Positions 1-64,000 of a DNA stretch of 64,000 nt are shown in pieces. A program made the position numbers and the translations under genes. Position 1 is the first letter of the stretch. Each line of letters begins with the position of its first letter. Under the pieces are notes generated by a model that was not told where the DNA came from, searched no databases, and saw nothing but the letters and a program-made list of their open reading frames with translations. The stretch spans positions 124,001-188,000 of the forward strand of contig NZ_ATVA01000015.1 in the NCBI RefSeq assembly GCF_000420485.1. The letters run 5' to 3'. The DNA is from Paucidesulfovibrio longus DSM 6739 (GTDB lineage Bacteria; Desulfobacterota; Desulfovibrionia; Desulfovibrionales; Desulfovibrionaceae).

Positions 1-572
1 CACTGGGCCTGCGGCCCGGCATGGCCGTCCTCGACGCGGGCTGCGGCACGGGAGCCACGGTGCGCCGCCTGCGCCGACGCTTCGGCGCGCTCGCCCTTGG
101 AATCGACCTCTCCCCCGATCCGCCGGAACCCCCTGCTCATGGTTCGCCGCTCCTGAAAGGCAGCATCGACGCCCTTCCCTTTGGCGATGGTCGGTTCGAC
201 GCCGTGTTCTGCGAATGCGTGCTCTCGCTCCAGCACGATCCGGCCCGCGTGCTTGCGGAATTCCATCGAACGCTCGCGCCAGGCGGAGGTCTGGCCCTTT
301 CCGACCTGTATCTTCCCGGCCCGGACTCTGCCTGCCCGACGCGGACGAACGCTCCCGTGTCCTGCTCCGGGGGGGCGCTGCCGGGAACGAACCTGCTCTC
401 CCTGGTCCGCGCGGCAGGATTTCGAGTGGAACGTTTCGAGGACCACAGCGTCCTGCTGCGCGACCTGGCCGCGAAGCTGGCCTGGACAGGCTGCGCGCCC
501 AACTGCGAACACACCAGAAGCACCGGATATTTTCTGCTGTTGGCCCGAAAACCGGAGGAGAAAAATGCTTGA
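1..572 (+). CDS. SAM-dependent methyltransferase (5' end outside the window)
   Basis: This is the C-terminal part of a class I SAM-dependent methyltransferase. The reading frame is open to the left edge; codons from position 3 read LGLRPGMAVLDAGCGTG, so the ATG at 21 lies inside the SAM-binding motif I and the true start is upstream. A motif-II-like FDAVFCECVLS and an LAPGG turn follow, typical of Rossmann methyltransferases. The C-terminus carries a Cys pair (GCAPNC). The substrate is unknown. The stop overlaps the next start by 8 bp, so it is cotranscribed with the C_GCAxxG_C_C and radical SAM genes. From memory, NCBI calls the equivalent D. vulgaris protein the DVU_1556 (TrsM) family. I infer it acts in the same maturation pathway. 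Confidence 0.85.
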   Translation, partial: LGLRPGMAVLDAGCGTGATVRRLRRRFGALALGIDLSPDPPEPPAHGSPLLKGSIDALPFGDGRFDAVFCECVLSLQHDPARVLAEFHRTLAPGGGLALSDLYLPGPDSACPTRTNAPVSCSGGALPGTNLLSLVRAAGFRVERFEDHSVLLRDLAAKLAWTGCAPNCEHTRSTGYFLLLARKPEEKNA

Positions 573-1029
573 CGATCTCGAACTGAATCTGCTGCGCCTG
601 TCCGGCGCGGGGTATTGTTGCAGCCAGATCATGCTGCTGCTCGGCCTGGAGGAAATGGGCCGCTCCAATCCCGATCTTGTCCGCGCCGCCGCCGGGCTCT
701 GCCACGGCATGGGCGATTGCGCCGGTCCCTGCGGCGTGCTCACGGGCGGAGCCTGCCTGCTCGGCCTGCACGCGGGCAAGGGCCGGGACGACGAGGAAGC
801 GGACGAAAGGCTCGCCCTGCTGCTTTCGGAACTGACGGACTGGTTCCGGGATACCGCCACCTCGGAATTCGGCGGCACGGCCTGCTCCCAGATCATCGGC
901 ACGGAATGCGGAAAGCCCGATCCGCAGCGCTGCGGCGGGTTGCTGGCCCGCACCTACGCGCGCATCCGCGAGATTCTGGCGGAAAACGGCCTGGACCCGA
1001 CCCAGGGACGGGACTTGCCGGATGACTGA
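565..1029 (+). CDS. C_GCAxxG_C_C family redox-type protein (154 aa)
   Basis: A small soluble Cys-rich protein of the C_GCAxxG_C_C family. The Cys residues lie in the family spacing: GYCCSQ near the N-terminus, GLCHGMGDCAGPCG in the middle, then TACSQIIG, TECGK and RCGGL. Such proteins are predicted to bind a metal or act in redox chemistry, but the exact function is unknown. I chose the ATG at 565 because GGAGGAG sits just upstream and the start overlaps the previous stop by 8 bp; longer frames to the left would lie inside the methyltransferase. Its stop overlaps the radical SAM start by 8 bp, implying translational coupling. It corresponds to what I recall as the DVU_1555 family. Confidence 0.88.
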   Translation: MLDDLELNLLRLSGAGYCCSQIMLLLGLEEMGRSNPDLVRAAAGLCHGMGDCAGPCGVLTGGACLLGLHAGKGRDDEEADERLALLLSELTDWFRDTATSEFGGTACSQIIGTECGKPDPQRCGGLLARTYARIREILAENGLDPTQGRDLPDD

Positions 1030-2428
1030 GGAACTGCCCCGCAGCGTCTGCCCGGTCTGCCTGCGCCCGATCCCGGCCCGGCTTGAGCGGAACGGGAACG
1101 AGTATTTCCTCTCCAAGACCTGTCCGGAACACGGTCCCTTTCGCAGCGTGGTCTGGCGGGGCGCTCCCGCGCTCCGGCAATGGTCCAGGGAGAAGATCCC
1201 CTCGTTTCCCAAGGCCCCGGCCACGCAAGCCCTGCGCGGCTGCCCTTTGGACTGCGGGCTTTGCCCGGAACACGGCCAGCACACCTGCACCGCGGTGCTG
1301 GAAATCACCTGGCGCTGCGACCTCGGCTGCCCGGTCTGCTTCGCCTCGGCCGGAGGAGCGGAATCACTCCGTCCGGACCTGACCCCGGCGGATGTGGAGC
1401 GGCTCCTGCGGGGAATCATGCGCGCTTCCGGCCTGTGCAACATCCAGTTTTCCGGCGGGGAACCCTCCCTGCATCCGGAGCTGCCCTCTTTCATCCAAGA
1501 AGCCAAAAAGCTCGGATTCCCCTTTGTCCAGCTCAACACCAACGGCCTGCGCGCCGCCCGCGAGCCGGACTTCGCCCTGCGCCTCGCCGAAGCGGGCCTG
1601 GATTCGGTTTTCCTGCAATTCGACTCGACGCGCGAAGCCCCCTACCAAATGCTGCGGGGCCGCCCCCTGCTGGCCGAAAAACTTCTGGCCGTGGAACGCT
1701 TCACCGCCGCCGGGTTGGGGGTCGTGCTCGTGCCCACCGTGGTTCCGGGCGTGAACGACGGCGATCTCGGCGATCTGCTGCGGCTGGCCGCCCGCCTTTC
1801 GCCCGGCGTGCGCGGCATCCACTTCCAGCCCGTGAGTTATTTCGGCAGATTTCCCGCACCGCCGAGGGATGCCCAGCGCATCACCCTGCCGGAAATCATG
1901 CGCGGCCTGGAACGCCAGACCGCAGAACAGGGAACGGCAAAGGTCCGCGCCCAGGACTTTCAGCCTCCGGGATGCGAACATTCGCGCTGCTCGTTCCACG
2001 CCAATTATCTCGTGGAAGAGAGCGGCGGCCTGCGACTGCTCTCGGCCCAGAACGGCTGCGGCTGCGCGAACACGAACACTTCCGACTCAGGCCCGGCCCC
2101 CGTTCTCGCCCGCATCGGCGCGGATCAGGCCAAGGCTTTCGTGGGCCGCCAATGGGCCGCGCCCACGCCCCGGCCGATCACAACCGAGCCGGGATCCACC
2201 CCGGACGACCTGGACCGTTTCCTGGCCCGCGCCGCAACGCACATTCTCGCAGTGTCGGGCATGGCTTTCCAGGACGCCTGGACCCTGGACCTGGAACGGC
2301 TCCGGGGCTGCTGCATCCACGTGGCCGCTCCGGACGGACGGCTGGTTCCCTTCTGCGCCTACAATCTCACCGCAACCGACGGCACGCCGCTCTACCGGAA
2401 GACCAAAGATGAACACGCCCTGGCTTGA
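1022..2428 (+). CDS. Radical SAM protein, TrsS-like (468 aa)
   Basis: A radical SAM enzyme. The catalytic 4Fe-4S ligands are in RCDLGCPVCFA (CxxxCxxC, about residues 98-106), followed by a FSGGEP SAM-contacting motif. An N-terminal module has CPVCLRPIPA and a TCPEHGPF segment, then GCPLDCGLCPEHGQHTC. This Cys pattern recalls the MJ0619/tetraether-lipid-synthase type of radical SAM protein. More Cys pairs (GCEHSRC, NGCGC) lie in the C-terminal half and could hold auxiliary clusters. From memory, the D. vulgaris relative is the 'radical SAM (seleno)protein TrsS'; no in-frame UGA is present here, so this copy is the all-Cys form. The reaction is unknown. The ATG overlaps the upstream gene, and the end overlaps the CoA ligase start by 20 bp. 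Confidence 0.87.
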   Translation: MTEELPRSVCPVCLRPIPARLERNGNEYFLSKTCPEHGPFRSVVWRGAPALRQWSREKIPSFPKAPATQALRGCPLDCGLCPEHGQHTCTAVLEITWRCDLGCPVCFASAGGAESLRPDLTPADVERLLRGIMRASGLCNIQFSGGEPSLHPELPSFIQEAKKLGFPFVQLNTNGLRAAREPDFALRLAEAGLDSVFLQFDSTREAPYQMLRGRPLLAEKLLAVERFTAAGLGVVLVPTVVPGVNDGDLGDLLRLAARLSPGVRGIHFQPVSYFGRFPAPPRDAQRITLPEIMRGLERQTAEQGTAKVRAQDFQPPGCEHSRCSFHANYLVEESGGLRLLSAQNGCGCANTNTSDSGPAPVLARIGADQAKAFVGRQWAAPTPRPITTEPGSTPDDLDRFLARAATHILAVSGMAFQDAWTLDLERLRGCCIHVAAPDGRLVPFCAYNLTATDGTPLYRKTKDEHALA

Positions 2429-3794
2429 CCTCTGGCTCCAGGCCAGCCTTTGCCCGGACGAAACGCTCTCCGCCGAGGCGTTGCTGGAGCGGCAGATGGC
2501 CCTCGTTCGCAGCACGCTCGCACATGCCGCCGCAAACAGCCCGTATTACCGCGGGCGGCTACGCGACGTTTCCATCGGTGCGATCCGGACGCCGCTGGAC
2601 ATGGCCCGACTGCCCCGAACCGGGCCGGACGACCTGCGCGCGCAGCCGGACGCCTTCCTGGCCGCCTCGCAAGATGAGGTAGCCCGCGTAATCAGCGTGC
2701 CCACCTCCGGCACCAGCGGTCCGGGCAAGCGCGTGTTCTACACCCCCGGCGATCTCGAACGCATCATCCGCTTCTTCGGGTTCGGCATGCGCAACATGCT
2801 GCAACCGGACGAAACCGCGCTGGTGCTCCTGCCCGGCGAGCGGCCGGGCAGCGTCGGCGTCCTGCTGGGCAAGGCCCTGGACACCTTCGGCGCAAGGGCG
2901 GTTGTTCTCTCTCCGGATCAAGCCTTTGGCGGGCCGCTGGGCGAGCCCGACCGGGCAATGCAGACGCTTTTGGGAAAAGACGTCCGCTGCATCGTGGGCG
3001 CGCCGGCGCACCTCAATGCGCTTGCCGCGCACTGGACCGCCATGGGAAGAAAACCCGGCATCCTCCGCTCCGCTCTGCTCTGCTGGGACGCGGTCCCGGA
3101 CAGCGTGGTCCAAAATGTCCAGCGCGCCTTCGGCTGCCGGACCTTTCAGCACTGGGGCATGGTGGAAACGGGTCTGGGAGGGGCCGTGAACTGCGACCAG
3201 GGCCAGGGACTCCACCTCCGCGAAGCGGACATCTTCGTGGAAATCGCGGATCCGGACAGCGGCGCTCCCCTCGCAGACGGCGAATGGGGCGAGATCACCG
3301 TCACGACGCTCAGCCGACGGGCCATGCCCCTGATCCGCTACCGCACCGGGGACCGCGGCTGCATCCTGCCGGGCCGCTGCCAATGCGGCAGCCCCCTGCG
3401 CCGCCTGGACCCGCGCATCCGCCGCCTGCATGACAAGCTGCCGCTGCCGGGAGGAACCAGCATGAACGCCGCCCTCCTCGGAGAGCGCCTCTACGCCGTG
3501 CCCGGACTCGCGGACTTTCAGGCTCGGCTCGAATGCGATACGGAAAACAGGGCGGATGACGCCCCGGACCGCTTGGTGATCGAAATCAGCGGCCCGGCAT
3601 ACGGCGGTGCGGCCCCGGCCATGATCCAGGCCGCCGAAGACGCCCTCGCCGCCCTGCCCGCTTTGGCCGCGGCAACGAAGCATGGCCTGCGCATCGAAAT
3701 ACGCGCGACAGGTCGAAGCGGTCCCTTGTCCACAGGGTTGGAAAAGCGCGCCCTGCGCGGCGCGGCAAACCATCATCCCAGGGAAACGACATGA
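2409..3794 (+). CDS. AMP-dependent CoA ligase, phenylacetate-CoA-ligase-like (461 aa)
   Basis: An adenylate-forming enzyme of the PaaK-like branch, expected to activate a carboxylic acid with ATP and transfer it to CoA. The phosphate-binding loop PTSGTSGPGK is near residues 98-107. The A8-type hinge IRYRTGDRG lies near residue 315, followed by a short Cys motif (GRCQCG) and a C-terminal AMP-binding lid. The substrate cannot be told from sequence. I chose the ATG at 2409 because it begins a PaaK-like N-terminus and overlaps the radical SAM gene by only 20 bp; the frame extends much further upstream without homology. The end overlaps xdhC by 4 bp. Its presence in a radical SAM/XdhC operon is unusual and suggests an acyl-CoA or adenylated intermediate in the pathway (inference). 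I recall the DVU_1553 family name for it. Confidence 0.87.
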   Translation: MNTPWLDLWLQASLCPDETLSAEALLERQMALVRSTLAHAAANSPYYRGRLRDVSIGAIRTPLDMARLPRTGPDDLRAQPDAFLAASQDEVARVISVPTSGTSGPGKRVFYTPGDLERIIRFFGFGMRNMLQPDETALVLLPGERPGSVGVLLGKALDTFGARAVVLSPDQAFGGPLGEPDRAMQTLLGKDVRCIVGAPAHLNALAAHWTAMGRKPGILRSALLCWDAVPDSVVQNVQRAFGCRTFQHWGMVETGLGGAVNCDQGQGLHLREADIFVEIADPDSGAPLADGEWGEITVTTLSRRAMPLIRYRTGDRGCILPGRCQCGSPLRRLDPRIRRLHDKLPLPGGTSMNAALLGERLYAVPGLADFQARLECDTENRADDAPDRLVIEISGPAYGGAAPAMIQAAEDALAALPALAAATKHGLRIEIRATGRSGPLSTGLEKRALRGAANHHPRETT

Positions 3795-4921
3795 ATAGAT
3801 TTCTGCGCAGCGTGCACGATCTGCTGGACCAGGGCGAGGACTTGGTGCTCGCCACCATCGTGGCTTCCTCCGGCTCCACGCCGCGCTCCTCCGGCGCGAA
3901 AATGGCCGTGCGCCGGCCCGGCCTGGCCGGAGAGCGCATCATCGGCACCGTGGGCGGCGGAGTAACCGAGGCCTGGGCCATCCGCGACGCGGAAACGCTT
4001 TTCGGAACCGAGCCGGGCTCCGCGCTGCTGCGCGAGCTGAACCTCAACCGCGACCTGGCCGCAGGCACGGACATGATCTGCGGCGGTCGGTTCACGCTTC
4101 TGCTCGAATACGTCACGCCGCGCAGTCCGGGCGCCGCAGCCCTGATCCGAATGGACGAGGCGCTCCGCAAGGGCATTCCGGGCCTGCTGCTCTTTCGCCT
4201 GGAAATGGACGATTCGGACATGGCGGTGGGGCATACGCTGCTGCCGCTGTCCGGCAACACGATCCCCGGCAAGACAGCGGCGGATGCGGATTCCGCCCTG
4301 GGCGCGACCCTGGCCGAGCTGAACCAATTGCGAAGCGCGGCCCTGGCCCGGAACGTCGCCGGAATCTACGACATCGACGGGAAACGCTTCATCGCCGAAC
4401 CCGTGCTGCCGCCCGCCCCGGTATTCCTCTACGGCGCGGGGCACGTTTCCCGCTGCACCGCGCAGGTCGCGGCCTTGACGGGATTCCGCACCGTGGTTCT
4501 CGACGACCGCTCGGATTTCGCCAATGCGGAACGCTTTCCCGACGCGGACGGCATCGTGGTCCTGGACTCCTTCGAAAACGCGGGCATGGACGGTGGCTCC
4601 GCCGGCAACCGGGAACCCGTCGGGCCGGACGCCTTTGTGGTCATCCTCACGCGCGGCCACGCGCACGACAAGACCGTGCTGGCCCAGGCACTGCGCACTC
4701 CCGCGAAATACATCGGCATGATCGGCAGCCGCAAGAAGCGCGACGACGTGTATGCGGCGCTGCGCAAGGAAGGCTTTTCGGAAACGGACATCGCCCGTTG
4801 CCGCTGTCCTATCGGCATTTCCATCGGCGCGCAGACTCCGGAAGAAATCGCCCTGAGCATCGCGGCCGAACTGGTGGCCTGCCGCGCCGGAAAATCCGAC
4901 CCGCGCCCGACATCGGCATGA
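3791..4921 (+). CDS. XdhC/CoxI-family molybdenum-hydroxylase maturation protein (376 aa)
   Basis: XdhC proteins bind molybdenum cofactor and promote its sulfuration and insertion into xanthine-dehydrogenase-type enzymes. The N-terminal XdhC_CoxI domain shows the conserved ATIVASSGSTPRSSGAKM stretch (about residues 19-36). The C-terminal Rossmann domain starts with VFLYGAGHVSRC near residue 212, and GMIGSRKKR near residue 309 is typical of the family. It starts with an ATGA overlap with the CoA ligase and ends with a 4-bp overlap with the nucleotidyltransferase. No molybdenum hydroxylase gene is in the window, so the client enzyme must be elsewhere (inference). Length is normal for two-domain XdhC proteins. 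Confidence 0.92.
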   Translation: MNRFLRSVHDLLDQGEDLVLATIVASSGSTPRSSGAKMAVRRPGLAGERIIGTVGGGVTEAWAIRDAETLFGTEPGSALLRELNLNRDLAAGTDMICGGRFTLLLEYVTPRSPGAAALIRMDEALRKGIPGLLLFRLEMDDSDMAVGHTLLPLSGNTIPGKTAADADSALGATLAELNQLRSAALARNVAGIYDIDGKRFIAEPVLPPAPVFLYGAGHVSRCTAQVAALTGFRTVVLDDRSDFANAERFPDADGIVVLDSFENAGMDGGSAGNREPVGPDAFVVILTRGHAHDKTVLAQALRTPAKYIGMIGSRKKRDDVYAALRKEGFSETDIARCRCPIGISIGAQTPEEIALSIAAELVACRAGKSDPRPTSA

Positions 4922-6045
4922 CCAACGTCGTCGCCATCATTCTCGCCGCGGGGTACTCCTCGCGCATGGACGGGTTCAAGCCGCTCCTGCCCCTGGCGGG
5001 CGAGCCTGCGCTGAGCCGGGTGGTGCGGACCTTCCAGGAGGCGGGAGTCCAGGAGATCAGTGTCGTCGCCGGGCACAGGCAACAGGAGATCGCCTCGCTC
5101 TGCGCGGAGCTGAATGTCCGGGTGACCATGAACCCCGATTTCGCGGACGGCATGTTCAGCTCGGTGCGCGCCGGAGTACGCGAGCTGCCGCCGGAGGCGG
5201 ACGGCTTCTTCCTTCTGCCCGTGGACATCTCCCTGATACGCCCGGCCACGCTTCGCCGCCTGATCCTGGACTTCGCCGAAAACCGGGCCTTGGTCACGCA
5301 TCCCGTCTTTGCCGGGGAACCGGGCCACCCCCCGCTTCTGGCGCGCGAGCTGCGCCAGCCGATTCTGCGGCACTCCGGCGAGGGAGGATTGCGGGCCGTT
5401 TTGGCAGACTATGAGCAAGAAGCTCGATGGTTGAACGTGGCGGACCAGGGCGTGCTCCTGGACATGGACCTGCCCTGCGACTATGCGGCGCTCCAGAAAC
5501 GCGCCGTGATCGGCTTTCCTCTCGACGCCGAATGCGAAGCCCTTTTCGAAATCTGCGGCACGCCAATTCCCGCGCGGGAGCATAGCCGCGTGGTGGCCCA
5601 GGTGGCGGAGCGAATGACCGAGGCTCTGAACCACGTCCGGCCCGCAGGGGAACGCCTCGACCTGGCCCTGGTCCGCAGCGCTGGGCTGACGCACGACCTG
5701 GCCAAGGGACGCCCCCGGCACGCCCAGGAAGGAGCCGGGCTCCTGCGCGAGCACGGATTCGATGCCGTCGCGGACATTGTTGTCGATCATCCGGACCTGC
5801 ATCTTGCGGATGCGGCCCCGATCACCGAGCGTGAAATCGTTTTCCTGGCCGACAAATTCGTGCAGGGAACGCGCATCGTGCCGATCGTGGATCGATATCT
5901 CGCCAAGCTGGAACGCTATCGCGACGAGCCCCAGGCAGCGGCGGCCGTTCGTGAAAGATTAATACGCGCGGAAGGCATTTTGCTGCGTTTCTGCGCCGAG
6001 GCCCATGTCCGCCTTCCCGATCTTCTGCTGGAAACGCCGGAATGA
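4918..6045 (+). CDS. MobA-like NTP transferase fused to an HD phosphohydrolase domain (375 aa)
   Basis: The first half (about residues 1-190) is a MobA/MocA-type nucleotidyltransferase. IILAAGYSSRMDGFKPLLPL is the nucleotide-binding loop, with the catalytic-type Arg and Lys, and LLPVDISL is the acidic metal-binding motif. Such domains attach CMP or GMP to molybdopterin. The second half carries an HD-domain signature: EHSRVVAQ (H near 222), LTHDLAKG (HD near 258) and VVDHPDL. The two activities in one chain suggest nucleotide transfer plus phosphohydrolase or nucleotidase action on the same cofactor (inference). I chose the ATG at 4918 because it begins TNVVAIILAAG and overlaps xdhC by 4 bp. 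I recall it as the DVU_1551 NTP transferase family. Confidence 0.88.
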   Translation: MTNVVAIILAAGYSSRMDGFKPLLPLAGEPALSRVVRTFQEAGVQEISVVAGHRQQEIASLCAELNVRVTMNPDFADGMFSSVRAGVRELPPEADGFFLLPVDISLIRPATLRRLILDFAENRALVTHPVFAGEPGHPPLLARELRQPILRHSGEGGLRAVLADYEQEARWLNVADQGVLLDMDLPCDYAALQKRAVIGFPLDAECEALFEICGTPIPAREHSRVVAQVAERMTEALNHVRPAGERLDLALVRSAGLTHDLAKGRPRHAQEGAGLLREHGFDAVADIVVDHPDLHLADAAPITEREIVFLADKFVQGTRIVPIVDRYLAKLERYRDEPQAAAAVRERLIRAEGILLRFCAEAHVRLPDLLLETPE

Positions 6046-6731
6046 TCGCCCTCATCCGCCACGCCGCCGCCGAAGGAGCCGAGGGACGCTACATCGGCGA
6101 CACGGACCTGCCGCTCTCCGCCACGGGCCGCGCCCAGGCGCGGGACATGGCCGAAGCATTTTGCGCTGCATGCAATAGCGCGCCCCCATCCTGCGGACGC
6201 CCGGACAGCCTTCCTGCCCGCACCCTTGCCGCCCTCTATGTCTCCCCGCTGACCCGCGCGAGGCATACCGCCGCCCCTCTGGCCGAAGCATTGGGCATCG
6301 TTCCGGAAATTCTCGACGACCTGCGCGAGATACACCTCGGCCAGTGGGAAGGGCTCGACAGGGACCATGTGCGCGCCACCCGCTCCGAAGAATTCGCGGC
6401 GCGGGGCCGCGACTTCGCCGGGTTCCGCCCGCCCGGCGGCGAATCGTTCGCCGATCTCGCCCTGCGTGCCGGAAAGGCGCTGCGCCGCATGGCCTGCGGG
6501 CCGCTGCCCTGCGCCGCAGTGACCCACGCGGGCATTATCCGCGTCCTGCTTTGCCGCGCGCAGGGACTCCCCCTGAACGAAATATTCCATTTCCATCCAC
6601 GCCACACGGGCTGGACCCTGCTTGAATTCGCGTCCCCGTGTCGGTCCGGTTCCCTTGATCCGCACCTGGCGGCCCAAAACCTTTCGGCAGCCGATGCAGC
6701 CACGCTGCTGCGCGGATCATCCCGTCCCTGA
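6042..6731 (+). CDS. Histidine phosphatase family protein (229 aa)
   Basis: A phosphoglycerate-mutase-like (branch 1 histidine phosphatase) enzyme. The catalytic His lies in LIRHAAAEG at residues 4-12, where the usual RHG is RHA. TDLPLSATGRAQA follows, and the second catalytic His is in AVTHAGIIRV, with EIHLGQWEG in between. The substrate is unknown. CobC and phosphoglycerate mutase are relatives, and the operon suggests a nucleotide or cofactor phosphate ester. It overlaps the upstream gene by 4 bp and is the last gene of the cluster. No clear terminator follows it. Confidence 0.85.
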   Translation: MIALIRHAAAEGAEGRYIGDTDLPLSATGRAQARDMAEAFCAACNSAPPSCGRPDSLPARTLAALYVSPLTRARHTAAPLAEALGIVPEILDDLREIHLGQWEGLDRDHVRATRSEEFAARGRDFAGFRPPGGESFADLALRAGKALRRMACGPLPCAAVTHAGIIRVLLCRAQGLPLNEIFHFHPRHTGWTLLEFASPCRSGSLDPHLAAQNLSAADAATLLRGSSRP

Positions 6732-6815
6732 CCTCCCGAACAGCCCCTCTTCCCGCTCTGGACAAGGCCGCACGCCGCATTCAGGCTTGCGAGCTTTTCC
6801 CCTCTCCCGCGATTC

Positions 6816-6836
6816 ATTGCGCGAAAGCCGCGCGAT
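6816..6836. promoter_or_regulatory. Candidate enhancer (UAS) for the 6900 sigma-54 promoter
   Basis: An imperfect palindrome, ATTGCGCG-N5-CGCGCGAT, with one mismatch between half-sites. It lies about 65-85 bp upstream of the -24 element, where bacterial enhancer-binding proteins usually sit. The binding protein is unknown. Position and symmetry are the only evidence. Confidence 0.35.
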
Positions 6837-6897
6837 GCACCTCGATACGATCCCGCATATTTGGTTGCTATCCACTCGCATATACAGACTAATTTGA

Positions 6898-6916
6898 ATG
6901 GCACACCGATTGCTTT
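6898..6916 (+). promoter_or_regulatory. Sigma-54 (RpoN) promoter of the receiver-CBS gene
   Basis: The sequence TGGCACACCGATTGCTTTT matches the -24/-12 consensus TGGCAC-N5-TTGC. GG at 6900-6901 and GC at 6912-6913 are separated by exactly 10 bases. Expected transcription start is near 6925. It implies control by an enhancer-binding activator. Confidence 0.75.
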
Positions 6917-7091
6917 TCTTTTGGGCAAGTCCGGACGCTGGATTCCGGCAAAACGGCAAGCATTTCAATTTCGCCGCGCCGAAGGAACAGGATGGTGGAT
7001 GCCTCCCCGTCCGGGAACCGCTCGACGGACCGGCCCCATGACCGGAGCGGTCCTCCAAAGGTGCGGCAACAGCGGCTCAAGGAGAACAACC

Positions 7092-7991
7092 ATGATGAAG
7101 ATTCGCGTACTGCTTGTGGATGACGACGACCGCTTCCGGAGCAACATGGCCCGCCTGCTTGAAATGAAGGGATTCGAAATCATCTCGGCGGACAACGCGG
7201 TCAAGGCGCTGGAGATGACGGACCAGGATCCGGACGTGGTGGTCAGCGATTTCCAGATGCCGAACATGAACGGCAATGAATTCGTGGAAGCCTTCAAGGA
7301 GCGCCGCCCCACGACGCAGGTCATCATGCTCACGGGCTACGGCTCCATCAAGAGCGCCATCGACGCCTATTGCGACGGCGCGTTCGACTATCTGACCAAG
7401 CCCTGCGACATCAACTATCTCGCATCGCGCATCACCGACGCCTACAAGTCCGCCTATGAAGGCTGGCACGCCGAAATCAGCGCCGAAGACCTGATGATTC
7501 CGCTCAGCGAATATACCACGGTGCGCGAAGACGAAACCGTGCTGCGAGCCGTGCAGAAGCTGCGGGAGCACAACGAACGCGTCATCCCCACGGACGCGAC
7601 CTCGGACAAGGGCCATCGCTCGATCATCGTGCTGAACGCCCAGGGCGAGCCCGTGGGCTACCTGACCATCCGCGACCTGATCACCGCGCTCTACAAGGCC
7701 CACATCAGCGCGCAGCCCGAATCCAAGGAAACGACGCGCTTCTCCCGCTTCTTCTGGGACGGCGTGTTCACACGGCAGGTCGAGGATCTGCTCGACGTGC
7801 AGATCAAGGACGTCATGAGCGCGCACACCGAGCGCGTCGAAGCCAACGCCACCCTCATCGAGGTGGCCGAGCGGATGTTCTCCCACAACCTCCAGCGCCT
7901 TCTCGTTGAAGAAGACGGCAAGGTCGTGGGCATCATCCGCGACCACGAACTCTACGCGGAAATAGATCGTATCGCCAAGTCCAGCTCATAG
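7092..7991 (+). CDS. Response regulator receiver - CBS domain pair protein (299 aa)
   Basis: An N-terminal receiver domain (about residues 1-120) shows the acidic triad at residues 10-12 (LVDDDD), the phospho-acceptor Asp in VVVSDFQMPN near residue 54, and the conserved Lys in YLTKPCD. Two CBS domains follow (about residues 135-295), seen as a repeated I/V-P...GYLTIRDLI and VVGIIRDHEL pattern. CBS pairs usually bind adenine nucleotides. There is no DNA-binding or enzymatic output domain, so phosphorylation and nucleotide sensing probably act on a protein partner (inference). Start: ATG 7092, with AAGGAGAA just upstream; a second ATG follows at 7095. It is monocistronic and preceded by a sigma-54 promoter. 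Confidence 0.88.
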   Translation: MMKIRVLLVDDDDRFRSNMARLLEMKGFEIISADNAVKALEMTDQDPDVVVSDFQMPNMNGNEFVEAFKERRPTTQVIMLTGYGSIKSAIDAYCDGAFDYLTKPCDINYLASRITDAYKSAYEGWHAEISAEDLMIPLSEYTTVREDETVLRAVQKLREHNERVIPTDATSDKGHRSIIVLNAQGEPVGYLTIRDLITALYKAHISAQPESKETTRFSRFFWDGVFTRQVEDLLDVQIKDVMSAHTERVEANATLIEVAERMFSHNLQRLLVEEDGKVVGIIRDHELYAEIDRIAKSSS

Positions 7992-8241
7992 AGGACGCGG
8001 CGTACCATTGCGGAAGCGGGGGCAAGCACCACCTCCCCGCGACCAAGAGACGATACGAAGCCAAAGGACGAAACCAGGCCAAGGCTTCAACCCTCCTCCC
8101 CCCCCAGCCCCGGCAGGAGCGCCCACTCCCGCCGGGGCACACTTTTCCCTTTGCCGTCAGGACATCGCCGCAGCTCCGTCGGCCGCACTGCGCCGCGTTT
8201 CCCTGCGTCCTTCCCCACCCGCCCGGCCTCAGTTGCCATAA
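7992..8241. other. Intergenic stretch without recognised feature
   Basis: Between the receiver-CBS gene and the terminator of the convergent rnf/apbE operon lies a C-rich, low-complexity stretch (runs of C around 8098-8112). The frames crossing it are Pro/Arg-rich and have no plausible start site, so I call no gene. Confidence 0.5.
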
Positions 8242-8281
8242 AAGGCAAAAAAGAAGGGCTCCGGCGGCAGAGCCGGAGCCC
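8242..8281 (-). terminator. Rho-independent terminator of the rnf-apbE operon
   Basis: On the minus strand a perfect 10-bp stem (GGGCTCCGGC/GCCGGAGCCC, arms 8272-8281 and 8256-8265) with a 6-nt loop is followed by a T-rich tail (CTTCTTTTTTGCC). It lies about 40 bp past the apbE stop. This is the best intrinsic terminator in the window. Confidence 0.85.
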
Positions 8282-8319
8282 CGGGGGAAGGGGGAGGGGT
8301 ATCGAACGATCAGGTCAAC

Positions 8320-9423
8320 TCAGGTACGGCATTCCAGCGTATTCCAACGCGCGGATTTCAACGCCGCCCCGGACTGCCCGAGAATCAGGCATTCCCTGCC
8401 GGGAAGGCTGTCGGCCAAGGCAAGCCCTGCGTGGGGCGACGAAGCGAAGAGCGCGGTGGCCAGACAGTCCGCCCCCATGACCGTTGGCGCGGCCACGGAC
8501 ACGGACAGGACCTGCCCCGGGCAGATGCCGGAATCGGGGCGCACGATGTGGTGCCGCCCCGGTCCCCAGGTCTGTTCATAGGCTCCGGAGGTGGCCACGG
8601 CCATGTCGCGCAGCTCGATGACGGAAGGCGTGGTCTCGTGTCCGCGCGGGTCTTCCAGGGCGATGCGCCAGCCCCGCTCCGGGGTCGGCCTTCCCGAAGC
8701 GCGGATGTCGCCGCCCGCATTGATGAGATGATCCCGCACGCCCAGCCTGGCCATGACTTCCGAAGCCCGGTCCACGACATAGCCCTTGCCGATGCCGTCC
8801 AGGGTCAGGGCCATGCCCGTGCGCCCCAGCGTCAGGTTCCGGCCCGCGACGCGCACGTGCACCGCGCCCACCAGGTCCAGGGCCTCGCGCATTGCGGCGG
8901 CGTCCGGCTCGTGCGGGCCTGCCGCGCGCAGCAGGTCCACCAGCGGGGCCACGCTGGGATCGAAAACGCCGTCCGTCAGGCGATGCACAGCCAGGGCCCG
9001 CTCCACCACGGCGACCAGTTCCGGTTCCGCCCCGTTCAGGCTGCCGAAGCGATTCAGGTGCGACAGCGGGGTTCCGGAATCATGGCGGTTGAGAATGGCG
9101 GAGAGGCGCAGTATTTCGGCGTACGCGGCCTCAATGGCGGTTTCGGCCTTGTCCCGGCTTGCGTCCACCGCGGTGATGTTCACGAAGGTGCCGAGAAGAA
9201 AGCGGCACGCTTCCAGCCGGTGCGGCCGGACTTTTCCGACGAACTCCACGGCAGCGGCCCGCGCCCCCAGCAGGGGATCCAGAAGGGGCGTCAGGGTCAG
9301 CCCGGCGCCGAGCATGGTGCCGTAGCGCAGAAAACTGCGCCGGGTCAGGCGGCGGTTTCCGTCCCGGCGGCGAGCCACGCCCGCGCCGCAATCATAGCTG
9401 TAGGTCTTCATGTCCGTCCTCAT
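8320..9423 (-). CDS. apbE: FAD:protein FMN transferase ApbE (367 aa)
   Basis: ApbE attaches FMN from FAD covalently to a Thr of target proteins such as RnfG and RnfD, outside the membrane. The N-terminus has a twin-arginine signal (LTRRSFLRYG near residues 27-36) and a hydrophobic stretch, so export by Tat is likely. Family motifs include FLLGTFVNITA, HLNRFGSLNG, LTLDGIGKGYVVDRA and INAGGDIRASG. Length is normal. It is the last gene of the rnf operon, 6 bp after rnfB, a common position. Start 9423 is assigned; ATG 9411 is an alternative that keeps the Tat motif. Confidence 0.93.
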   Translation of the reverse strand: MRTDMKTYSYDCGAGVARRRDGNRRLTRRSFLRYGTMLGAGLTLTPLLDPLLGARAAAVEFVGKVRPHRLEACRFLLGTFVNITAVDASRDKAETAIEAAYAEILRLSAILNRHDSGTPLSHLNRFGSLNGAEPELVAVVERALAVHRLTDGVFDPSVAPLVDLLRAAGPHEPDAAAMREALDLVGAVHVRVAGRNLTLGRTGMALTLDGIGKGYVVDRASEVMARLGVRDHLINAGGDIRASGRPTPERGWRIALEDPRGHETTPSVIELRDMAVATSGAYEQTWGPGRHHIVRPDSGICPGQVLSVSVAAPTVMGADCLATALFASSPHAGLALADSLPGRECLILGQSGAALKSARWNTLECRT

Positions 9424-9429
9424 GCAGCC

Positions 9430-11544
9430 TTAGTTTTCGACTGCCTGTTCATAAGGAGTCACGTCCCTGTCCTCGGCGAATTCCGAGCCCGCTTCCGCGT
9501 CGTAGCAGGTAAAGCCGCAACGCAGGCAACGGCTGGCCTCCTTGACGGCCTCGCGGTCGCCGATGCCTCTGCGCACTTCCAGGGCGAAACGCTCCAGCCG
9601 GGCCTTAACGGGCACCTCCGAGGGCTGCACCTTGGGGATGCGCCAGCGCACGCGCATGCCCTTGAGCAGGGATTCGGGCACGACCCGTTCCTGCGGCAGG
9701 GTGGGCATGGGCACGTCGCCCGTGGTCACGAAGTTGTGGATCGACCGCGCGGCGCGACGTCCGTCGGCCACGGCTTCCATGACGATGGAGCGCCCCCGGC
9801 GCAGCTCGCCGCCCACGAAGACGTGCGGCAGGTTGGTGCGCATGGTCATGTCGTCGCCGATGATGGTGCCCTGCTTGGTCAAGCGGAACGGTCCGAGGCC
9901 GCGCTTGTCCAGATAGGGGCTGAGATCGGGCACGCGGTCCGTGGCGACCACGAAGAGATCCGCCTCCAGCCGCGCCTCGGTGCCGGGCACGGGACGCGGC
10001 TCGCCCGCGGCCTTCTTCTCGTCGGGATACTCCGTGCGCACATAGCGCACGGCAACGGCGCGGCCTGATTCATCCAGCTCGAAACTCTGGGGCATGGTTT
10101 GGACGAGGATTTCGGCTCCGATTTCCTCGGCCTTCTCGATTTCGTACTTGTTCGCGGCCATTTTGCGCGGAATGTGCCGCGTGAGCACGCTGGTCCGCTC
10201 CGCGCCGAGACGAACCAGGCTCCGGGCGATATCCATGGCCGAGTTGGTGCCGCCGACGACCACGGCGCGCCTGCCCTTGAGGTTGGTCCAGCGCGAGCCG
10301 ACGCCCGTGAGGAAATCAACCCCACCCACGATGTTTCTGGCGTCGTCTCCCGGAATATAGAGACGGGGATTGCGCCAGGCGCCCGTGGCCAGGAACACGG
10401 CCTCATAGCCCTGGCTTTCCAGATCGCCGAGGTCGAAATCCTTGCCGAAGGTCATATAGGTGCGCACTTCCACGCCCAGTTCCAGGATGCCCTGGATTTC
10501 CCAGTCCACCACGTTGCGCGGCAGCCGGAACTCGGGGATGGCGTAGCGAAGCATGCCGCCGAGCGCCGAATGGGACTCGAAGATCACGGGATGGTGCCCC
10601 AGGCGGCGCAAGAAATAGGCGCAGGAAAGCCCGGCCGGGCCGCCGCCCACGATGGCCACCTTGCGGCCCGTTTCCGGAGCCACGTGAATGGGGATGCGCC
10701 CCGTGTTCATCTCCCAGTCGGCAACGTAGCGCTCCAGCGCGTTGATGCCCACGCCCTCGTCCACGATCTTGCGGCGGCAGATGTCCTCGCAGGGATGCGG
10801 ACAGATGCGGCCCACGATCAGGGGCAGCGGGTTGCGGTTCTTGAGGGTCAGCAGTGCGCCGTGCAGATCGCCGGTCTTGACCTGCTGGACGAAGGTGCGC
10901 ACGTCGAGCTGCACCGGGCACTTCTGCATGCAGGGCGCAAGGCAGTCCACGAGCTTGTTCACGTGCAGCAGGCTTGCGGAAAAGCTGGTGATGCGGATCG
11001 CGCCCGTGGGACAGACCTCGGCGCACTTGCCGCAGGAGCGGCACAGGGCCTTGTTGACCACGGGCAGATTGTCCCGGCCGAGGCGAACGGCATCGAAGGG
11101 ACAGGCGCGCACGCAGGAGCCCATGCCGATGCAGCCGAGTCCGCAGCTTTTCTCCCCGCCGTAAAGCATGGCCTCCGCCCGGCAGTCGCGCACGCCCTCA
11201 TAGGCGAACATGCGCTTGGCCCGGTCGCCGCCGGAGCAGATCAAAGCGGCCACCTGCGGCTCGCGGTAATCGACGCTCAGGCCCATGACCCTGGCGATGG
11301 CCGCGGCCGTGTCCATGCCGCCGGCCACGCAGATCTCCGGGGGAGCCTCGCCCGCCACGACCGCGGCCGCGGCCGCGGAGCAGCCTGGCAGCCCGCAGCC
11401 GCCGCAGTTGGCTCCGGGAAGGCAGGCCTCCACCTCGGCCACGCGCGGATCCTCCTCCACGTGAAAGACGCGGGAAGCCGCGGCCAGCAGCACGGCGGCC
11501 ACGAAACTCAAGCCGAAAACAATGGCGACAGAGGAAGCGATCAT
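9430..11544 (-). CDS. rnfB: RnfB fused to a GltD/NfnB-like flavoprotein (704 aa)
   Basis: The first 190 residues are RnfB. A membrane anchor (residues 4-24) is followed by the 4Fe-4S motif C41..C47xxC50xxxxC55 and C72. Two ferredoxin-type clusters come next (CIGMGSCVRACP and CRSCGKCAEVCP, about residues 138-180). From about residue 195 a second protein follows: a GltD/NfnB/DPYD-type Fe-S domain (CLAPCMQKCP, CPHPCEDIC), an FAD Rossmann fold (VAIVGGGPAGLSCAYF near 297-312) and an NAD(P) Rossmann fold (VVVGGTNSAMDIA near 430). RnfB is normally about 200-330 residues, so this is a true fusion without frameshift. It suggests that NAD(P)H or a flavin can exchange electrons with RnfB directly (inference). 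It sits 47 bp after rnfA. Confidence 0.92.
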   Translation of the reverse strand: MIASSVAIVFGLSFVAAVLLAAASRVFHVEEDPRVAEVEACLPGANCGGCGLPGCSAAAAAVVAGEAPPEICVAGGMDTAAAIARVMGLSVDYREPQVAALICSGGDRAKRMFAYEGVRDCRAEAMLYGGEKSCGLGCIGMGSCVRACPFDAVRLGRDNLPVVNKALCRSCGKCAEVCPTGAIRITSFSASLLHVNKLVDCLAPCMQKCPVQLDVRTFVQQVKTGDLHGALLTLKNRNPLPLIVGRICPHPCEDICRRKIVDEGVGINALERYVADWEMNTGRIPIHVAPETGRKVAIVGGGPAGLSCAYFLRRLGHHPVIFESHSALGGMLRYAIPEFRLPRNVVDWEIQGILELGVEVRTYMTFGKDFDLGDLESQGYEAVFLATGAWRNPRLYIPGDDARNIVGGVDFLTGVGSRWTNLKGRRAVVVGGTNSAMDIARSLVRLGAERTSVLTRHIPRKMAANKYEIEKAEEIGAEILVQTMPQSFELDESGRAVAVRYVRTEYPDEKKAAGEPRPVPGTEARLEADLFVVATDRVPDLSPYLDKRGLGPFRLTKQGTIIGDDMTMRTNLPHVFVGGELRRGRSIVMEAVADGRRAARSIHNFVTTGDVPMPTLPQERVVPESLLKGMRVRWRIPKVQPSEVPVKARLERFALEVRRGIGDREAVKEASRCLRCGFTCYDAEAGSEFAEDRDVTPYEQAVEN

Positions 11545-11591
11545 ATCTTCTCCGTTGAACTCATTTCCACTTCAGGCGCATGCGCCGGACT

Positions 11592-12167
11592 TCAGCCGCC
11601 CATGCCCCGGAAGGCATAAAACGCCAGGGACATCACTCCGGCCGTGACCAGGGCGATGGGCGTGCCGCGAAAGACCCGGGGGATGGGGGCCGTGTCGAAC
11701 CGCTCGCGAATGGCCGCCATGAGCACCAGTGCCAACAGGAAGCCCGCTCCGGAGGCCAGGGAATAGACCACGCCCCGGACAAAGGGCAGATCGTTGCGCT
11801 GCACCAGGATGGCCACGCCGAGCACGGCGCAGTTGGTGGTGATCAGCGGCAGATAGATGCCCAGGGAGGCATAGAGCGGCGGCACGAACTTGCGCAGGAA
11901 CATCTCCACCAGCTGCACCAGCGAGGCGATGACCAGAATGAAGACGATGGTCTGGAGATAGTCCACGCCGTTCGGCAGGAGCAGCAGGTGCTGGATGGGC
12001 CAGGTCAGGGCCGTGGCCATGGTCATGACGAAGACCACGGCTCCGCCCATGCCGAGAGCCACCCCGATGGCCTTGGACGTGCCCATGAACGGGCAGGATC
12101 CCAGGTATTGCACCAGCACGATGTTGCTGATGAACACGGCGGTGATGATGAGCAGGAAGTAATCCAT
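11592..12167 (-). CDS. rnfA: Rnf complex membrane subunit RnfA (191 aa)
   Basis: An integral membrane subunit of the Rnf ion-translocating ferredoxin:NAD oxidoreductase, with six predicted hydrophobic segments. The family N-terminus is clear (YFLLIITAVFISNIVLVQYL, then GSCPFMG), and the half-channel motif PLITTNCAVLGVA carries the conserved Cys that coordinates the intramembrane Fe-S cluster shared with RnfE. Length is normal. It follows rnfE by 24 bp with AAGGAGAA before the ATG. Confidence 0.95.
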   Translation of the reverse strand: MDYFLLIITAVFISNIVLVQYLGSCPFMGTSKAIGVALGMGGAVVFVMTMATALTWPIQHLLLLPNGVDYLQTIVFILVIASLVQLVEMFLRKFVPPLYASLGIYLPLITTNCAVLGVAILVQRNDLPFVRGVVYSLASGAGFLLALVLMAAIRERFDTAPIPRVFRGTPIALVTAGVMSLAFYAFRGMGG

Positions 12168-12191
12168 GTGCGGTTCTCCTTGCGTGGCGGG

Positions 12192-12920
12192 CTAATCAGC
12201 GCTGCCGTTGGTGCCGTTGGCCGGACTTTCTGCGTCTTCCTCCACGATGGCCAGATGCGCCGCGCCCGGCGAAGAGCACGAGGCGATGGCTTCCACGGCG
12301 CGCGGCGGCGGACCTTCGTGACGGCGGCTGTACCAGCCGCTGAAGGCGTTCATGCCCGCCAGGATCAAGCCCAGGCAGAGGAACGCGCCCGGCGCCTGGA
12401 CCATGATGCTGAACGGCGCGAACGTATCCCAGGCCACCTGCGCGCCGAACACCGTGCCGTTGCCGAACAGCTCGCGGATGCACCCCAGAACGGTCAGGGA
12501 CATGGTGAACCCAAGGCCCATGCCGAGCGCGTCGGCCACGGAGGCGAGCACGGGATTCTTGGACGCGAAGGCCTCGGCCCGTCCAAGGATGATGCAGTTG
12601 ACCACGATGAGCGGCACGAAGATTCCGAGCTTCTGGTAGAGCGGATAGGCATAGGCCTGCATCAGCAGCTCCACCGTGACCACCAGGGAGGCCGCGATGA
12701 GGATGAAGCAGGCGATGCGCACCTTGGACGGGATCAGGTTGCGCAGGAGCGAAACGAGCAGGTTCGAGAGCGTGAGCACGAAGACCACGGCCAGCCCCAT
12801 GCCCAGCCCGTTCTCCGCGGAAGAGGTCACGGCCAGGGTGGGGCACAGGCCCAGGACCACGCGGAACGGGGGCAGCTCCTTCCAGAGCCCCTTGACGAAT
12901 TCCTTCCAGATGCGGTGCAT
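12192..12920 (-). CDS. rnfE: Rnf complex membrane subunit RnfE (242 aa)
   Basis: Membrane subunit related to RnfA with inverted topology. The N-terminal VLGLCPTLAVTSSAENGLGMG and the central PLIVVNCIILGRAEAFA are family signatures, with Cys in each half-channel. About six membrane spans. The C-terminal tail beyond residue 200 (roughly 40 residues, ending in an acidic EEDAESPANGTNG segment) is somewhat longer than in short RnfE proteins. It lies 9 bp downstream of rnfG. Confidence 0.94.
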   Translation of the reverse strand: MHRIWKEFVKGLWKELPPFRVVLGLCPTLAVTSSAENGLGMGLAVVFVLTLSNLLVSLLRNLIPSKVRIACFILIAASLVVTVELLMQAYAYPLYQKLGIFVPLIVVNCIILGRAEAFASKNPVLASVADALGMGLGFTMSLTVLGCIRELFGNGTVFGAQVAWDTFAPFSIMVQAPGAFLCLGLILAGMNAFSGWYSRRHEGPPPRAVEAIASCSSPGAAHLAIVEEDAESPANGTNGSAD

Positions 12921-12929
12921 GGCTTCTCC

Positions 12930-13511
12930 TCAGCCGTTCCAGGCGGCGCGGGCCTTTTCCTTCAGCCCGGGATAGAGTTCGGCGGCCTTCCCGACCGCAT
13001 TCACCGTGCCCGCCGAGGAGAAGGTCGCCCCGGAAACGGCGTCGATGTCGCCGTTGTCCTTCTTCAACCCCAGGCCCGTGAGCGGGTGGTCCTCGAACTG
13101 CTCGTAAAATCCTGGCACAAAGACCCTCGTGCCCACTCCCGGCGTTTCGGACTGGGTGGTCACGCCCACGGCCGACACCGTGTCCGCGTCCAGGTCGAAG
13201 GCGACCATCACGCCGATGTTGCCCGAATAACCGGGGGCAAAGGTCTCGAACGCGAGGCTCGTCAACCTCCCGCCACGAAAACCGGGGAACACGGTGATCT
13301 CGCCGCCGTCCTCAAGGGACAGCTTGCGGCGGTCCTTGATGGGATCGTTCTCCACGCCCGCCAGCACGCCCAGGAGCGCCGGTCCCTGCACGTAGGTCAG
13401 CACCTGTTCCTCGATGTCCGCGCGGGTGGCCTGCTTGAGCGCGGCCAGGCCGTAGCCGGAGATCGTGCCTATGAGCGAGAGCACCAGCACCATCTTGATC
13501 AGTTCACGCAT
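12930..13511 (-). CDS. rnfG: Rnf complex FMN-binding subunit RnfG (193 aa)
   Basis: RnfG carries a covalent FMN on Thr in the periplasmic domain. The attachment motif is present as DAVSGATFSSAGTVNAV near residues 155-171. One N-terminal membrane anchor (MVLVLSLIGTISGYGLAAL). The start at 13511 was chosen because GAGGAGGAAG lies just upstream and the start overlaps rnfD by 8 bp; the longer frame starts inside rnfD without a ribosome site. ApbE at the end of the operon is expected to flavinylate it. Confidence 0.93.
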   Translation of the reverse strand: MRELIKMVLVLSLIGTISGYGLAALKQATRADIEEQVLTYVQGPALLGVLAGVENDPIKDRRKLSLEDGGEITVFPGFRGGRLTSLAFETFAPGYSGNIGVMVAFDLDADTVSAVGVTTQSETPGVGTRVFVPGFYEQFEDHPLTGLGLKKDNGDIDAVSGATFSSAGTVNAVGKAAELYPGLKEKARAAWNG

Positions 13512-14496
13512 GGATCTTCCTCCTCGCGCCAAAGGGCCGGGGCCGGATGCGGTCAAGAAGAGGGGTCAGCAGGTTGGCCAGCAACACCGCCAGGGGAGCG
13601 CCGTCCAGGAACACGCCGTAGGTCCGGATGAGCACGGTCAGCGTCCCGGCCACGAGGCCGAACAGGATCATGGGCAGCCGTCCGCAGGGCGACGATCCTG
13701 GATCCGTGGCCAGGAAGAAGGCGGCGAGCATCACCGATCCCGTGACCAGATGAAACTGCGGCGCGGCGAAGCGCGGCGGATCGATCTGCCAGAGCACCCC
13801 GGAGGTCAGCGCCACGCCGAGCAGGAAGGCCAACGGGATGAACGGCTTGACCACGCCGCGCACCAGGAGCCAAAGCCCGCCCAGCAGCAGCGCAGCCACC
13901 TGCGACGCGCCCACGGCGCCGATCTGTCCGCCGAGGAAAAGCTCCAGCAGGTCGAACTGCTCCAGGCCGGATACGCCGAAATATTTCAGCGTAGCCAAGG
14001 GCTCGTTCATGGGCAGCGCGGCCAGGGCCAGGTCCACGTCCATGAACTGCGGCCAGGAGGCCTTGCAGACGGCCCAGCCCAGGGCAGGCGCGCAAAACGG
14101 ATTGGACCCCTGGCCGCCGAAAAGCGTCTGCCCCAGGGCCACGGAGACGAATCCGCCCACAAAGGCGAGCCACCAGGGCGCACCGCTCGGCAGAAGCAGG
14201 GCGAAGAGCAGCCCGGTGTAAAAGGCGTTCCAGTTGTCCAGCTGCATGGGCTGCCTGCGCAGCCGGGACATGAGCGCCTCGCAGGCCACGGCCGCGGCGC
14301 AGGCCATGCCCACGACCTCCGCCGCGCCCAGACCGAAGCGCCAGGATGCCAGCAGAACGGCGGGCGCCAGGGCCAGAACGCGCTCCAGGTTCATGCCCCG
14401 GATGGTCCGCCCGCAGCGCCAGTGGGAAGGCGGGCCCACGGTGAGCCGGATGGCGATGTCCGCATGGGGCTTGATGATGGCGGCTTGTTTGATCAT
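13504..14496 (-). CDS. rnfD: Rnf complex membrane subunit RnfD lacking the flavinylated Thr (330 aa)
   Basis: Integral membrane subunit related to NqrB. Recognised by TVGPPSHWR near the N-terminus, FALLLPSGAPWWLA, the LFGGQGSNPFCAPALG loop, and VTGSVMLAAFFLATDP. Most RnfD/NqrB proteins bear covalent FMN on Thr in an (S/T)GATPL-type motif. Here the equivalent segment reads LPMNEPLATLKYFG, placing Glu165 where Thr is expected (codon 14002-14004). RnfG in the same operon keeps its own motif. Otherwise the protein is full length, so the change looks like a property of this lineage, not decay (inference). Confidence 0.93.
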   Translation of the reverse strand: MIKQAAIIKPHADIAIRLTVGPPSHWRCGRTIRGMNLERVLALAPAVLLASWRFGLGAAEVVGMACAAAVACEALMSRLRRQPMQLDNWNAFYTGLLFALLLPSGAPWWLAFVGGFVSVALGQTLFGGQGSNPFCAPALGWAVCKASWPQFMDVDLALAALPMNEPLATLKYFGVSGLEQFDLLELFLGGQIGAVGASQVAALLLGGLWLLVRGVVKPFIPLAFLLGVALTSGVLWQIDPPRFAAPQFHLVTGSVMLAAFFLATDPGSSPCGRLPMILFGLVAGTLTVLIRTYGVFLDGAPLAVLLANLLTPLLDRIRPRPFGARRKIHA

Positions 14497-14536
14497 GAAG
14501 GGTTCACCTCGGATTGAATGTCCGGAATGCCGGGCG

Positions 14537-15691
14537 TCAACGTGTCCAGCCCGCGGTCAGCCGATCGGTTTCGGTCCGCAGCTGCTGCCTGGCGAAACGG
14601 AGGTAATGCTGCATTGGCCGCAGGGCCGGGCACCAATAGGAGCAAAGCCCGCACTCCATGCAGGCGTCGAGCCCCTGCTCCCGCGCCTGCTGGAACATGC
14701 CGTACTCCGCGAAGCGCGCGATGATGTTCGGCTGGAGCCGCGCCGGGCAGTGCAGAACGCACTCGCCGCAGTTGATGCAGGGACGGTCCTCCATGGCCGG
14801 GAAAGCGTCCTTGGGAATCACGTTCAAGGCGTAGACGCCTTTTTCCAGGCCGTGCTCCACGTTGAAGACCGTGTAGCCCGTGAGCGGCCCGGAGAGCACG
14901 AGACGGTCGCCGGGGTGAATCTCCACTCCGGCAAAATCAAGGATATCCACAATGGGCGTGCCGATGCGCGCGCAATAGGCGGTTCCGGCCAGCGTAAACA
15001 CGGTCTCATCGATGGCACGGCCCGTTTCCACGACCCGACCGATCTGCCAGAGCTTGTGCACGCTGAAGACCGCCACGCCGTCGGACTGTTCCCGCCCGGT
15101 CACGGCCTTGATGACCAGCGGGGCCAGACTGTTGGGGTATTCGGGACGCATGCGCACATCGGAGCAGCCTTCCAGCGAATAGCCTCCGTCGCCCGTGACC
15201 AGCACGCATCGACGCGGATTCACGGCCTTGCGCACCAGCGAAAGCCCCCGGCGCACGGTTTCGTTTTCGTCGCGCAGGAGCTGCTCGGCTACGTTCACGC
15301 CGGGCTGCGGATTCAGGCCGTTGACGATCAGGAGTTCGGCCTCGCGGAAACGCTCCACGCTGATGCCCAGATCGCGCATGGCCTGATTGAGTTCCTCGCC
15401 TGGGCTCAGGGAGCGCACGTCCACGGGGTCGGCGGCCTCGTCCTTCTTGTCCTTTTTGATGGAAAGATAGGCGAAGTCGATTTTGCTGACCTTGCCCGCA
15501 ATGGGCGCATTGGCCGCTCCTCCGGCGGTTCTTGGGTGCGCGGCCAGCGCCTCGCCCCGCTTCACGGCCTTCCCGCGCTCCGCGCGGATGTCGTAGCCGC
15601 AGACGAACAGGCTCACCTCTTCGGGTTCCGGAATCTCGACGACCTTGCCGGACAGCTCCGCTCGGAGCGAAAACACGTTGTTTTCAAGCAT
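14537..15691 (-). CDS. rnfC: Rnf complex NADH-interacting subunit RnfC (384 aa)
   Basis: Peripheral cytoplasmic subunit that reacts with NAD(H). The N-terminal barrel-sandwich domain (SGKVVEIPEPEEVSLFV, later RGEALAAHP), a central flavin/NADH region (VTGDGGYSLEG) and two 4Fe-4S motifs (CINCGECVLHCP and CMECGLCSYWCP, near residues 308-352) are all visible. It is shorter than many RnfC proteins and has no long C-terminal Ala-rich tail. Start: ATG 15691, preceded by GGGGAT; a GTG at 15700 that overlaps the cytochrome stop is possible. First Rnf subunit gene after the cytochrome. Confidence 0.93.
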   Translation of the reverse strand: MLENNVFSLRAELSGKVVEIPEPEEVSLFVCGYDIRAERGKAVKRGEALAAHPRTAGGAANAPIAGKVSKIDFAYLSIKKDKKDEAADPVDVRSLSPGEELNQAMRDLGISVERFREAELLIVNGLNPQPGVNVAEQLLRDENETVRRGLSLVRKAVNPRRCVLVTGDGGYSLEGCSDVRMRPEYPNSLAPLVIKAVTGREQSDGVAVFSVHKLWQIGRVVETGRAIDETVFTLAGTAYCARIGTPIVDILDFAGVEIHPGDRLVLSGPLTGYTVFNVEHGLEKGVYALNVIPKDAFPAMEDRPCINCGECVLHCPARLQPNIIARFAEYGMFQQAREQGLDACMECGLCSYWCPALRPMQHYLRFARQQLRTETDRLTAGWTR

Positions 15692-15696
15692 GATGA

Positions 15697-16176
15697 TCAC
15701 ATCCCCGCATGGCAGGATTTGCACGATCCGTCGCCGGCTGGTCCGCTCATGCTTTCATGGCAGCCCATGCACTGGCCGTGGAACGCCTCGGTGCGCACCG
15801 GAATCCAGCTTGTGTCCGGCTTTTCTTCCGCCGCGACGCCTCCGGTAGGGTCACCATCGTGGCAACGCAGGCACTGCGCCTTGTCCGCGAACCGTTGCTG
15901 GTGCGACGCAGCCCAGGCCGCATCAAAAGCCGACGGATGGCAGTCGCCGCAGGGAACAGGATGCTCCGGATCCCCTTCGTCGTGATGGCAGTCGGCGCAA
16001 TCCAGGCCGTAATCCTGCGCGTGGACCTGATGGGCGAAGACGACGCGCCCGCCGGTGTTGTCCAGCAACACGCGGGCAGGCGGTCCGTCCGCCGGGGCGG
16101 GCAGGATGTAGCCCGCCGCCGAGACCAGGAAGAGCGCCCCGGTCACGCCCAGGACGGCAATCAGATGTTTGTTCAA
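15697..16176 (-). CDS. Pentaheme c-type cytochrome of the Rnf operon (159 aa)
   Basis: Exported multiheme cytochrome. An N-terminal hydrophobic signal or anchor (residues 4-25) is followed by five CxxCH heme sites: CADCHH, CGDCH, CLRCH, CMGCH and CKSCH. Spare His residues (FAHQVHAQ, ASHQQ, EAFHGQ) can serve as distal ligands, as in class III cytochromes. Classic cytochrome c3 has four hemes, so this is a distinct member. From memory, Desulfovibrio rnf operons begin with such a cytochrome, which may connect Rnf to the periplasmic cytochrome pool (inference). It is the first gene behind the predicted sigma-54 promoter, with AAGGACAATTG before the ATG. Confidence 0.92.
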   Translation of the reverse strand: MNKHLIAVLGVTGALFLVSAAGYILPAPADGPPARVLLDNTGGRVVFAHQVHAQDYGLDCADCHHDEGDPEHPVPCGDCHPSAFDAAWAASHQQRFADKAQCLRCHDGDPTGGVAAEEKPDTSWIPVRTEAFHGQCMGCHESMSGPAGDGSCKSCHAGM

Positions 16177-16246
16177 TTGTCCTTCCTCTCAGCGTTGGCT
16201 CGGATTGGCTCATTCGGCGCGCGGCCGCGTGAGCGTTGCCCCCCAT

Positions 16247-16266
16247 TGAGCAGAGAGCATGCCAAT
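16247..16266 (-). promoter_or_regulatory. Sigma-54 promoter of the rnf operon
   Basis: On the minus strand the sequence TTGGCATGCTCTCTGCTC fits the -24/-12 pattern: GG (16262-16263) and GC (16250-16251) are exactly 10 bases apart, with TTGGCA at -24 and CTGC at -12. The predicted start is near 16238, about 60 nt before the cytochrome ATG. Confidence 0.65.
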
Positions 16267-16296
16267 GGAACGCGGCGTGCGCGATTCACGACCTGC

Positions 16297-16318
16297 GCAT
16301 GACGACAAAAGGTCATGC
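16297..16318. promoter_or_regulatory. Inverted repeat, candidate activator site upstream of rnf
   Basis: Perfect 7-bp half-sites GCATGAC and GTCATGC separated by 8 bases. It lies about 34-55 bp upstream of the rnf -24 element, a suitable place for an enhancer-binding protein. It could also fold as a hairpin ahead of a T-rich run on the plus strand, but no plus-strand gene ends there. Confidence 0.4.
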
Positions 16319-16630
16319 ATCATTTCTTTTTTGTTTGATTTTTTTAGAACGTCGAAGATGATGCGGAAACGCGCGAATTCATCGCAATTGCCCATTTCAG
16401 AACTTCACGGCGCGATCATTGCTCGTTGCGACAATCTCGCGGAGAGCGTCATTTCAGGTAGTTACAAAACCATTGGAGTGAAGTGGCGATTCCCGGCGGG
16501 AAAACGTCTTTATCATGCATGGACTGCGGCGCACACTGATTCAGACTTTGAATTCGTGGACAGCTTCAGTTATCTTTTCAACAATTGATAAATTGGATAT
16601 GCTTCCGGATACGGGAAAGAGGGCATCAAT

Positions 16631-17824
16631 ATGAAAGCAATATTTCTCAGCTTCGCGCTTCTGCTGTCTCTGCTGCCATGCGGGGCCGCGGCTGCCGAAG
16701 AACCGGCGGGATATGTCCAAAGCGTTGAGGGAAGAGCCCTGGCGGTCAACGACACTCCGGAGATCGCCGCACGCTTCGGCGGCAGCGGAGCGAGAAGGCT
16801 CACCGTGGAAGCGCCGCTGTACCAAAGCGACGTGCTGCTCACCGATGAAAACTCCAAAGTCCAGTTCATGCTCATGGATGGAACGATCTTCACCATGGCG
16901 CCGGACACCAGGCTCGACCTCGCGGAGTTCGCCTACAGCGAGGAAGGGGAGGACGGCGCTCTCCAGGCCGACATCCTGAGCGGAGCCTGCCAGTTCGTCA
17001 CCGGGCAGATCGTCAACCGAAACCCCTTCTTCTTCCGCATCCAAGCTCCCATGGCGACCATCGGCATCCGGGGCACGGAAGCCGCCGTGGCCGTCTCCCT
17101 GGCCAACGAGGCGGAAATCCGGTCCCGCACCCGCGGTCTCATCGCCCAGGCGGCGGCCACGCTCGCGGTTCCCGGCGGGCGGGTATCCGCGCAATTCGCA
17201 CAGAACGTCCGCGCGGTGTTCAACGCCGCCAAACCTTCGCGGGTCGACGTGGCCCACATGGACGGCCTGAAGACCCGAAGCGTCATGGTCACCGACCATT
17301 TCAACCGCAACCAGTTCGTGGACCGCGGACAGGAAGTGTCCGTGGCCGCCCAAAAAGGCGTTTCAAGTCCCTCCCGCATGCAATTCCGCCAGGAATTCAC
17401 CAAGACGCTCGTGGACAAAAAGGCACCGACCCCTTCCAACGTCAGCGAAAGCGCCGCATCCGCGAGCAAGGGCAATTCCGACAACTCCAACGGCAAGTCG
17501 GGCGATTCCAACGGCAAGGCGGGCAACTCCTCCGACGCGCCTGGCAAGTCGGGCATGTCTCACGGCAAGTCCGCCGATGCTCCCGGACAGTCCGGCAGCT
17601 CCCCTGGCAATTCCGGAAACAGCAATGCGGGCGGCAACTCCGGCGGAGGCAACTCCGGCGGCGGAAACTCCGGCGGCGGAAACTCCGGCGGAGGCGGCGG
17701 AGGCGGCGGCGGAAACGGCGGCGGAAACGGCGGTGGAAACGGTGGCGGAAACGGCGGCGGCAATGGCGGCGGCAACGGCGGAGGCAACGGCGGAGGCAAC
17801 GGCGGAGGCAACGGGAAGAAGTAG
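16631..17824 (+). CDS. Secreted FecR-domain protein with Gly/Asn/Ser repeat tail (397 aa)
   Basis: A signal peptide (residues 1-21, ending AAAAEEP) is followed by a FecR-type beta domain: LMDGTIFTMAPDTRLDL, LSGACQFVTG and MATIGIRGTEAAV are typical of periplasmic FecR-like domains. Residues about 275-397 are low complexity: first NGKSGDSNGKAG-type units, then GGGNS and NGGG units up to the end (GNGKK). The tail resembles flexible extracellular or matrix-protein tails. The function is unknown; it is not next to a TonB receptor or sigma factor, so classic iron signalling is unlikely. A GGAAAGAGGG site precedes the ATG. It appears monocistronic. Confidence 0.82.
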   Translation: MKAIFLSFALLLSLLPCGAAAAEEPAGYVQSVEGRALAVNDTPEIAARFGGSGARRLTVEAPLYQSDVLLTDENSKVQFMLMDGTIFTMAPDTRLDLAEFAYSEEGEDGALQADILSGACQFVTGQIVNRNPFFFRIQAPMATIGIRGTEAAVAVSLANEAEIRSRTRGLIAQAAATLAVPGGRVSAQFAQNVRAVFNAAKPSRVDVAHMDGLKTRSVMVTDHFNRNQFVDRGQEVSVAAQKGVSSPSRMQFRQEFTKTLVDKKAPTPSNVSESAASASKGNSDNSNGKSGDSNGKAGNSSDAPGKSGMSHGKSADAPGQSGSSPGNSGNSNAGGNSGGGNSGGGNSGGGNSGGGGGGGGGNGGGNGGGNGGGNGGGNGGGNGGGNGGGNGGGNGKK

Positions 17825-17973
17825 CCGATTCGCCCATCAAAACCGCCCCCCTGGCCCGGACTTGCCTTTCCGTGCGGGATGACTACCTCATGGCAGCGGC
17901 GCGAGCGCGCGTCCATTGAAATGCCCCTCGCACCTTGACGTGGACGCGTCTCGTCGGTTAGCCGCAGAACACC

Positions 17974-20670
17974 ATGAAAGAATCCTCGCGCTCTTCGCAT
18001 ACGCCCTGTTCAACGCCCTGCCGCCTGCTTGTCCTGGCGATCCTGGCTGCCTTCGTGTTGGCGCTGCCGGTTCCGGCTCAGCAGGCCCTGGCCAAGGGCA
18101 ACAAGAAACGCGTTCTCTTCCTGAATTCCTATCAGAACGGATACGCGTGGTCCGACGACATCCTCGACGGAGTGCGCAAGCAGTTCGCGGAAAGCGGGCT
18201 GACCGTCGATCTCCAGATCGAATACATGGACACCAAGCGCTACGCGCCGGAAGCCGTGGAAGACGCCCTGCACGCCTACTTCAAGGCCAAGTTCGTCAAC
18301 GACAGCTTCGACGCCGTCATCGCCTCGGACAACACGGCCCTGAGCTTTCTGACCAAGTATCGGGACGAGCTGTTTCCCGGCGCGCCGGTGGTCTTTTGCG
18401 GCATCAACTATTTCAATCCGAAGACGGTCACGGATCGCAAGCATTTCACCGGCATCACGGAAAACCCGGATGTCGCCGCGACCCTGAATCTGGCCCTGAA
18501 AATCCGTCCCGGACTCAAGCACATCGTGGTCATCAGCGACAAGTCCGTGACGTCCCAAGCCATTACCAACCAGGTTCGCGAGCAGGCACAGCAGTTCGAG
18601 GGCAGGCTCAAGTTCGACTACTGGGAGACGCAGACCCTGGCCGAAACCCTGGCCAACGTGGAGAAACTCGGACCGCAGTCCGCCCTCTTCCTGACCCCCT
18701 TCTACAAGGGCGCGCACGGCGAGCTGTACACGGTGGAGGAAGTGCTCTCCATTCTGCACGCCCACTCCAACGTCATGATCTTCAGCTCCTGGCGCTTCCT
18801 GCTGGGATACGGCATCGTGGGCGGCAAGCTGCTCTCGGGCACGGAGATGGGCCGGGCCGCGGCGCGCATGGCCGAACGCATCCTCGCCGGCGAAAGCCCG
18901 GCGAACATCCCGGTGCAGCATACGCTCGAAAACCCCTACGCCTTCGACTACAACGTACTCAAACGCTTCGACATCCCCCTGGACTCGCTCCCGGAGGGCA
19001 GCGAGATCATCAACGAGCCGGACATCTTCTACCGCATCGAGCCCAAGTTCTTCTGGACCATTCTCGGCTCGATCCTCGTGCTCTCGGTCATCCTGGTGCT
19101 GCTGGCCTTCAACATCCTGCGCCGCCGCCGGGTCGAGCGCGAAATCAAGGCCCAGCTCTCGTTCCAGGAAATCCTGATGAACACCCTGCCCCTCCTGATC
19201 TGCTGGAAGGACAAGCGGCAGCGGTATCTCGGCGCGAACATGTCCTTTGCCCGCTTCTTCAACCTCGCCAGCCCCGAGGACGTCCTGGGCGAGCGCGACG
19301 AGGACATCTTCAAAGGCGGCCGACTGATCCGGCAGCTCGCCAACTGGGACCGCCAGGTGCTTCAGACCGGGCAGCCGCTTCTGGGCCAGAGCCTGCGGGT
19401 TGCCAACGACGAGGGCGACAGCGTCTGGCTGGACATCAACAAGGTTCCCCTGCCCGACGAGAAGGGCAAGGTCATGGGCACCCTGAGCACGGCCGAGGAC
19501 GTGACCCGCAAGGTCAACCTCGAACGGCAGCTGCTCCAGTCCCAGAAGATGGAGGCCATCGGCACGCTCGCAGGCGGCATTGCCCACGATTTCAACAACA
19601 TTCTCACCAGCATCATCAACTCCACGGAACTGGCCATCAGCGACGTGGAGGAAGAGAGCATGACCCACAAGGATCTGGCCCGCGTGCTCAAGGCCGCCGA
19701 CCGGGGCTCGCGCGTGGTCAAGCAGATTCTCGCCTTCAGCCGCCCCTCCCAGGAAGGATTCCTCATCGCGGACATCGCCGAGACCATCAACGAGGCGGTG
19801 GAGCTGATGAAGGCGTCCCTGCCGCGCAACATCGTGGTACGCACGAGCATCGAGGCCAACGACACCCACATCTGGGCCGATCCGACCCAGATCCATCAGG
19901 TTGTCATGAACCTCTGCACCAACGCCTTCCAGGCCCTGCGACCCAAGGGCGGCGTTCTGGAACTGGGGCTGACCCGCACCTACGTCGAGGGGGACAAGGC
20001 CGAACTGCTGAACATTCCGTCGGGGCATTACCTCAAGCTCTGGGTCTGCGACGACGGACCCGGCATTCCTGTGGAAATCGTGGACAAGATCTTCGATCCC
20101 TTCTTCACCACCAAAGGCAAAGCCGAAGGCACCGGCCTCGGACTGGCCGTCGTCCACGGCATTGCCAAGGCGCACCGGGGCGGGGTGCGCGTCAGCTCCG
20201 TGCCCTGGCAGCGCACCTGCTTCGAAATCTACCTGCCCTGCACGGGCAGCGACGGCCAGCTGCTGATCGCCGGGCGGCGCGGGGCCTTTCGCGGAGACGA
20301 GCGGCTGCTCTTCGTGGAGGACGACCAGGACCAGCTCGACACCGTGCCGCGCCTGCTGGAACAGCTCGGCTACCGCGTCACGGCCATGCGCGATCCGGAC
20401 GAGGCTCTGGAAACACTGCGCCTGAACGTCGGCGGCTTCGACGTTCTGATCACGGACTACGACATGCCCGGCACCAACGGGCTGCAACTCGCGGAGAAAG
20501 CCGTGGAAGTCAACCCCAACCTGCCCGTCATACTCATTTCCGGACGCAAGGACGCCCTCCAGCAGGCTGCGGATTCCCCCGCCATCCGCCGGGCGCTGCT
20601 CAAGCCCTATAATCAGGTTTCCCTGTCCGAAGCCATCCGGCACACTCTTGACGAACGCGGGGAGGAATGA
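17974..20670 (+). CDS. Hybrid sensor histidine kinase with ABC-type substrate-binding sensor domain (898 aa)
   Basis: Domain order: signal peptide (about 17-40), periplasmic substrate-binding-like domain (about 45-330; KRVLFLNSYQNGYAWSDD start), membrane span (about 359-382), PAS (about 395-505), HisKA with the phospho-acceptor in GGIAHDFNNIL (His near 538), HATPase_c (TNAFQAL N-box, DDGPGIP, GTGLGLAVVHGI), and a C-terminal receiver with Asp near 828 (ITDYDMPG). It overlaps no gene but is directly followed by an NtrC-type regulator, its likely partner. From memory, the pair matches the D. vulgaris lactate regulator system (DVU3022/DVU3023, LurR). The ligand could be lactate or a related acid (inference). 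A stop lies 13 bases before the ATG and no strong ribosome site is seen. Confidence 0.9.
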   Translation: MKESSRSSHTPCSTPCRLLVLAILAAFVLALPVPAQQALAKGNKKRVLFLNSYQNGYAWSDDILDGVRKQFAESGLTVDLQIEYMDTKRYAPEAVEDALHAYFKAKFVNDSFDAVIASDNTALSFLTKYRDELFPGAPVVFCGINYFNPKTVTDRKHFTGITENPDVAATLNLALKIRPGLKHIVVISDKSVTSQAITNQVREQAQQFEGRLKFDYWETQTLAETLANVEKLGPQSALFLTPFYKGAHGELYTVEEVLSILHAHSNVMIFSSWRFLLGYGIVGGKLLSGTEMGRAAARMAERILAGESPANIPVQHTLENPYAFDYNVLKRFDIPLDSLPEGSEIINEPDIFYRIEPKFFWTILGSILVLSVILVLLAFNILRRRRVEREIKAQLSFQEILMNTLPLLICWKDKRQRYLGANMSFARFFNLASPEDVLGERDEDIFKGGRLIRQLANWDRQVLQTGQPLLGQSLRVANDEGDSVWLDINKVPLPDEKGKVMGTLSTAEDVTRKVNLERQLLQSQKMEAIGTLAGGIAHDFNNILTSIINSTELAISDVEEESMTHKDLARVLKAADRGSRVVKQILAFSRPSQEGFLIADIAETINEAVELMKASLPRNIVVRTSIEANDTHIWADPTQIHQVVMNLCTNAFQALRPKGGVLELGLTRTYVEGDKAELLNIPSGHYLKLWVCDDGPGIPVEIVDKIFDPFFTTKGKAEGTGLGLAVVHGIAKAHRGGVRVSSVPWQRTCFEIYLPCTGSDGQLLIAGRRGAFRGDERLLFVEDDQDQLDTVPRLLEQLGYRVTAMRDPDEALETLRLNVGGFDVLITDYDMPGTNGLQLAEKAVEVNPNLPVILISGRKDALQQAADSPAIRRALLKPYNQVSLSEAIRHTLDERGEE

Positions 20671-20674
20671 CCAC

Positions 20675-22117
20675 ATGGCCCGGATACTGATCATCGACGA
20701 CGACCACGACGTCTGCGGCACCATCGAAAGCCTGGCCACCCGGCTGGGCCACGACAGCGAAAGCGCCCACACCCTGGAAAGGGGCATGGGCAAGCTGCGC
20801 GCGGGCGGCTTCGACGTGGTCTTCCTGGACATCCGCTTGCCCGACGGCAACGGGCTCGACCGCCTGCCGGAAGTCAAGTCCATGCCGGACAGCCCGGAAG
20901 TCATCATCCTCACGGGAAAAGGCGATGCGGACGGCGCGGAACTGGCCATCCAGGGAGGCGTCTGGGATTACCTGCTCAAGCCCTCCCCGGTGAAGGAAAT
21001 CACCCTCACCCTGGGCCGCGCGCTCAAGTACCGGGACGAGAAGCGCAGCCGCACCAATCTCGTGGCCCTGAACCTGGAAAACGTGGTCGGCCGCAGCCAG
21101 GCCATGCGCGCCTGCTTCGACCTCGTGGCCCAGGCCTGCCAGTCCGATTCCAACGTGCTCATCACGGGCGAGACGGGAACGGGCAAGGAGCTTTTCGCGC
21201 GGACCATCCACGAAAACAGCGCCCGGCCCGACGGCGAATTCGTGGTCGTGGACTGCGCCTCGCTCACGGAAAACCTCGTGGAAAGCACGCTCTTCGGTCA
21301 CAAGAAAGGGGCGTTCACCGGCGCGGACCGCGACAGCATCGGCCTCGTCAAGCTGGCGGACAAGGGCACGCTCTTCCTGGACGAGGTCGGCGAAATGCCG
21401 CTCTCGCTCCAGAAATCATTTTTGCGCGTGCTCCAGGAACGCCGCTTCCGTCCCGTGGGCGAGGCCCGCGAAGTGCACAGCGACTTCCGGCTCATTTCCG
21501 CCACCAACCGCGACCTGCAAACCCTCGTGGACGAGCAGCGCTTCCGCAGCGACCTCTTCTTCCGGCTCAAGACAGTGCAGATCCGCCTGCCCCCCCTGCG
21601 GGAACGGCGCGAGGACATCAAGCCCCTGGCCATGCACTTCGTGGATCAACTCTGCGATCGGTACGACGCGCCCATCAAGGGCTTCGGCTCGGAATTCTTC
21701 AGCGTGCTCGAAACTTACGATTGGCCCGGCAACGTCCGCGAACTGGGCAACGTCCTGGAGCGAGCCTTCATCGCGGCCGGAGCGGAGCGCACCATCTACG
21801 CCATGCACCTGCCCCAGGAACTGCGCATCAAGGTCGCCAAGGTCCAGATCGACGAACGCGCCCGCCGGCCGGAAACCCGGGCCCAGGCCCAGGCGCAGGC
21901 CGAATCCCGAGCCGCCTCGCCGTTTCTCTCCAGCCCGGACCTGGATGGAAAGCTGCCCGCGCTGAAGGATTTCAAAGAGATGGCCGAGAAGCACTATCTT
22001 GAGGCGCTGGTCTCGCGCGAAGACGGGGACATCAAGAACATCCTGGCCACTTCCGGGCTCTCGCGCTCGCATTTTTACGCGCTGCTGAAAAAGCACGACA
22101 TCAAGCACCAGGATTGA
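20675..22117 (+). CDS. Sigma-54-dependent response regulator, NtrC family (480 aa)
   Basis: Receiver domain (1-120) with Asp52 in VFLDIRLPDG; AAA+ domain with Walker A GETGTGKE (about 165-172), the sigma-54 contact loop GAFTGA (about 212-217), Walker B GTLFLDEVGEM and the R-finger region NVRELGNVLER; C-terminal Fis-type helix-turn-helix (NILATSGLSRSHFYALLKKH). A Gln/Ala-rich linker precedes the DNA-binding domain. ATG 20675 is preceded by GGGGAGGAATG and lies 4 bp after the kinase. It is the probable activator of the lactate operon 2.4 kb downstream (recalled equivalent: LurR of D. vulgaris). Confidence 0.93.
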   Translation: MARILIIDDDHDVCGTIESLATRLGHDSESAHTLERGMGKLRAGGFDVVFLDIRLPDGNGLDRLPEVKSMPDSPEVIILTGKGDADGAELAIQGGVWDYLLKPSPVKEITLTLGRALKYRDEKRSRTNLVALNLENVVGRSQAMRACFDLVAQACQSDSNVLITGETGTGKELFARTIHENSARPDGEFVVVDCASLTENLVESTLFGHKKGAFTGADRDSIGLVKLADKGTLFLDEVGEMPLSLQKSFLRVLQERRFRPVGEAREVHSDFRLISATNRDLQTLVDEQRFRSDLFFRLKTVQIRLPPLRERREDIKPLAMHFVDQLCDRYDAPIKGFGSEFFSVLETYDWPGNVRELGNVLERAFIAAGAERTIYAMHLPQELRIKVAKVQIDERARRPETRAQAQAQAESRAASPFLSSPDLDGKLPALKDFKEMAEKHYLEALVSREDGDIKNILATSGLSRSHFYALLKKHDIKHQD

Positions 22118-22138
22118 GGGCGGAGCCACAATGAAACA

Positions 22139-22171
22139 GGGCCGAAGCGCGGACTTCCCGCGCTTCGGCCC
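22139..22171. terminator. Strong bidirectional hairpin between convergent genes
   Basis: Perfect 14-bp stem, GGGCCGAAGCGCGG with CCGCGCTTCGGCCC, and a 5-nt loop (ACTTC). It lies 22 bp after the regulator stop and 32 bp after the chemoreceptor stop on the other strand. No long T tract flanks it, but the stem is strong enough to act from both sides. Confidence 0.7.
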
Positions 22172-22202
22172 CGTCATGCCGTGCCGTCTCGATTCCTGCG
22201 GT

Positions 22203-24074
22203 CTAATATCTGGACAGGCCGTGCGAGCCGGGCCCCAGGGCGGCCCGGCGCTTGCGCCCGCCCACTTCGGACTCGTCCCTGCCGCCGTCCTGCCCATACT
22301 CGTCCGCAAAGTCGATGCAGTCGTCAGCGGATTCCAACGCGGGCTGGGCACCTCCGTCTTCCTTGAGCCGGAACTTTTCCAGGGCGTGACGCAGATGCGC
22401 GCTCTGGCTGGAGAGCTGCTCCGCGGCCGAGGCGGTTTCCTCGGCGTTGGCCGTGTTGGTCTGGGTCACGGTGTCGATCTGGGAAAGGGCGTCGCCCACC
22501 TGGGAAATGCCCTCGGCCTGCTCGCTGGACGCGGAAGCGATCTCCTGCACCAGCTCCGTGACCGTGCCCGCGCCCTGCACGATGCGTTCGAGAGATTCGG
22601 AAGTCAGCTGCGCCAGTTCCGCACCGTGCTCCACGCGGCTGATGGTGTCCTCGATGAGGCCCGACGTTTCCTCGGCGGCCTTGGCGCTGCGCGAGGCCAG
22701 GTTGCGGACCTCTTCCGCAACCACGGCGAAGCCCTTGCCGTGCTTGCCAGCACGCGCGGCCTCCACTGCGGCGTTCAGGGCCAGCAGATTGGTCTGAAAG
22801 GCGATCTCGTCGATGACCTTGATGATCCGGGCGATGCTCTGCCCGGCGTTCTTGATTCCTTCCATGGCCTCCAGCATCCGGGACATGTCCGTTGCGCCCC
22901 GGCCTGCCTGTTCCTGCTGCTGCCGCGCGATCTCGCTGGCCTTGGAGGCGTTTTCGGCGTTGGTCCGGGTCCGCGAGCCCATTTCCGTCATGGAACTGGT
23001 GATCTGCTCCAGAGAAGCGGCCTGCTCGGTCGCCCCCTGGGAGAGGGACTGGCTCGAATCCGAGACTTCCGAGGAGCCCGCCGCGATCTGGATGCTGGCC
23101 TCGCGCACCTCGCCAAGGAGCTGGCGCAGATTGCGCGTCATCTCCTGCAACGCCTTGCCCAGGGAGTCGCGCTCGGAGCAGAGCACCACGTCCCCGGTCA
23201 GGTCGCGCCCGGCGATGCGCCCGGCCAGGGCAGCCTTGCCGCGCAGCGACGCGGCCATGCTGTTGAAGGCGCGCTGGAGCACGGCGGGTTCGTCGCGTCC
23301 CTCGGCCTTGAGCGACACGTCCAGGTCGCCCGCGGCGATGGACTCTGCCAGGGCGGCGCATTCGGATACGGGCTTCACGATGCTTACGACGATCATCCAG
23401 AAAAGCGGAAGGAGCACGAACAGGAGCAGCACCACGACCACGCTGAGAACCCACGTCAGGGAATTGTTGGCATGATCGGAAATGATCGACGCGATGCGTT
23501 CCTTCTCGGCCTGGACGTTGTCCGTATAGACGCCCGTCCCGATCCAGACGTCCGTGCCCGGAATCATCTCGGCGTAGGAAAGCTTGGGCACGTCGCCCGC
23601 GCCCGGCTTGGGCCAGATGTATTCGATGAAGCCGCCGCCGGCCATGGCCAGCTTGTGCAGTTCGGTCACGAGCTGCACGCCGTTCGGATCCTTGAGGTCG
23701 CCCAGATCCTTGCCCTGGAGTTCCTTCTTGGGCGGCAGGGCCACGTTCACGGTTCCGCGGTAGATGAAGAAATAGCCGGAATCGTCATCCTCGAATCGGA
23801 TGTTGTCCACCGCTGCGCGCAACAGCTCCACCCGGGCGGATTCTCCCGGCACGTCCTTGACGAGGTCGCCCAGCGCCACAGCCAGGGAATGCGTCGAGAC
23901 CTGAAGCTTCTGCTTCTGGCCGTCGAGCATGGCCTCGTCGGAAGCCTTGACGCCCATGTCTTTTATCATGTTCGCATTGTTATGGAACGCAAAAATAACA
24001 CCGCCCAGAAACAGGACGATGAGCCCCAGCAGGAAAAATAATCGCATGCGAATGCTAAAACGGCGTAACATCAT
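22203..24074 (-). CDS. Methyl-accepting chemotaxis protein with Cache sensor domain (623 aa)
   Basis: A transmembrane chemoreceptor. The first membrane span is at residues 10-30 ([19 protein letters not shown]). A periplasmic single-Cache domain shows [12 protein letters not shown] and [14 protein letters not shown] second span follows ([20 protein letters not shown]), then HAMP ([13 protein letters not shown]) and a signalling domain with the hairpin tip [38 protein letters not shown]. No CheR-binding pentapeptide is seen at the C-terminus. I start it at ATG 24074 (another at 24071) behind GAGGGT; the longer frame has no signal. It lies between the lactate regulators and the operon they probably control, so it may sense lactate, pyruvate or another small acid (inference). 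Confidence 0.92.
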
Positions 24075-24370
24075 ATACCCTCGCGTCTCTTTCGGTTCGG
24101 AATGTCGTACTGCAATGCAGATAACGTACCGAATCCACTTTCGAGGAGAAAGCTTCCACTCTCTTTGCATTTAACACGTCCTGACGCGTATGAAAAGAGT
24201 TGCCCGCTTCCGGAAGACAACGTCGAAGCCCCCCTGAGCGCGACCTGGAAGTCCGAAAAAAAAGACACCCGGCTTCAACCATTGACGGCGACCTGATCCG
24301 GATATCGTCCTCAAGGCCCCGGTACGGGCGGGTTTGATCCCGGCCCTATGCGAACGGCAGGAGAATGGCT

Positions 24371-24386
24371 GTCTGTTTTTTCAGAC
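24371..24386. promoter_or_regulatory. Inverted repeat, candidate activator site upstream of PFOR operon
   Basis: GTCTG-N6-CAGAC, perfect half-sites with a T-only spacer. It lies about 88-103 bp upstream of the -24 element, where an NtrC-type activator would bind. The neighbouring sigma-54 regulator is the obvious candidate, but I cannot show it binds here. Confidence 0.35.
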
Positions 24387-24471
24387 CAACGAGCTCGCCC
24401 GGCCAGGGGCGGAGCAAGGAGAAGACAACGCAAGAAGCAGCAATAATTGAGCTATAACACAAAAACAAAGG

Positions 24472-24489
24472 CTGGCACGCTTCTTGATC
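24472..24489 (+). promoter_or_regulatory. Sigma-54-like promoter of the PFOR-lactate operon
   Basis: CTGGCACGCTTCTTGATC: the -24 half TGGCACG is perfect, but the -12 half reads TTGA in place of TTGC (GG-N10-GA). The leader to the PFOR ATG would be about 55-60 nt. The neighbouring NtrC-type regulator supports sigma-54 control. Confidence 0.6.
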
Positions 24490-24494
24490 TTTAG

Positions 24495-28169
<3,675 letters not shown>

Positions 28170-28192
28170 TACCTCCTCTCCCCTCTCTCAGG

Positions 28193-28221
28193 ACGCCGCC
28201 CCGTGCAGTGCGGGGCGGCGT
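28193..28221 (+). terminator. Hairpin between PFOR and lactate permease genes
   Basis: Perfect 11-bp stem ACGCCGCCCCG/CGGGGCGGCGT with a 7-nt loop, 23 bp after the PFOR stop. There is no T tract, so it may be a partial terminator or an mRNA-stability element instead of a full stop. It would let PFOR be made in excess over downstream genes (inference). Confidence 0.5.
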
Positions 28222-28421
28222 TCGCCGGGGAGAACGAGATAACGCCAATGCGCGGACCCAGCGCTCCAATGGGTACGTTCGGCGCCGCTCCTGCGGCCCG
28301 GATCGATCGGCAAGTGATTTGAGGAAACGGGCGGCGCGCGAAATTCCGTCCCCGCGCATCGCCCCGCTCCCACCCGGGAGCACTGCATGAACGACCCTAA
28401 TCGCATTTGGAGGGGGAACAC

Positions 28422-30134
28422 ATGTCTATCGAAGTTCTGGCTCTGGTCGCAGTAATTCCCATTGTCCTCGCCTTGGTGCTCATGGTCGGCCTGCGCTGGC
28501 CCGCCACCAAAGCCATGCCCGTGGCCTGGCTCGCCTGTGCGCTCGGCGCCATCCTGGCCTGGCAGCTTCCCGTCGGCTACGTCGCCGCCCTGACCATTCA
28601 GGGATTCATCACCGCCATCGGCATCCTGATCATCGTCTTCGGCGCCATCCTGATTCTCTATACGCTGCAACACAGCGGCGGCATGGAGACCATTCAGCAC
28701 GGCATGCAGAACATCTCGCGCGACCGCCGCGTGCAGGCCATCATCATCGGCTACCTGTTCGCGGCCTTCATCGAAGGCGCCGCGGGCTTCGGCACCCCTG
28801 CCGCTCTGGCCGCTCCGCTGCTGCTCAGCCTGGGCTTCCCGCCCCTGGCCGCCGCGGTCATCTGCCTGGTGTTCAACTCCTTCCCCGTCACCTTCGGCGC
28901 GGTCGGCACCCCGGTCGTGCTCGGCCTGAAGTTTCTCAAGGGCCTTGTGGAAGCCGCTGTCGGCGCGAACATCCCCGGCCTGAACTTCGCCAACATGGAC
29001 CAGTTCAACATGGTCATCGGCCAGTGGGCCACCCTGATGCACGTGGGCATGATCTTCATCCTCCCCGTGTTCATGCTCGGCTTCATCACCCGTTACTTCG
29101 GTCCCAAGCGTTCCTGGGTGGACGGCTTCAAGGCCTGGAAGTTCTGCCTCTTCGCCGCCGTCGCCTTCACCATCCCCTACATGGCCTTCGCCTGGCTGGT
29201 CGGCCCGGAATTCCCGTCCCTGATCGGCGGTCTCGTCGGCCTGGGCGTGGTCGTTGCCGGCGCCAAGGCCGGTTTCTGCGTGCCCAAGGAATCCTGGGAC
29301 TTCGGCCCCAGCGCCAACTGGGATCCGGAATGGACCGGCGAAATCAAGGGCTCCGACACCTGCGAATTCAAGTGCCACATGAGCCAGTTCCGCGCCTGGC
29401 TGCCGTACGTGCTCATCGGCCTGATCCTGGTCATCACCCGCATCCCCGAACTGGGCCTCAAGGGCTTCCTCGCCGCCCAGAAGCTGTCCTTTGACGGCAT
29501 CCTCGGCTACGAGAGCGTCGGCGCTTCCATCGCCTACCTCTACCTGCCCGGCACCATTCCCTTCGTGCTGGTCGCCCTGCTGACCGTGCTGCTGCACGGC
29601 ATGAAGGGTTCCGAGGTCAAGACCGCCTGGACCCAGTCCATCGCCAAGATGAAGAACCCGACCATCGCCCTGTTCGCGGCCGTGGCCCTGGTTTCCATCT
29701 TCCGCGGTTCCGGCATCGCCGACGCCGCCCTGAACCCCAACGGCTACCCCTCCATGCCTCTGGCCATGGCCCAGGCGGTCGCCGGACTCGTGGGCAGCGC
29801 CTGGCCCATGTTCGCCTCCTACGTGGGCGGCCTCGGCGCCTTCATCACCGGCTCGAACACCGTGTCCGACCTGCTCTTCGCCGAGTTCCAGTGGGGCATG
29901 GCTTCGACCCTGAACCTGCCGCACCAGATCATCGTGGCCGCGCAGGCCGTCGGCGGCGCCATGGGCAACATGATCTGCATCCACAACATCGTGGCGGTCT
30001 GCGCCGTGGTCGGCCTCTCCGGCAAGGAAGGCACCATCCTGCGCCGCACCGTGTGGCCCTTCCTGCTCTACGGCGTGGTGGTCGGCATCGTCGCCACCCT
30101 GCTCAGCTACGTTTTCGTCCCGCACCTGTTCTAA
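28422..30134 (+). CDS. lctP: L-lactate permease, LctP family (570 aa)
   Basis: Integral membrane transporter of the lactate permease family, importing lactate with protons. Many hydrophobic segments run through the chain. Family signatures include [33 protein letters not shown] and a [18 protein letters not shown]-like stretch ([13 protein letters not shown]), with [20 protein letters not shown] near the C-terminus. ATG 28422 has a GGAGGGGG site 5 bp upstream; a TTG 15 bases earlier is in frame but lacks a ribosome site. It lies in the PFOR operon, 250 bp after por. Confidence 0.96.
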
Positions 30135-30177
30135 TCGGGCCAAACGGTATAAGCTGAGCCAAACAGGTAGATAACAA

Positions 30178-30212
30178 CGGCCCGGGGACCGGCAGCCCCG
30201 GCCTCCGGGCCG
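30178..30212 (+). other. Nested hairpin upstream of the lactate dehydrogenase gene
   Basis: Outer 8-bp stem CGGCCCGG/CCGGGCCG (30178-30185, 30205-30212) enclosing an alternative inner stem CGGGG/CCCCG (30183-30187, 30196-30200). It ends 20 bp before the next ATG. Two copies of GCCAAAC (30139 and 30158) lie just upstream. It may be an attenuator or a processing site; the evidence is structural only. Confidence 0.4.
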
Positions 30213-30232
30213 AACTATTTCAGGAGACCAAC

Positions 30233-31618
30233 ATGTCCGCCAATGCTGCACTGATCAAGGAATTCGAGACTCTTCTCGGCAAGGAGAACGTGCTCACTTC
30301 CGAGACTGATCTCCACTCCTATTCCTACGACGCCGCCGTGCTCGACTCCAAAACCCCGGCCCTGGTCCTGCGCCCGACCAACAGCGAAGCGCTGGGCAAA
30401 GCCGTGGCCCTCTGCAACGAGAATGAACTCAAGATCACGGTCCGCGGTGCCGGAACCAACCTTTCCGGCGGCACCATTCCCCATCCGGGAGGCGTGGTCA
30501 TCCTGACCAACGCCCTGAACAAGATCCTCGAAATCAACGAACAGGATCTCTACGCCCGCGTCCAGCCCGGCGTGGTCACGGCCCAGTTCGCGGCCGAGGT
30601 CGCCTCCCGCGGCCTGTTCTACCCGCCGGATCCGGGCTCTCAGGCCGTCTCCACCCTCGGCGGCAACGTGGCCGAGAACGCCGGCGGCCTGCGCGGCCTC
30701 AAGTACGGCGTGACCAAGGACTACGTCATGGGCGTGGACTTCTTCGACGTGGACGGACAGCTGGTCAAATCCGGCTCCCGCACCGTCAAATGCGTCACCG
30801 GCTACAACCTCACCGGCCTGATGGTCGCCTCCGAGGGTACCCTGGGCGTGTTCGAATCCATCACCCTCAAGCTGATTCCGCCCGTTCCCGCCGCCAAGTC
30901 CATGATGGCCGTGTTCCCGTCCATGAACGCCGCCGCCGACACCGTGGCCGCCATCATCGCCGCCAAGATCGTGCCCGCCACCCTGGAGCTGATGGACAAC
31001 TTCACCATCCGCACCGTGGAGAACTTCCGCAAGGCCGGCCTGCCCGTGGACGCCGAGGCCCTGCTGCTCATCGAGGTGGACGGCCACCCGGCCCAGGTCG
31101 CCGAGGAAGCCGAAAAGGTCGAGGCCATCTGCAAGGCCAACAAGGCCACCTCCGTGACCGTGGCCCAGGACGCGGCCCAGCGCGACAAGGTCTGGCAGGC
31201 CCGCCGCGACGCGCTGCCCGCCCTGGCCAAGCTGCGCCCCACCTGCGTGCTCGAGGACGCCACCGTGCCCCGCTCCAAGATCCCGGCCATGATCGACGCC
31301 CTCGGCGCCATCAGCAAGAAGTACGACCTGACCATCGGCACCTTCGGCCACGCGGGCGACGGCAACCTGCACCCGACCATCCTCACGGACAAGCGCGATA
31401 CCCACGAGTGGGAGCGCGTTGAAAAAGCCATCGACGAGATCTTCGAGAAGGCCCTCGGCCTCGGCGGCACGCTTTCCGGCGAGCACGGCATCGGCATGGC
31501 CAAGTCCAAGTACCTTGCGAAGGAGACCTCCAAGGCCACCCTCGAATACTCCCGCAAGATGAAGTCCGTCCTCGACCCCAAGGGCATCCTCAATCCCGGC
31601 AAGATCATCGGCTGGTAA
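30233..31618 (+). CDS. FAD-linked (D-)lactate dehydrogenase, GlcD/Dld-II type (461 aa)
   Basis: Oxidises 2-hydroxy acids, here most likely D-lactate, to the keto acid. FAD_binding_4 domain (about 40-180) with VRGAGTNLSGGTIPH and the GGNVAENAGGLRGLKYG loop; C-terminal FAD-oxidase domain (about 215-458) with the metal-binding GTFGHAGDGNLHP motif and SGEHGIGMAK. A soluble or peripheral protein, expected to pass electrons to the Fe-S protein encoded next. It corresponds to what I recall as DVU3027. ATG 30233 is preceded by TTTCAGGAGACC. Confidence 0.93.
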   Translation: MSANAALIKEFETLLGKENVLTSETDLHSYSYDAAVLDSKTPALVLRPTNSEALGKAVALCNENELKITVRGAGTNLSGGTIPHPGGVVILTNALNKILEINEQDLYARVQPGVVTAQFAAEVASRGLFYPPDPGSQAVSTLGGNVAENAGGLRGLKYGVTKDYVMGVDFFDVDGQLVKSGSRTVKCVTGYNLTGLMVASEGTLGVFESITLKLIPPVPAAKSMMAVFPSMNAAADTVAAIIAAKIVPATLELMDNFTIRTVENFRKAGLPVDAEALLLIEVDGHPAQVAEEAEKVEAICKANKATSVTVAQDAAQRDKVWQARRDALPALAKLRPTCVLEDATVPRSKIPAMIDALGAISKKYDLTIGTFGHAGDGNLHPTILTDKRDTHEWERVEKAIDEIFEKALGLGGTLSGEHGIGMAKSKYLAKETSKATLEYSRKMKSVLDPKGILNPGKIIGW

Positions 31619-31628
31619 GGGGGACAAC

Positions 31629-32927
31629 ATGGCTGAAATCAAGAAACTCGTGACCATGCTCAAGGAGCTGGACGACCAGCTCGTGAACTGCATGAAGTGC
31701 GGCATGTGTCAGGCCGTCTGCCCGATCTTCAAGCGCACCGGCCGTGAGGCCGACGTGACGCGCGGCAAGCTCGCCCTCGTCGAGGGGCTTGCCGGGGAGA
31801 TCCTCAAGGACGCCGACGGCGTCAATGAAGCCCTCAACCGCTGCCTGCTCTGCGGAACCTGCCAGGCCAACTGCCCCAGCGGCGTCCAGGTCGTGGACAT
31901 CTTCCTCAAGGCCCGCGCGATCATGACCGGCTACTTCGGCCTTTCCCCGGCCAAGAAGCTGATCTTCCGCCGCCTTTTGGCCCATCCCGGCCTGTTCAAC
32001 CTGCTCACCGGCATGGCCAGCAAGTTCCAGGGCATGTTCATCAAGCCCGCGGACCAGATCATCGGCTCGTCCTGCGCGCGCTTCAACGCGCCCGTGGTCG
32101 GCGACCGCCACTTCAAGGGACTGGCCCAAAAGCCGCTGCGCAAGATCGTGTCCTCCCTGGACGAGCCCGCTGGCAAAAGCGGTCTGCGCGTGGCCTTCTT
32201 CCCCGGCTGCGTCGTGGACAAGATGTACCCCGACGTGGGCACCGCTTCGCTCAAGGCCTTGCGCCACCACGGCGTGGGCGTGTTCCTGCCTTCCGGGCAG
32301 GCCTGCTGCGGCATCCCGGCCCTCTCCAGCGGCGACCGCGCCACCTTCGAGAGCCTGGTCCGCCAGAACCTCGCCAAGTTCCGCGCGGGCCAGTTCGACT
32401 ACCTGCTGACCCCCTGCGCCACCTGCACCTCGACCATCAAGGAACTCTGGCCGACGATGTACAAGGGCGCGGATGCGGACGTGCAGGCGCTCAAGGAGCT
32501 GGCCGAAAAGACCATGGACATCAGCCAGTTCCTGGTCGACGTGATCGGCGTCGATGTGCAGGCCGCCTCGTCCAAGGCTCCGAAGGTCACCTACCACGAC
32601 CCCTGCCACCTCAAGAACTCCCTCGGCGTCACGGCCCAGCCCCGCAAGGTGCTCAAGGCCAACCCCGCCTACCAGTTCGTGGAGATGGCCGAGGCCGGGG
32701 TCTGCTGCGGCTGCGGCGGCAGCTTCAACATCAATCATTATGAAATGTCCAAGGCAATCGGCACCCGCAAGGCCGAGAACGTGATCGCCTCCGGAGCCGA
32801 CGTGGCCGCAACGTCCTGCCCCGCCTGCATGATGCAGCTGACGGACATGCTTTCCCGTCAGGGCAAGGGCGTGCGCGTCAAGCACGTCATCGAATGCTAT
32901 GCGGAGATGATCAGTTCGGCCGATTAA
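31629..32927 (+). CDS. Fe-S oxidoreductase subunit of lactate dehydrogenase, GlcF-like (432 aa)
   Basis: Two 4Fe-4S ferredoxin motifs (CMKCGMCQAVCP near residues 21-32, CLLCGTCQANCP near 72-83) are followed by two CCG domains. The first shows FFPGCVVDKMYP and CCGIP, the second DPCHLKN and CCGCGG. This is the architecture of GlcF and HdrD-like proteins, which carry electrons from flavin dehydrogenases to the membrane quinone or other acceptors. It begins 10 bp after the dehydrogenase, so the two are likely one enzyme. No membrane span is visible. Confidence 0.92.
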   Translation: MAEIKKLVTMLKELDDQLVNCMKCGMCQAVCPIFKRTGREADVTRGKLALVEGLAGEILKDADGVNEALNRCLLCGTCQANCPSGVQVVDIFLKARAIMTGYFGLSPAKKLIFRRLLAHPGLFNLLTGMASKFQGMFIKPADQIIGSSCARFNAPVVGDRHFKGLAQKPLRKIVSSLDEPAGKSGLRVAFFPGCVVDKMYPDVGTASLKALRHHGVGVFLPSGQACCGIPALSSGDRATFESLVRQNLAKFRAGQFDYLLTPCATCTSTIKELWPTMYKGADADVQALKELAEKTMDISQFLVDVIGVDVQAASSKAPKVTYHDPCHLKNSLGVTAQPRKVLKANPAYQFVEMAEAGVCCGCGGSFNINHYEMSKAIGTRKAENVIASGADVAATSCPACMMQLTDMLSRQGKGVRVKHVIECYAEMISSAD

Positions 32928-32951
32928 CCGAACAACCAAGGAAACCAATCC

Positions 32952-35060
32952 ATGTCCAAGAACCTGTATGTCACCGCCACCGGGCCGCGAAGCGGCAAGT
33001 CCGCCATTGCGCTCGGCCTGATGCAACTGCTGTCCGGCCATCTGCGCAAGGTCGCCATCTTCCGGCCCATCATTCAGGCCACTCAGGGCAAGGATCACGA
33101 CATCAGCCTGATCCTCTCCCGCTTCAACATCAATCAGGACTACGAACGCGCCTACGGCTTCACCCTGAGCGAGGCGCGGGAGAGGATCGGGGCCGGGCAG
33201 TATGCCCAGCTCCTGGAAGACATCCTGGAGAAATACAAGGAACTCGAAGCGCAGTACGACTTCGTGCTCTGCGAAGGCACCGACTTCCAGGGCCAGGATC
33301 CGGCCTTCGAGTTCGATCTCAACGCGGACATCGCCGCCAACCTCGGCGCGCCCGCGGTCCTGGTCTGCAACGGCAACGGGGGCCAGTCCACCACGGACAT
33401 CACCCGCTCCGCCCAGCTCAACGTCGAAGCCCTGGAAGAGAAGGGCGTGGACGTGACCGCCTGCATCGTGAACAAGGTCAAGGCGACCACGGACGTGCAG
33501 GAGATCATCAAGAACATCCGCTGCGTGGCCCGCTGCGACGAGCCTCTGCTCGTCTACGCGATTCCCGAGGTGGACGCCCTGGGCAAGCCCACCGTGGGCG
33601 ACGTGGGCAAGTGGCTGAACGCGAAACCGCTCTTCGGCGAGGACGGCCTGGACAACCTGGCCCAGTCCTACATCATCGCGGCCATGCACATCAGCCACTT
33701 CCTGGAATACCTGGAGCCGGGCGGACTGATCATCACCCCCGGCGACCGTTCGGACATCATCCTCTCCAGCCTGGCTTCCCGGCTTTCCTCCAACTACCCG
33801 GACATCTCCGGCATCGTGCTCACAGGCGGTCTGGAGCCCTCGGAGAGCGTGAAGAAACTGATCATGGGATGGACCGGCGTTCCCGTGCCCGTCCTTTCCG
33901 TGGGCGACTCCACCTTCCCCACCACCCAGCGGCTCAGCGAGCTGTACGGGCGCATCGACCCCGAGGATGACAAGCGCATCGCCACGGCCCTCGGCGTGTT
34001 CGAGCAGCACGTCGAGCTGGACGAGCTGCGCAACCGGCTGGTCAGCCGCCGTTCGAGCAGGGTCACCCCCAAGATGTTCGAATACGGACTGGTGGAGAAG
34101 GCCCGCGCCCACAAGCAGCGCATCGTGCTGCCCGAAGGTTCGGGAGAGCGCATCCTGCGGGCTGCGGACATCCTGCTGCGGCGCGGCGTGGCCGACATCA
34201 CCCTGCTCGGCCGGCCGGACGAGATCCGCAGCAAGGCGTCCCGCATGAGCCTGGACATCTCCGGGGCGGAGGTCATCCTCCCGGAACAGGCCGAGATGTT
34301 CGAACACTACGCGCAAACCTACTACGAACTGCGCAAGCACAAGGGCCTGCGCGAGGTGGACGCCCGCGACCGGATGCTCGATCCGACCTACTTCGCCACC
34401 ATGATGGTGCACAAGGGGCAGGCCGACGGCATGGTTTCCGGTTCCGTGACCACCACGGCCGCCACGATCCGGCCCGCCTTCGAGTTCGTGAAGACCAAGC
34501 CCGGAGCGTCCATCGTCTCCAGCGTGTTCTTCATGTGCCTGAAGGACAAGGTGCTCGTGTACGGCGACTGCGCCGTGAACCCGAACCCGGACGCCCGCCA
34601 GCTTGCCGAAATTGCCGTCAACTCCGCGGAAACCGCGCGCATCTTCGGCGTGGAACCCCGCGTGGCCATGCTTTCCTACTCCACGGGCTCGTCCGGCAAG
34701 GGCGCGGACGTGGAAAAGGTCATCGAAGCCACGGCCCTGGCCAAGGAGCTTGCTCCGCACCTGCTCATCGAAGGCCCGCTGCAATACGACGCGGCCATCG
34801 ACGAGGAAGTGGCCAAGACCAAGCTGCCCTTCAGCGAAGTGGCGGGCAAGGCCACCGTGTTCATCTTCCCGGACCTGAACACCGGCAACAACACCTATAA
34901 GGCCGTGCAGCGCGCCTCCGGCGCCGTGGCCATCGGCCCCGTTCTCCAGGGCCTGAACAAGCCCGTGAACGACCTTTCGCGCGGCTGCACCGTGCCCGAC
35001 ATCGTCAACACCGTGGCCATCACCGCCATCCAGGCGCAGGCCGAAAAAGGACTTCTGTAG
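32952..35060 (+). CDS. pta: Phosphate acetyltransferase, long form (702 aa)
   Basis: Converts acetyl-CoA and phosphate to acetyl phosphate. Long Pta form: an N-terminal P-loop domain (TATGPRSGKSAIALGL at residues 8-23), a middle DRTGG domain, and the C-terminal catalytic PTA_PTB domain (about 375-700) with VLPEGSGERIL and ALSYSTGSS-type motif (MLSYSTGSSGKG). It sits between lactate oxidation and acetate kinase genes, so its role is substrate-level ATP formation from lactate. 24 bp after the preceding gene. Confidence 0.96.
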   Translation: MSKNLYVTATGPRSGKSAIALGLMQLLSGHLRKVAIFRPIIQATQGKDHDISLILSRFNINQDYERAYGFTLSEARERIGAGQYAQLLEDILEKYKELEAQYDFVLCEGTDFQGQDPAFEFDLNADIAANLGAPAVLVCNGNGGQSTTDITRSAQLNVEALEEKGVDVTACIVNKVKATTDVQEIIKNIRCVARCDEPLLVYAIPEVDALGKPTVGDVGKWLNAKPLFGEDGLDNLAQSYIIAAMHISHFLEYLEPGGLIITPGDRSDIILSSLASRLSSNYPDISGIVLTGGLEPSESVKKLIMGWTGVPVPVLSVGDSTFPTTQRLSELYGRIDPEDDKRIATALGVFEQHVELDELRNRLVSRRSSRVTPKMFEYGLVEKARAHKQRIVLPEGSGERILRAADILLRRGVADITLLGRPDEIRSKASRMSLDISGAEVILPEQAEMFEHYAQTYYELRKHKGLREVDARDRMLDPTYFATMMVHKGQADGMVSGSVTTTAATIRPAFEFVKTKPGASIVSSVFFMCLKDKVLVYGDCAVNPNPDARQLAEIAVNSAETARIFGVEPRVAMLSYSTGSSGKGADVEKVIEATALAKELAPHLLIEGPLQYDAAIDEEVAKTKLPFSEVAGKATVFIFPDLNTGNNTYKAVQRASGAVAIGPVLQGLNKPVNDLSRGCTVPDIVNTVAITAIQAQAEKGLL

Positions 35061-35068
35061 GCAACGCT

Positions 35069-36283
35069 ATGAAGATACTCGTGATCAACGCCGGAAGCTC
35101 GTCCATCAAGTACCAGATGCTGGACATGACCGACGAGGCGGTTCTCGCCTCCGGGCTCGTGGAACGCATCGGCGAGCCCACGGGCAAGCTCGTGTACAAG
35201 GCCTTCCCGGACTCGGACCAGGAGAGCAAGACCGTTCTGGAACAGCCCATCCCCGACCATGAGACGGGAATGAAGCTGGTCATCGAACTGCTCACCGACG
35301 CCGACAAGGGAGTGATCAAGGACATCTCCGAGATCACGGCCGTGGGCCACCGCATCGTGCACGGCGGAGACAAGTTCCACGCGCCCTCCCTGGTGGACGA
35401 CGTGGTGGAACAGGCCATCGAGGACACCGCGCCCATGGCCCCGCTGCACAACATGGCCCACCTCGCAGGCATCCGCACGGCCAAGGCGCTCTTCCCCGGC
35501 GTGCCCCAGGTGGTCGTCTTCGACACGGCCTTCCACCAGACCATGCCGCCTGAAGCGTACATGTACGCCCTGCCCTACGAAATGTACGAAAAGCAGCGCG
35601 TGCGCCGCTACGGGTTCCACGGAACCTCCCACAAGTACGTTTCCGGCGAGGCGGCCAGGCTCATGGGCAAGGCCCCGGAAGAGTGCAACGTGATCACGCT
35701 GCACCTCGGCAACGGCTGCTCCATGAGCGCCGTCAAGGGCGGCGAGTGCGTGGACACCTCCATGGGCCTGACTCCGCTGGCCGGCCTGATCATGGGCACC
35801 CGCTGCGGCGACGTGGACCCGGCGGTCTACGCCTTCCTGGAGCGGTCCCAGGGGCTGACCCTCTCGGAGATCGACTCGATCATGAACAAGCGTTCCGGCC
35901 TGCTGGGCATCTGCGGCATGAACGACATGCGCGACATCCACGCGGCCATCGAGAAGGGCGACGAGAAGGCCGCCCTGGCCCTGAACATGGTCACCTACCG
36001 CAACCGCCAGTACATCGGCTCCTACATGGCCAGCCTGGGCGGCAAGGTGGACGCCATCGTGTTCACGGCGGGCATCGGCGAGAACGACGACATCGTCCGC
36101 GCCAAGACCGTCGAGGGCCTGGAAGCAATGGGCATCAAGCTCGATCCCGCCAAGAACGCGGGCCGCGCCACGGAGCCCAAGGCCGTGCACGCCGCTGACA
36201 GCCGCGTGCAGATCTGGGTCATTCCCACCAACGAAGAACTGGAAATCGCGCGCCAGACCCGCGACCTCGTCGCCGGAGCCTGA
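35069..36283 (+). CDS. ackA: Acetate kinase (404 aa)
   Basis: Makes ATP from acetyl phosphate and ADP. Both family signatures are present: ILVINAGSSSIKY at the start and the second signature around VGHRIVHGG. FDTAFHQTMP, RRYGFHGTSHKYV and FTAGIGEND are catalytic and nucleotide-binding segments. Length is normal. It follows pta by 8 bp. Together with pta it yields the ATP that offsets sulfate activation during lactate oxidation (known for sulfate reducers). Confidence 0.97.
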   Translation: MKILVINAGSSSIKYQMLDMTDEAVLASGLVERIGEPTGKLVYKAFPDSDQESKTVLEQPIPDHETGMKLVIELLTDADKGVIKDISEITAVGHRIVHGGDKFHAPSLVDDVVEQAIEDTAPMAPLHNMAHLAGIRTAKALFPGVPQVVVFDTAFHQTMPPEAYMYALPYEMYEKQRVRRYGFHGTSHKYVSGEAARLMGKAPEECNVITLHLGNGCSMSAVKGGECVDTSMGLTPLAGLIMGTRCGDVDPAVYAFLERSQGLTLSEIDSIMNKRSGLLGICGMNDMRDIHAAIEKGDEKAALALNMVTYRNRQYIGSYMASLGGKVDAIVFTAGIGENDDIVRAKTVEGLEAMGIKLDPAKNAGRATEPKAVHAADSRVQIWVIPTNEELEIARQTRDLVAGA

Positions 36284-36301
36284 GCGCCGAAAGGATACGC
36301 C

Positions 36302-36919
36302 ATGAGCGAACGAATCGAGCTTTTCAAGGAAAAGGCCAAGCTGGTCTCAGCTCTGGTTTCCGAAGTCGCCAGCATGGGCGAGGCGTTTGAATACGCCATG
36401 GACCTCTGCGAGAAAAAGGAAGCCTGCCAGCTCCTCATGTCCGGCTGCGGCGAAGCCGTCTCCGACCCGGCCAAGGATCTTTGCGACGCCAAGCAGCGCA
36501 AGGTCGTGGCCGCCCCGAATCTCTCGGAAGAGGACTTCGCCAAGCTCCAGGCCCTCTGCGCGGCCAAGGACTTCGACTGCATCCGCGAAGGCATGCGGAA
36601 ACACCTCGCGGGCATCGACATCGGCGTGACCGTCTGTCAGGGCGGCATCGCCGAGACCGGCTCGCTGATGCTGGAGTCCAGCGACGAGGAAGTCCGCCTG
36701 GCGACCATGGTCGCCGAGTACCACGTCGCCGTGCTGCCGAAATCCGCCATCCAGGCCACGTCCTACGACCTGGAGAGCGAACTGGCCAAGCGGCTTGGAA
36801 ACGGTCCGAGCTACACCGCCCTGATCACGGGCGCGTCGCGCACCGCGGATATCGAGCGCGTCCTCGCGCTGGGCGTGCACGGCCCGCTTGAACTGCACAT
36901 CCTGCTTCTGGAGGGCTAG
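36302..36919 (+). CDS. lutC: LUD-domain protein, LutC/YkgG family (205 aa)
   Basis: A small soluble protein of the LutC family, one part of the LutABC lactate-oxidation system. ETGSLMLESSDEEVRLAT and LITGASRTADIE are the conserved LUD segments (about residues 115-190). It lies 18 bp after ackA and 2 bp before the large LUD/Fe-S protein, as lutC commonly neighbours lutB. The role of LutC is not well established; it may bind the substrate or support complex formation. Confidence 0.9.
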   Translation: MSERIELFKEKAKLVSALVSEVASMGEAFEYAMDLCEKKEACQLLMSGCGEAVSDPAKDLCDAKQRKVVAAPNLSEEDFAKLQALCAAKDFDCIREGMRKHLAGIDIGVTVCQGGIAETGSLMLESSDEEVRLATMVAEYHVAVLPKSAIQATSYDLESELAKRLGNGPSYTALITGASRTADIERVLALGVHGPLELHILLLEG

Positions 36920-36921
36920 CC

Positions 36922-39075
36922 ATGCAGAGCGCAAAAGATCTCAAGGAATACCGCGCCGAGCTGCGCGAGTCCCTGGACAACGAGTTTCTCCGCAAGACCC
37001 TGGACACCTTTGCGGTGGCCTACCGCGCGGGTCGCGCCAACGCCTTCAAGGGCATCGACGTGAAGACCCTGATCGCGGAGATCGCCCAATCCAAGGACGA
37101 GGCCGCGGCCCGCATGGACGAACTCTTCGAGGAGTTCAAGAAGAAGGCCGAGGCCGTGGGCGTCACGGTGCACCTGGCCAAGGACGGCGACGAGGCCAAC
37201 CGGATCATCGGCGAAATCGCCCAGAAGTCCGGCTGCAAGAAGATCGTCAAGTCCAAGTCCATGACCGCCGAGGAAACCCTGCTCAACCACCATCTCGAAG
37301 ACATCGGGCTGGAGGTCACCGAGACGGACCTGGGCGAATGGATCATCCAGCTGCGGCACGAAGGGCCGACCCACATGGTCATGCCCGCCATCCACCTTTC
37401 CCGCTATCAGGTGGCCGACCTCTTCGGCGACGTCACCGGCAAGAAGCAGGAATCGGACATCGAGAAGCTGGTCAAGGTCGCCCGCCGCGAACTGCGCCGC
37501 AAGTACGCCGAAGCCGACATGGGCATCTCCGGCGCGAACTTCTGCGTGGCCGAGACCGGCACCATCGGCATCGTCACCAACGAGGGCAACGCCCGCCTGG
37601 TGACCACCCTGCCGCGCGTGCACGTCGCCCTGGCGGGCCTGGACAAGCTGACCCCGACCCTGCACGACGCCCTGCGCGTGATCAAGGCCCTGCCCAAGAA
37701 CGCCACGGGCCAGGCCATCACTTCCTACGTGACCTGGATCACCGGGGCCAACGAGTGCAAGGCCGCGCCCGACGGCAAGAAGGAAATGCACGTCGTCTTC
37801 CTGGACAACGGCCGCCGCGCCCTGGCCAAGGATCCGATCTTCAAGGAAGTGCTGCGCTGCGTGCGCTGCGGCGCCTGCGCCAACGTCTGTCCGGTCTACC
37901 GCCTCGTGGGCGGACACAAGATGGGCCACATCTACATCGGCGCCATCGGCCTGATCCTGACCTACTTCTTCCATGGCCGGGACAAGGCCCGCAACCTGGT
38001 GCAGAACTGCATCAACTGCGGCGCGTGCGAGGACATCTGCGCGGGCGGCATCCACCTGCCCCGCCTGATCAAGGAAATCCACGCCCGCATCCAGGATGAG
38101 GAGGGCCATCCCCTCAAGTCCGTGCTGCTCGGCAAGGTGCTCGCCAACCGCAAGCTCTTCCACCGCCTGCTCAAGGCCGCCCGCTGGGCCCAGGCTCCGG
38201 TCAAGGAAAAGAACGGCTACCTGCGCCACCTGCCCATGGTCTTTTCCAAGGAACAGGACTTCCGCGCCCTGCCCGCCATCGCGGACAAGGCCTTCCGCGA
38301 CCTCTGGCCGCACCTGAAGCCCGAAGTCGCCAACCCCAAGCACACGGTCGCGCTCTTCTCCGGCTGCGTGCAGGACTTCGTCTACCCCGACCAGCTCGCG
38401 GCGGCCATGCGTTCCTTCGAGGGACGCGACGTGGCCGTGGACTTCCCCATGGACCAGTCCTGCTGCGGCCTGCCCGCCCAGATGATGGGCGAGACCAAGG
38501 CGGCGCGCGACGTGGCCAGGCAGAACATCCGCGCCTTCGAGGAAGGCGGCGCCCAATACGTGCTCTGCTCCTGCGCCTCCTGCGCCTCGCAGCTCAAGCA
38601 CGCCTACCCCAAGCTGCTCGAAGGCGACAAGGTCTGGGAACCGCGCGCCAGGGCCTTTGCCGAAAAGGTCATCGACTACAGCTCCTTCATGCACGACGTG
38701 CTCAAGGTCGAGCCCAAGCAGTTCCAGGACAAGGGCCGCAAGGTCACCTACCACGCGCCCTGCCACCTCTGCCGGGGCCTGGGCGTCAAGGAGGCCCCCC
38801 GCGAGCTGATGCGGACCGCCGGCCTTGACTACCAGCCGTGCAATGAGGAAGAAGTGTGTTGCGGCTTCGGCGGAACCTTCTCCATGAAATTCCCGGAGTT
38901 GTCCGCCCAGCTGCTGAGCAAGAAGCTGGCCGACGCCGAAGCCACCGGAGCCGAAGAGCTGCTCACGGACTGCCCCGGCTGCATCATGCAGCTGCGCGGC
39001 GGCGTGGAGGCCGCAGGACTGTCCATCAAGGTCCGGCACATCGCCGAGGCCGTGGCGGAACAACGCAAGAAATAG
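36922..39075 (+). CDS. LutB-LutA-type fusion: LUD, 4Fe-4S and CCG domains (717 aa)
   Basis: One chain combines what are two proteins in Bacillus LutABC. The LUD domain (about 65-300) has GANFCVAETGTIGIVTNEGNAR. Two 4Fe-4S motifs follow (CVRCGACANVCP near 313 and CINCGACEDIC near 361). Then come two CCG domains (SGCVQDFVYP near 478 with CCGLP near 513, and APCHLCRG near 612 with CCGFGG near 647), which match LutA. L-lactate oxidation is the expected activity. From memory, D. vulgaris has the same fusion (DVU3033). The gene starts 2 bp after lutC. Confidence 0.92.
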   Translation: MQSAKDLKEYRAELRESLDNEFLRKTLDTFAVAYRAGRANAFKGIDVKTLIAEIAQSKDEAAARMDELFEEFKKKAEAVGVTVHLAKDGDEANRIIGEIAQKSGCKKIVKSKSMTAEETLLNHHLEDIGLEVTETDLGEWIIQLRHEGPTHMVMPAIHLSRYQVADLFGDVTGKKQESDIEKLVKVARRELRRKYAEADMGISGANFCVAETGTIGIVTNEGNARLVTTLPRVHVALAGLDKLTPTLHDALRVIKALPKNATGQAITSYVTWITGANECKAAPDGKKEMHVVFLDNGRRALAKDPIFKEVLRCVRCGACANVCPVYRLVGGHKMGHIYIGAIGLILTYFFHGRDKARNLVQNCINCGACEDICAGGIHLPRLIKEIHARIQDEEGHPLKSVLLGKVLANRKLFHRLLKAARWAQAPVKEKNGYLRHLPMVFSKEQDFRALPAIADKAFRDLWPHLKPEVANPKHTVALFSGCVQDFVYPDQLAAAMRSFEGRDVAVDFPMDQSCCGLPAQMMGETKAARDVARQNIRAFEEGGAQYVLCSCASCASQLKHAYPKLLEGDKVWEPRARAFAEKVIDYSSFMHDVLKVEPKQFQDKGRKVTYHAPCHLCRGLGVKEAPRELMRTAGLDYQPCNEEEVCCGFGGTFSMKFPELSAQLLSKKLADAEATGAEELLTDCPGCIMQLRGGVEAAGLSIKVRHIAEAVAEQRKK

Positions 39076-39099
39076 CCACCTCCTCCTTATCCCTTACGA

Positions 39100-39122
39100 C
39101 CGGGCCCCCCGCAGGGGCCCGG
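39100..39122 (+). terminator. Hairpin at the end of the lut genes
   Basis: Perfect 9-bp stem CCGGGCCCC/GGGGCCCGG with a 5-nt loop, 25 bp after the LutB-type stop. There is no T tract downstream. It probably marks the end of the main lactate operon, with leaky read-through possible into the FMN dehydrogenase gene. Confidence 0.5.
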
Positions 39123-39169
39123 CGCACAGGGGCCGGGAGGCGCGAGGCCAAACCCAAGGGAGAATTCGC

Positions 39170-40186
39170 ATGAAAGAGATCCGCAAAGCCGCCAAGGAAC
39201 GTTTCCAGGGAACCTGCCGCGTCTGCCCCGTTTGCGATGGGCGCGTCTGCGCGGGCGAGGTTCCGGGCATGGGCGGTCTGGGCACGGGCGCTTCCTTCAA
39301 GGCCAACGTCGAGGCCCTTGCGCGCTGCCGCTTCAACATGCGCCTGATCCACGGCGTGAGCGAACCCGACACCTCGGTCCAGATTCTCGGCGAGCACCTG
39401 GACATCCCCGTGCTGGCCGCGCCCATCGGCGGCGTCTCCTTCAACATGGCCGGAGCCATGAGCGAAGAGGACTACATCGCCGCGAAGCTCCAGGGCTGCC
39501 GCGACGGCGGAATCCTGGGCTGTACGGGCGACGGCGTTCCCGAGGTCATCTACAAGAGCGGCTTCGCAGCCATCCGTTCCGTGGGCGGCAAGGGCATCCC
39601 CTTCATCAAGCCTTGGGAAGACGACGAACTCTTCGCCAAAATGGACCAGATCGCCGAAACCGGCGCCGAGATCATGGGCATGGACATCGACGCGGCAGGC
39701 CTCATCACGCTGCGGCTCATGGGACGTCCCGTTTCGCCGAAGACTCCTGAAAAGCTCAAGGAAATCATCGGCCGCACCCATCTCAAGTTCATCCTCAAGG
39801 GCGTGATGACCCCGGACGAGGCGCGCCTTGCCGTGGATTGCGGCGCGGACGCCATCGTGGTCTCCAATCACGGCGGCCGCGTGCTCGACCACACGCCCGG
39901 CGTCGCCGAGGTGCTCCCCGCGGTTTCCAGCGCCGTGCGCGGCCAGACCGTGGTGCTCGCGGACGGCGGCGTCCGCACCGGCGGCGACGTGCTCAAGATG
40001 CTCGCCCTGGGCGCGGACGCAGTGCTCATCGGCCGCCCCTTCTCCACTGCCACGGTCGGCGGCGGCCGGGAAGGCGTCGCCAAGTACATCGAGACGCTGA
40101 AAACGCAGTTTACGCAGGCCATGGTCATGACCGGCACGGCGAACGCAAAGAATGTGGACCGTTCTATTATTTTCGAAAGCAAGTAA
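39170..40186 (+). CDS. FMN-dependent alpha-hydroxy acid dehydrogenase (338 aa)
   Basis: TIM-barrel flavoenzyme of the L-lactate dehydrogenase/glycolate oxidase family. The active-site signature is VSNHGGRVLDHTP (His and Arg contact the substrate carboxylate). LADGGVRTGGDVLKMLALGA and IGRPF form the FMN phosphate site. The N-terminus has a Cys-rich CRVCPVCDGRVCAGEVPGMGG segment (about 15-35), seen in an anaerobe subgroup and absent from LldD of E. coli; it might bind a metal (inference). Substrate may be L-lactate or another 2-hydroxy acid. AAGGGAGAA precedes the ATG. Confidence 0.87.
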   Translation: MKEIRKAAKERFQGTCRVCPVCDGRVCAGEVPGMGGLGTGASFKANVEALARCRFNMRLIHGVSEPDTSVQILGEHLDIPVLAAPIGGVSFNMAGAMSEEDYIAAKLQGCRDGGILGCTGDGVPEVIYKSGFAAIRSVGGKGIPFIKPWEDDELFAKMDQIAETGAEIMGMDIDAAGLITLRLMGRPVSPKTPEKLKEIIGRTHLKFILKGVMTPDEARLAVDCGADAIVVSNHGGRVLDHTPGVAEVLPAVSSAVRGQTVVLADGGVRTGGDVLKMLALGADAVLIGRPFSTATVGGGREGVAKYIETLKTQFTQAMVMTGTANAKNVDRSIIFESK

Positions 40187-40197
40187 AGTTATAGTCA

Positions 40198-40225
40198 TTG
40201 ACTTCCGCCAAGCAGTGTATATGAA
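40198..40225 (+). promoter_or_regulatory. Candidate sigma-70 promoter for the Dabb gene
   Basis: TTGACT (40198-40203), 16-bp spacer, TATGAA (40220-40225), about 27 bp before the ATG at 40252. The local AT-richness supports a promoter. Confidence 0.45.
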
Positions 40226-40251
40226 TTTAATTACAGGAAAAGGGTAATGGA

Positions 40252-40554
40252 ATGATCAAGCACATCGTGATGTGGAAGCTGAAACCGGAGGCATTGGGAG
40301 CCGAGGCGACTGAAAACGCCCAAAAGATGAAGACCATGCTGGAGGCGTTGAAAGGAAAGATCGACGTGCTCAACTACATCGAGGTCAGTCACGACATCAG
40401 GGAAGCCGTTCCCGAATGCGACGTCGTGCTCTACTCGGAGTTCGACAGCATGGAAGATCTTGCGACCTATGCGACGCACCCCGCGCATCTGGAATGCGTC
40501 GCCTTCATCAAGCAGATCGTCTCCGAGCGCCGGGTACTGGATTACTCGGTCTAA
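40252..40554 (+). CDS. Dabb-family (stress responsive A/B barrel) protein (100 aa)
   Basis: A small dimeric alpha/beta-barrel protein. MIKHIVMWKLKPEA, VLYSEFDSMEDLATYATHPAHLE and the C-terminal RRVLDYSV are the family pattern. Members include stress proteins and some polyketide cyclases; the function here is unknown. GGAAAAGGG lies upstream of the ATG. It is followed by a strong hairpin and appears monocistronic. Confidence 0.87.
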   Translation: MIKHIVMWKLKPEALGAEATENAQKMKTMLEALKGKIDVLNYIEVSHDIREAVPECDVVLYSEFDSMEDLATYATHPAHLECVAFIKQIVSERRVLDYSV

Positions 40555-40591
40555 GACCCAAGCCCCCACCCACTTCAACCGCAGCTATCGT

Positions 40592-40611
40592 TGGACCGGT
40601 TCGCCGGTCCA
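40592..40611 (+). terminator. UUCG-capped hairpin after the Dabb gene
   Basis: Perfect 8-bp stem TGGACCGG/CCGGTCCA closed by a TTCG tetraloop, 37 bp after the Dabb stop. No T tract follows, so it may terminate weakly or stabilise the mRNA 3' end. Confidence 0.5.
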
Positions 40612-40697
40612 GGTTGCGGCGTGCGCCCGAAAAACGGGCCCGCCGTCAGGATCGTCGGCCAACCCGCAACGATCACGACAACGACGGAGGATACGAA

Positions 40698-41066
40698 ATG
40701 ACCTGTCACTATAATCCGAACAACAAGCGGATCGTCTGCAAGTGGACCGAGCCCGTCAAGTTCGTCATGAACAAGAAGGAAGGCGTGCTCTCCAAGGTGC
40801 GGACCATCAACGTGAACGTGAACAAGGACGGCCGGCTCAAGAGCCGCGACGAGAAGCGCCACGCCGACCACCCCATGTTCCCGATAGTGCGGCAGTTCAG
40901 CGACGAACTGCGCAGGATCAATTTCTTCGATGTCGGCCAGAAGCACGCCTGCGAGCATTGCGGCTCCGAAGAAGCCGTAACGCCTTATTTCGACGTCGCG
41001 GAACGCCGCCTGACCTGGCGCTGCGCCGACCCGATCCGCTGCTCCCAAGACTCGTCCTCGAGCTAG
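40698..41066 (+). CDS. Hypothetical zinc-ribbon-like protein (122 aa)
   Basis: I do not recognise the family. The protein is basic in its first two thirds. Two Cys pairs near the C-terminus (C85xxC88 in ACEHCGS, and C109/C115 in WRCADPIRC) could form a zinc ribbon, and C3 and C14 are extra. The tail is Ser-rich. Start: ATG 40698 behind ACGGAGGA; frames further upstream lack a ribosome site and cross the hairpin. It lies between a Dabb gene and the adenylate cyclase and is followed by a hairpin, so it is likely its own unit. The ribosome site and codon use look real. Confidence 0.7.
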   Translation: MTCHYNPNNKRIVCKWTEPVKFVMNKKEGVLSKVRTINVNVNKDGRLKSRDEKRHADHPMFPIVRQFSDELRRINFFDVGQKHACEHCGSEEAVTPYFDVAERRLTWRCADPIRCSQDSSSS

Positions 41067-41073
41067 GCGCTGT

Positions 41074-41098
41074 CCCGGCCTGTCCGGGCAGGCCCGGG
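41074..41098 (+). terminator. Hairpin after the zinc-ribbon-like gene
   Basis: Stem of nine pairs, CCCGGCCTG with CAGG(C)CCGGG (one bulged C), 6-nt loop, 7 bp after the stop at 41066. GC-rich and without a T tract. Confidence 0.45.
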
Positions 41099-41151
41099 GA
41101 ATGCCGTGTCGTTCATGCTCGCCCTTCGATCCGGCAAGGTCGAGGCATGGT

Positions 41152-41180
41152 TTGACTTCGCCAGTGAAAAACTGCAAATT
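41152..41180 (+). promoter_or_regulatory. Weak sigma-70 candidate for the adenylate cyclase gene
   Basis: TTGACT, 17-bp spacer, CAAATT, about 60 bp before the ATG. The -10 is poor; position and the local fall in GC are the main support. Confidence 0.3.
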
Positions 41181-41242
41181 CGGTCCTTAGCTGGACGAAT
41201 ACGCGCGCAACAGCGAGCGCGGACCCAAGACCCGGAAGCGAC

Positions 41243-44200
41243 ATGGCCAGACAAGCTTCACCACGAGAGCTGGTGGACGCCCTCAGAGATACCCTCTATC
41301 CGGCCAGGCCGGCTGAGGATTTCGACTACGCGAAAAACGTCCGCGAGTTGATACGCGCCCGGACCGCGTTCCGAAACATCCGGGAACACGAAGCGGACTT
41401 TGCCGAAGCCGCCATTCATCTTTACAATCTCTGCGCGGCCAAGCGCGGCGAAGTGGCTCTCAAGGCCGCTCTGGGCGGACTGCTTCAGCTCGGTCGGCCC
41501 GGCTGGCTGCTCACGCGCCGCCTGCTTCTGCGCCAGAGTCTGCCAGCGGAAACCTGCAAGCTGGTCTTGGAAAATCTGCCCGCGAGCTGCGGCCTCGGAC
41601 TCTTCCAGGAACTCTGCCGTCCCCCCGTCCGACCGGAAAAGAGCCTGCTCGCCTGGGTCGAGCCGCTTCTCGAGGCGTTCTGCCAGGCCGACATCCCCGA
41701 ACTCCTGCATTTCCTCGGCAAGGTGGACGAGGCCAACGACCTGGTCTCCCACCCCCTGCGCCAGGCGCTTCTGGCAGGTCCGCTGGGCGACTGGATCAAA
41801 GGCAAGCTGGCCACCCGGCTCAGCCAGGATCTCTTCGCCTCCCTCTGCGTCTGCGCCCGGACCCTGGAAAAGCCGGAGACCGCCTCGGAACTGGCCGCAC
41901 TGATGGCGCGCGGCAAGGCTCCGGTCAACGCGCACAACGTCCGCATGGTTTCCGCTGCCGCCGCGCCGGGCGACGCCAAGGCCATTTCCGCGCTTCAGGG
42001 GATCATCAAGTCCGCAGGAGGCGAAACCATCCTGGCCTGCGCGGCGGGTTTGGCCCGGCTGCACTGGGGCAATGCGGGAAAGCTCGCGGCCCTGCTGCAA
42101 GCCAAGTACCCGGCGCTCGCCGCGGCGCTGCCCCTCCTGGCCGGGCAGTTTCCGGAGCCCGCCTACCGCCAATACCTCGCGGCCCTGCACGATTCCGAAC
42201 GCCCCCGCGTCCACGCCGTGGTCTTTCGCGGCGCGGCCCGATTTCAACCCACTTTCGCCGCCACCCGCCTCAAGTCCGCAGCGGAACTGGACGCGTCTTC
42301 AAAGCAACGCCTCAAGGAGATGCTTGGAGCCGAGAAAAAGGCCGGACTCGCTGGGCTTCGCCTGAAGTCTCCCCCGACCCCGCGCAACGGCCCGCTCCAA
42401 CCCGAAGAAACCAAGGGCTTTTTCTCCCGCTTGCTGCCGGACAAAAAAACAACCCTGGCCGATCTGCTGGAGCAGGTCCGCAACCCGCGCGACCAGGCCC
42501 TGCCCGGATCGCAACTCCGGGAGACGGCCCTCACCGGACGCACGCTCGCCAATCTTGACCTTTCCGGCGGCCACTTCACGAGCGTTCAGTTCATCCGCTC
42601 GACTTTTTCCGGCGTGGATTTTTCCGGCTCGGTTCTCAGCGAAGCCGACCTGACCGGCTGCACATTCACGAACTGCCGTTTCCGCGGGACGCACCTGCAC
42701 AAATCCGCCATGCTGTCCTGTCAGTTCAACCGCTGCGACTTCAGCGGCACCATCTTCACGGATTGCTCGGTGGAGGAGTGCGATATCGAGCGCAGCTTCT
42801 TCACGGCCTGCCTGCTCTCCAACACCCGCATGGAGCGCGCCCGGCTGCGCGGCTGCGCCCTCGGCGACTGCCAATTCCGGGACGGCACGACCGTTTCCGT
42901 CCTGCTGGAAGACACGCCCATGACCGGGAACCTCTGGGCCAATTCCAAAATTTTCGGGATGCTCTGGCGCGACTGCACGATCTCTTACGAAACCTTTTTC
43001 AACGTCCGCTTCCAGTCCTCCTGCATGACCAGCTCGCGCGCGAACCATTGCCGGGTCGTGGGGTGCACCACGGGCATCGGCTCCCTGGACCTGCTCGAAT
43101 CGGATCGTCAGGAATTCCTGGCCATGGAAATGGCCGGCAAGGCCCTCGCAGGGAAGGCCGCCTCCCCTCCCGCGCCAACACCCTCCCAGGCCGCCTTTCT
43201 CCGGCGTTGCGCCGACCTTTGGGTGCGCCATCGCGACGTGGCCGCACGCGAGGCACACATGCGCCGAAACAACGCGCAGCGCCTGCAATGGTCCGAAGCG
43301 AACATGCAGGGAGCGCAATTTCTCACCATCATTCCCTATCTGCTTTCGAGCCAGGTTTTCGAACGAGCCCAAAACCTCGCGGGCACGCCTAATTGCCGCA
43401 TCGCAGGCTATGTGCCCAGCCTAGAAGCCCTGGATCTCGCGGAGCAGCATTTCCCTGGCCTGCGCAGTTCCTCCCCGGCCGGAGAAGCCCTGGTCATCGA
43501 ATGCCTCGCCACCATCGGCAGCGTGGGCAGCGTGGCGCAGACAAGCGCTTCGGATGCGGACTTCTGGGTCTGCTACGACGGGGCCACGGCCGCCCCCGGA
43601 GCCATAGAGGGACTCAGGAATAAGCTCGACGCGCTCTCCCTCTGGGCCGAGCAGGCCTTCGGGCTCGAAGCCCACTTCTTTCTCATGAGCCTGGAAAACG
43701 TGCAGAACAACGACTTCGGGTTCAGCGACAAGGAAAGTTCCGGAACGGCGCAGGCCCTGATGCTCAAGGAGGAATTCTACCGTACCGCCCTGATCGTGGC
43801 GGGCCGGATTCCCGGCTGGTGGCTCACGCCGCCCGGAGCGGAGGAAAAAAGCTACCGCGCCCACCTGCGCGCCGCCGTGGCCGATCCCCTGGCCGATCCG
43901 GGACGCTTCATGGACGCAGGCCACGCCTCGCGCATCCCTCCGGAGGAATTCTTCGGCGCGGCTCTCTGGCAAATCGTCAAGAGCATCGACAGCCCCTTCA
44001 AATCCGTGCTCAAGCTCGGACTGCTCGAAAAATACGCCCGCGAAGGGGGGAGGGGGATGCTTCTCTGCGACCAGATCAAGCGCGACGTGACCCTCAACAC
44101 GGGCTCCCCCTGCGAGACGGACCCCTACGCGGCCATGTCAGCGCAGGTGCGCGGCCACTATCGCGACGCCAAGGACCGCGAGGCCGTGAACCTGCTCACC

Positions 44201-45124
44201 GAAGCCCTCGCGCTCAAGGCGGATGTGGCGGACATGCCGCGACTGCTGGAAAGACCCTACACGAAGGAACACCAGGCCCTGCTCTCGTTCCTCTTCGGCG
44301 GCGACGGCACCTCCGTGCCCGACGCGGGACGCGCGGAACGCACCTTCTCCCGCGCGTTGGCCCTGGGCGACGCGGTGAGCCGCTTCATGACCACCGCCTA
44401 CAAACGCATCCGCGCAACGCAAAAAAACGAATCCGGCCCCGCGGTCATCGCGCCGGAAGACCTCACGCGGCTCGGACGCCGCATCTCGGCCATCTTCGCC
44501 CAGCGCAAGCACAAGGTCCGCCGCGTGCCCATTCTCGGCATCGGCCGCGGCCACTTCACGGAGCTGCATTTCTCTGCGGAAAAATCTCCCGGCAAGCCGA
44601 CCATATGGATCGCGCAGGGCAACGCGGGCACCAGAGGGATGACCACATCCCGCCGCAGCGATCTCCTGACCAGGGCCGCCGACCCGGTCTGGATGCTCGC
44701 CTGGCTCGTCATCAACGGGCTATATTCCCCCCAGGCCCTGGTGGACGCCGAACGCAGCATCGCCCCGCTTTCCACTCCGGACATACGCAACGTGCTCGAC
44801 GGGCTGAACGAATTCATGCCGCCCGCGCAGGTCTTCAGCGTGAACCCGCAGGAATACCTGCGCGACGAGCGCATCACCCGCGTATATCTGCTGCCCAATT
44901 TCCTGGCGGCGACGGAGGCGGACAAGCTCGTCACCCTTTCCGCGGTGTACTGCACCAACTGGGGAGAGGTCTTCTGCCTTGCCCCGCCCTCGCCGGCCGC
45001 CGCGCTCAAGCTCGGGGCCGCAGCCTATCTCAAGAAAGTGCTGCCGCAGCCGCAACCCGTCACGCCGGAAATCAAGGCATACTACCCCAAACGCTCCCAA
45101 TGCCCGCGCCTCAAGCTGGCCTAG
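41243..45124 (+). CDS. Class I adenylate cyclase with pentapeptide-repeat domain (1293 aa)
   Basis: Predicted to make cyclic AMP from ATP. Residues 1-420 form a helical region of unknown type (leucine- and alanine-rich, HEAT-like in feel). Residues about 430-606 are pentapeptide repeats: the A(D/N)LXX-like pattern is clear in LANLDLSGGHFTSVQF, FSGVDFSGSVLSEADL and DFSGTIFTDC. From about 700 the CyaA type catalytic region starts, with the class I signature GSVGSVAQTSASDADFWVC near 757-775 holding the metal-binding acidic pair. The rest follows class I cyclases. E. coli CyaA is about 850 residues and lacks the repeats. The gene converges on holB with a 25-bp gap. Start ATG 41243 has AAGCGAC upstream, a poor ribosome site. 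Confidence 0.87.
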   Translation: MARQASPRELVDALRDTLYPARPAEDFDYAKNVRELIRARTAFRNIREHEADFAEAAIHLYNLCAAKRGEVALKAALGGLLQLGRPGWLLTRRLLLRQSLPAETCKLVLENLPASCGLGLFQELCRPPVRPEKSLLAWVEPLLEAFCQADIPELLHFLGKVDEANDLVSHPLRQALLAGPLGDWIKGKLATRLSQDLFASLCVCARTLEKPETASELAALMARGKAPVNAHNVRMVSAAAAPGDAKAISALQGIIKSAGGETILACAAGLARLHWGNAGKLAALLQAKYPALAAALPLLAGQFPEPAYRQYLAALHDSERPRVHAVVFRGAARFQPTFAATRLKSAAELDASSKQRLKEMLGAEKKAGLAGLRLKSPPTPRNGPLQPEETKGFFSRLLPDKKTTLADLLEQVRNPRDQALPGSQLRETALTGRTLANLDLSGGHFTSVQFIRSTFSGVDFSGSVLSEADLTGCTFTNCRFRGTHLHKSAMLSCQFNRCDFSGTIFTDCSVEECDIERSFFTACLLSNTRMERARLRGCALGDCQFRDGTTVSVLLEDTPMTGNLWANSKIFGMLWRDCTISYETFFNVRFQSSCMTSSRANHCRVVGCTTGIGSLDLLESDRQEFLAMEMAGKALAGKAASPPAPTPSQAAFLRRCADLWVRHRDVAAREAHMRRNNAQRLQWSEANMQGAQFLTIIPYLLSSQVFERAQNLAGTPNCRIAGYVPSLEALDLAEQHFPGLRSSSPAGEALVIECLATIGSVGSVAQTSASDADFWVCYDGATAAPGAIEGLRNKLDALSLWAEQAFGLEAHFFLMSLENVQNNDFGFSDKESSGTAQALMLKEEFYRTALIVAGRIPGWWLTPPGAEEKSYRAHLRAAVADPLADPGRFMDAGHASRIPPEEFFGAALWQIVKSIDSPFKSVLKLGLLEKYAREGGRGMLLCDQIKRDVTLNTGSPCETDPYAAMSAQVRGHYRDAKDREAVNLLTEALALKADVADMPRLLERPYTKEHQALLSFLFGGDGTSVPDAGRAERTFSRALALGDAVSRFMTTAYKRIRATQKNESGPAVIAPEDLTRLGRRISAIFAQRKHKVRRVPILGIGRGHFTELHFSAEKSPGKPTIWIAQGNAGTRGMTTSRRSDLLTRAADPVWMLAWLVINGLYSPQALVDAERSIAPLSTPDIRNVLDGLNEFMPPAQVFSVNPQEYLRDERITRVYLLPNFLAATEADKLVTLSAVYCTNWGEVFCLAPPSPAAALKLGAAAYLKKVLPQPQPVTPEIKAYYPKRSQCPRLKLA

Positions 45125-45149
45125 GCAAGCAGGAACGGGGCAAAGCCGC

Positions 45150-46019
45150 CTAGATCATCCGGGTGGCGAGCCAGTCGAGCACGAGGGAAGGATTCACCGG
45201 GCTGGGCCGAGCGGCCAGGGCGGTGCGCGCCTTGTCCAGCGCGAGGTCGAAGCGCCGCAGCCGCGCCGGGCCGAGCGGAGAGAGCTCGCGGGCGAGCGGG
45301 ATCTCGTGCTTGCCGCTGAGCGCGCCCACAAGAGCGGCCTGAAGCACGAGGAGAATGTTTTCCGCAAGGGCGGCGTCGGGTTTGCCCATGGTCCGGGCGT
45401 ACCAGTCGCGCCCTGTGCGCCAGAAGTCGATCATGGCCCTGGCCCACTCCAGGGCTTCCGGATCGGGCGGCGCGGCATCGGGCCAGGCCAGGGTCAAGAC
45501 CCAGCTGCGCGAGATCAAGGTTTCGAGCAGCCGCTCACGCTGGGGCGTGAGCAGCACGAAGGCGTTGCCGGGCCGAGGCTCTTCCAGGGATTTGAGGAGC
45601 GAATTGGAGACGTCCGCACTCATGTCGCGCACGTTGGGAAAAACAGTGACGCGCCAGCCGTTGCCGCGCGGCGGCTGGCCCCAGGTGGGCCGGAGCGCGC
45701 GCACGGCGCTCACGGAAAGCTGGCTCTTGCCGTCCTCGTAATAGGTCTGGTCGATGAAGAGGAGGTCGTTGAAGACCTTTTCCAGAATCTGCCTGCAAGG
45801 CGGGCAGGTCAGGCAGGGCTTGGCCGCGTGGTCGGGGTCGGTGCAGTTGAGCAGCGCGGCATAGTGCAGGGCCAGAGCCCGGCGTTCGTCGTCGGAACCG
45901 CCCTCCAGCACGAGGCTTTGGGGCGGTCCCGACGGCGACTCCAGGGCCAGCTTGCGCAGCAGTCCGGCCACGCGCTCCTGCCGCCGCACAAGGGCGTGGT
46001 GCTCGGCGCCGGTGCTCAT
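45150..46019 (-). CDS. holB: DNA polymerase III delta-prime subunit (289 aa)
   Basis: Clamp-loader subunit. The zinc-binding Cys are present (LNCTDPDH and CLTCPPC). SLLKSLEEPRPGNAFVLLT is the sensor-1/RFC-like segment. The P-loop region (LEGGSDDERR) lacks the Gly-Lys-Thr needed for ATP hydrolysis, as expected for delta prime. The C-terminal helical domain is short. It starts 3 bp after purA on the same strand, so both may be cotranscribed. Confidence 0.88.
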   Translation of the reverse strand: MSTGAEHHALVRRQERVAGLLRKLALESPSGPPQSLVLEGGSDDERRALALHYAALLNCTDPDHAAKPCLTCPPCRQILEKVFNDLLFIDQTYYEDGKSQLSVSAVRALRPTWGQPPRGNGWRVTVFPNVRDMSADVSNSLLKSLEEPRPGNAFVLLTPQRERLLETLISRSWVLTLAWPDAAPPDPEALEWARAMIDFWRTGRDWYARTMGKPDAALAENILLVLQAALVGALSGKHEIPLARELSPLGPARLRRFDLALDKARTALAARPSPVNPSLVLDWLATRMI

Positions 46020-46022
46020 GGG

Positions 46023-47303
46023 CTAGCCCCGCGTAAAGGTCTGAACCCGGTCCGGCCCCACGGACACGAGTCCCACGGGCACGCCGGAAAGCTCTTCGAG
46101 GCGCTCGAGATAGGCCTTGGCCGCGTCGGGCAGGTCGGCCCAGGCGGTCACGCCGGAGATGTCTTCTTCCCAGCCGGACAGGGATTCATAGACAGGCTCC
46201 ACATGGGCCATGCCGTTCTGCTCCTGGGGCGGATACTCCATGAGTTCGCCGCGATACTTGTAGGCCGTGCAGATCTTGAGTTCCTTGAGGCCGGAAAGCA
46301 CGTCGAGCTTGGTCACGGCGAGTTCCGTGGGCGTGTTCAGGCGCGCGGACTCCCGGAGAACGACCATGTCCATCCAGCCGCAACGGCGGCGACGGCCCGT
46401 GGTGGCTCCGAATTCGCCGCCCTTGTCCTGGAGCCGATTGCCGATTTCATCAAGAAGTTCGGTGGGGAAGGGACCGCCGCCCACACGGGTGGTGTACGCC
46501 TTGACAATGGCGATGATCCGATCTAGCTTCCTCGGTCCGCAACCGGAACCCGAGGCGGCATTGCCCGTGACCGTATTGGAAGAGGTCACAAAGGGGTAGG
46601 TGCCGTGGTCAATATCCAAATGGGTGCCCTGCGCGCCCTCGAAGAGAACGAACCCCTCGGCCTCGGCCTTCTGGATTGCTCCGGACACGTCCCCAAGATA
46701 GGGCTTCATCCGCTCGGCGAGCGGCAGAACGTCCTGGAAGACCCGCTCGGGGTCCAGGGGCTCCACTCCATATAAATGCTCAAACAAAACGTTTTTCTCG
46801 TTCAAGGCCAGCTTGATCTTCTCGCGCAGAAGCTCCGGATCGGCGAGGTCTGCGGCACGAACTCCGCAACGATGCATCTTGTCCTCGTAGCAGGGGCCGA
46901 TGCCGCGTCCGGTGGTGCCGATCTTTCCGGCGTCGTCCAGGGCGTTTTCGCGGCAATTGTCCATGAGCCGATGGTACGGCATTATGATATGGGTCTTTTT
47001 GCTGACCATGAGGCGCGCGGGGGAAGTCTCCACGCCCTTCTGAGCCAGCACCTCGATTTCCTTGAGGAAGACCTCAGGATCGAGCACCACGCCGTTGCCG
47101 ATGAGGCAGGCTTTGCCCGGATGCAGGACACCCGAGGGGATGAGATGCAGGATGCACTTCTCGCCGGCGACGACCAGCGTGTGACCGGCGTTGTTGCCGC
47201 CCTGAAAACGGACGATGGCGGCCGCATCCTCGGCGAGCATGTCCACGATCTTGCCCTTGCCCTCGTCTCCCCACTGGGAGCCGAACACTACGACGTTGGC
47301 CAT
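46023..47303 (-). CDS. purA: Adenylosuccinate synthetase (426 aa)
   Basis: First step from IMP to AMP, GTP-dependent. The N-terminus reads [21 protein letters not shown], the GTP-binding signature; [16 protein letters not shown] and [19 protein letters not shown] are catalytic segments. The frame is open for 92 codons upstream, but ATG 47303 has AAGGAGATAC and matches the family start, so the longer form is rejected. Length is normal. It is divergent from the mltF-like gene. Confidence 0.97.
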
Positions 47304-47388
47304 TTGTATCTCCTTGGGAATAACGTAAACGCCGGTTTGTGCGAATTGCGCACAAACGGCCTTACTGCCTAAAATAAGGAATCCACGC

Positions 47389-48900
47389 ATGTCAACCGAG
47401 ACTGCACGAAAATACACGGAAACCCGAGAATTCCGACCAGGCCTTTCCGGGCTGGCGGCAGGCTTTGCCTTTGTCGCGCTGGTTGCGGGCGCGCTCTGGT
47501 TCTTTTTCGCCACCCATCCGCGTCCCGTTTCCACCCTGATCGTGGCCGCCCCGGACCAGGAAAGAATATTTTCCACCATTTCGCCGTACGGTCCCGGACT
47601 GGAACGCGAACTCGTCGAGGATTTTTGCAGGGAAAACGGCTACAGGATCAAATGGATCCGCACCCAGACCCTGGAAGAGGGCTGGCGATTGCTGGCCGAA
47701 GGCAAGGCCCACGTCTTCATCAGCACCGGCTTCAAGCCGGAACGGATTCCCGCGGACCTCGACGTCGCCGCAGGCCCCGTGTACGAGACGCATCGCCCGG
47801 TCCTTCTCGGCCCATCGGGCCGACCGGGCCGCCGCGGAGCCGAGGAACTGGCTGATCGTTCGGCGCTCAGCCGCGACATTCCCAGCCTGAACCGCGAGCT
47901 GTACCGCGCCGCCGTGCGCGACGACGCCACGCCCAACACCGTGGTCGAGGACGGCGCGGGAGTGAACAACGCCCTGAACCGCATCGACGACGCCAGCGGC
48001 CCGCCGAGTTTCGCCCTGGTGGAAAACGGCTCCTATCTGCCCTGGCGGCCCTTCCATCACAAGGTGCGCCAAGCCCTGGCCCTGGACGAGCTGGTGGGCT
48101 ACCGCTGGTTCTGGCGCTCGGACGTGCCCAAGCTCAACGAGCGCATGCACGCTTTTTTCCGTGAAATCCGCGACAGCGGGCATCTGGAAGATCTTCAGGA
48201 ACGCTACTACGGATTCTTCCCCAGCCAGGGAGCCTACGGCCAGCTCTGGATGCTGCGCAACGCCGTGCGCAACAAGCTCCCCCTCTACCGGAAATACATC
48301 CTGGACGCGGCGCAACGCTACAACCTCGATCCGCTCCTGCTCGTTGCCGTGATTTTCCAGGAATCGGCCTTCAACCCGGACGCGGTGAGCTACACCGGAG
48401 TCAAGGGACTGATGCAGCTGACCCAGCAGACCGCAAGCGCCCTCGGCGCCACGGACCGCACGGATCCGGCCCAAAGCATCTACTTCGGGGCCAAGTATCT
48501 CAGCCAGCTCTGGCAGGAACTGGACCATCTCGACCTCTCCACCTGGGATCGCTGGTCCTTCGCCCTGGCCGGCTACAACCAGGGCATCGGGCACGTCTTC
48601 GACGCCATGTTCCTGGCCAAGCGGATGGGCAAAGACCCGACCAACTGGCGCGAGGTCAAGCAGGTGCTGCCCATGCTCGCGGACGAGCAATGGCACAGCC
48701 GGACGATTTTCGGATACAGCCGGGGTTGGGAAGGTGTGGAATACGTGGACCGGGTGCGCTTCTACTATTATGTGCTCAAGGGATTGTCATTTCTTCCGGG
48801 GCTTCAGCTGGAGCAGCTTGCCCCGCTTGTCCCCGACCTTGACAGGGCCGGATTCCGCCCCCTGCTCACCGATGTCCGCCTTCCGGCCTTTCCCGGCTGA
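47389..48900 (+). CDS. Membrane-bound lytic transglycosylase F-like protein (503 aa)
   Basis: MltF architecture. An N-terminal membrane anchor (about 20-42, [20 protein letters not shown]) is followed by an extracellular-solute-binding family 3 domain (about 50-285) and an SLT transglycosylase domain (about 300-430). The catalytic Glu lies in [14 protein letters not shown], followed by [11 protein letters not shown]. It cuts peptidoglycan in the periplasm; the solute-binding domain may sense muropeptides. GC content and codon use match the neighbours. Its last 114 bp overlap a convergent gene. Confidence 0.9.
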
Positions 48901-49200
48901 GGATTCGGGCGCGCCCTTTGCGCGTCCCTCTTCGGCGGGCGCAGGCACGGTCAGGGCCGCGAGATCCACGCCGTGCTCCGGGGGAGTGCGGCGCGACTCG
49001 GACAGGTTGTGGTTGAAGAGTTGATTCTTCATGCGCACGCCCTGGATCATGGCCAGGGCCAGGGCCGCCTCCTCCCACTCCGCAGTGGGCTCGAAACGGC
49101 CCACGCGCTCGGCGAGGCGTTCCCAAAGACTCATCATGGACGCCTCGTCATAGGCGTTGATCTGCTTGGCTAGTTTCAACAGTGCTTTTTCCAAAGACAT
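48787..49200 (-). CDS. Conserved-looking hypothetical protein (137 aa)
   Basis: I do not recognise a named family. The first 75 residues look like a compact helical domain (MSLEKALLKLAKQINAYDEA, then WERLAERVGRFEP and WEEAALALAMIQGVRMKNQLFNHN). The tail is charged, Gly/Lys/Arg-rich and disordered, ending [14 protein letters not shown] lies 6 bp before the ATG. The tail overlaps the 3' end of the mltF-like gene on the other strand by 114 bp. The N-terminal half has a strong coding look; the overlapping tail is less sure. Confidence 0.65.
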   Translation of the reverse strand: MSLEKALLKLAKQINAYDEASMMSLWERLAERVGRFEPTAEWEEAALALAMIQGVRMKNQLFNHNLSESRRTPPEHGVDLAALTVPAPAEEGRAKGAPESSAGKGRKADIGEQGAESGPVKVGDKRGKLLQLKPRKK

Positions 49201-49334
49201 TTTTGACCTCTTGTTCCAGTCTCAGGGCAGTATCCCATATTCCATTCAGGCGGTCCAGGCAACGCCTGATTGCCCACCCGCCGGGCATGTGCTATGACCC
49301 CTCTTCCACGAAAGCAAGCCAGGAGCTACAAGGC

Positions 49335-50609
49335 ATGAGCAATCTCAAGGACATGTACAAGACCCTCCAGCAAGACCCGTTTCCCGGGGAACTTGCCATC
49401 CGCCTCGGCGACAAGGAGCTGATCTTCCGCAAGCGCACCTGGGAGATCGACGGCGAGACAAAGGGACTGCGCTACGGGGAAAACCCGGACCAGCCCGCCG
49501 CGCTCTACGAGCCGGTTTCCGGAGGCGTCGAGGCCGGCGGGGTCGAACTGCGCGGACCCGGCAAGGGACTCGTATCGGCCATCACCGAAGAGCACATGCT
49601 CCAGGCCGGCAAGCATCCCGGCAAGATCAACCTCACCGACGTGGACAACGGGCTGAACATTCTTCAATACCTCGCGGCCAAGCCCGCCGCCGTCATTCTC
49701 AAGCACAACAACCCCTGCGGCGCGGCCTGGACCGACAAAGGCATCGCCGAGGCGCTGCGCCGGGCTTTCGACGCGGACCGCATCGCCGCCTTCGGCGGAG
49801 CCATCGTGCTCAACCGCCCCGTGGACATGGCCTGCGCCAAGGTCATCAACTCCGCCTACTTCGAGGTCGTGGCCGCGCCGAAATTCGCGCCGGACGCCCT
49901 GGCCGAGCTGAAGACCAAGAAAAATCTCCGTATCATCCGCATCCCCGGCATCGAGACCCTGGCCGAACTCGGCTCCGAGCCTTTCCTGGACATCAAGAGC
50001 CTTGTGGACGGCGGCGTGATCGTGCAGTTCTCCTTCCGCAACCGCATCCGCACGGCCGCGGACTTCCTGCCCGCCAAGGCCGAGAAGGACGGCACGGAAC
50101 TCATCGCCCGCGCCCCCAGCAAGGCCGAGGCCGACGACCTGCTCTTCGCCTGGGCCGTGGAGGCCGGAGTGACCTCCAACTCCGTGCTTTTCGTCAAGGA
50201 CGGCGCCACCGTGGCCATCGGCACCGGCGAGCAGGACCGCGTGGGCTGCGTGCAGCTCGCCGTGAGCAAGGCATACACCAAGTACGCCGATCTGCTGGCC
50301 TTCGAGGAACTGGGCAAAAGCCTCTTCGAGCTCAAGCTCGCGGCCAGGGAAGACCCCTCCCTGGCGGACAAGCTGGCGGACATCGAACGGCGCACGCGGG
50401 AAGCCAAAAGCGGACTGCAAGGCTCGGTCGCGGTTTCGGACGGGTTCTTCCCCTTCCGCGACGGCGTGGACCTCTGCATCGAACAGGGCGTCCGGGCCAT
50501 CGCCCAGCCGGGCGGCTCCATCCGCGACCACGAAATCATCCGCGCCGTGAACGAGGCCTCGCCCCAGGTGGCCATGGTCTTCACGGGCCAGCGTTCCTTC
50601 AAGCACTAG
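49335..50609 (+). CDS. purH: AICAR formyltransferase, stand-alone PurH domain (424 aa)
   Basis: Transfers a formyl group from 10-formyl-THF to AICAR in purine synthesis. LRYGENPDQPAALY, AVILKHNNPCGAAW and AFGGAIVLNRPVD are AICAR transformylase motifs. The N-terminal MGS-like IMP cyclohydrolase half of normal PurH is missing; it is encoded apart at 56245-56844. Residues 1-45 replace the linker. ATG 49335 has AGGAGCTACAAGGC upstream; the frame upstream has no ribosome site. A terminator-like hairpin follows 8 bp after the stop. Confidence 0.93.
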   Translation: MSNLKDMYKTLQQDPFPGELAIRLGDKELIFRKRTWEIDGETKGLRYGENPDQPAALYEPVSGGVEAGGVELRGPGKGLVSAITEEHMLQAGKHPGKINLTDVDNGLNILQYLAAKPAAVILKHNNPCGAAWTDKGIAEALRRAFDADRIAAFGGAIVLNRPVDMACAKVINSAYFEVVAAPKFAPDALAELKTKKNLRIIRIPGIETLAELGSEPFLDIKSLVDGGVIVQFSFRNRIRTAADFLPAKAEKDGTELIARAPSKAEADDLLFAWAVEAGVTSNSVLFVKDGATVAIGTGEQDRVGCVQLAVSKAYTKYADLLAFEELGKSLFELKLAAREDPSLADKLADIERRTREAKSGLQGSVAVSDGFFPFRDGVDLCIEQGVRAIAQPGGSIRDHEIIRAVNEASPQVAMVFTGQRSFKH

Positions 50610-50617
50610 CGTCGAAC

Positions 50618-50648
50618 CGCCGGGAGGGGCACGGCGCTCCTCCCGGCG
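50618..50648 (+). terminator. Terminator after the AICAR formyltransferase gene
   Basis: 10-bp stem CGCCGGGAGG/CCTCCCGGCG with an 11-nt loop, followed by CTCTTTCCGCTTTC. It begins 9 bp after the stop. Confidence 0.65.
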
Positions 50649-50678
50649 CTCTTTCCGCTTTCAACACCCGGATTCCCA

Positions 50679-52730
50679 ATGGTCAACTCCCGTCCCGTCT
50701 CTCTTCCCAGACCCGGCTGCGTGGTCGAATTCATGCAGGGCAACCAGCCCCATCTGGCCTGGGTCCAGGAGGAATCGTCGGGCAAATTGCACGCCCTGAC
50801 CCTGACCAAGCGGGAGATCAAGCTCGCCACGGCCCGCCTGCTGCCCTGGTCCGGACCGCAATACGAAGCCGGCGCCAGCCGCCAGGAAATCCTGGACCGC
50901 CTTGAGGAACATCAGCGCCGCAGGGGCGAGATCCAGGCAGGTCTGGACGTCATGGAAATCTGGGAACTGGCCCAGGGCGAGATGGAGGAAGCCTCGCTGA
51001 CCTGGCTGGCCGAGCTGGTCTTCGAGAACGCGGGGATCGACGAGCTGGCCGCGCTCGGCCGGGCGCTGCTCACGGCCAAATCCCATTTCAAATTCCGGCC
51101 TCCCGTCTTCGAGATCCACCCTGCGGAAAAGGTGGAACAACGCCTGAAGCAGGAAGCCGAAGAGCGCATCCGCGAACGCATCACGGGCCTGGGCGCGGAA
51201 TTGTTCAAATCGCTCTGGAGCGCGCGCCGCGTTCCCGACGGGCTGGACATTCCCCCGGACGTAGAAGCCGGCCTGCGCGAGCTGCTCCTGGCGCAGATCG
51301 CGGGAACAGCGGACGAAAAAGCCAACAAGCTTTGGGCGTCGCTGCGCTCCGGTCTGCCCGAACACACGCACCTGGCCCTGCTCCTGGCCCAGGCCTGGGG
51401 CGTGGTCGAGCCGCACCACAACCACCTGCTCGACGAGGCCGGATACGTTCTCGACGACTCCTGGTCCGAACCGCTGCGGGACGACGTGGCCGCGCTGCGC
51501 CGGCGCGTGGACGCCGCTGCCGAACCCGCCCTGGACGTGCCCTTCGTGAGCATCGACGCGGCCACCACCAAGGACATCGACGACGCCTTCTTCGTGGAGC
51601 GCGACCCCGATCCCGGACAAGGCTGGCGTCTGCTGCTCGCCCTGGCCCGGCCCACCCTGGGCTGGGAATTCGGCTCGCCCCTGGACAGGGCAGTGGCCTC
51701 CCGCGCCACCAGCCTCTACCTGCCCGAAGGCGACGGGCACATGCTTCCGCACGAACTGGGCCTGGACGCCTTCAGTCTCGTGGCCGGCGAGGACCGGCCC
51801 GCCCTGGTCACGGAGTTCCGGTTTTCCCCGGAGGGCGACGTGCTTTCCGTGGAGCCGCGCCTCGCCTGGGTCAAGGTGGCCGCGAACACGCCCTACGAAG
51901 ACGCCGAAAAGATCATGGAAAACCACGGGGATCCCATGCTCGACGCGGCCTTGGAGCTGGCCGAAAAGCTCTTCCAAAAGCGACTGGACGCCGGGGCATC
52001 GGTCATCGACCGTCCGGACCCGGAGGTCACGCTCGCGCGGTGCGGCAAGGATGTGGACGTGGAAATCCGGCTCAAGGAGCCCACGCCCAAATCCTCGCTC
52101 ACGGTCAGCGAATTCATGATCCTGGCCAACAGCGGCCTGGCCCGCTGGGCACGGGAACAGGGCGTGCCCCTGCTCCACCGCACCCAGAACATCGCCCTGC
52201 CGTCCGAGGCCCAGGGCGTGTTTTCCCAGCCCGAAGACATCTTCCGGGCCGTGAAATACATGGCCCCTCCCATGCTCGAAGCGCAGCCCAAGCGCCACGC
52301 GGCCCTGGCCGTGGACGCGTACGCGCCCGTGACATCGCCCATCCGCCGCTACACGGACCTGATCAATTCCGCGCAGATATGCGGGCATCTGGAAAACGGC
52401 AGCCCGGCCTTCGACCAGGAAGCCCTGGAAGCCCTGCTGCCCGGACTGAACGCGCGCATCGGACAGGTTTCCCAGGTCCAGCGCTTCCGCCCCCGGTACT
52501 GGAAGCTGGTCTATCTCGCCAAGAGGCGCAAGCAGCCGCATTCCGCCGTGCTTGTGGAGGAAAACGGGCAATACCCCAGCCTCGCCCTGCCGCATCTGCA
52601 GATCAACGTGCGCGCCCCGCGCAGCCTTCTCGGCGACAAGCTCTATCCGGGCCAGCGCTTTCAGATCACCTTCGGGCGCATCGACCCTTTGACCAACGAA
52701 ATCAAAATATCCGAGGCCCTGGAGGAGTAG
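50679..52730 (+). CDS. RNase II/RNase R-type exoribonuclease (683 aa)
   Basis: The RNB catalytic domain (about 270-590) shows SIDAATTKDIDDAFFVER, with the Asp cluster that binds magnesium, and ASPIRRYTDL-like TSPIRRYTDLIN. An N-terminal part (about 1-240) with an SH3-like start (PGCVVEFMQGNQPHLAWVQ) replaces the usual cold-shock domains, and the C-terminal S1-like barrel is short. RNase R would be longer. A 3'-5' RNA-degrading role is expected. It starts 70 bp after the purH gene, behind a terminator. Confidence 0.88.
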   Translation: MVNSRPVSLPRPGCVVEFMQGNQPHLAWVQEESSGKLHALTLTKREIKLATARLLPWSGPQYEAGASRQEILDRLEEHQRRRGEIQAGLDVMEIWELAQGEMEEASLTWLAELVFENAGIDELAALGRALLTAKSHFKFRPPVFEIHPAEKVEQRLKQEAEERIRERITGLGAELFKSLWSARRVPDGLDIPPDVEAGLRELLLAQIAGTADEKANKLWASLRSGLPEHTHLALLLAQAWGVVEPHHNHLLDEAGYVLDDSWSEPLRDDVAALRRRVDAAAEPALDVPFVSIDAATTKDIDDAFFVERDPDPGQGWRLLLALARPTLGWEFGSPLDRAVASRATSLYLPEGDGHMLPHELGLDAFSLVAGEDRPALVTEFRFSPEGDVLSVEPRLAWVKVAANTPYEDAEKIMENHGDPMLDAALELAEKLFQKRLDAGASVIDRPDPEVTLARCGKDVDVEIRLKEPTPKSSLTVSEFMILANSGLARWAREQGVPLLHRTQNIALPSEAQGVFSQPEDIFRAVKYMAPPMLEAQPKRHAALAVDAYAPVTSPIRRYTDLINSAQICGHLENGSPAFDQEALEALLPGLNARIGQVSQVQRFRPRYWKLVYLAKRRKQPHSAVLVEENGQYPSLALPHLQINVRAPRSLLGDKLYPGQRFQITFGRIDPLTNEIKISEALEE

Positions 52731-52790
52731 CCCTTTGCACGGGGCCGCCCTTTGGGTACATTCCGCGAAACGACTGCAAGGAGCCACCTG

Positions 52791-53381
52791 ATGCATTGGA
52801 TATTCTGGCCGCTCTTTTCCTATCTTCTCGGCGCGGTCCCCTTCGGACTGCTGCTGGCCAAGTTCCTGCGGGGCGTGGACATCCGCACCGAGGGCAGCCG
52901 CAATACCGGCGCCACCAACGTGGCCCGCACCTGCGGTCTGCCCCTGGGGCTGACCGCGCTGGCCCTGGACATCGCCAAGGGCCTCGTGCCCGTCCTGCTC
53001 GCCGCGAGGATGAGCGACAACTGGCTTTTCCTCAGCCTGAGCGCCCTGGCCCCGATCCTCGGCCACGTCTATTCGCCGTTCCTGGGCTTCAAGGGCGGCA
53101 AGGCCGTGGCCACCACCATCGGCGCGTTTCTGGGGCTGGCCTTCCTGCCGACGCTGATCAGCGTGCTGCTCTGCGTGGCCGCGATTTTCGCCTCCGGCTA
53201 TGTCTCCCTCGGCTCCCTGGTCTTCGGCGCGGCCCTGCCCGCGGCCATGCTGCTTTCCGGAAACGGGCGCTTCGCGCTCGTGGCCCTGGCCGTGACCCTG
53301 CTGCTCTACTGGCGGCACCGCGAGAACATCGCCCGGCTGATGCGGGGCGAGGAAAACTCCTGGCGCAAGAAGAAAGGCTAG
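52791..53381 (+). CDS. plsY: Glycerol-3-phosphate acyltransferase PlsY (196 aa)
   Basis: Membrane acyltransferase that uses acyl phosphate to make lysophosphatidic acid. The three PlsY motifs are present: EGSRNTGATNVAR, GHVYSPFLGFKGGKAVATT and a C-terminal WRHRENIARLMRGEEN. Five or so hydrophobic segments. ATG 52791 follows CAAGGAGCCACCTG; the longer frame has no ribosome site. A strong hairpin follows. Confidence 0.95.
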   Translation: MHWIFWPLFSYLLGAVPFGLLLAKFLRGVDIRTEGSRNTGATNVARTCGLPLGLTALALDIAKGLVPVLLAARMSDNWLFLSLSALAPILGHVYSPFLGFKGGKAVATTIGAFLGLAFLPTLISVLLCVAAIFASGYVSLGSLVFGAALPAAMLLSGNGRFALVALAVTLLLYWRHRENIARLMRGEENSWRKKKG

Positions 53382-53405
53382 CCGAGCCGCTCCGTCCAAG
53401 GACAA

Positions 53406-53446
53406 AATCAAGCCCCCGCGCATTCTGCATGCGCGGGGGCTTGATT
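53406..53446 (+). terminator. Long perfect terminator hairpin after plsY
   Basis: 17-bp perfect stem (53406-53422 with 53430-53446), starting AATCAAGCCCCCGCGCA, 7-nt loop, then CTTTC. It begins 24 bp after plsY. Confidence 0.8.
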
Positions 53447-53520
53447 CTTTCGGCCCAGGCGGTCATTCTGTGCACCCGTCGATACCGGATCGGCGGGATT
53501 CCCCCGACCAAGGAGCCGCA

Positions 53521-54477
53521 ATGCCCTCCCCGCGCAGATACGCACTTTATTCCATCGCCGCATCGCTGGGCACGCTGGCCCTGAAATTCGGGGCTTGGCG
53601 GCTGACCGGGTCCGTGGGCCTGCTCTCCGACGCCACCGAGGCCCTGGTCAACCTCACTGCCGGAGTGCTGGCCTTCTCGGCCCTGACCATCGCGCTCCAG
53701 CCCGCGGACGAGGCCCACGCCTACGGGCACGGCAAAGCCGAATATTTTTCATCCGCAGCCGAAGGATTGCTGATCCTCGTGGCTGCCGGAGGCATCCTCT
53801 ACGCGGCCATCGATCGGTTCCTGCATCCGCAGAATCTCTCCGGCCTGGGCTGGGGCATCCTCGTGGCCCTGGTGGCCGCCGGGGTCAACTGGTTCACGGC
53901 GGTGGCCATGCTGCGGGCGGCGCGGCGCTTCGACTCCATCACCCTCGAGGCGGACGCGAAGCACCTGCTCACGGATGTCTGGACCTCGGCGGGCATGGTT
54001 GCCGGACTGGGCGTGCTGCTCGTGGCGCCGCCATCCTGGCAGATTCTGGACCCGATCATCGCCTGCATCATGGCCGTGAACATCGCGGTCACGGGCATCG
54101 GCCTGCTGCGCCGCTCCATAAGCGGACTCATGGACGCAGCCCTGCCGGAAGAAGAGATGGAGATGATCGTGGGGGTGATCCGCGAGGAAGCGGGCGAGCA
54201 AGCGCCATTTCACGGTCTGCGCACGCGCAAGGCCGGTTCGCGGCGCTTCGTGGACTTTCATCTGCTGCTGCCGGGCGACACGACCGTGAAGCAGAGCCAT
54301 GACCTCACCGAACGCATCGAACGGAGCATCTGCAAGGAGTGGCCCCGTTGCCACGTGACCATTCATGTGGAGCCGGTGGAGGACCATCGCTCCTGGGACG
54401 GCTGGGAAATCGGGGGCGTCTGCTCAAGCGCCACGGCCTGCCAGGACAGCCGCTTCACCGGAGAGAAGGCCGAATAA
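53521..54477 (+). CDS. Cation diffusion facilitator (CDF) transporter (318 aa)
   Basis: Metal/proton antiporter of the CDF family. About six membrane spans (1-200) with the metal site residues in LLSDATEALVN and AYGHGKAEYFSS, and the second half-site in AKHLLTDVWTSAG. A cytoplasmic domain (about 215-300) has FHGLRTRKAGSRRFVDFHL. Zinc, iron or manganese could be the substrate. ATG 53521 is preceded by AAGGAGCCGC; an in-frame upstream GTG is less likely. Convergent with hflX, with a 100-bp gap lacking a clear hairpin. Confidence 0.92.
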   Translation: MPSPRRYALYSIAASLGTLALKFGAWRLTGSVGLLSDATEALVNLTAGVLAFSALTIALQPADEAHAYGHGKAEYFSSAAEGLLILVAAGGILYAAIDRFLHPQNLSGLGWGILVALVAAGVNWFTAVAMLRAARRFDSITLEADAKHLLTDVWTSAGMVAGLGVLLVAPPSWQILDPIIACIMAVNIAVTGIGLLRRSISGLMDAALPEEEMEMIVGVIREEAGEQAPFHGLRTRKAGSRRFVDFHLLLPGDTTVKQSHDLTERIERSICKEWPRCHVTIHVEPVEDHRSWDGWEIGGVCSSATACQDSRFTGEKAE

Positions 54478-54577
54478 GCCTTCCTGAACGGCATGCTCCC
54501 TCAAGCAAACCGCCTGACCGGGCCGCGCCTTGCGCCTGTCCCGGTTGCGGGGAACGCGGGGGATAGCGTTTCCAGGC

Positions 54578-56212
54578 TCATCCGCCCAGAGGCGGCGCGT
54601 CTTCGGGCAACCTTGCCAGGATGGCCGCCACCAGCGGCTCCAGGCTCGACCGGGTCACCGCGCTGATGGGAATCCCTTCCGGATAGATGTTGCGCATCCT
54701 CTCCCGTTCATCCTCGTCCAGCCGGTCCCACTTGTTCAAGGCCAGCACGCGGGGAAGCTCCAGCAGTTCCATGTCTTCCAGGATCCGCAGCACGGCTCCG
54801 ACCTGCTCCTCCACCTCCGGGTGCGAGGCGTCGGCCACGAGCACGAGCACGTCCGCGAAATCCAGCTCCTCCAGAGTGGCCTGGAAGGCTTCCTTGAGAT
54901 CCGAGGGCAGACGGCGGATGAAGCCCACGGTGTCCGTAAGCGTGACCTCGCGGTCGCGCGGGAAGCGGATGCGCCGGGTCGTGGGATCGAGCGTGGCGAA
55001 GAGCTTGTTTTCGGCCAGGACGGCGGCGTTGGTCAGGGTGTTCAGCAGCGTGGACTTGCCCGCGTTGGTGTAGCCCACCAGCGAGATCACGGGCACGCCG
55101 GACTTGGCCCGGCGTTCGCGCGTCTGGGCCCGGTGCCTGCGCACGGACTCCAGCTCCTTTTTCAGCCGGGTGATGCGGTCGCGCGCCTTGCGGCGGTCCG
55201 ATTCGAGCTTGCTTTCGCCCGGTCCCCGGCCGCCGATGCCGCCCATGAGCCGGGACATGGCCTTGCCGCTGCCGGCAAGACGGGGCAGCATGTACTTGAG
55301 CTGGGCCATCTCCACCTGAAGCTTGCCCGCCTTGCTCGTGGCCCGCTGGGCAAAGATGTCCAGGATCAACTGCGTGCGGTCGATGACGCGCCGCTCCGTG
55401 AGGTCCGCCAGGTTGCGCATTTGCGCCGGGGAAAGATCCTGGTCGAAGATGACCATGCGCGCCCCGCTCTGGAGCGCGCGCACCTCCAGCTCGGCCAGCT
55501 TGCCCCGGCCCATGATGGTCCGCGGGTTGGCCTGGCGCAGGCGCTGGATCATGCTGTCCGCGGGTACGAGCCCCGCGGTGCGGGCCAGATCGGCGAGTTC
55601 CTCCAGGGACCGCTCCTGCGCCTGGCGCGAATCCGTGGACACGCTGACCAGCAAGGCGCGGTCGCCCTTTTCCAGCTCCACGGCCTTCTGCTCGCGCCCG
55701 AACTCCTCTTCCAGCGCCTCGGTGAGGGTGTAGAGATCCAGGGTCTGGCGGTCGTGCCGCTGGGAGGGAAGAATCTCGTGCGAACGGTTCTCCGGGTTGG
55801 GCGGCAGCAGGTGCGCCGCCTGGATGCGCTCCGGAAAGCCCTCGCGGTCCACGCCGAGCGCGGCCACGCTGTCGAGCCGGAGAAAGACCATGTCCATGAG
55901 GTCTTCCTCGGAGAGCTTCTCGTCGCCGAGGTGGGTGTGGACCAGCCGCAGCCCACGCAGCCGCCCCGCGCCCTGCCGTGCACGCGGCAGTTCCGGAATG
56001 TAGATGGCTTCCGGATCGCCGACGATGACCATCGAGGCCTTGCCCTGCCGGTCGATGAGCACGCCGATCTGGCGGCCCGTGTCGTGGGAAAGCCCGGCCA
56101 GTTCCCGGGCCTGCTCCACGCTCAGGGCCTCGCGCAGCGGATACCGCCGCTGGTAGAGGCGGCCGAGCCGCTTCATTTCGCTGGGCTTGAGTCCCTGGGT
56201 GTTGCCCTGCAC
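54578..56212 (-). CDS. hflX: GTPase HflX, long form (544 aa)
   Basis: Ribosome-associated GTPase, thought to rescue stalled ribosomes. The N-terminal extension (1-170, start MQGNTQGLKPSE) precedes the HflX domain (NPRTIMGRGKLAELE, IFDQDLSPAQMRNL), then a coiled helix pair with GGIGGRGPGESKLE, and the G domain with G1 VGYTNAGKSTL, G3 DTVGF and G4 NKWD. The start codon is GTG at 56212 by alignment to the family's usual beginning. AAAGGAG lies 19 bases before it, too far for normal use; an in-frame ATA would be 7 bases after it. Length exceeds E. coli HflX (about 430) because of the N-terminal extension. Confidence 0.93.
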   Translation of the reverse strand: MQGNTQGLKPSEMKRLGRLYQRRYPLREALSVEQARELAGLSHDTGRQIGVLIDRQGKASMVIVGDPEAIYIPELPRARQGAGRLRGLRLVHTHLGDEKLSEEDLMDMVFLRLDSVAALGVDREGFPERIQAAHLLPPNPENRSHEILPSQRHDRQTLDLYTLTEALEEEFGREQKAVELEKGDRALLVSVSTDSRQAQERSLEELADLARTAGLVPADSMIQRLRQANPRTIMGRGKLAELEVRALQSGARMVIFDQDLSPAQMRNLADLTERRVIDRTQLILDIFAQRATSKAGKLQVEMAQLKYMLPRLAGSGKAMSRLMGGIGGRGPGESKLESDRRKARDRITRLKKELESVRRHRAQTRERRAKSGVPVISLVGYTNAGKSTLLNTLTNAAVLAENKLFATLDPTTRRIRFPRDREVTLTDTVGFIRRLPSDLKEAFQATLEELDFADVLVLVADASHPEVEEQVGAVLRILEDMELLELPRVLALNKWDRLDEDERERMRNIYPEGIPISAVTRSSLEPLVAAILARLPEDAPPLGG

Positions 56213-56244
56213 GTGGTGTGCTATGGAAGTGCTCCTTTGCCCGG

Positions 56245-56844
56245 TCAGGCCGTATGGCTGCCGAGGTAGTCGCTGATCATCCGGTCATATTCGGAGACCA
56301 TGCCGAAGGTTTCGGCGGCGAGGCGGCGGCGCAGGTCCAGGCCGATCTTGCCCTGGCTCGCGCGCATCTCGTCCATGATGGCGGGGTAATGCTTCACGCC
56401 CGGCACCACGAGAATTGAATGAAAGTTCTTGGCTGCGGCGCGAAGCATGGTCGGTCCGCCGATGTCGATTTCCTCGACGGCCTGCCGCAGTTCCAGGCCC
56501 TTGTTCGCGGCCTCGGCGAAATTGTAGAGGTTCACGCAGATCATGTCGAAAGGCTTGATCCCGTGTTCGTCCAGGGTCTTCATGTGTTCGGGGTCGTCCT
56601 TGTCCGCAAGCACGCCGCCGTGCACGTTGGGATGCAGCGTCTTGACCCGGCCGCCGAGAATTTCGGGAAATCCGGTCACGGCGCTGACCGGGGTCACGGG
56701 CAGGCCCGCCTCGGCGAGCAGCCGCTTGGTGCCGCCGGTGGAGACGAGTTCAACATTGCTCTGGACGAGAAACGTAGCGAATTCGACAAGCAGGGACTTG
56801 TCGGTCACGCTCAGGAGAGCGCGTTTGACAGGCAAAAAATCCAT
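56245..56844 (-). CDS. purH: IMP cyclohydrolase, stand-alone PurH N-terminal domain (199 aa)
   Basis: MGS-like domain that closes the IMP ring. The motifs ALLSVTDKSLLVEFA, STGGTKRLLAEAG, GFPEILGGRVKTLHPNVHGG and DMICVNLYNF are typical of the first 200 residues of PurH. The protein ends with YLGSHTA where normal PurH continues into the transformylase. The other half is a separate gene at 49335-50609. ATG 56844 with GAGGTG just upstream. It lies 32 bp before hflX on the same strand. Confidence 0.94.
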   Translation of the reverse strand: MDFLPVKRALLSVTDKSLLVEFATFLVQSNVELVSTGGTKRLLAEAGLPVTPVSAVTGFPEILGGRVKTLHPNVHGGVLADKDDPEHMKTLDEHGIKPFDMICVNLYNFAEAANKGLELRQAVEEIDIGGPTMLRAAAKNFHSILVVPGVKHYPAIMDEMRASQGKIGLDLRRRLAAETFGMVSEYDRMISDYLGSHTA

Positions 56845-56930
56845 GCACACACCTCACACTGTTTCGTGAGGGAGTGCCAGATATTCCGGGCGCGCGCAAG
56901 GCCGTCCGAAGCGGTGTCCCCGGCGGAAGG

Positions 56931-56971
56931 AACCGGCCCCCCGCCCGTCCGGACATCGGACGAAGCGGGAA
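56931..56971 (-). terminator. Imperfect hairpin downstream of the TPR gene
   Basis: A stem of CGTCCG/CGGACG with an outer CCCGC/GCGGG pair and small bulges, about 37-77 bp after the TPR stop. Without a T tract. Weak support. Confidence 0.3.
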
Positions 56972-57007
56972 GCCGATGGGAGGGGAGACCAAATATTTCC
57001 GCGTCCG

Positions 57008-57571
57008 CTATTCGCGGATCTGGGCGAGCAGTTCCTGGGCCGCGTCGTTGGCGGGATCGGCTTCCAGGATGCGCTCCAGCTGGGCCACGGCTTCGGCCTT
57101 GAGGTCCATGCAGACCAGGCAGCCGGCCAGGGCGTAGCGCACTTCGTGCTTGCCGGGATCGATGGAGAGATAGTTCTCCAGATGCGGGACGATCTCGCCC
57201 AGGCGGTCCGTCTCGTGACCAAGCCGCACCATGCTGAACAGGGCGACCATGTTCTCGGGATTGATGACCAGGGCCTCGACGAAATGCTCGAAAGCTCCGC
57301 CGGGATCGCCGGACTCCATAAGGATCAGCCCGATGCCCGCATGACTTTTGTCCGTGGCCTCGATGGTGTGGGCCTTCTGGTACTGGGTCATGGCCTCTTC
57401 CAGGGCGCCGCGCTGCACCGCGATGGTGGCCAGGCCCAGGTAGGGGTCGGGATGGATGCCGTTGGACTTGGCGGCCTTCTGGTAATATTCCTCGGCCTTG
57501 TCCAGTTCACCCATGAAGAGATAACACTCTCCGAGTTCCTTGTTGATCTCATAATCCAAATGTGCACTCAT
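57008..57571 (-). CDS. Tetratricopeptide-repeat protein (187 aa)
   Basis: Almost all of the protein is TPR helices: about four to five 34-residue repeats are visible (LGECYLFMGELDKAEEYYQKA, ALEEAMTQYQKAHTIEA, AFEHFVEALVINPENM, LENYLSIDPGKHEVRYALAG, AVAQLERILEADPAND). No signal peptide, so it is cytoplasmic. ATG 57571 follows GGAGGGGA. Function unknown; TPR proteins scaffold complexes. It has a sigma-54 promoter and faces the flagellar operon, so a role near motility is possible (inference). Confidence 0.88.
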   Translation of the reverse strand: MSAHLDYEINKELGECYLFMGELDKAEEYYQKAAKSNGIHPDPYLGLATIAVQRGALEEAMTQYQKAHTIEATDKSHAGIGLILMESGDPGGAFEHFVEALVINPENMVALFSMVRLGHETDRLGEIVPHLENYLSIDPGKHEVRYALAGCLVCMDLKAEAVAQLERILEADPANDAAQELLAQIRE

Positions 57572-57647
57572 GACATTCCCCTCCAAAAATCTCGCAGGCT
57601 CGCTGGCCTTGCTTTTTGAAATGTCTGCCTAGGATGGCCCTCTGCTT

Positions 57648-57667
57648 TTTGCAACTGCCATGCCAAT
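57648..57667 (-). promoter_or_regulatory. Sigma-54 promoter of the TPR gene
   Basis: Minus strand TTGGCATGGCAGTTGCAAAA matches TGGCA...TTGCA, with GG (57663-57664) and GC (57651-57652) exactly 10 bases apart. The predicted start is near 57639, about 70 nt before the ATG. Confidence 0.72.
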
Positions 57668-57936
57668 GGAAGTTTTTGCAGAACGCCGCGGTCAGCCGAT
57701 CCTGGCCCCTTCCGGCGTACGGCTCTTCAATCATCCTCGCAACAGCCCTGTTTAAAAGGTAAAATCCAGAGCTGTAAACCCAGCCTGAATCCGTTGCCCT
57801 TCTTCCCACTTCTGCTCAAACGTCTCTGCCCCGCAATTCTGTCGCTCCTGGCCGGAAAAGACTGCCGCCAGTTCGCCGACAGCCCCTCACAAAGGCATTT
57901 TTGAGGATAATAAAATGAATTCGGAGTGTTACGAAT

Positions 57937-57955
57937 TTGGAACGCTAGTTGCTTT
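57937..57955 (+). promoter_or_regulatory. Sigma-54 promoter of the flagellar operon
   Basis: TTGGAACGCTAGTTGCTTT: GG (57939-57940) and GC (57951-57952) are exactly 10 bases apart, and both half-sites match the consensus (TTGGAACG, TTGCTTT). It lies about 75 bp before flgB. Sigma-54 control of basal-body operons is common. Confidence 0.75.
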
Positions 57956-58030
57956 CTTGCTGACGTGTCCGAACGGCATCTTCGCCGGGCCGGACACCAA
58001 CAAAATGATTCAACATAGGAGTGGCAAGGC

Positions 58031-58441
58031 ATGAAGGGACTGTTCGAAACGCATATCGACCTGACGGCGAAGGTTCTTGATCTGCGACTTGAGCGTCAAA
58101 ACCTCGTCGCCGGAAACCTCGCCAACGTGGATACGCCCGGCTACCGGGCCCGCCGCATCGAATTCGAAAACGAGCTGCAATCCGCCCTGGCCCTGGACCA
58201 GCGCGGCAAAGTGACCCGCACCAATTCGAAGCACATGCCCTCCGCCTTCACCGTGGACGGTTTCGAGGGCAAGGGCATCAAGGAATTCGAGCCGCGCCAG
58301 ATCTTCGGCGAGGACAGGGTGGACCTGGACAAGGAAATGGCCGTGATGGGCAAGAACGCCATGCTTTACAACGCGCTGACCGAAGTGATCACCAAGAACT
58401 TTTCCGGCTTGCAGCGCGTCATCCAGGAAGGAGCCAAGTAA
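58031..58441 (+). CDS. flgB: Flagellar basal-body rod protein FlgB (136 aa)
   Basis: Proximal rod subunit. RQNLVAGNLANVDTPGYRARRIEFE near the N-terminus is the rod-protein signature, and VDLDKEMAVMGKNAMLYNALTEVITK at the C-terminus is the second heptad region. Length is normal. First gene behind the sigma-54 promoter; AGGAGTGGCAAGGC precedes the ATG. It ends 1 bp before flgC. Confidence 0.95.
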   Translation: MKGLFETHIDLTAKVLDLRLERQNLVAGNLANVDTPGYRARRIEFENELQSALALDQRGKVTRTNSKHMPSAFTVDGFEGKGIKEFEPRQIFGEDRVDLDKEMAVMGKNAMLYNALTEVITKNFSGLQRVIQEGAK

Positions 58442-58879
58442 ATGGATTTCATGACCGCACTCGATATCGGCGCGTCCGGCCTGAGCGCCCAGCGGGCCTA
58501 CCTCAACGTCATTTCCATGAACATGGCCAACGCGCGCACCACGCGCACCGTGGACGGCGGCCCCTATCGCCGCAAGGCCCTGTCCCTGGAATCCTCGCCC
58601 GTCTACACGCCGTTCGACGCGGCGATGAAGGACGAGATGAACCGCGACCTGCACGGCGTGACCGTGCGCGGCATGGTCAACGACGACCGTCCCTTCAAGA
58701 TGGTCTACGAGCCGGGCCACCCCGACGCCAACGACCAGGGCTACGTCGCCTACCCGGACATCAACGTGGTCGAGGAAATGACCAACATGATGTCCACCAT
58801 GCGCAGCTACGAAGCGAACACGCAGTCCATTTCCGCGGTGAAGCAGATGTTCGCCAAGGCCATCGCCATCGGCAAGTAG
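58442..58879 (+). CDS. flgC: Flagellar basal-body rod protein FlgC (145 aa)
   Basis: Proximal rod subunit. ALDIGASGLSAQRAYLNVISMNMANARTTRTVDGGPYRRK is the rod signature region, and the C-terminus has GYVAYPDINVVEEMTNMMSTMRSYEAN. Exported by the flagellar type III system without a cleaved signal. It directly abuts flgB. Confidence 0.96.
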   Translation: MDFMTALDIGASGLSAQRAYLNVISMNMANARTTRTVDGGPYRRKALSLESSPVYTPFDAAMKDEMNRDLHGVTVRGMVNDDRPFKMVYEPGHPDANDQGYVAYPDINVVEEMTNMMSTMRSYEANTQSISAVKQMFAKAIAIGK

Positions 58880-58902
58880 CCTGAAGGCACAAGGAGTACC
58901 CC

Positions 58903-59223
58903 ATGATCAAGAACGTCGCCATGCAGGCCTACCGCAACGCGCTTCAGGACGCGACCCAGCTTTCCCAGAACATCCGCTCCCGCACGGAGAAGAAGGCGCC
59001 TGCCGAAGGCTTCGGCAACATGCTCACGGAATCGCTCAGCAAGGTCAACGCCATGGACGAGCAGAAGTCGGCCATGATCGAGGAATTCGCCTCCGGCAAG
59101 ACCCAGAACGTCCACGAGCTGATGATCAGCATGCAGAAGGCGAGCGTCGCCATGCAGATGACCAGCGCCGTGCGCGGCAAGGTCATCCAGGCTTACCAGG
59201 AACTCATGCGCATGCCCTTCTAG
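58903..59223 (+). CDS. fliE: Flagellar hook-basal body protein FliE (106 aa)
   Basis: Links the MS ring to the rod. The C-terminal half has the family pattern NVHELMISMQKASVAMQMTSAVRGKVIQAYQELMRMPF. Small, no signal peptide, normal length. 23 bp after flgC with AAGGAGTACC before the ATG. Confidence 0.94.
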   Translation: MIKNVAMQAYRNALQDATQLSQNIRSRTEKKAPAEGFGNMLTESLSKVNAMDEQKSAMIEEFASGKTQNVHELMISMQKASVAMQMTSAVRGKVIQAYQELMRMPF

Positions 59224-59267
59224 GCGGCGTTGACAGCAACTAGCACGACATTTCGAGGAGAGAGACC

Positions 59268-60869
59268 ATGCCCCCGTTCTTGAAGGACACCTGGAGCAGA
59301 TTCGAGGAATTCTGGGGACGCCGCACCATTTCCCAGCGCGTGCTCATCGGCGGCCTGACCGTTTCCGTCACGCTCGCCTTCCTGCTTATGATCTACTGGC
59401 TGAACATGCCGGACTACCGGGTGCTCTACACCAAGCTCTACCCCGAAGACGCCTCCAAGGTCGTGAACATGCTTCAGGCCGCCAAGGAGGACTACAAGCT
59501 TCAGGACGGCGGACAGACCATCATGGTTCCGGCGGACCGCGTCTACGACCTGCGCCTGAAGATCGCGGGAGAAGGCTCGCTCCACGGCCAGGGCATCGGA
59601 TTCGAGATCTTCGACGACATCAAGATCGGCCAGACCGACTTCGTGCAGCACATCAACTACCAGCGCGCCCTCCAGGGCGAACTGGCCCGCACCATTTCCG
59701 AATTTCCCCAGGTGGAACGCGCCCGCGTGCACCTGGTCATTCCGCAGAAGAGCCTGTTCATCGAGGAGCAGTCTCCGCCCACGGCTTCCGTGGTGCTCAA
59801 GCTCAAGGACCAGGCCAGCCTCAGCAAGAAGGAAATCACCGGCATCGTCAACCTGGTGACCATGGCTGTGGAAGGTCTGGAGAAGAGCCGCATCACCGTC
59901 ACGGACATGCACGGCCAGCCGCTCTTCGAGCCCTCGGAGGACGAAGCCACCGTGGGCATGTCCACCACGCAGCTCGAATACAAGAACGAACTGGAGCGCA
60001 AGATGGAACGGCGCATCCAGGAACTGCTGACTCCGGCCGTGGGCCCCGGCAATGTCATCGCCCGCGTCAACGCCGAGCTTGATTTCTCCCAGAAGACCAT
60101 CCACAGGGAAATTTTCGACCCCAACGCCACGGTGCTTCGCTCCGAAACCCGCAGCGAGGAGACCACCCAGGGACGCGCCAACCTCGACGGCGGCGTGCCC
60201 GAGGCCAACTTCCGCGGCGACGGATTCACCGGAACGCAGTCCACCCAGGACTCCACCCGCGAGACCCGGACCTCCAACTTCGAGATCAACCGCGAAGAAC
60301 AGAACATCGTCACGCCCGTGGGCGAGCTCAAGCGCCTGACGGTTGCCGTACTCGTCGACGGCGTCTATACTATTCCCAAAGGTGGAGGAACGCCGGTCTA
60401 CGCGCCGCGCACCGCCGAGGAAATGGCCGAGTTCGAACGCCTCGTGAAGAGCGCCATCGGGTACGACACCCAGCGCGCCGACACGGTGGAAGTGTCCAAC
60501 ATCTCCTTCGGCGGCCCCGACGGCGTGGACAGCGACTCGCTGCTGCGGACCATGCTCGAATACGCCCAGCGCTTCGGCAAGCCCTTCCTGAACGGTCTGC
60601 TGATCTTCCTCTTCCTCATCCTCGTGGTGCGCCCCGTGGTCATGGCCCTGATCCGGCCGCGGGTGCACGAACAGGACATGGACGAGGTTTCCGGACTCCC
60701 CGGCGCGGACCAGCGCCTCGCCCTGGACGAAGGGGAGGTGGACGAAGAGGCCCTGGACACCTCCATGCGGCTGGAAAACGCCAAGAACATGGCCTTCCAG
60801 CTCTTCGAAGAAAACACCGACCAGGCTGTGCGCCTGCTCAAGTCCTGGATCAAGCAGGAGGCTGCGTAA
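59268..60869 (+). CDS. fliF: Flagellar MS-ring protein FliF (533 aa)
   Basis: Two membrane spans bracket a periplasmic ring domain: VLIGGLTVSVTLAFLLMIYWL near 26-46 and LLIFLFLILVVRPVVMALI near 445-463. Ring motifs include MPDYRVLYTKLYPEDASKVV and the PQVERARVHLVIPQ region; the C-terminal tail that binds FliG is present (AFQLFEENTDQAVRLLKSWI). AGGAGAGAGACC precedes the ATG. It abuts fliG. Confidence 0.96.
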   Translation: MPPFLKDTWSRFEEFWGRRTISQRVLIGGLTVSVTLAFLLMIYWLNMPDYRVLYTKLYPEDASKVVNMLQAAKEDYKLQDGGQTIMVPADRVYDLRLKIAGEGSLHGQGIGFEIFDDIKIGQTDFVQHINYQRALQGELARTISEFPQVERARVHLVIPQKSLFIEEQSPPTASVVLKLKDQASLSKKEITGIVNLVTMAVEGLEKSRITVTDMHGQPLFEPSEDEATVGMSTTQLEYKNELERKMERRIQELLTPAVGPGNVIARVNAELDFSQKTIHREIFDPNATVLRSETRSEETTQGRANLDGGVPEANFRGDGFTGTQSTQDSTRETRTSNFEINREEQNIVTPVGELKRLTVAVLVDGVYTIPKGGGTPVYAPRTAEEMAEFERLVKSAIGYDTQRADTVEVSNISFGGPDGVDSDSLLRTMLEYAQRFGKPFLNGLLIFLFLILVVRPVVMALIRPRVHEQDMDEVSGLPGADQRLALDEGEVDEEALDTSMRLENAKNMAFQLFEENTDQAVRLLKSWIKQEAA

Positions 60870-61868
60870 ATGGCCGACTACAGCGGGCAGCAAAAGACCG
60901 CCATCGTGCTCCTCGCCCTGGGCGAGAAGTTCACCGCGGAAGCGTTCAAGCGCATGGAACGCGCCGAGATCGCGGCGGTCTCCAAGGCCATGCTCGAAAC
61001 CGAATCCGTTCCCAAGGAGGACGTCCTCGACGTGCTCAAGGAATTCAACGAGCAACTGGCCTACGGAGCGGAAATGCTCATGGGCGGCCCGGACCAGGTC
61101 AAGCGCCTGCTGACCAAGACCCTGGACAGCGAAACGGCAAAGTACATCCTGGACAGCCTGGACATCGCCACCGGCCCGACGCCGTTCCAGGAACTGGAAA
61201 ACGTCAGCCCCAAGATCCTGGCTCAGATCCTGCGCAACGAACATCCGCAGACCCTGGCCCTGATCATGGGCCACCTGCACCCGGAACAGGCCGCGGAGCT
61301 GATCCAGAACCTGCCTTCCGGCGTGCGCGCCGAAGTGCTCATGCGCCTGGCCAAGCTCGAAGCCGTGGCCGAGGAAATGCTCATGGAAGTGGACAAGGTG
61401 CTCCAGAGCCAGCTCATCGCCATCGGCGGCAAGGAAGGCAAGAAGGTCGGCGGCGTCAGCGCCGTTGCCGAAATCCTCAACGCGGTCAACCGCGAGACCG
61501 AGGAAGAGGTGCTCTCCGAGATCGAGGAGGAATCCTCCCAGATGGCCGACGAGATCCGCAACCTCATGTTCGTGTTCGAGGACATCAAGGCCATCGACGA
61601 CCGCTCCATCCGCGAGCTGCTCAAGGAAGTGTCCAACGAGGATCTCACCCTGGCGCTCAAGGGTGCCAGCGACGAGCTCAAGGACAAGTTCCTCTCCAAC
61701 CTCTCGGAGCGCGCGGGCGCCATGATCAAGGAAGACCTGGAGATCATGGGCCCCGTCAAGCTCGCCGACGTGGAGACCGCGCAGCAGAATATCGTCAAGA
61801 CCGTCCGCCGCCTGGAGGACGAGGGCAAGATTGCCATCAGCAGAGGTGGGGGCGATGTCTTTATCTGA
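60870..61868 (+). CDS. fliG: Flagellar motor switch protein FliG (332 aa)
   Basis: Rotor protein of the C ring. N-terminal FliF-binding domain (GQQKTAIVLLALGEKF), middle domain with EHPQTLALIMGHLHPEQAAELI, and C-terminal domain with the charged torque residues in MFVFEDIKAIDDRSIRELLKEV. Length is normal. It begins immediately after fliF and overlaps fliH by 14 bp. Confidence 0.97.
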   Translation: MADYSGQQKTAIVLLALGEKFTAEAFKRMERAEIAAVSKAMLETESVPKEDVLDVLKEFNEQLAYGAEMLMGGPDQVKRLLTKTLDSETAKYILDSLDIATGPTPFQELENVSPKILAQILRNEHPQTLALIMGHLHPEQAAELIQNLPSGVRAEVLMRLAKLEAVAEEMLMEVDKVLQSQLIAIGGKEGKKVGGVSAVAEILNAVNRETEEEVLSEIEEESSQMADEIRNLMFVFEDIKAIDDRSIRELLKEVSNEDLTLALKGASDELKDKFLSNLSERAGAMIKEDLEIMGPVKLADVETAQQNIVKTVRRLEDEGKIAISRGGGDVFI

Positions 61869-62607
61869 AGCAGGCAAGACCGCACACACGGGCCGCGTCT
61901 TCATCGGCGTGGACACGCCCGGACCGGACAGCATGTCCATCCAGGAGCTGGAAGGCAAGAAGCAGCTCACCTGGGACGGAGCCATGGACAAGGAGTTCAT
62001 CTCCCGCGTGCGCTCCAAGGCCCAGGGCATGGCCAAGGAGATCATCGCCAAGGCCATGCAGGAGGCCGAGCTCATCCGCGAAAAGGCCCACCAGGAAGGC
62101 GTCAGCCAGGGCCTGAACGAAGGGGAACGCCTGCTCCAGGAACAGCTCGATAACACCGCCGCCGGACTCGGCCAGGTGCTCGAGTCCATCCGTCAACAGG
62201 CCGACGCGGTCTGGGAAGCGCGCAAGGCCGACCTGCTCCAACTCATCCACGCCGCCGTGGAAACCACCCTCGGCGTGGAACTGGCCGAACGCCGTGCGGA
62301 AATCCTGGAGCTGCTGCTGCGCCAAGCCCTGGACCGGCTTGAATCCGACCGTTTCCTGACCCTGCGCTGCGCCCCCGAAGACGCGGACCTGCTCGACGAA
62401 CTTTTGCAGAAGGCCCGCCAGACCAACCCCAAGCTGCTCAAATGGATGGTCCGCCCGGACTCCTCCATGACCGCCGGGGTCGTGGTCGAAGCCGAGAACG
62501 CCAAGGTGGAGAACGGCGTGGACGGCCGCTGGGAAGGGGTCCGGGTGATCCTGGACCAGCTCGCCCTGCGCCTGCCCGACGACGCCGAGCCGGGCGGGGA
62601 GCGCTAG
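61855..62607 (+). CDS. fliH: Flagellar assembly protein FliH (250 aa)
   Basis: Regulator of the FliI ATPase in flagellar export. A long helical stretch with repeated small and charged residues (AKEIIAKAMQEAELIREKAHQEGVSQG near 60-86) is followed by the C-terminal FliI-binding domain (LIHAAVETTLGVELAERRAEIL). Start ATG 61855, inside the end of fliG and behind AGAGGTGGG. It ends 4 bp before fliI. Confidence 0.9.
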   Translation: MSLSEAGKTAHTGRVFIGVDTPGPDSMSIQELEGKKQLTWDGAMDKEFISRVRSKAQGMAKEIIAKAMQEAELIREKAHQEGVSQGLNEGERLLQEQLDNTAAGLGQVLESIRQQADAVWEARKADLLQLIHAAVETTLGVELAERRAEILELLLRQALDRLESDRFLTLRCAPEDADLLDELLQKARQTNPKLLKWMVRPDSSMTAGVVVEAENAKVENGVDGRWEGVRVILDQLALRLPDDAEPGGER

Positions 62608-62611
62608 GCGC

Positions 62612-63958
62612 ATGCCCCTGGACCCGCGCGAAGCAGCCCGGATGATCCGGGAGATCGACCCCTGCCGCTCCTACGGCAAGGTCACCAAGGTCGTGGGACT
62701 CATCGCCGAAGGCCAGGGCATCCGCGCTCCGCTCGGTTCGGTCTGCCATCTTTTGCCGAACGGTGCCGCCAAGGAAGGCGTCGCCGCCGAGGTGGTCGGA
62801 TTCCGCGACGGCGCCTGCCTGTTCATGCCCTACGGCGACATGCGCGGCATTCAGCCCGGCAGCCTGATCCGCAACTCTTCCAGCCCGCCGCTCGTGCCCG
62901 TGGCCCAGGCCATGCTCGGCCGCGCCCTGGACGCCTTCGGCACGCCGCTGGACGGCAACGGCTCCTTTGCTCCGGAAACCCATGTTCCCTTGTATCGCGA
63001 GCCTCCGAACCCCCTGGACCGACCCCGCATCGTCGAGCCCCTGGACGTGGGCGTTCGCGCCATCAACGGCCTGCTGACCCTGGGCAAGGGCCAGCGCGTG
63101 GGCATCATGGCCGGTTCCGGCGTGGGCAAATCCACACTCATGGGCATGATCGCCCGGACCACCAAGGCCGACATCAACGTCATCGGCCTCGTGGGCGAGC
63201 GCGGCCGCGAGGTCGTGGAATTCATGGAGCGCGATCTCGGTCCCGAGGGCATGGCCCGCAGCGTGCTCGTTATCGCCACTTCGGACAAGAGCCCGCTGAT
63301 CCGCATGCGCGCGGCATACGCGGCCACGGCCATCGCGGAATGGTTCCGCGACCAGGGCAAGGACGTGCTGATGATGATGGATTCCGTGACGCGCTTCTGC
63401 ATGGCCGGACGCGAGGTAGGGCTGGCTGCGGGCGAACCGCCCACGCGCGGCGGCTACACGCCCTCGGTGTTCGCGCACCTGCCCCAGCTCCTGGAGCGCG
63501 CGGGTAAAAGTCCCAAGGGCTCCATCACGGGCATCTACACCGTGCTCGTGGACGGCGACGACTTTACCGAGCCCATCGCGGACGCCACCCGGTCCATCCT
63601 CGACGGGCACATCGTGCTCACCCGGGAACTGGCCGACCAGGGGCACTACCCCTCCATCGACGTGCTCAAGAGCATCAGCCGACTGCGCTCGGACATCACC
63701 CCGCGCGCCGCGCTGGACGCGGGACGAACCGTCCTGCGCCACATGGCGACCTTCCAGCGCGTGGAGGACATGGTCAACATCGGCGCCTACCAGAAAGGAT
63801 CCAACCCGGACATCGACAAAGCCATCGCCATGCGCGGCCCCATCAACACCTACCTGCGCCAAAATGTTGACGAGAAGGAACCGCTGGAAACAAGCTTCAT
63901 CAAGCTCACGGAACTGGCGGAAGGCAAAGGCCCTTCGGCCAAACCCAAATCACGCTGA
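62612..63958 (+). CDS. fliI: Flagellum-specific ATPase FliI (448 aa)
   Basis: ATPase of the flagellar type III export apparatus, related to the F1 beta subunit. Walker A is AGSGVGKST (near 169-177), Walker B VLMMMDSVTRF, and the export-ATPase signature is in GREVGLAAGEPPTRGGYTPSVF. Full length. Last gene of the window; the operon presumably continues with fliJ beyond 64000. Positions 63959-64000 hold no feature. Confidence 0.97.
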   Translation: MPLDPREAARMIREIDPCRSYGKVTKVVGLIAEGQGIRAPLGSVCHLLPNGAAKEGVAAEVVGFRDGACLFMPYGDMRGIQPGSLIRNSSSPPLVPVAQAMLGRALDAFGTPLDGNGSFAPETHVPLYREPPNPLDRPRIVEPLDVGVRAINGLLTLGKGQRVGIMAGSGVGKSTLMGMIARTTKADINVIGLVGERGREVVEFMERDLGPEGMARSVLVIATSDKSPLIRMRAAYAATAIAEWFRDQGKDVLMMMDSVTRFCMAGREVGLAAGEPPTRGGYTPSVFAHLPQLLERAGKSPKGSITGIYTVLVDGDDFTEPIADATRSILDGHIVLTRELADQGHYPSIDVLKSISRLRSDITPRAALDAGRTVLRHMATFQRVEDMVNIGAYQKGSNPDIDKAIAMRGPINTYLRQNVDEKEPLETSFIKLTELAEGKGPSAKPKSR

Positions 63959-64000
63959 CCCCCCTTCCCCGCAACGCTCCCCCGCAGAAGCGGTCTTCCG

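What the first reader, a model, noticed from the sequence alone, without database searches (positions are those of the whole stretch)
1..6731. Poorly understood seven-gene maturation cluster with fully overlapping genes
Seven genes in a row overlap by 4-20 bp: methyltransferase, C_GCAxxG_C_C protein, radical SAM protein, CoA ligase, XdhC, NTP transferase-HD and histidine phosphatase. XdhC and the MobA-like enzyme point to molybdenum-hydroxylase cofactor work. A radical SAM enzyme, a CoA ligase and a methyltransferase are not part of any standard Moco pathway that I know. I recall that NCBI families DVU_1551 to DVU_1557 (TrsS, TrsM) describe this set and hint at selenium, but no reaction is established to my knowledge. 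It is the best candidate here for an undescribed pathway.
Basis: partly seen in the sequence, partly recalled or inferred. Interest (0 to 1): 0.65.

Follow-up and report, generated by a model that had tools for sequence, protein, structure and literature searches.

The report
Assembly genes of an aldehyde-oxidoreductase operon
The seven overlapping genes are the second half of a widely conserved operon that builds and serves a molybdenum aldehyde-oxidising enzyme studied for some 40 years, and they probably make an unknown protein-bound cofactor for that enzyme's electron partner, which nobody has yet identified biochemically.

Summary
In detail: seven genes overlap by 4-20 bp and six match NCBI's DVU_1551-1556 set. 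The window edge hides the rest of the operon: ModABC, a MoeA-like protein, the D. gigas-type molybdenum aldehyde oxidoreductase (MOP), a flavin/dicluster/HdrB-like protein (DICL) and a 71-aa zinc-ribbon protein (ZnR). The operon recurs in at least four phyla. In 148 Desulfobacterota genomes the radical SAM TrsS and the ligase occur in exactly the same 15, and all 10 MOP genomes carry TrsS. In 245 Clostridia, TrsS and MOP occupy the same 9 genomes. So the client is MOP. The genes split in two. XdhC, NTP-transferase-HD and phosphatase follow the molybdenum enzyme. TrsM, TrsS and ligase also occur, as a sister clade, without MOP, but with DICL parts and ZnR. Extra MOP copies can bring their own DICL and ZnR but not TrsM/TrsS. 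ZnR ends in lysine in 97 of 99 sequences; no other operon protein has a fixed last residue. I propose that the ligase loads an acid onto ZnR and TrsS/TrsM elaborate it into a redox arm, somewhat as in lipoate assembly. Trans-acting assembly is well supported; the carrier-lysine chemistry is inference. A selenium role is not supported here.

The parts
1..572 (+). TrsM, DVU_1556-family SAM methyltransferase; the gene starts 120 bases left of the window (L004 11880). Upstream and outside: ZnR at window -335..-120, DICL at -2620..-332, MOP at -5425..-2702, MoeA-like ending at -5499, ModABC at -8982..-6901
   Evidence: NF045667 215.9 bits, cut-off 155; coordinates
565..1029 (+). DVU_1555-family C_GCAxxG_C_C redox protein
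   Evidence: NF045669 189.7 bits, cut-off 103; PF09719 88 bits
1022..2428 (+). TrsS, radical SAM enzyme related to tetraether lipid synthase (GDGT-MAS/Tes), with all its metal-site motifs
   Evidence: NF045646 621.5 bits, cut-off 490; next best Tes 313.7 bits; 7tol 275 bits; ligand columns; AF2 model matches 7tom, TM 0.77
2409..3794 (+). DVU_1553-family AMP-forming (PaaK-like) ligase
   Evidence: NF045666 415.7 bits, cut-off 300; adenylation motifs invariant in 89 relatives
3791..4921 (+). XdhC-family aldehyde oxidoreductase maturation factor
   Evidence: NF045664 415.6 bits, cut-off 350
4918..6045 (+). DVU_1551-family NTP transferase (MocA-like) fused to an HD domain
   Evidence: NF045665 442.3 bits, cut-off 315; PF12804 and PF01966
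6042..6731 (+). Histidine phosphatase, alpha-ribazole-phosphatase-like, last gene of the operon
   Evidence: PF00300 150 bits; TIGR03162 116 bits, below its cut-off

Best explanation
The seven genes are the assembly half of a MOP-type aldehyde oxidoreductase operon, in two branches. Molybdenum branch: NTP transferase-HD makes the cytosine-dinucleotide form of the molybdenum cofactor and XdhC delivers it to MOP; the phosphatase probably serves here too. Trs branch: the AMP-forming ligase activates a carboxylic acid, and TrsM and TrsS methylate it and forge a new C-S or C-C bond, making a prosthetic group for the electron-transfer partner (DICL with its small protein ZnR) rather than for the molybdenum site. 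The most specific version is that the acid is loaded on the fixed C-terminal lysine of ZnR, as in lipoate assembly, and that ZnR docks on the C-terminal domain of DICL and carries electrons or acyl groups between MOP and the HdrB-like CCG sites. Shown: gene content, co-occurrence, module split, conserved metal sites, conserved lysine. Inferred: every reaction, the substrate, and the direction of electron flow.
For: Operon order MOP-DICL-ZnR-TrsM-CGC-TrsS-ligase-XdhC-NTP-HisP across phyla: of 56 loci with enough upstream sequence, MOP in 52, DICL 53, TrsM 55, CGC 55; of 59 with enough downstream sequence, ligase in 57. TrsS and ligase in the same 15 of 148 genomes; MOP in 10 of those and nowhere else. 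Clostridia: same 9 of 245. MOP-less TrsS are one sister clade (99/93) that keeps ligase, usually TrsM, ZnR and the DICL C-terminal domain, and in some loci the CCG part. Extra MOP copies in G249 come with DICL and ZnR only; C. ljungdahlii has a tandem duplicate with two MOP, DICL, ZnR and XdhC but one TrsM, TrsS and ligase. ZnR ends in Lys in 97 of 99; the commonest last residue of the ten other proteins reaches at most 47%. DICL-ZnR fusions in L134 and L144. GDGT-MAS makes a substrate-carbon to cluster-sulfur intermediate (PMC9433317) and TrsS keeps its ligands. A lipoamide-dehydrogenase-like gene sits in one MOP-less operon (L190).
Against: No substrate, product or mass shift is known. The ligase is PaaK-like, not LplA, and TrsS is not a LipA relative. 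A fixed C-terminal lysine could be a protein-protein contact. In G088 the second MOP has no DICL or ZnR within the 16 kb fetched, and L191 lacks ZnR nearby. Two MOP-less ZnR copies have two residues after the lysine. NTP-HD is missing in 2 of 10 MOP genomes and present in 4 without MOP, so that assignment is loose. Loci are the closest TrsS relatives, hence biased. Genomes are not independent, so p-values overstate the evidence.
Confidence: 0.55

Rival explanations
1. TrsM, TrsS and ligase modify the molybdenum site itself: the pterin, or the exchangeable sulfur/oxygen/selenium ligand of MOP.
For: MOP never occurs without TrsS in the 393 Desulfobacterota and Clostridia genomes; XdhC and NTP transferase lie in the same operon; MJ0619, the TrsS relative, was once proposed to methylate a pterin.
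Against: A monophyletic TrsS clade with ligase and usually TrsM exists in genomes without MOP and without NTP-HD. The structural work on D. gigas AOR reviewed in PMC10223205 describes an oxo in place of the sulfido ligand and mentions no further modification in the passages read. The pterin proposal for MJ0619 could not be corroborated (PMC9433317).
Confidence: 0.2
2. The cluster is a catabolic pathway: MOP oxidises an aldehyde to an acid, the ligase makes its CoA thioester, and TrsS/TrsM transform that substrate.
For: An aldehyde oxidoreductase beside an AMP-forming CoA-ligase-family gene; MOP-less relatives sit beside 2-hydroxyacyl-CoA dehydratase-like genes; Aor is listed under ethanol metabolism in D. 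vulgaris (PMC10920352).
Against: Extra MOP copies do not bring ligase or TrsS (in C. ljungdahlii the single ligase lies with one copy and the single TrsS with the other). D. gigas AOR accepts many aldehydes. Maturation genes fill the operon. A catabolic path does not explain ZnR's fixed terminus.
Confidence: 0.18
3. The Trs genes make a free organic or organometallic cofactor, by analogy with FeGP (Hcg) assembly, where radical SAM, methyltransferase, nucleotidyltransferase and carboxylate adenylation act in turn.
For: Same set of enzyme types in one operon.
Against: The nucleotidyltransferase is MocA-like and is absent from MOP-less TrsS genomes. The Hcg comparison is from memory and was not tested by sequence.
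Confidence: 0.1
4. The system handles selenium, for example selenating MOP, with TrsS as a selenoprotein.
For: NCBI names TrsS a (seleno)protein, and a 2026 review lists a TrsS selenoprotein (PMC13188914).
Against: No in-frame TGA inside the TrsS copies examined here; SelD in 132 of 148 genomes is uninformative, and TrsS-positive G108 lacks a hit.
Confidence: 0.04

Closest known systems
D. vulgaris DVU_1551-DVU_1559 gene set (NCBIfam NF045645, NF045646, NF045663-NF045669)
   Same: All nine NCBI families of the set match above cut-off in this genome, in the conserved order. NCBI already ties XdhC to aldehyde oxidoreductase.
   Different: Nothing in gene content. NCBI gives names but no reaction; the module split, MOP-less relatives, fixed lysine and docking domain are added here.
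D. gigas / D. desulfuricans aldehyde oxidoreductase (MOP; PDB 1sij, 1vlb, 1dgj)
   Same: 907-aa orthologue next to the cluster (1444 and 1491 bits, full length).
   Different: Structural and biochemical work used flavodoxin as a stand-in electron partner (PMC10223205); the operon supplies a dedicated flavin/Fe-S partner.
GDGT-MAS / Tes tetraether lipid synthase (PDB 7tol, 7tom)
   Same: TrsS has the rubredoxin-like site, N-terminal cluster, radical SAM cluster and C-terminal cluster ligands including the labile Met.
   Different: Separate clade, below the Tes cut-off, His267 for Asn/Thr, extra conserved Cys348 in the MOP-linked type, shorter helical region. Lipid substrate unlikely but untested.
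Lipoate assembly on carrier proteins (LplA/LipA)
   Same: Works-like comparison: AMP-forming activation of an acid, radical SAM enzyme with an auxiliary cluster, small carrier with an invariant lysine.
   Different: No sequence relation of ligase, radical SAM enzyme or carrier; extra methyltransferase; modification not shown.
DUF4258/RelE-fold toxin with YgiT/MqsA zinc antitoxin
   Same: DICL's C-terminal domain models as a RelE-superfamily fold, and ZnR resembles the YgiT/MqsA zinc domain; adjacent genes, fused twice.
   Different: No HTH domain in ZnR; the domain is part of a redox enzyme; sequence support is weak.

Membership tests
NCBI DVU_1551-1557 set with aldehyde oxidoreductase | Each gene exceeds the curated cut-off of its NCBI family | tested here: met
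   NF045645, 045646, 045663, 045664, 045665, 045666, 045667, 045668, 045669 all above cut-off
MOP-type aldehyde oxidoreductase (client) | Full-length orthologue of the solved Desulfovibrio enzymes | tested here: met
   NF045668 1691 bits; 1dgj 1491 and 1sij 1444 bits over 900+ residues
MOP-type aldehyde oxidoreductase (client) | Binds molybdopterin cytosine dinucleotide and oxidises aldehydes | not testable with these tools
   Needs purified protein
Tetraether lipid synthase (Tes/GDGT-MAS) | Ligands of the four metal sites | tested here: met
   C10 C13 C34 H37; C74 C78 C81 H84; C99 C103 C106; C430 C431 C445 with M414 kept in nearly all TrsS
Tetraether lipid synthase (Tes/GDGT-MAS) | NF045702 curated cut-off and placement inside the Tes clade | tested here: not met
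   313.7 of 450 bits; TrsS and Tes separate at 100/99
Third selenium trait / selenium-dependent molybdenum hydroxylase system | SelD in the genome | tested here: met
   G000:C18, 324 bits, but 132 of 148 genomes have it
Third selenium trait / selenium-dependent molybdenum hydroxylase system | HP1 and HP2 marker genes (EF2563/EF2564 types, PMC2432076) | not tested
   Not searched genome-wide; none of the operon proteins is named so
Lipoate assembly | LplA-type ligase and LipA-type radical SAM enzyme | tested here: not met
   Ligase is PaaK-like, TrsS is Tes-like
Lipoate assembly (works like) | Small carrier with invariant lysine and covalent modification | tested here: inconclusive
   C-terminal Lys in 97 of 99 ZnR; modification not testable here
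RelE-superfamily / DUF4258 domain (DICL C-terminus) | Fold and sequence match | tested here: inconclusive
   BrnT 3u97 Z 8.1, rmsd 2.4 over 73; most of the top 50 rows RelE-superfamily toxins; DUF4258 hit by 11 of 45 members, best E 0.0023; no Foldseek E under 0.001
MqsA-type antitoxin (ZnR) | Two CxxC zinc motifs followed by an HTH domain | tested here: not met
   Two CxxC present, protein ends after 71 aa without HTH

The most novel reading that the evidence does not exclude
ZnR, a zinc-ribbon protein that looks like an antitoxin's zinc domain, is a carrier whose C-terminal lysine receives a new prosthetic group built by ligase, TrsM and TrsS; it docks on a RelE-like domain of DICL and works as a redox arm, with a MOP aldehyde oxidoreductase in one lineage and 2-hydroxyacyl-CoA dehydratase-like enzymes in another.
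Probability: 0.25. Interest if true: 0.88.

Novelty: new variant of a known kind. Interest (0 to 1): 0.62.

Why it matters
Desulfovibrio aldehyde oxidoreductase has been studied for some 40 years, with flavodoxin used as a stand-in electron partner. The operon names a dedicated partner (DICL with ZnR) and shows that six further genes are kept to build the system. If TrsS, TrsM and ligase modify ZnR, this would be a new carrier-bound cofactor and a new use of the tetraether-synthase type of radical SAM enzyme. One mass spectrum of one small protein could decide it.

Tried and rejected
1) Selenium: looked for in-frame TGA in TrsS of about 110 loci. The internal stops in L064, L105 and L127, and the one reported for G316, lie at the C-terminus and are the ordinary stops. 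SelD profiling was saturated. 2) A single seven-gene pathway: rejected because NTP-HD is absent from all five MOP-less TrsS genomes and from two MOP genomes, and occurs in four genomes without MOP. 3) TrsS as a lipid synthase: below cut-off, separate clade. 4) The Haft and Tolstoy 2025 paper that appears to name TrsS (reference 64 of PMC13188914) and Haft and Gwadz 2023 are not held, so I cannot say how much of the neighbourhood they describe; this limits the novelty claim. 5) Literature searches for DVU_1553-1559 gave only passing mentions. 7) The ZnR profile against PDB sequences gave only generic zinc fingers. 8) The best fold match of the DICL C-terminal domain has a middling Z (8.1), so that relation is kept as a lead.
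Full report
What is there. The seven genes are on the + strand with end overlaps of 8, 8, 20, 4, 4 and 4 bp. Six exceed the cut-off of their NCBI family: TrsM NF045667, C_GCAxxG NF045669, TrsS NF045646, ligase NF045666, XdhC NF045664 and NTP transferase NF045665. The phosphatase is alpha-ribazole-phosphatase-like but below cut-off. The window is G000:C15:124001-188000. Reading 12 kb upstream shows that the cluster is the second half of a longer run: ModA, ModB, ModC, a MoeA-like protein, a 907-aa molybdenum aldehyde oxidoreductase (MOP, NF045668, 1691 bits), a 762-aa protein with Fer4_20, flavin, dicluster and CCG domains (DICL, NF045663, 966 bits), a 71-aa two-CxxC protein (ZnR, NF045645 'DVU_1557 family redox protein', 104 bits), then TrsM. 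DICL and ZnR overlap by 4 bp, and ZnR and TrsM by 1 bp. MOP is an orthologue of the D. gigas and D. desulfuricans enzymes of known structure (1sij, 1dgj).

Who it works with. A scan for TrsS relatives gave 80 loci from Desulfobacterota, Bacillota, Campylobacterota and Chloroflexota. Among loci with enough flanking sequence, MOP lies upstream in 52 of 56, DICL in 53, TrsM in 55 and C_GCAxxG in 55; downstream, ligase in 57 of 59, XdhC in 42, NTP transferase in 37 and phosphatase in 34. In 148 Desulfobacterota genomes, TrsS over cut-off occurs in 14, plus one split gene in G039; the ligase is over cut-off in exactly these 15; MOP over cut-off in 9, plus a half gene at a contig end in G104, all inside the 15; C_GCAxxG in 12 of the 15. 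In 245 Clostridia, TrsS and MOP over cut-off occur in the same 9 genomes; two of these (G148, G151) were seeds, and without them it is 7 of 7. Hypergeometric values are 8e-21 (TrsS-ligase), 3e-12 (TrsS-MOP) and 1e-13 (Clostridia without seeds), but genomes are related, so these overstate the evidence. In 181 Chloroflexota the only MOP genome was the seed, and it had TrsS.

Two branches. Five Desulfobacterota genomes (G131, G075, G108, G125, G039), Chloroflexota G523 and second copies in G270 and G402 carry TrsS without a MOP beside it; the first six genomes have no MOP over cut-off at all. In a tree of 48 sequences these TrsS form one clade (99/93), sister to the MOP-linked TrsS (99/96), with Tes outside (100/99). 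They keep the ligase and, apart from the G402 copy, TrsM, ZnR and the C-terminal domain of DICL as a separate protein of about 90-130 residues; three also have the dicluster/CCG part as a separate protein of about 370-420 residues. Some lie beside 2-hydroxyacyl-CoA-dehydratase-like genes; G075 has two of them and an activator-like ATPase. The NTP transferase is in 8 of 10 MOP genomes and in none of the 5 MOP-less TrsS genomes (Fisher p 0.007), but also in 4 genomes with neither. So XdhC and NTP transferase belong to the molybdenum side, while TrsM, TrsS and ligase form a portable core tied to ZnR and DICL parts.

Duplications agree. G249 has three MOP genes and one TrsS; its two extra MOP copies come with DICL and ZnR only. 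C. ljungdahlii has a tandem copy of the operon with two MOP, DICL, ZnR and XdhC but one TrsM, TrsS, ligase, NTP transferase and phosphatase in the region read. This is what one expects if TrsM, TrsS and ligase act in trans as assembly enzymes, and ZnR and DICL are parts of the working complex. G088's second MOP, with no DICL or ZnR nearby, is an exception.

What the enzymes look like. TrsS is closest to GDGT-MAS (7tol/7tom), the tetraether lipid synthase. That enzyme has a rubredoxin-like iron and three Fe4S4 clusters, and forms an intermediate bond between a substrate carbon and a cluster sulfur (PMC9433317). TrsS keeps the corresponding residues (C10 C13 C34 H37; C74 C78 C81 H84; C99 C103 C106; C430 C431 C445 and Met414) in nearly all copies, but has its own marks: His267 for Asn/Thr, and Cys348 and Glu319-x3-Cys323 in the MOP-linked type. 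The ligase keeps adenylation motifs (S100 G101, G104, K107; R310 Y311, G314 D315) in 89 relatives. DICL carries two repeats of the C..CC..CxxC signature (C425, C455 C456, C492, C495; C537, C572 C573, C606, C609), which I recognise from HdrB/HdrD, where it holds non-cubane clusters that reduce disulfides; that identification is from memory.

The small protein. ZnR ends in lysine in 97 of 99 sequences, LEDK in 87, across both TrsS clades, while the last residue of the ten other operon proteins is variable (commonest at most 47%). It resembles YgiT/MqsA zinc domains (13 and 9 of 27 members) and, weakly, the LysW carrier protein (5 of 27). It sits next to DICL's C-terminal domain, which models with high confidence (pLDDT 90) as a RelE-superfamily fold (best BrnT, Z 8.1) and whose best-matching Pfam family is DUF4258 (11 of 45 members, weak). 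In L134 and L144 DICL and ZnR are one protein. I read this as a docking pair resembling a toxin-antitoxin couple; toxin activity is not implied.

How it most likely works (inferred). NTP transferase-HD and XdhC finish and deliver the molybdenum cofactor to MOP. The ligase adenylates an acid and loads it on ZnR, through the lysine side chain or its C-terminal carboxylate. TrsM methylates and TrsS forms a C-S or C-C bond. The finished arm on ZnR shuttles electrons or acyl groups between MOP and the CCG sites of DICL. The lipoate analogy (AMP-forming ligase, radical SAM enzyme with auxiliary cluster, lysine on a carrier) is a works-like comparison, not membership. A lipoamide-dehydrogenase-like gene inside one MOP-less operon (L190 5417-6823) fits but is one case. 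I give about 0.9 that these genes serve the MOP system, 0.6 that the Trs branch acts on the DICL/ZnR side rather than on molybdenum, and 0.25-0.3 for the lysine carrier.

Selenium. NCBI calls TrsS a (seleno)protein and a 2026 review lists it (PMC13188914). In the loci read here there is no Sec codon inside TrsS, and SelD is too common in the phylum to inform. A selenium role for the pathway is not supported, though Sec-containing TrsS may exist elsewhere.

Novelty. The gene set is already catalogued by NCBI, and the paper likely to describe it was not available. The biochemistry appears undescribed in the papers I could search. New here, as far as I can tell: the quantified client, the module split, the MOP-less sister systems, the fixed terminal lysine of ZnR, and the DICL-ZnR docking pair. 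A review of the D. gigas enzyme says that flavodoxin was used as the putative partner in the search for the missing flavin component (PMC10223205); DICL is a better genomic candidate.

Noticed in passing
L004 11665-11880 (window -335..-120) and L004 9380-11668: C-terminal ~90 aa of DICL look like a RelE/DUF4258 fold and the adjacent ZnR like a YgiT/MqsA zinc domain; fused in L134 and L144. A possible domesticated toxin-antitoxin-type docking pair.
   Followed up: partly
L066 100-3887, L190 10933-12279, L191 541-2016: MOP-less TrsS clusters lie beside 2-hydroxyacyl-CoA dehydratase-like genes (two plus an activator-like ATPase in L066), suggesting a second client for the same core.
   Followed up: partly
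L190 6876-9471, L191 2646-5238: Two TrsS-like genes in tandem; the second lacks the N-terminal auxiliary-cluster cysteines (C74, C78, C81), so it may be a divergent partner.
   Followed up: no
L147 20410-20762: The second C_GCAxxG copy of C. ljungdahlii reads in two frames, so it may be a pseudogene or a sequence error.
   Followed up: no
window 8320-14496: On the - strand downstream lies an ApbE-like gene and what looks like an Rnf cluster, with an RnfB-like protein (9430-11544) extended by an NADPH-glutamate-synthase-like part. Read by eye, not searched.
   Followed up: no
L074 3736-5141: TrsS of G039 is split into two overlapping reading frames; frameshift or assembly error.
   Followed up: no
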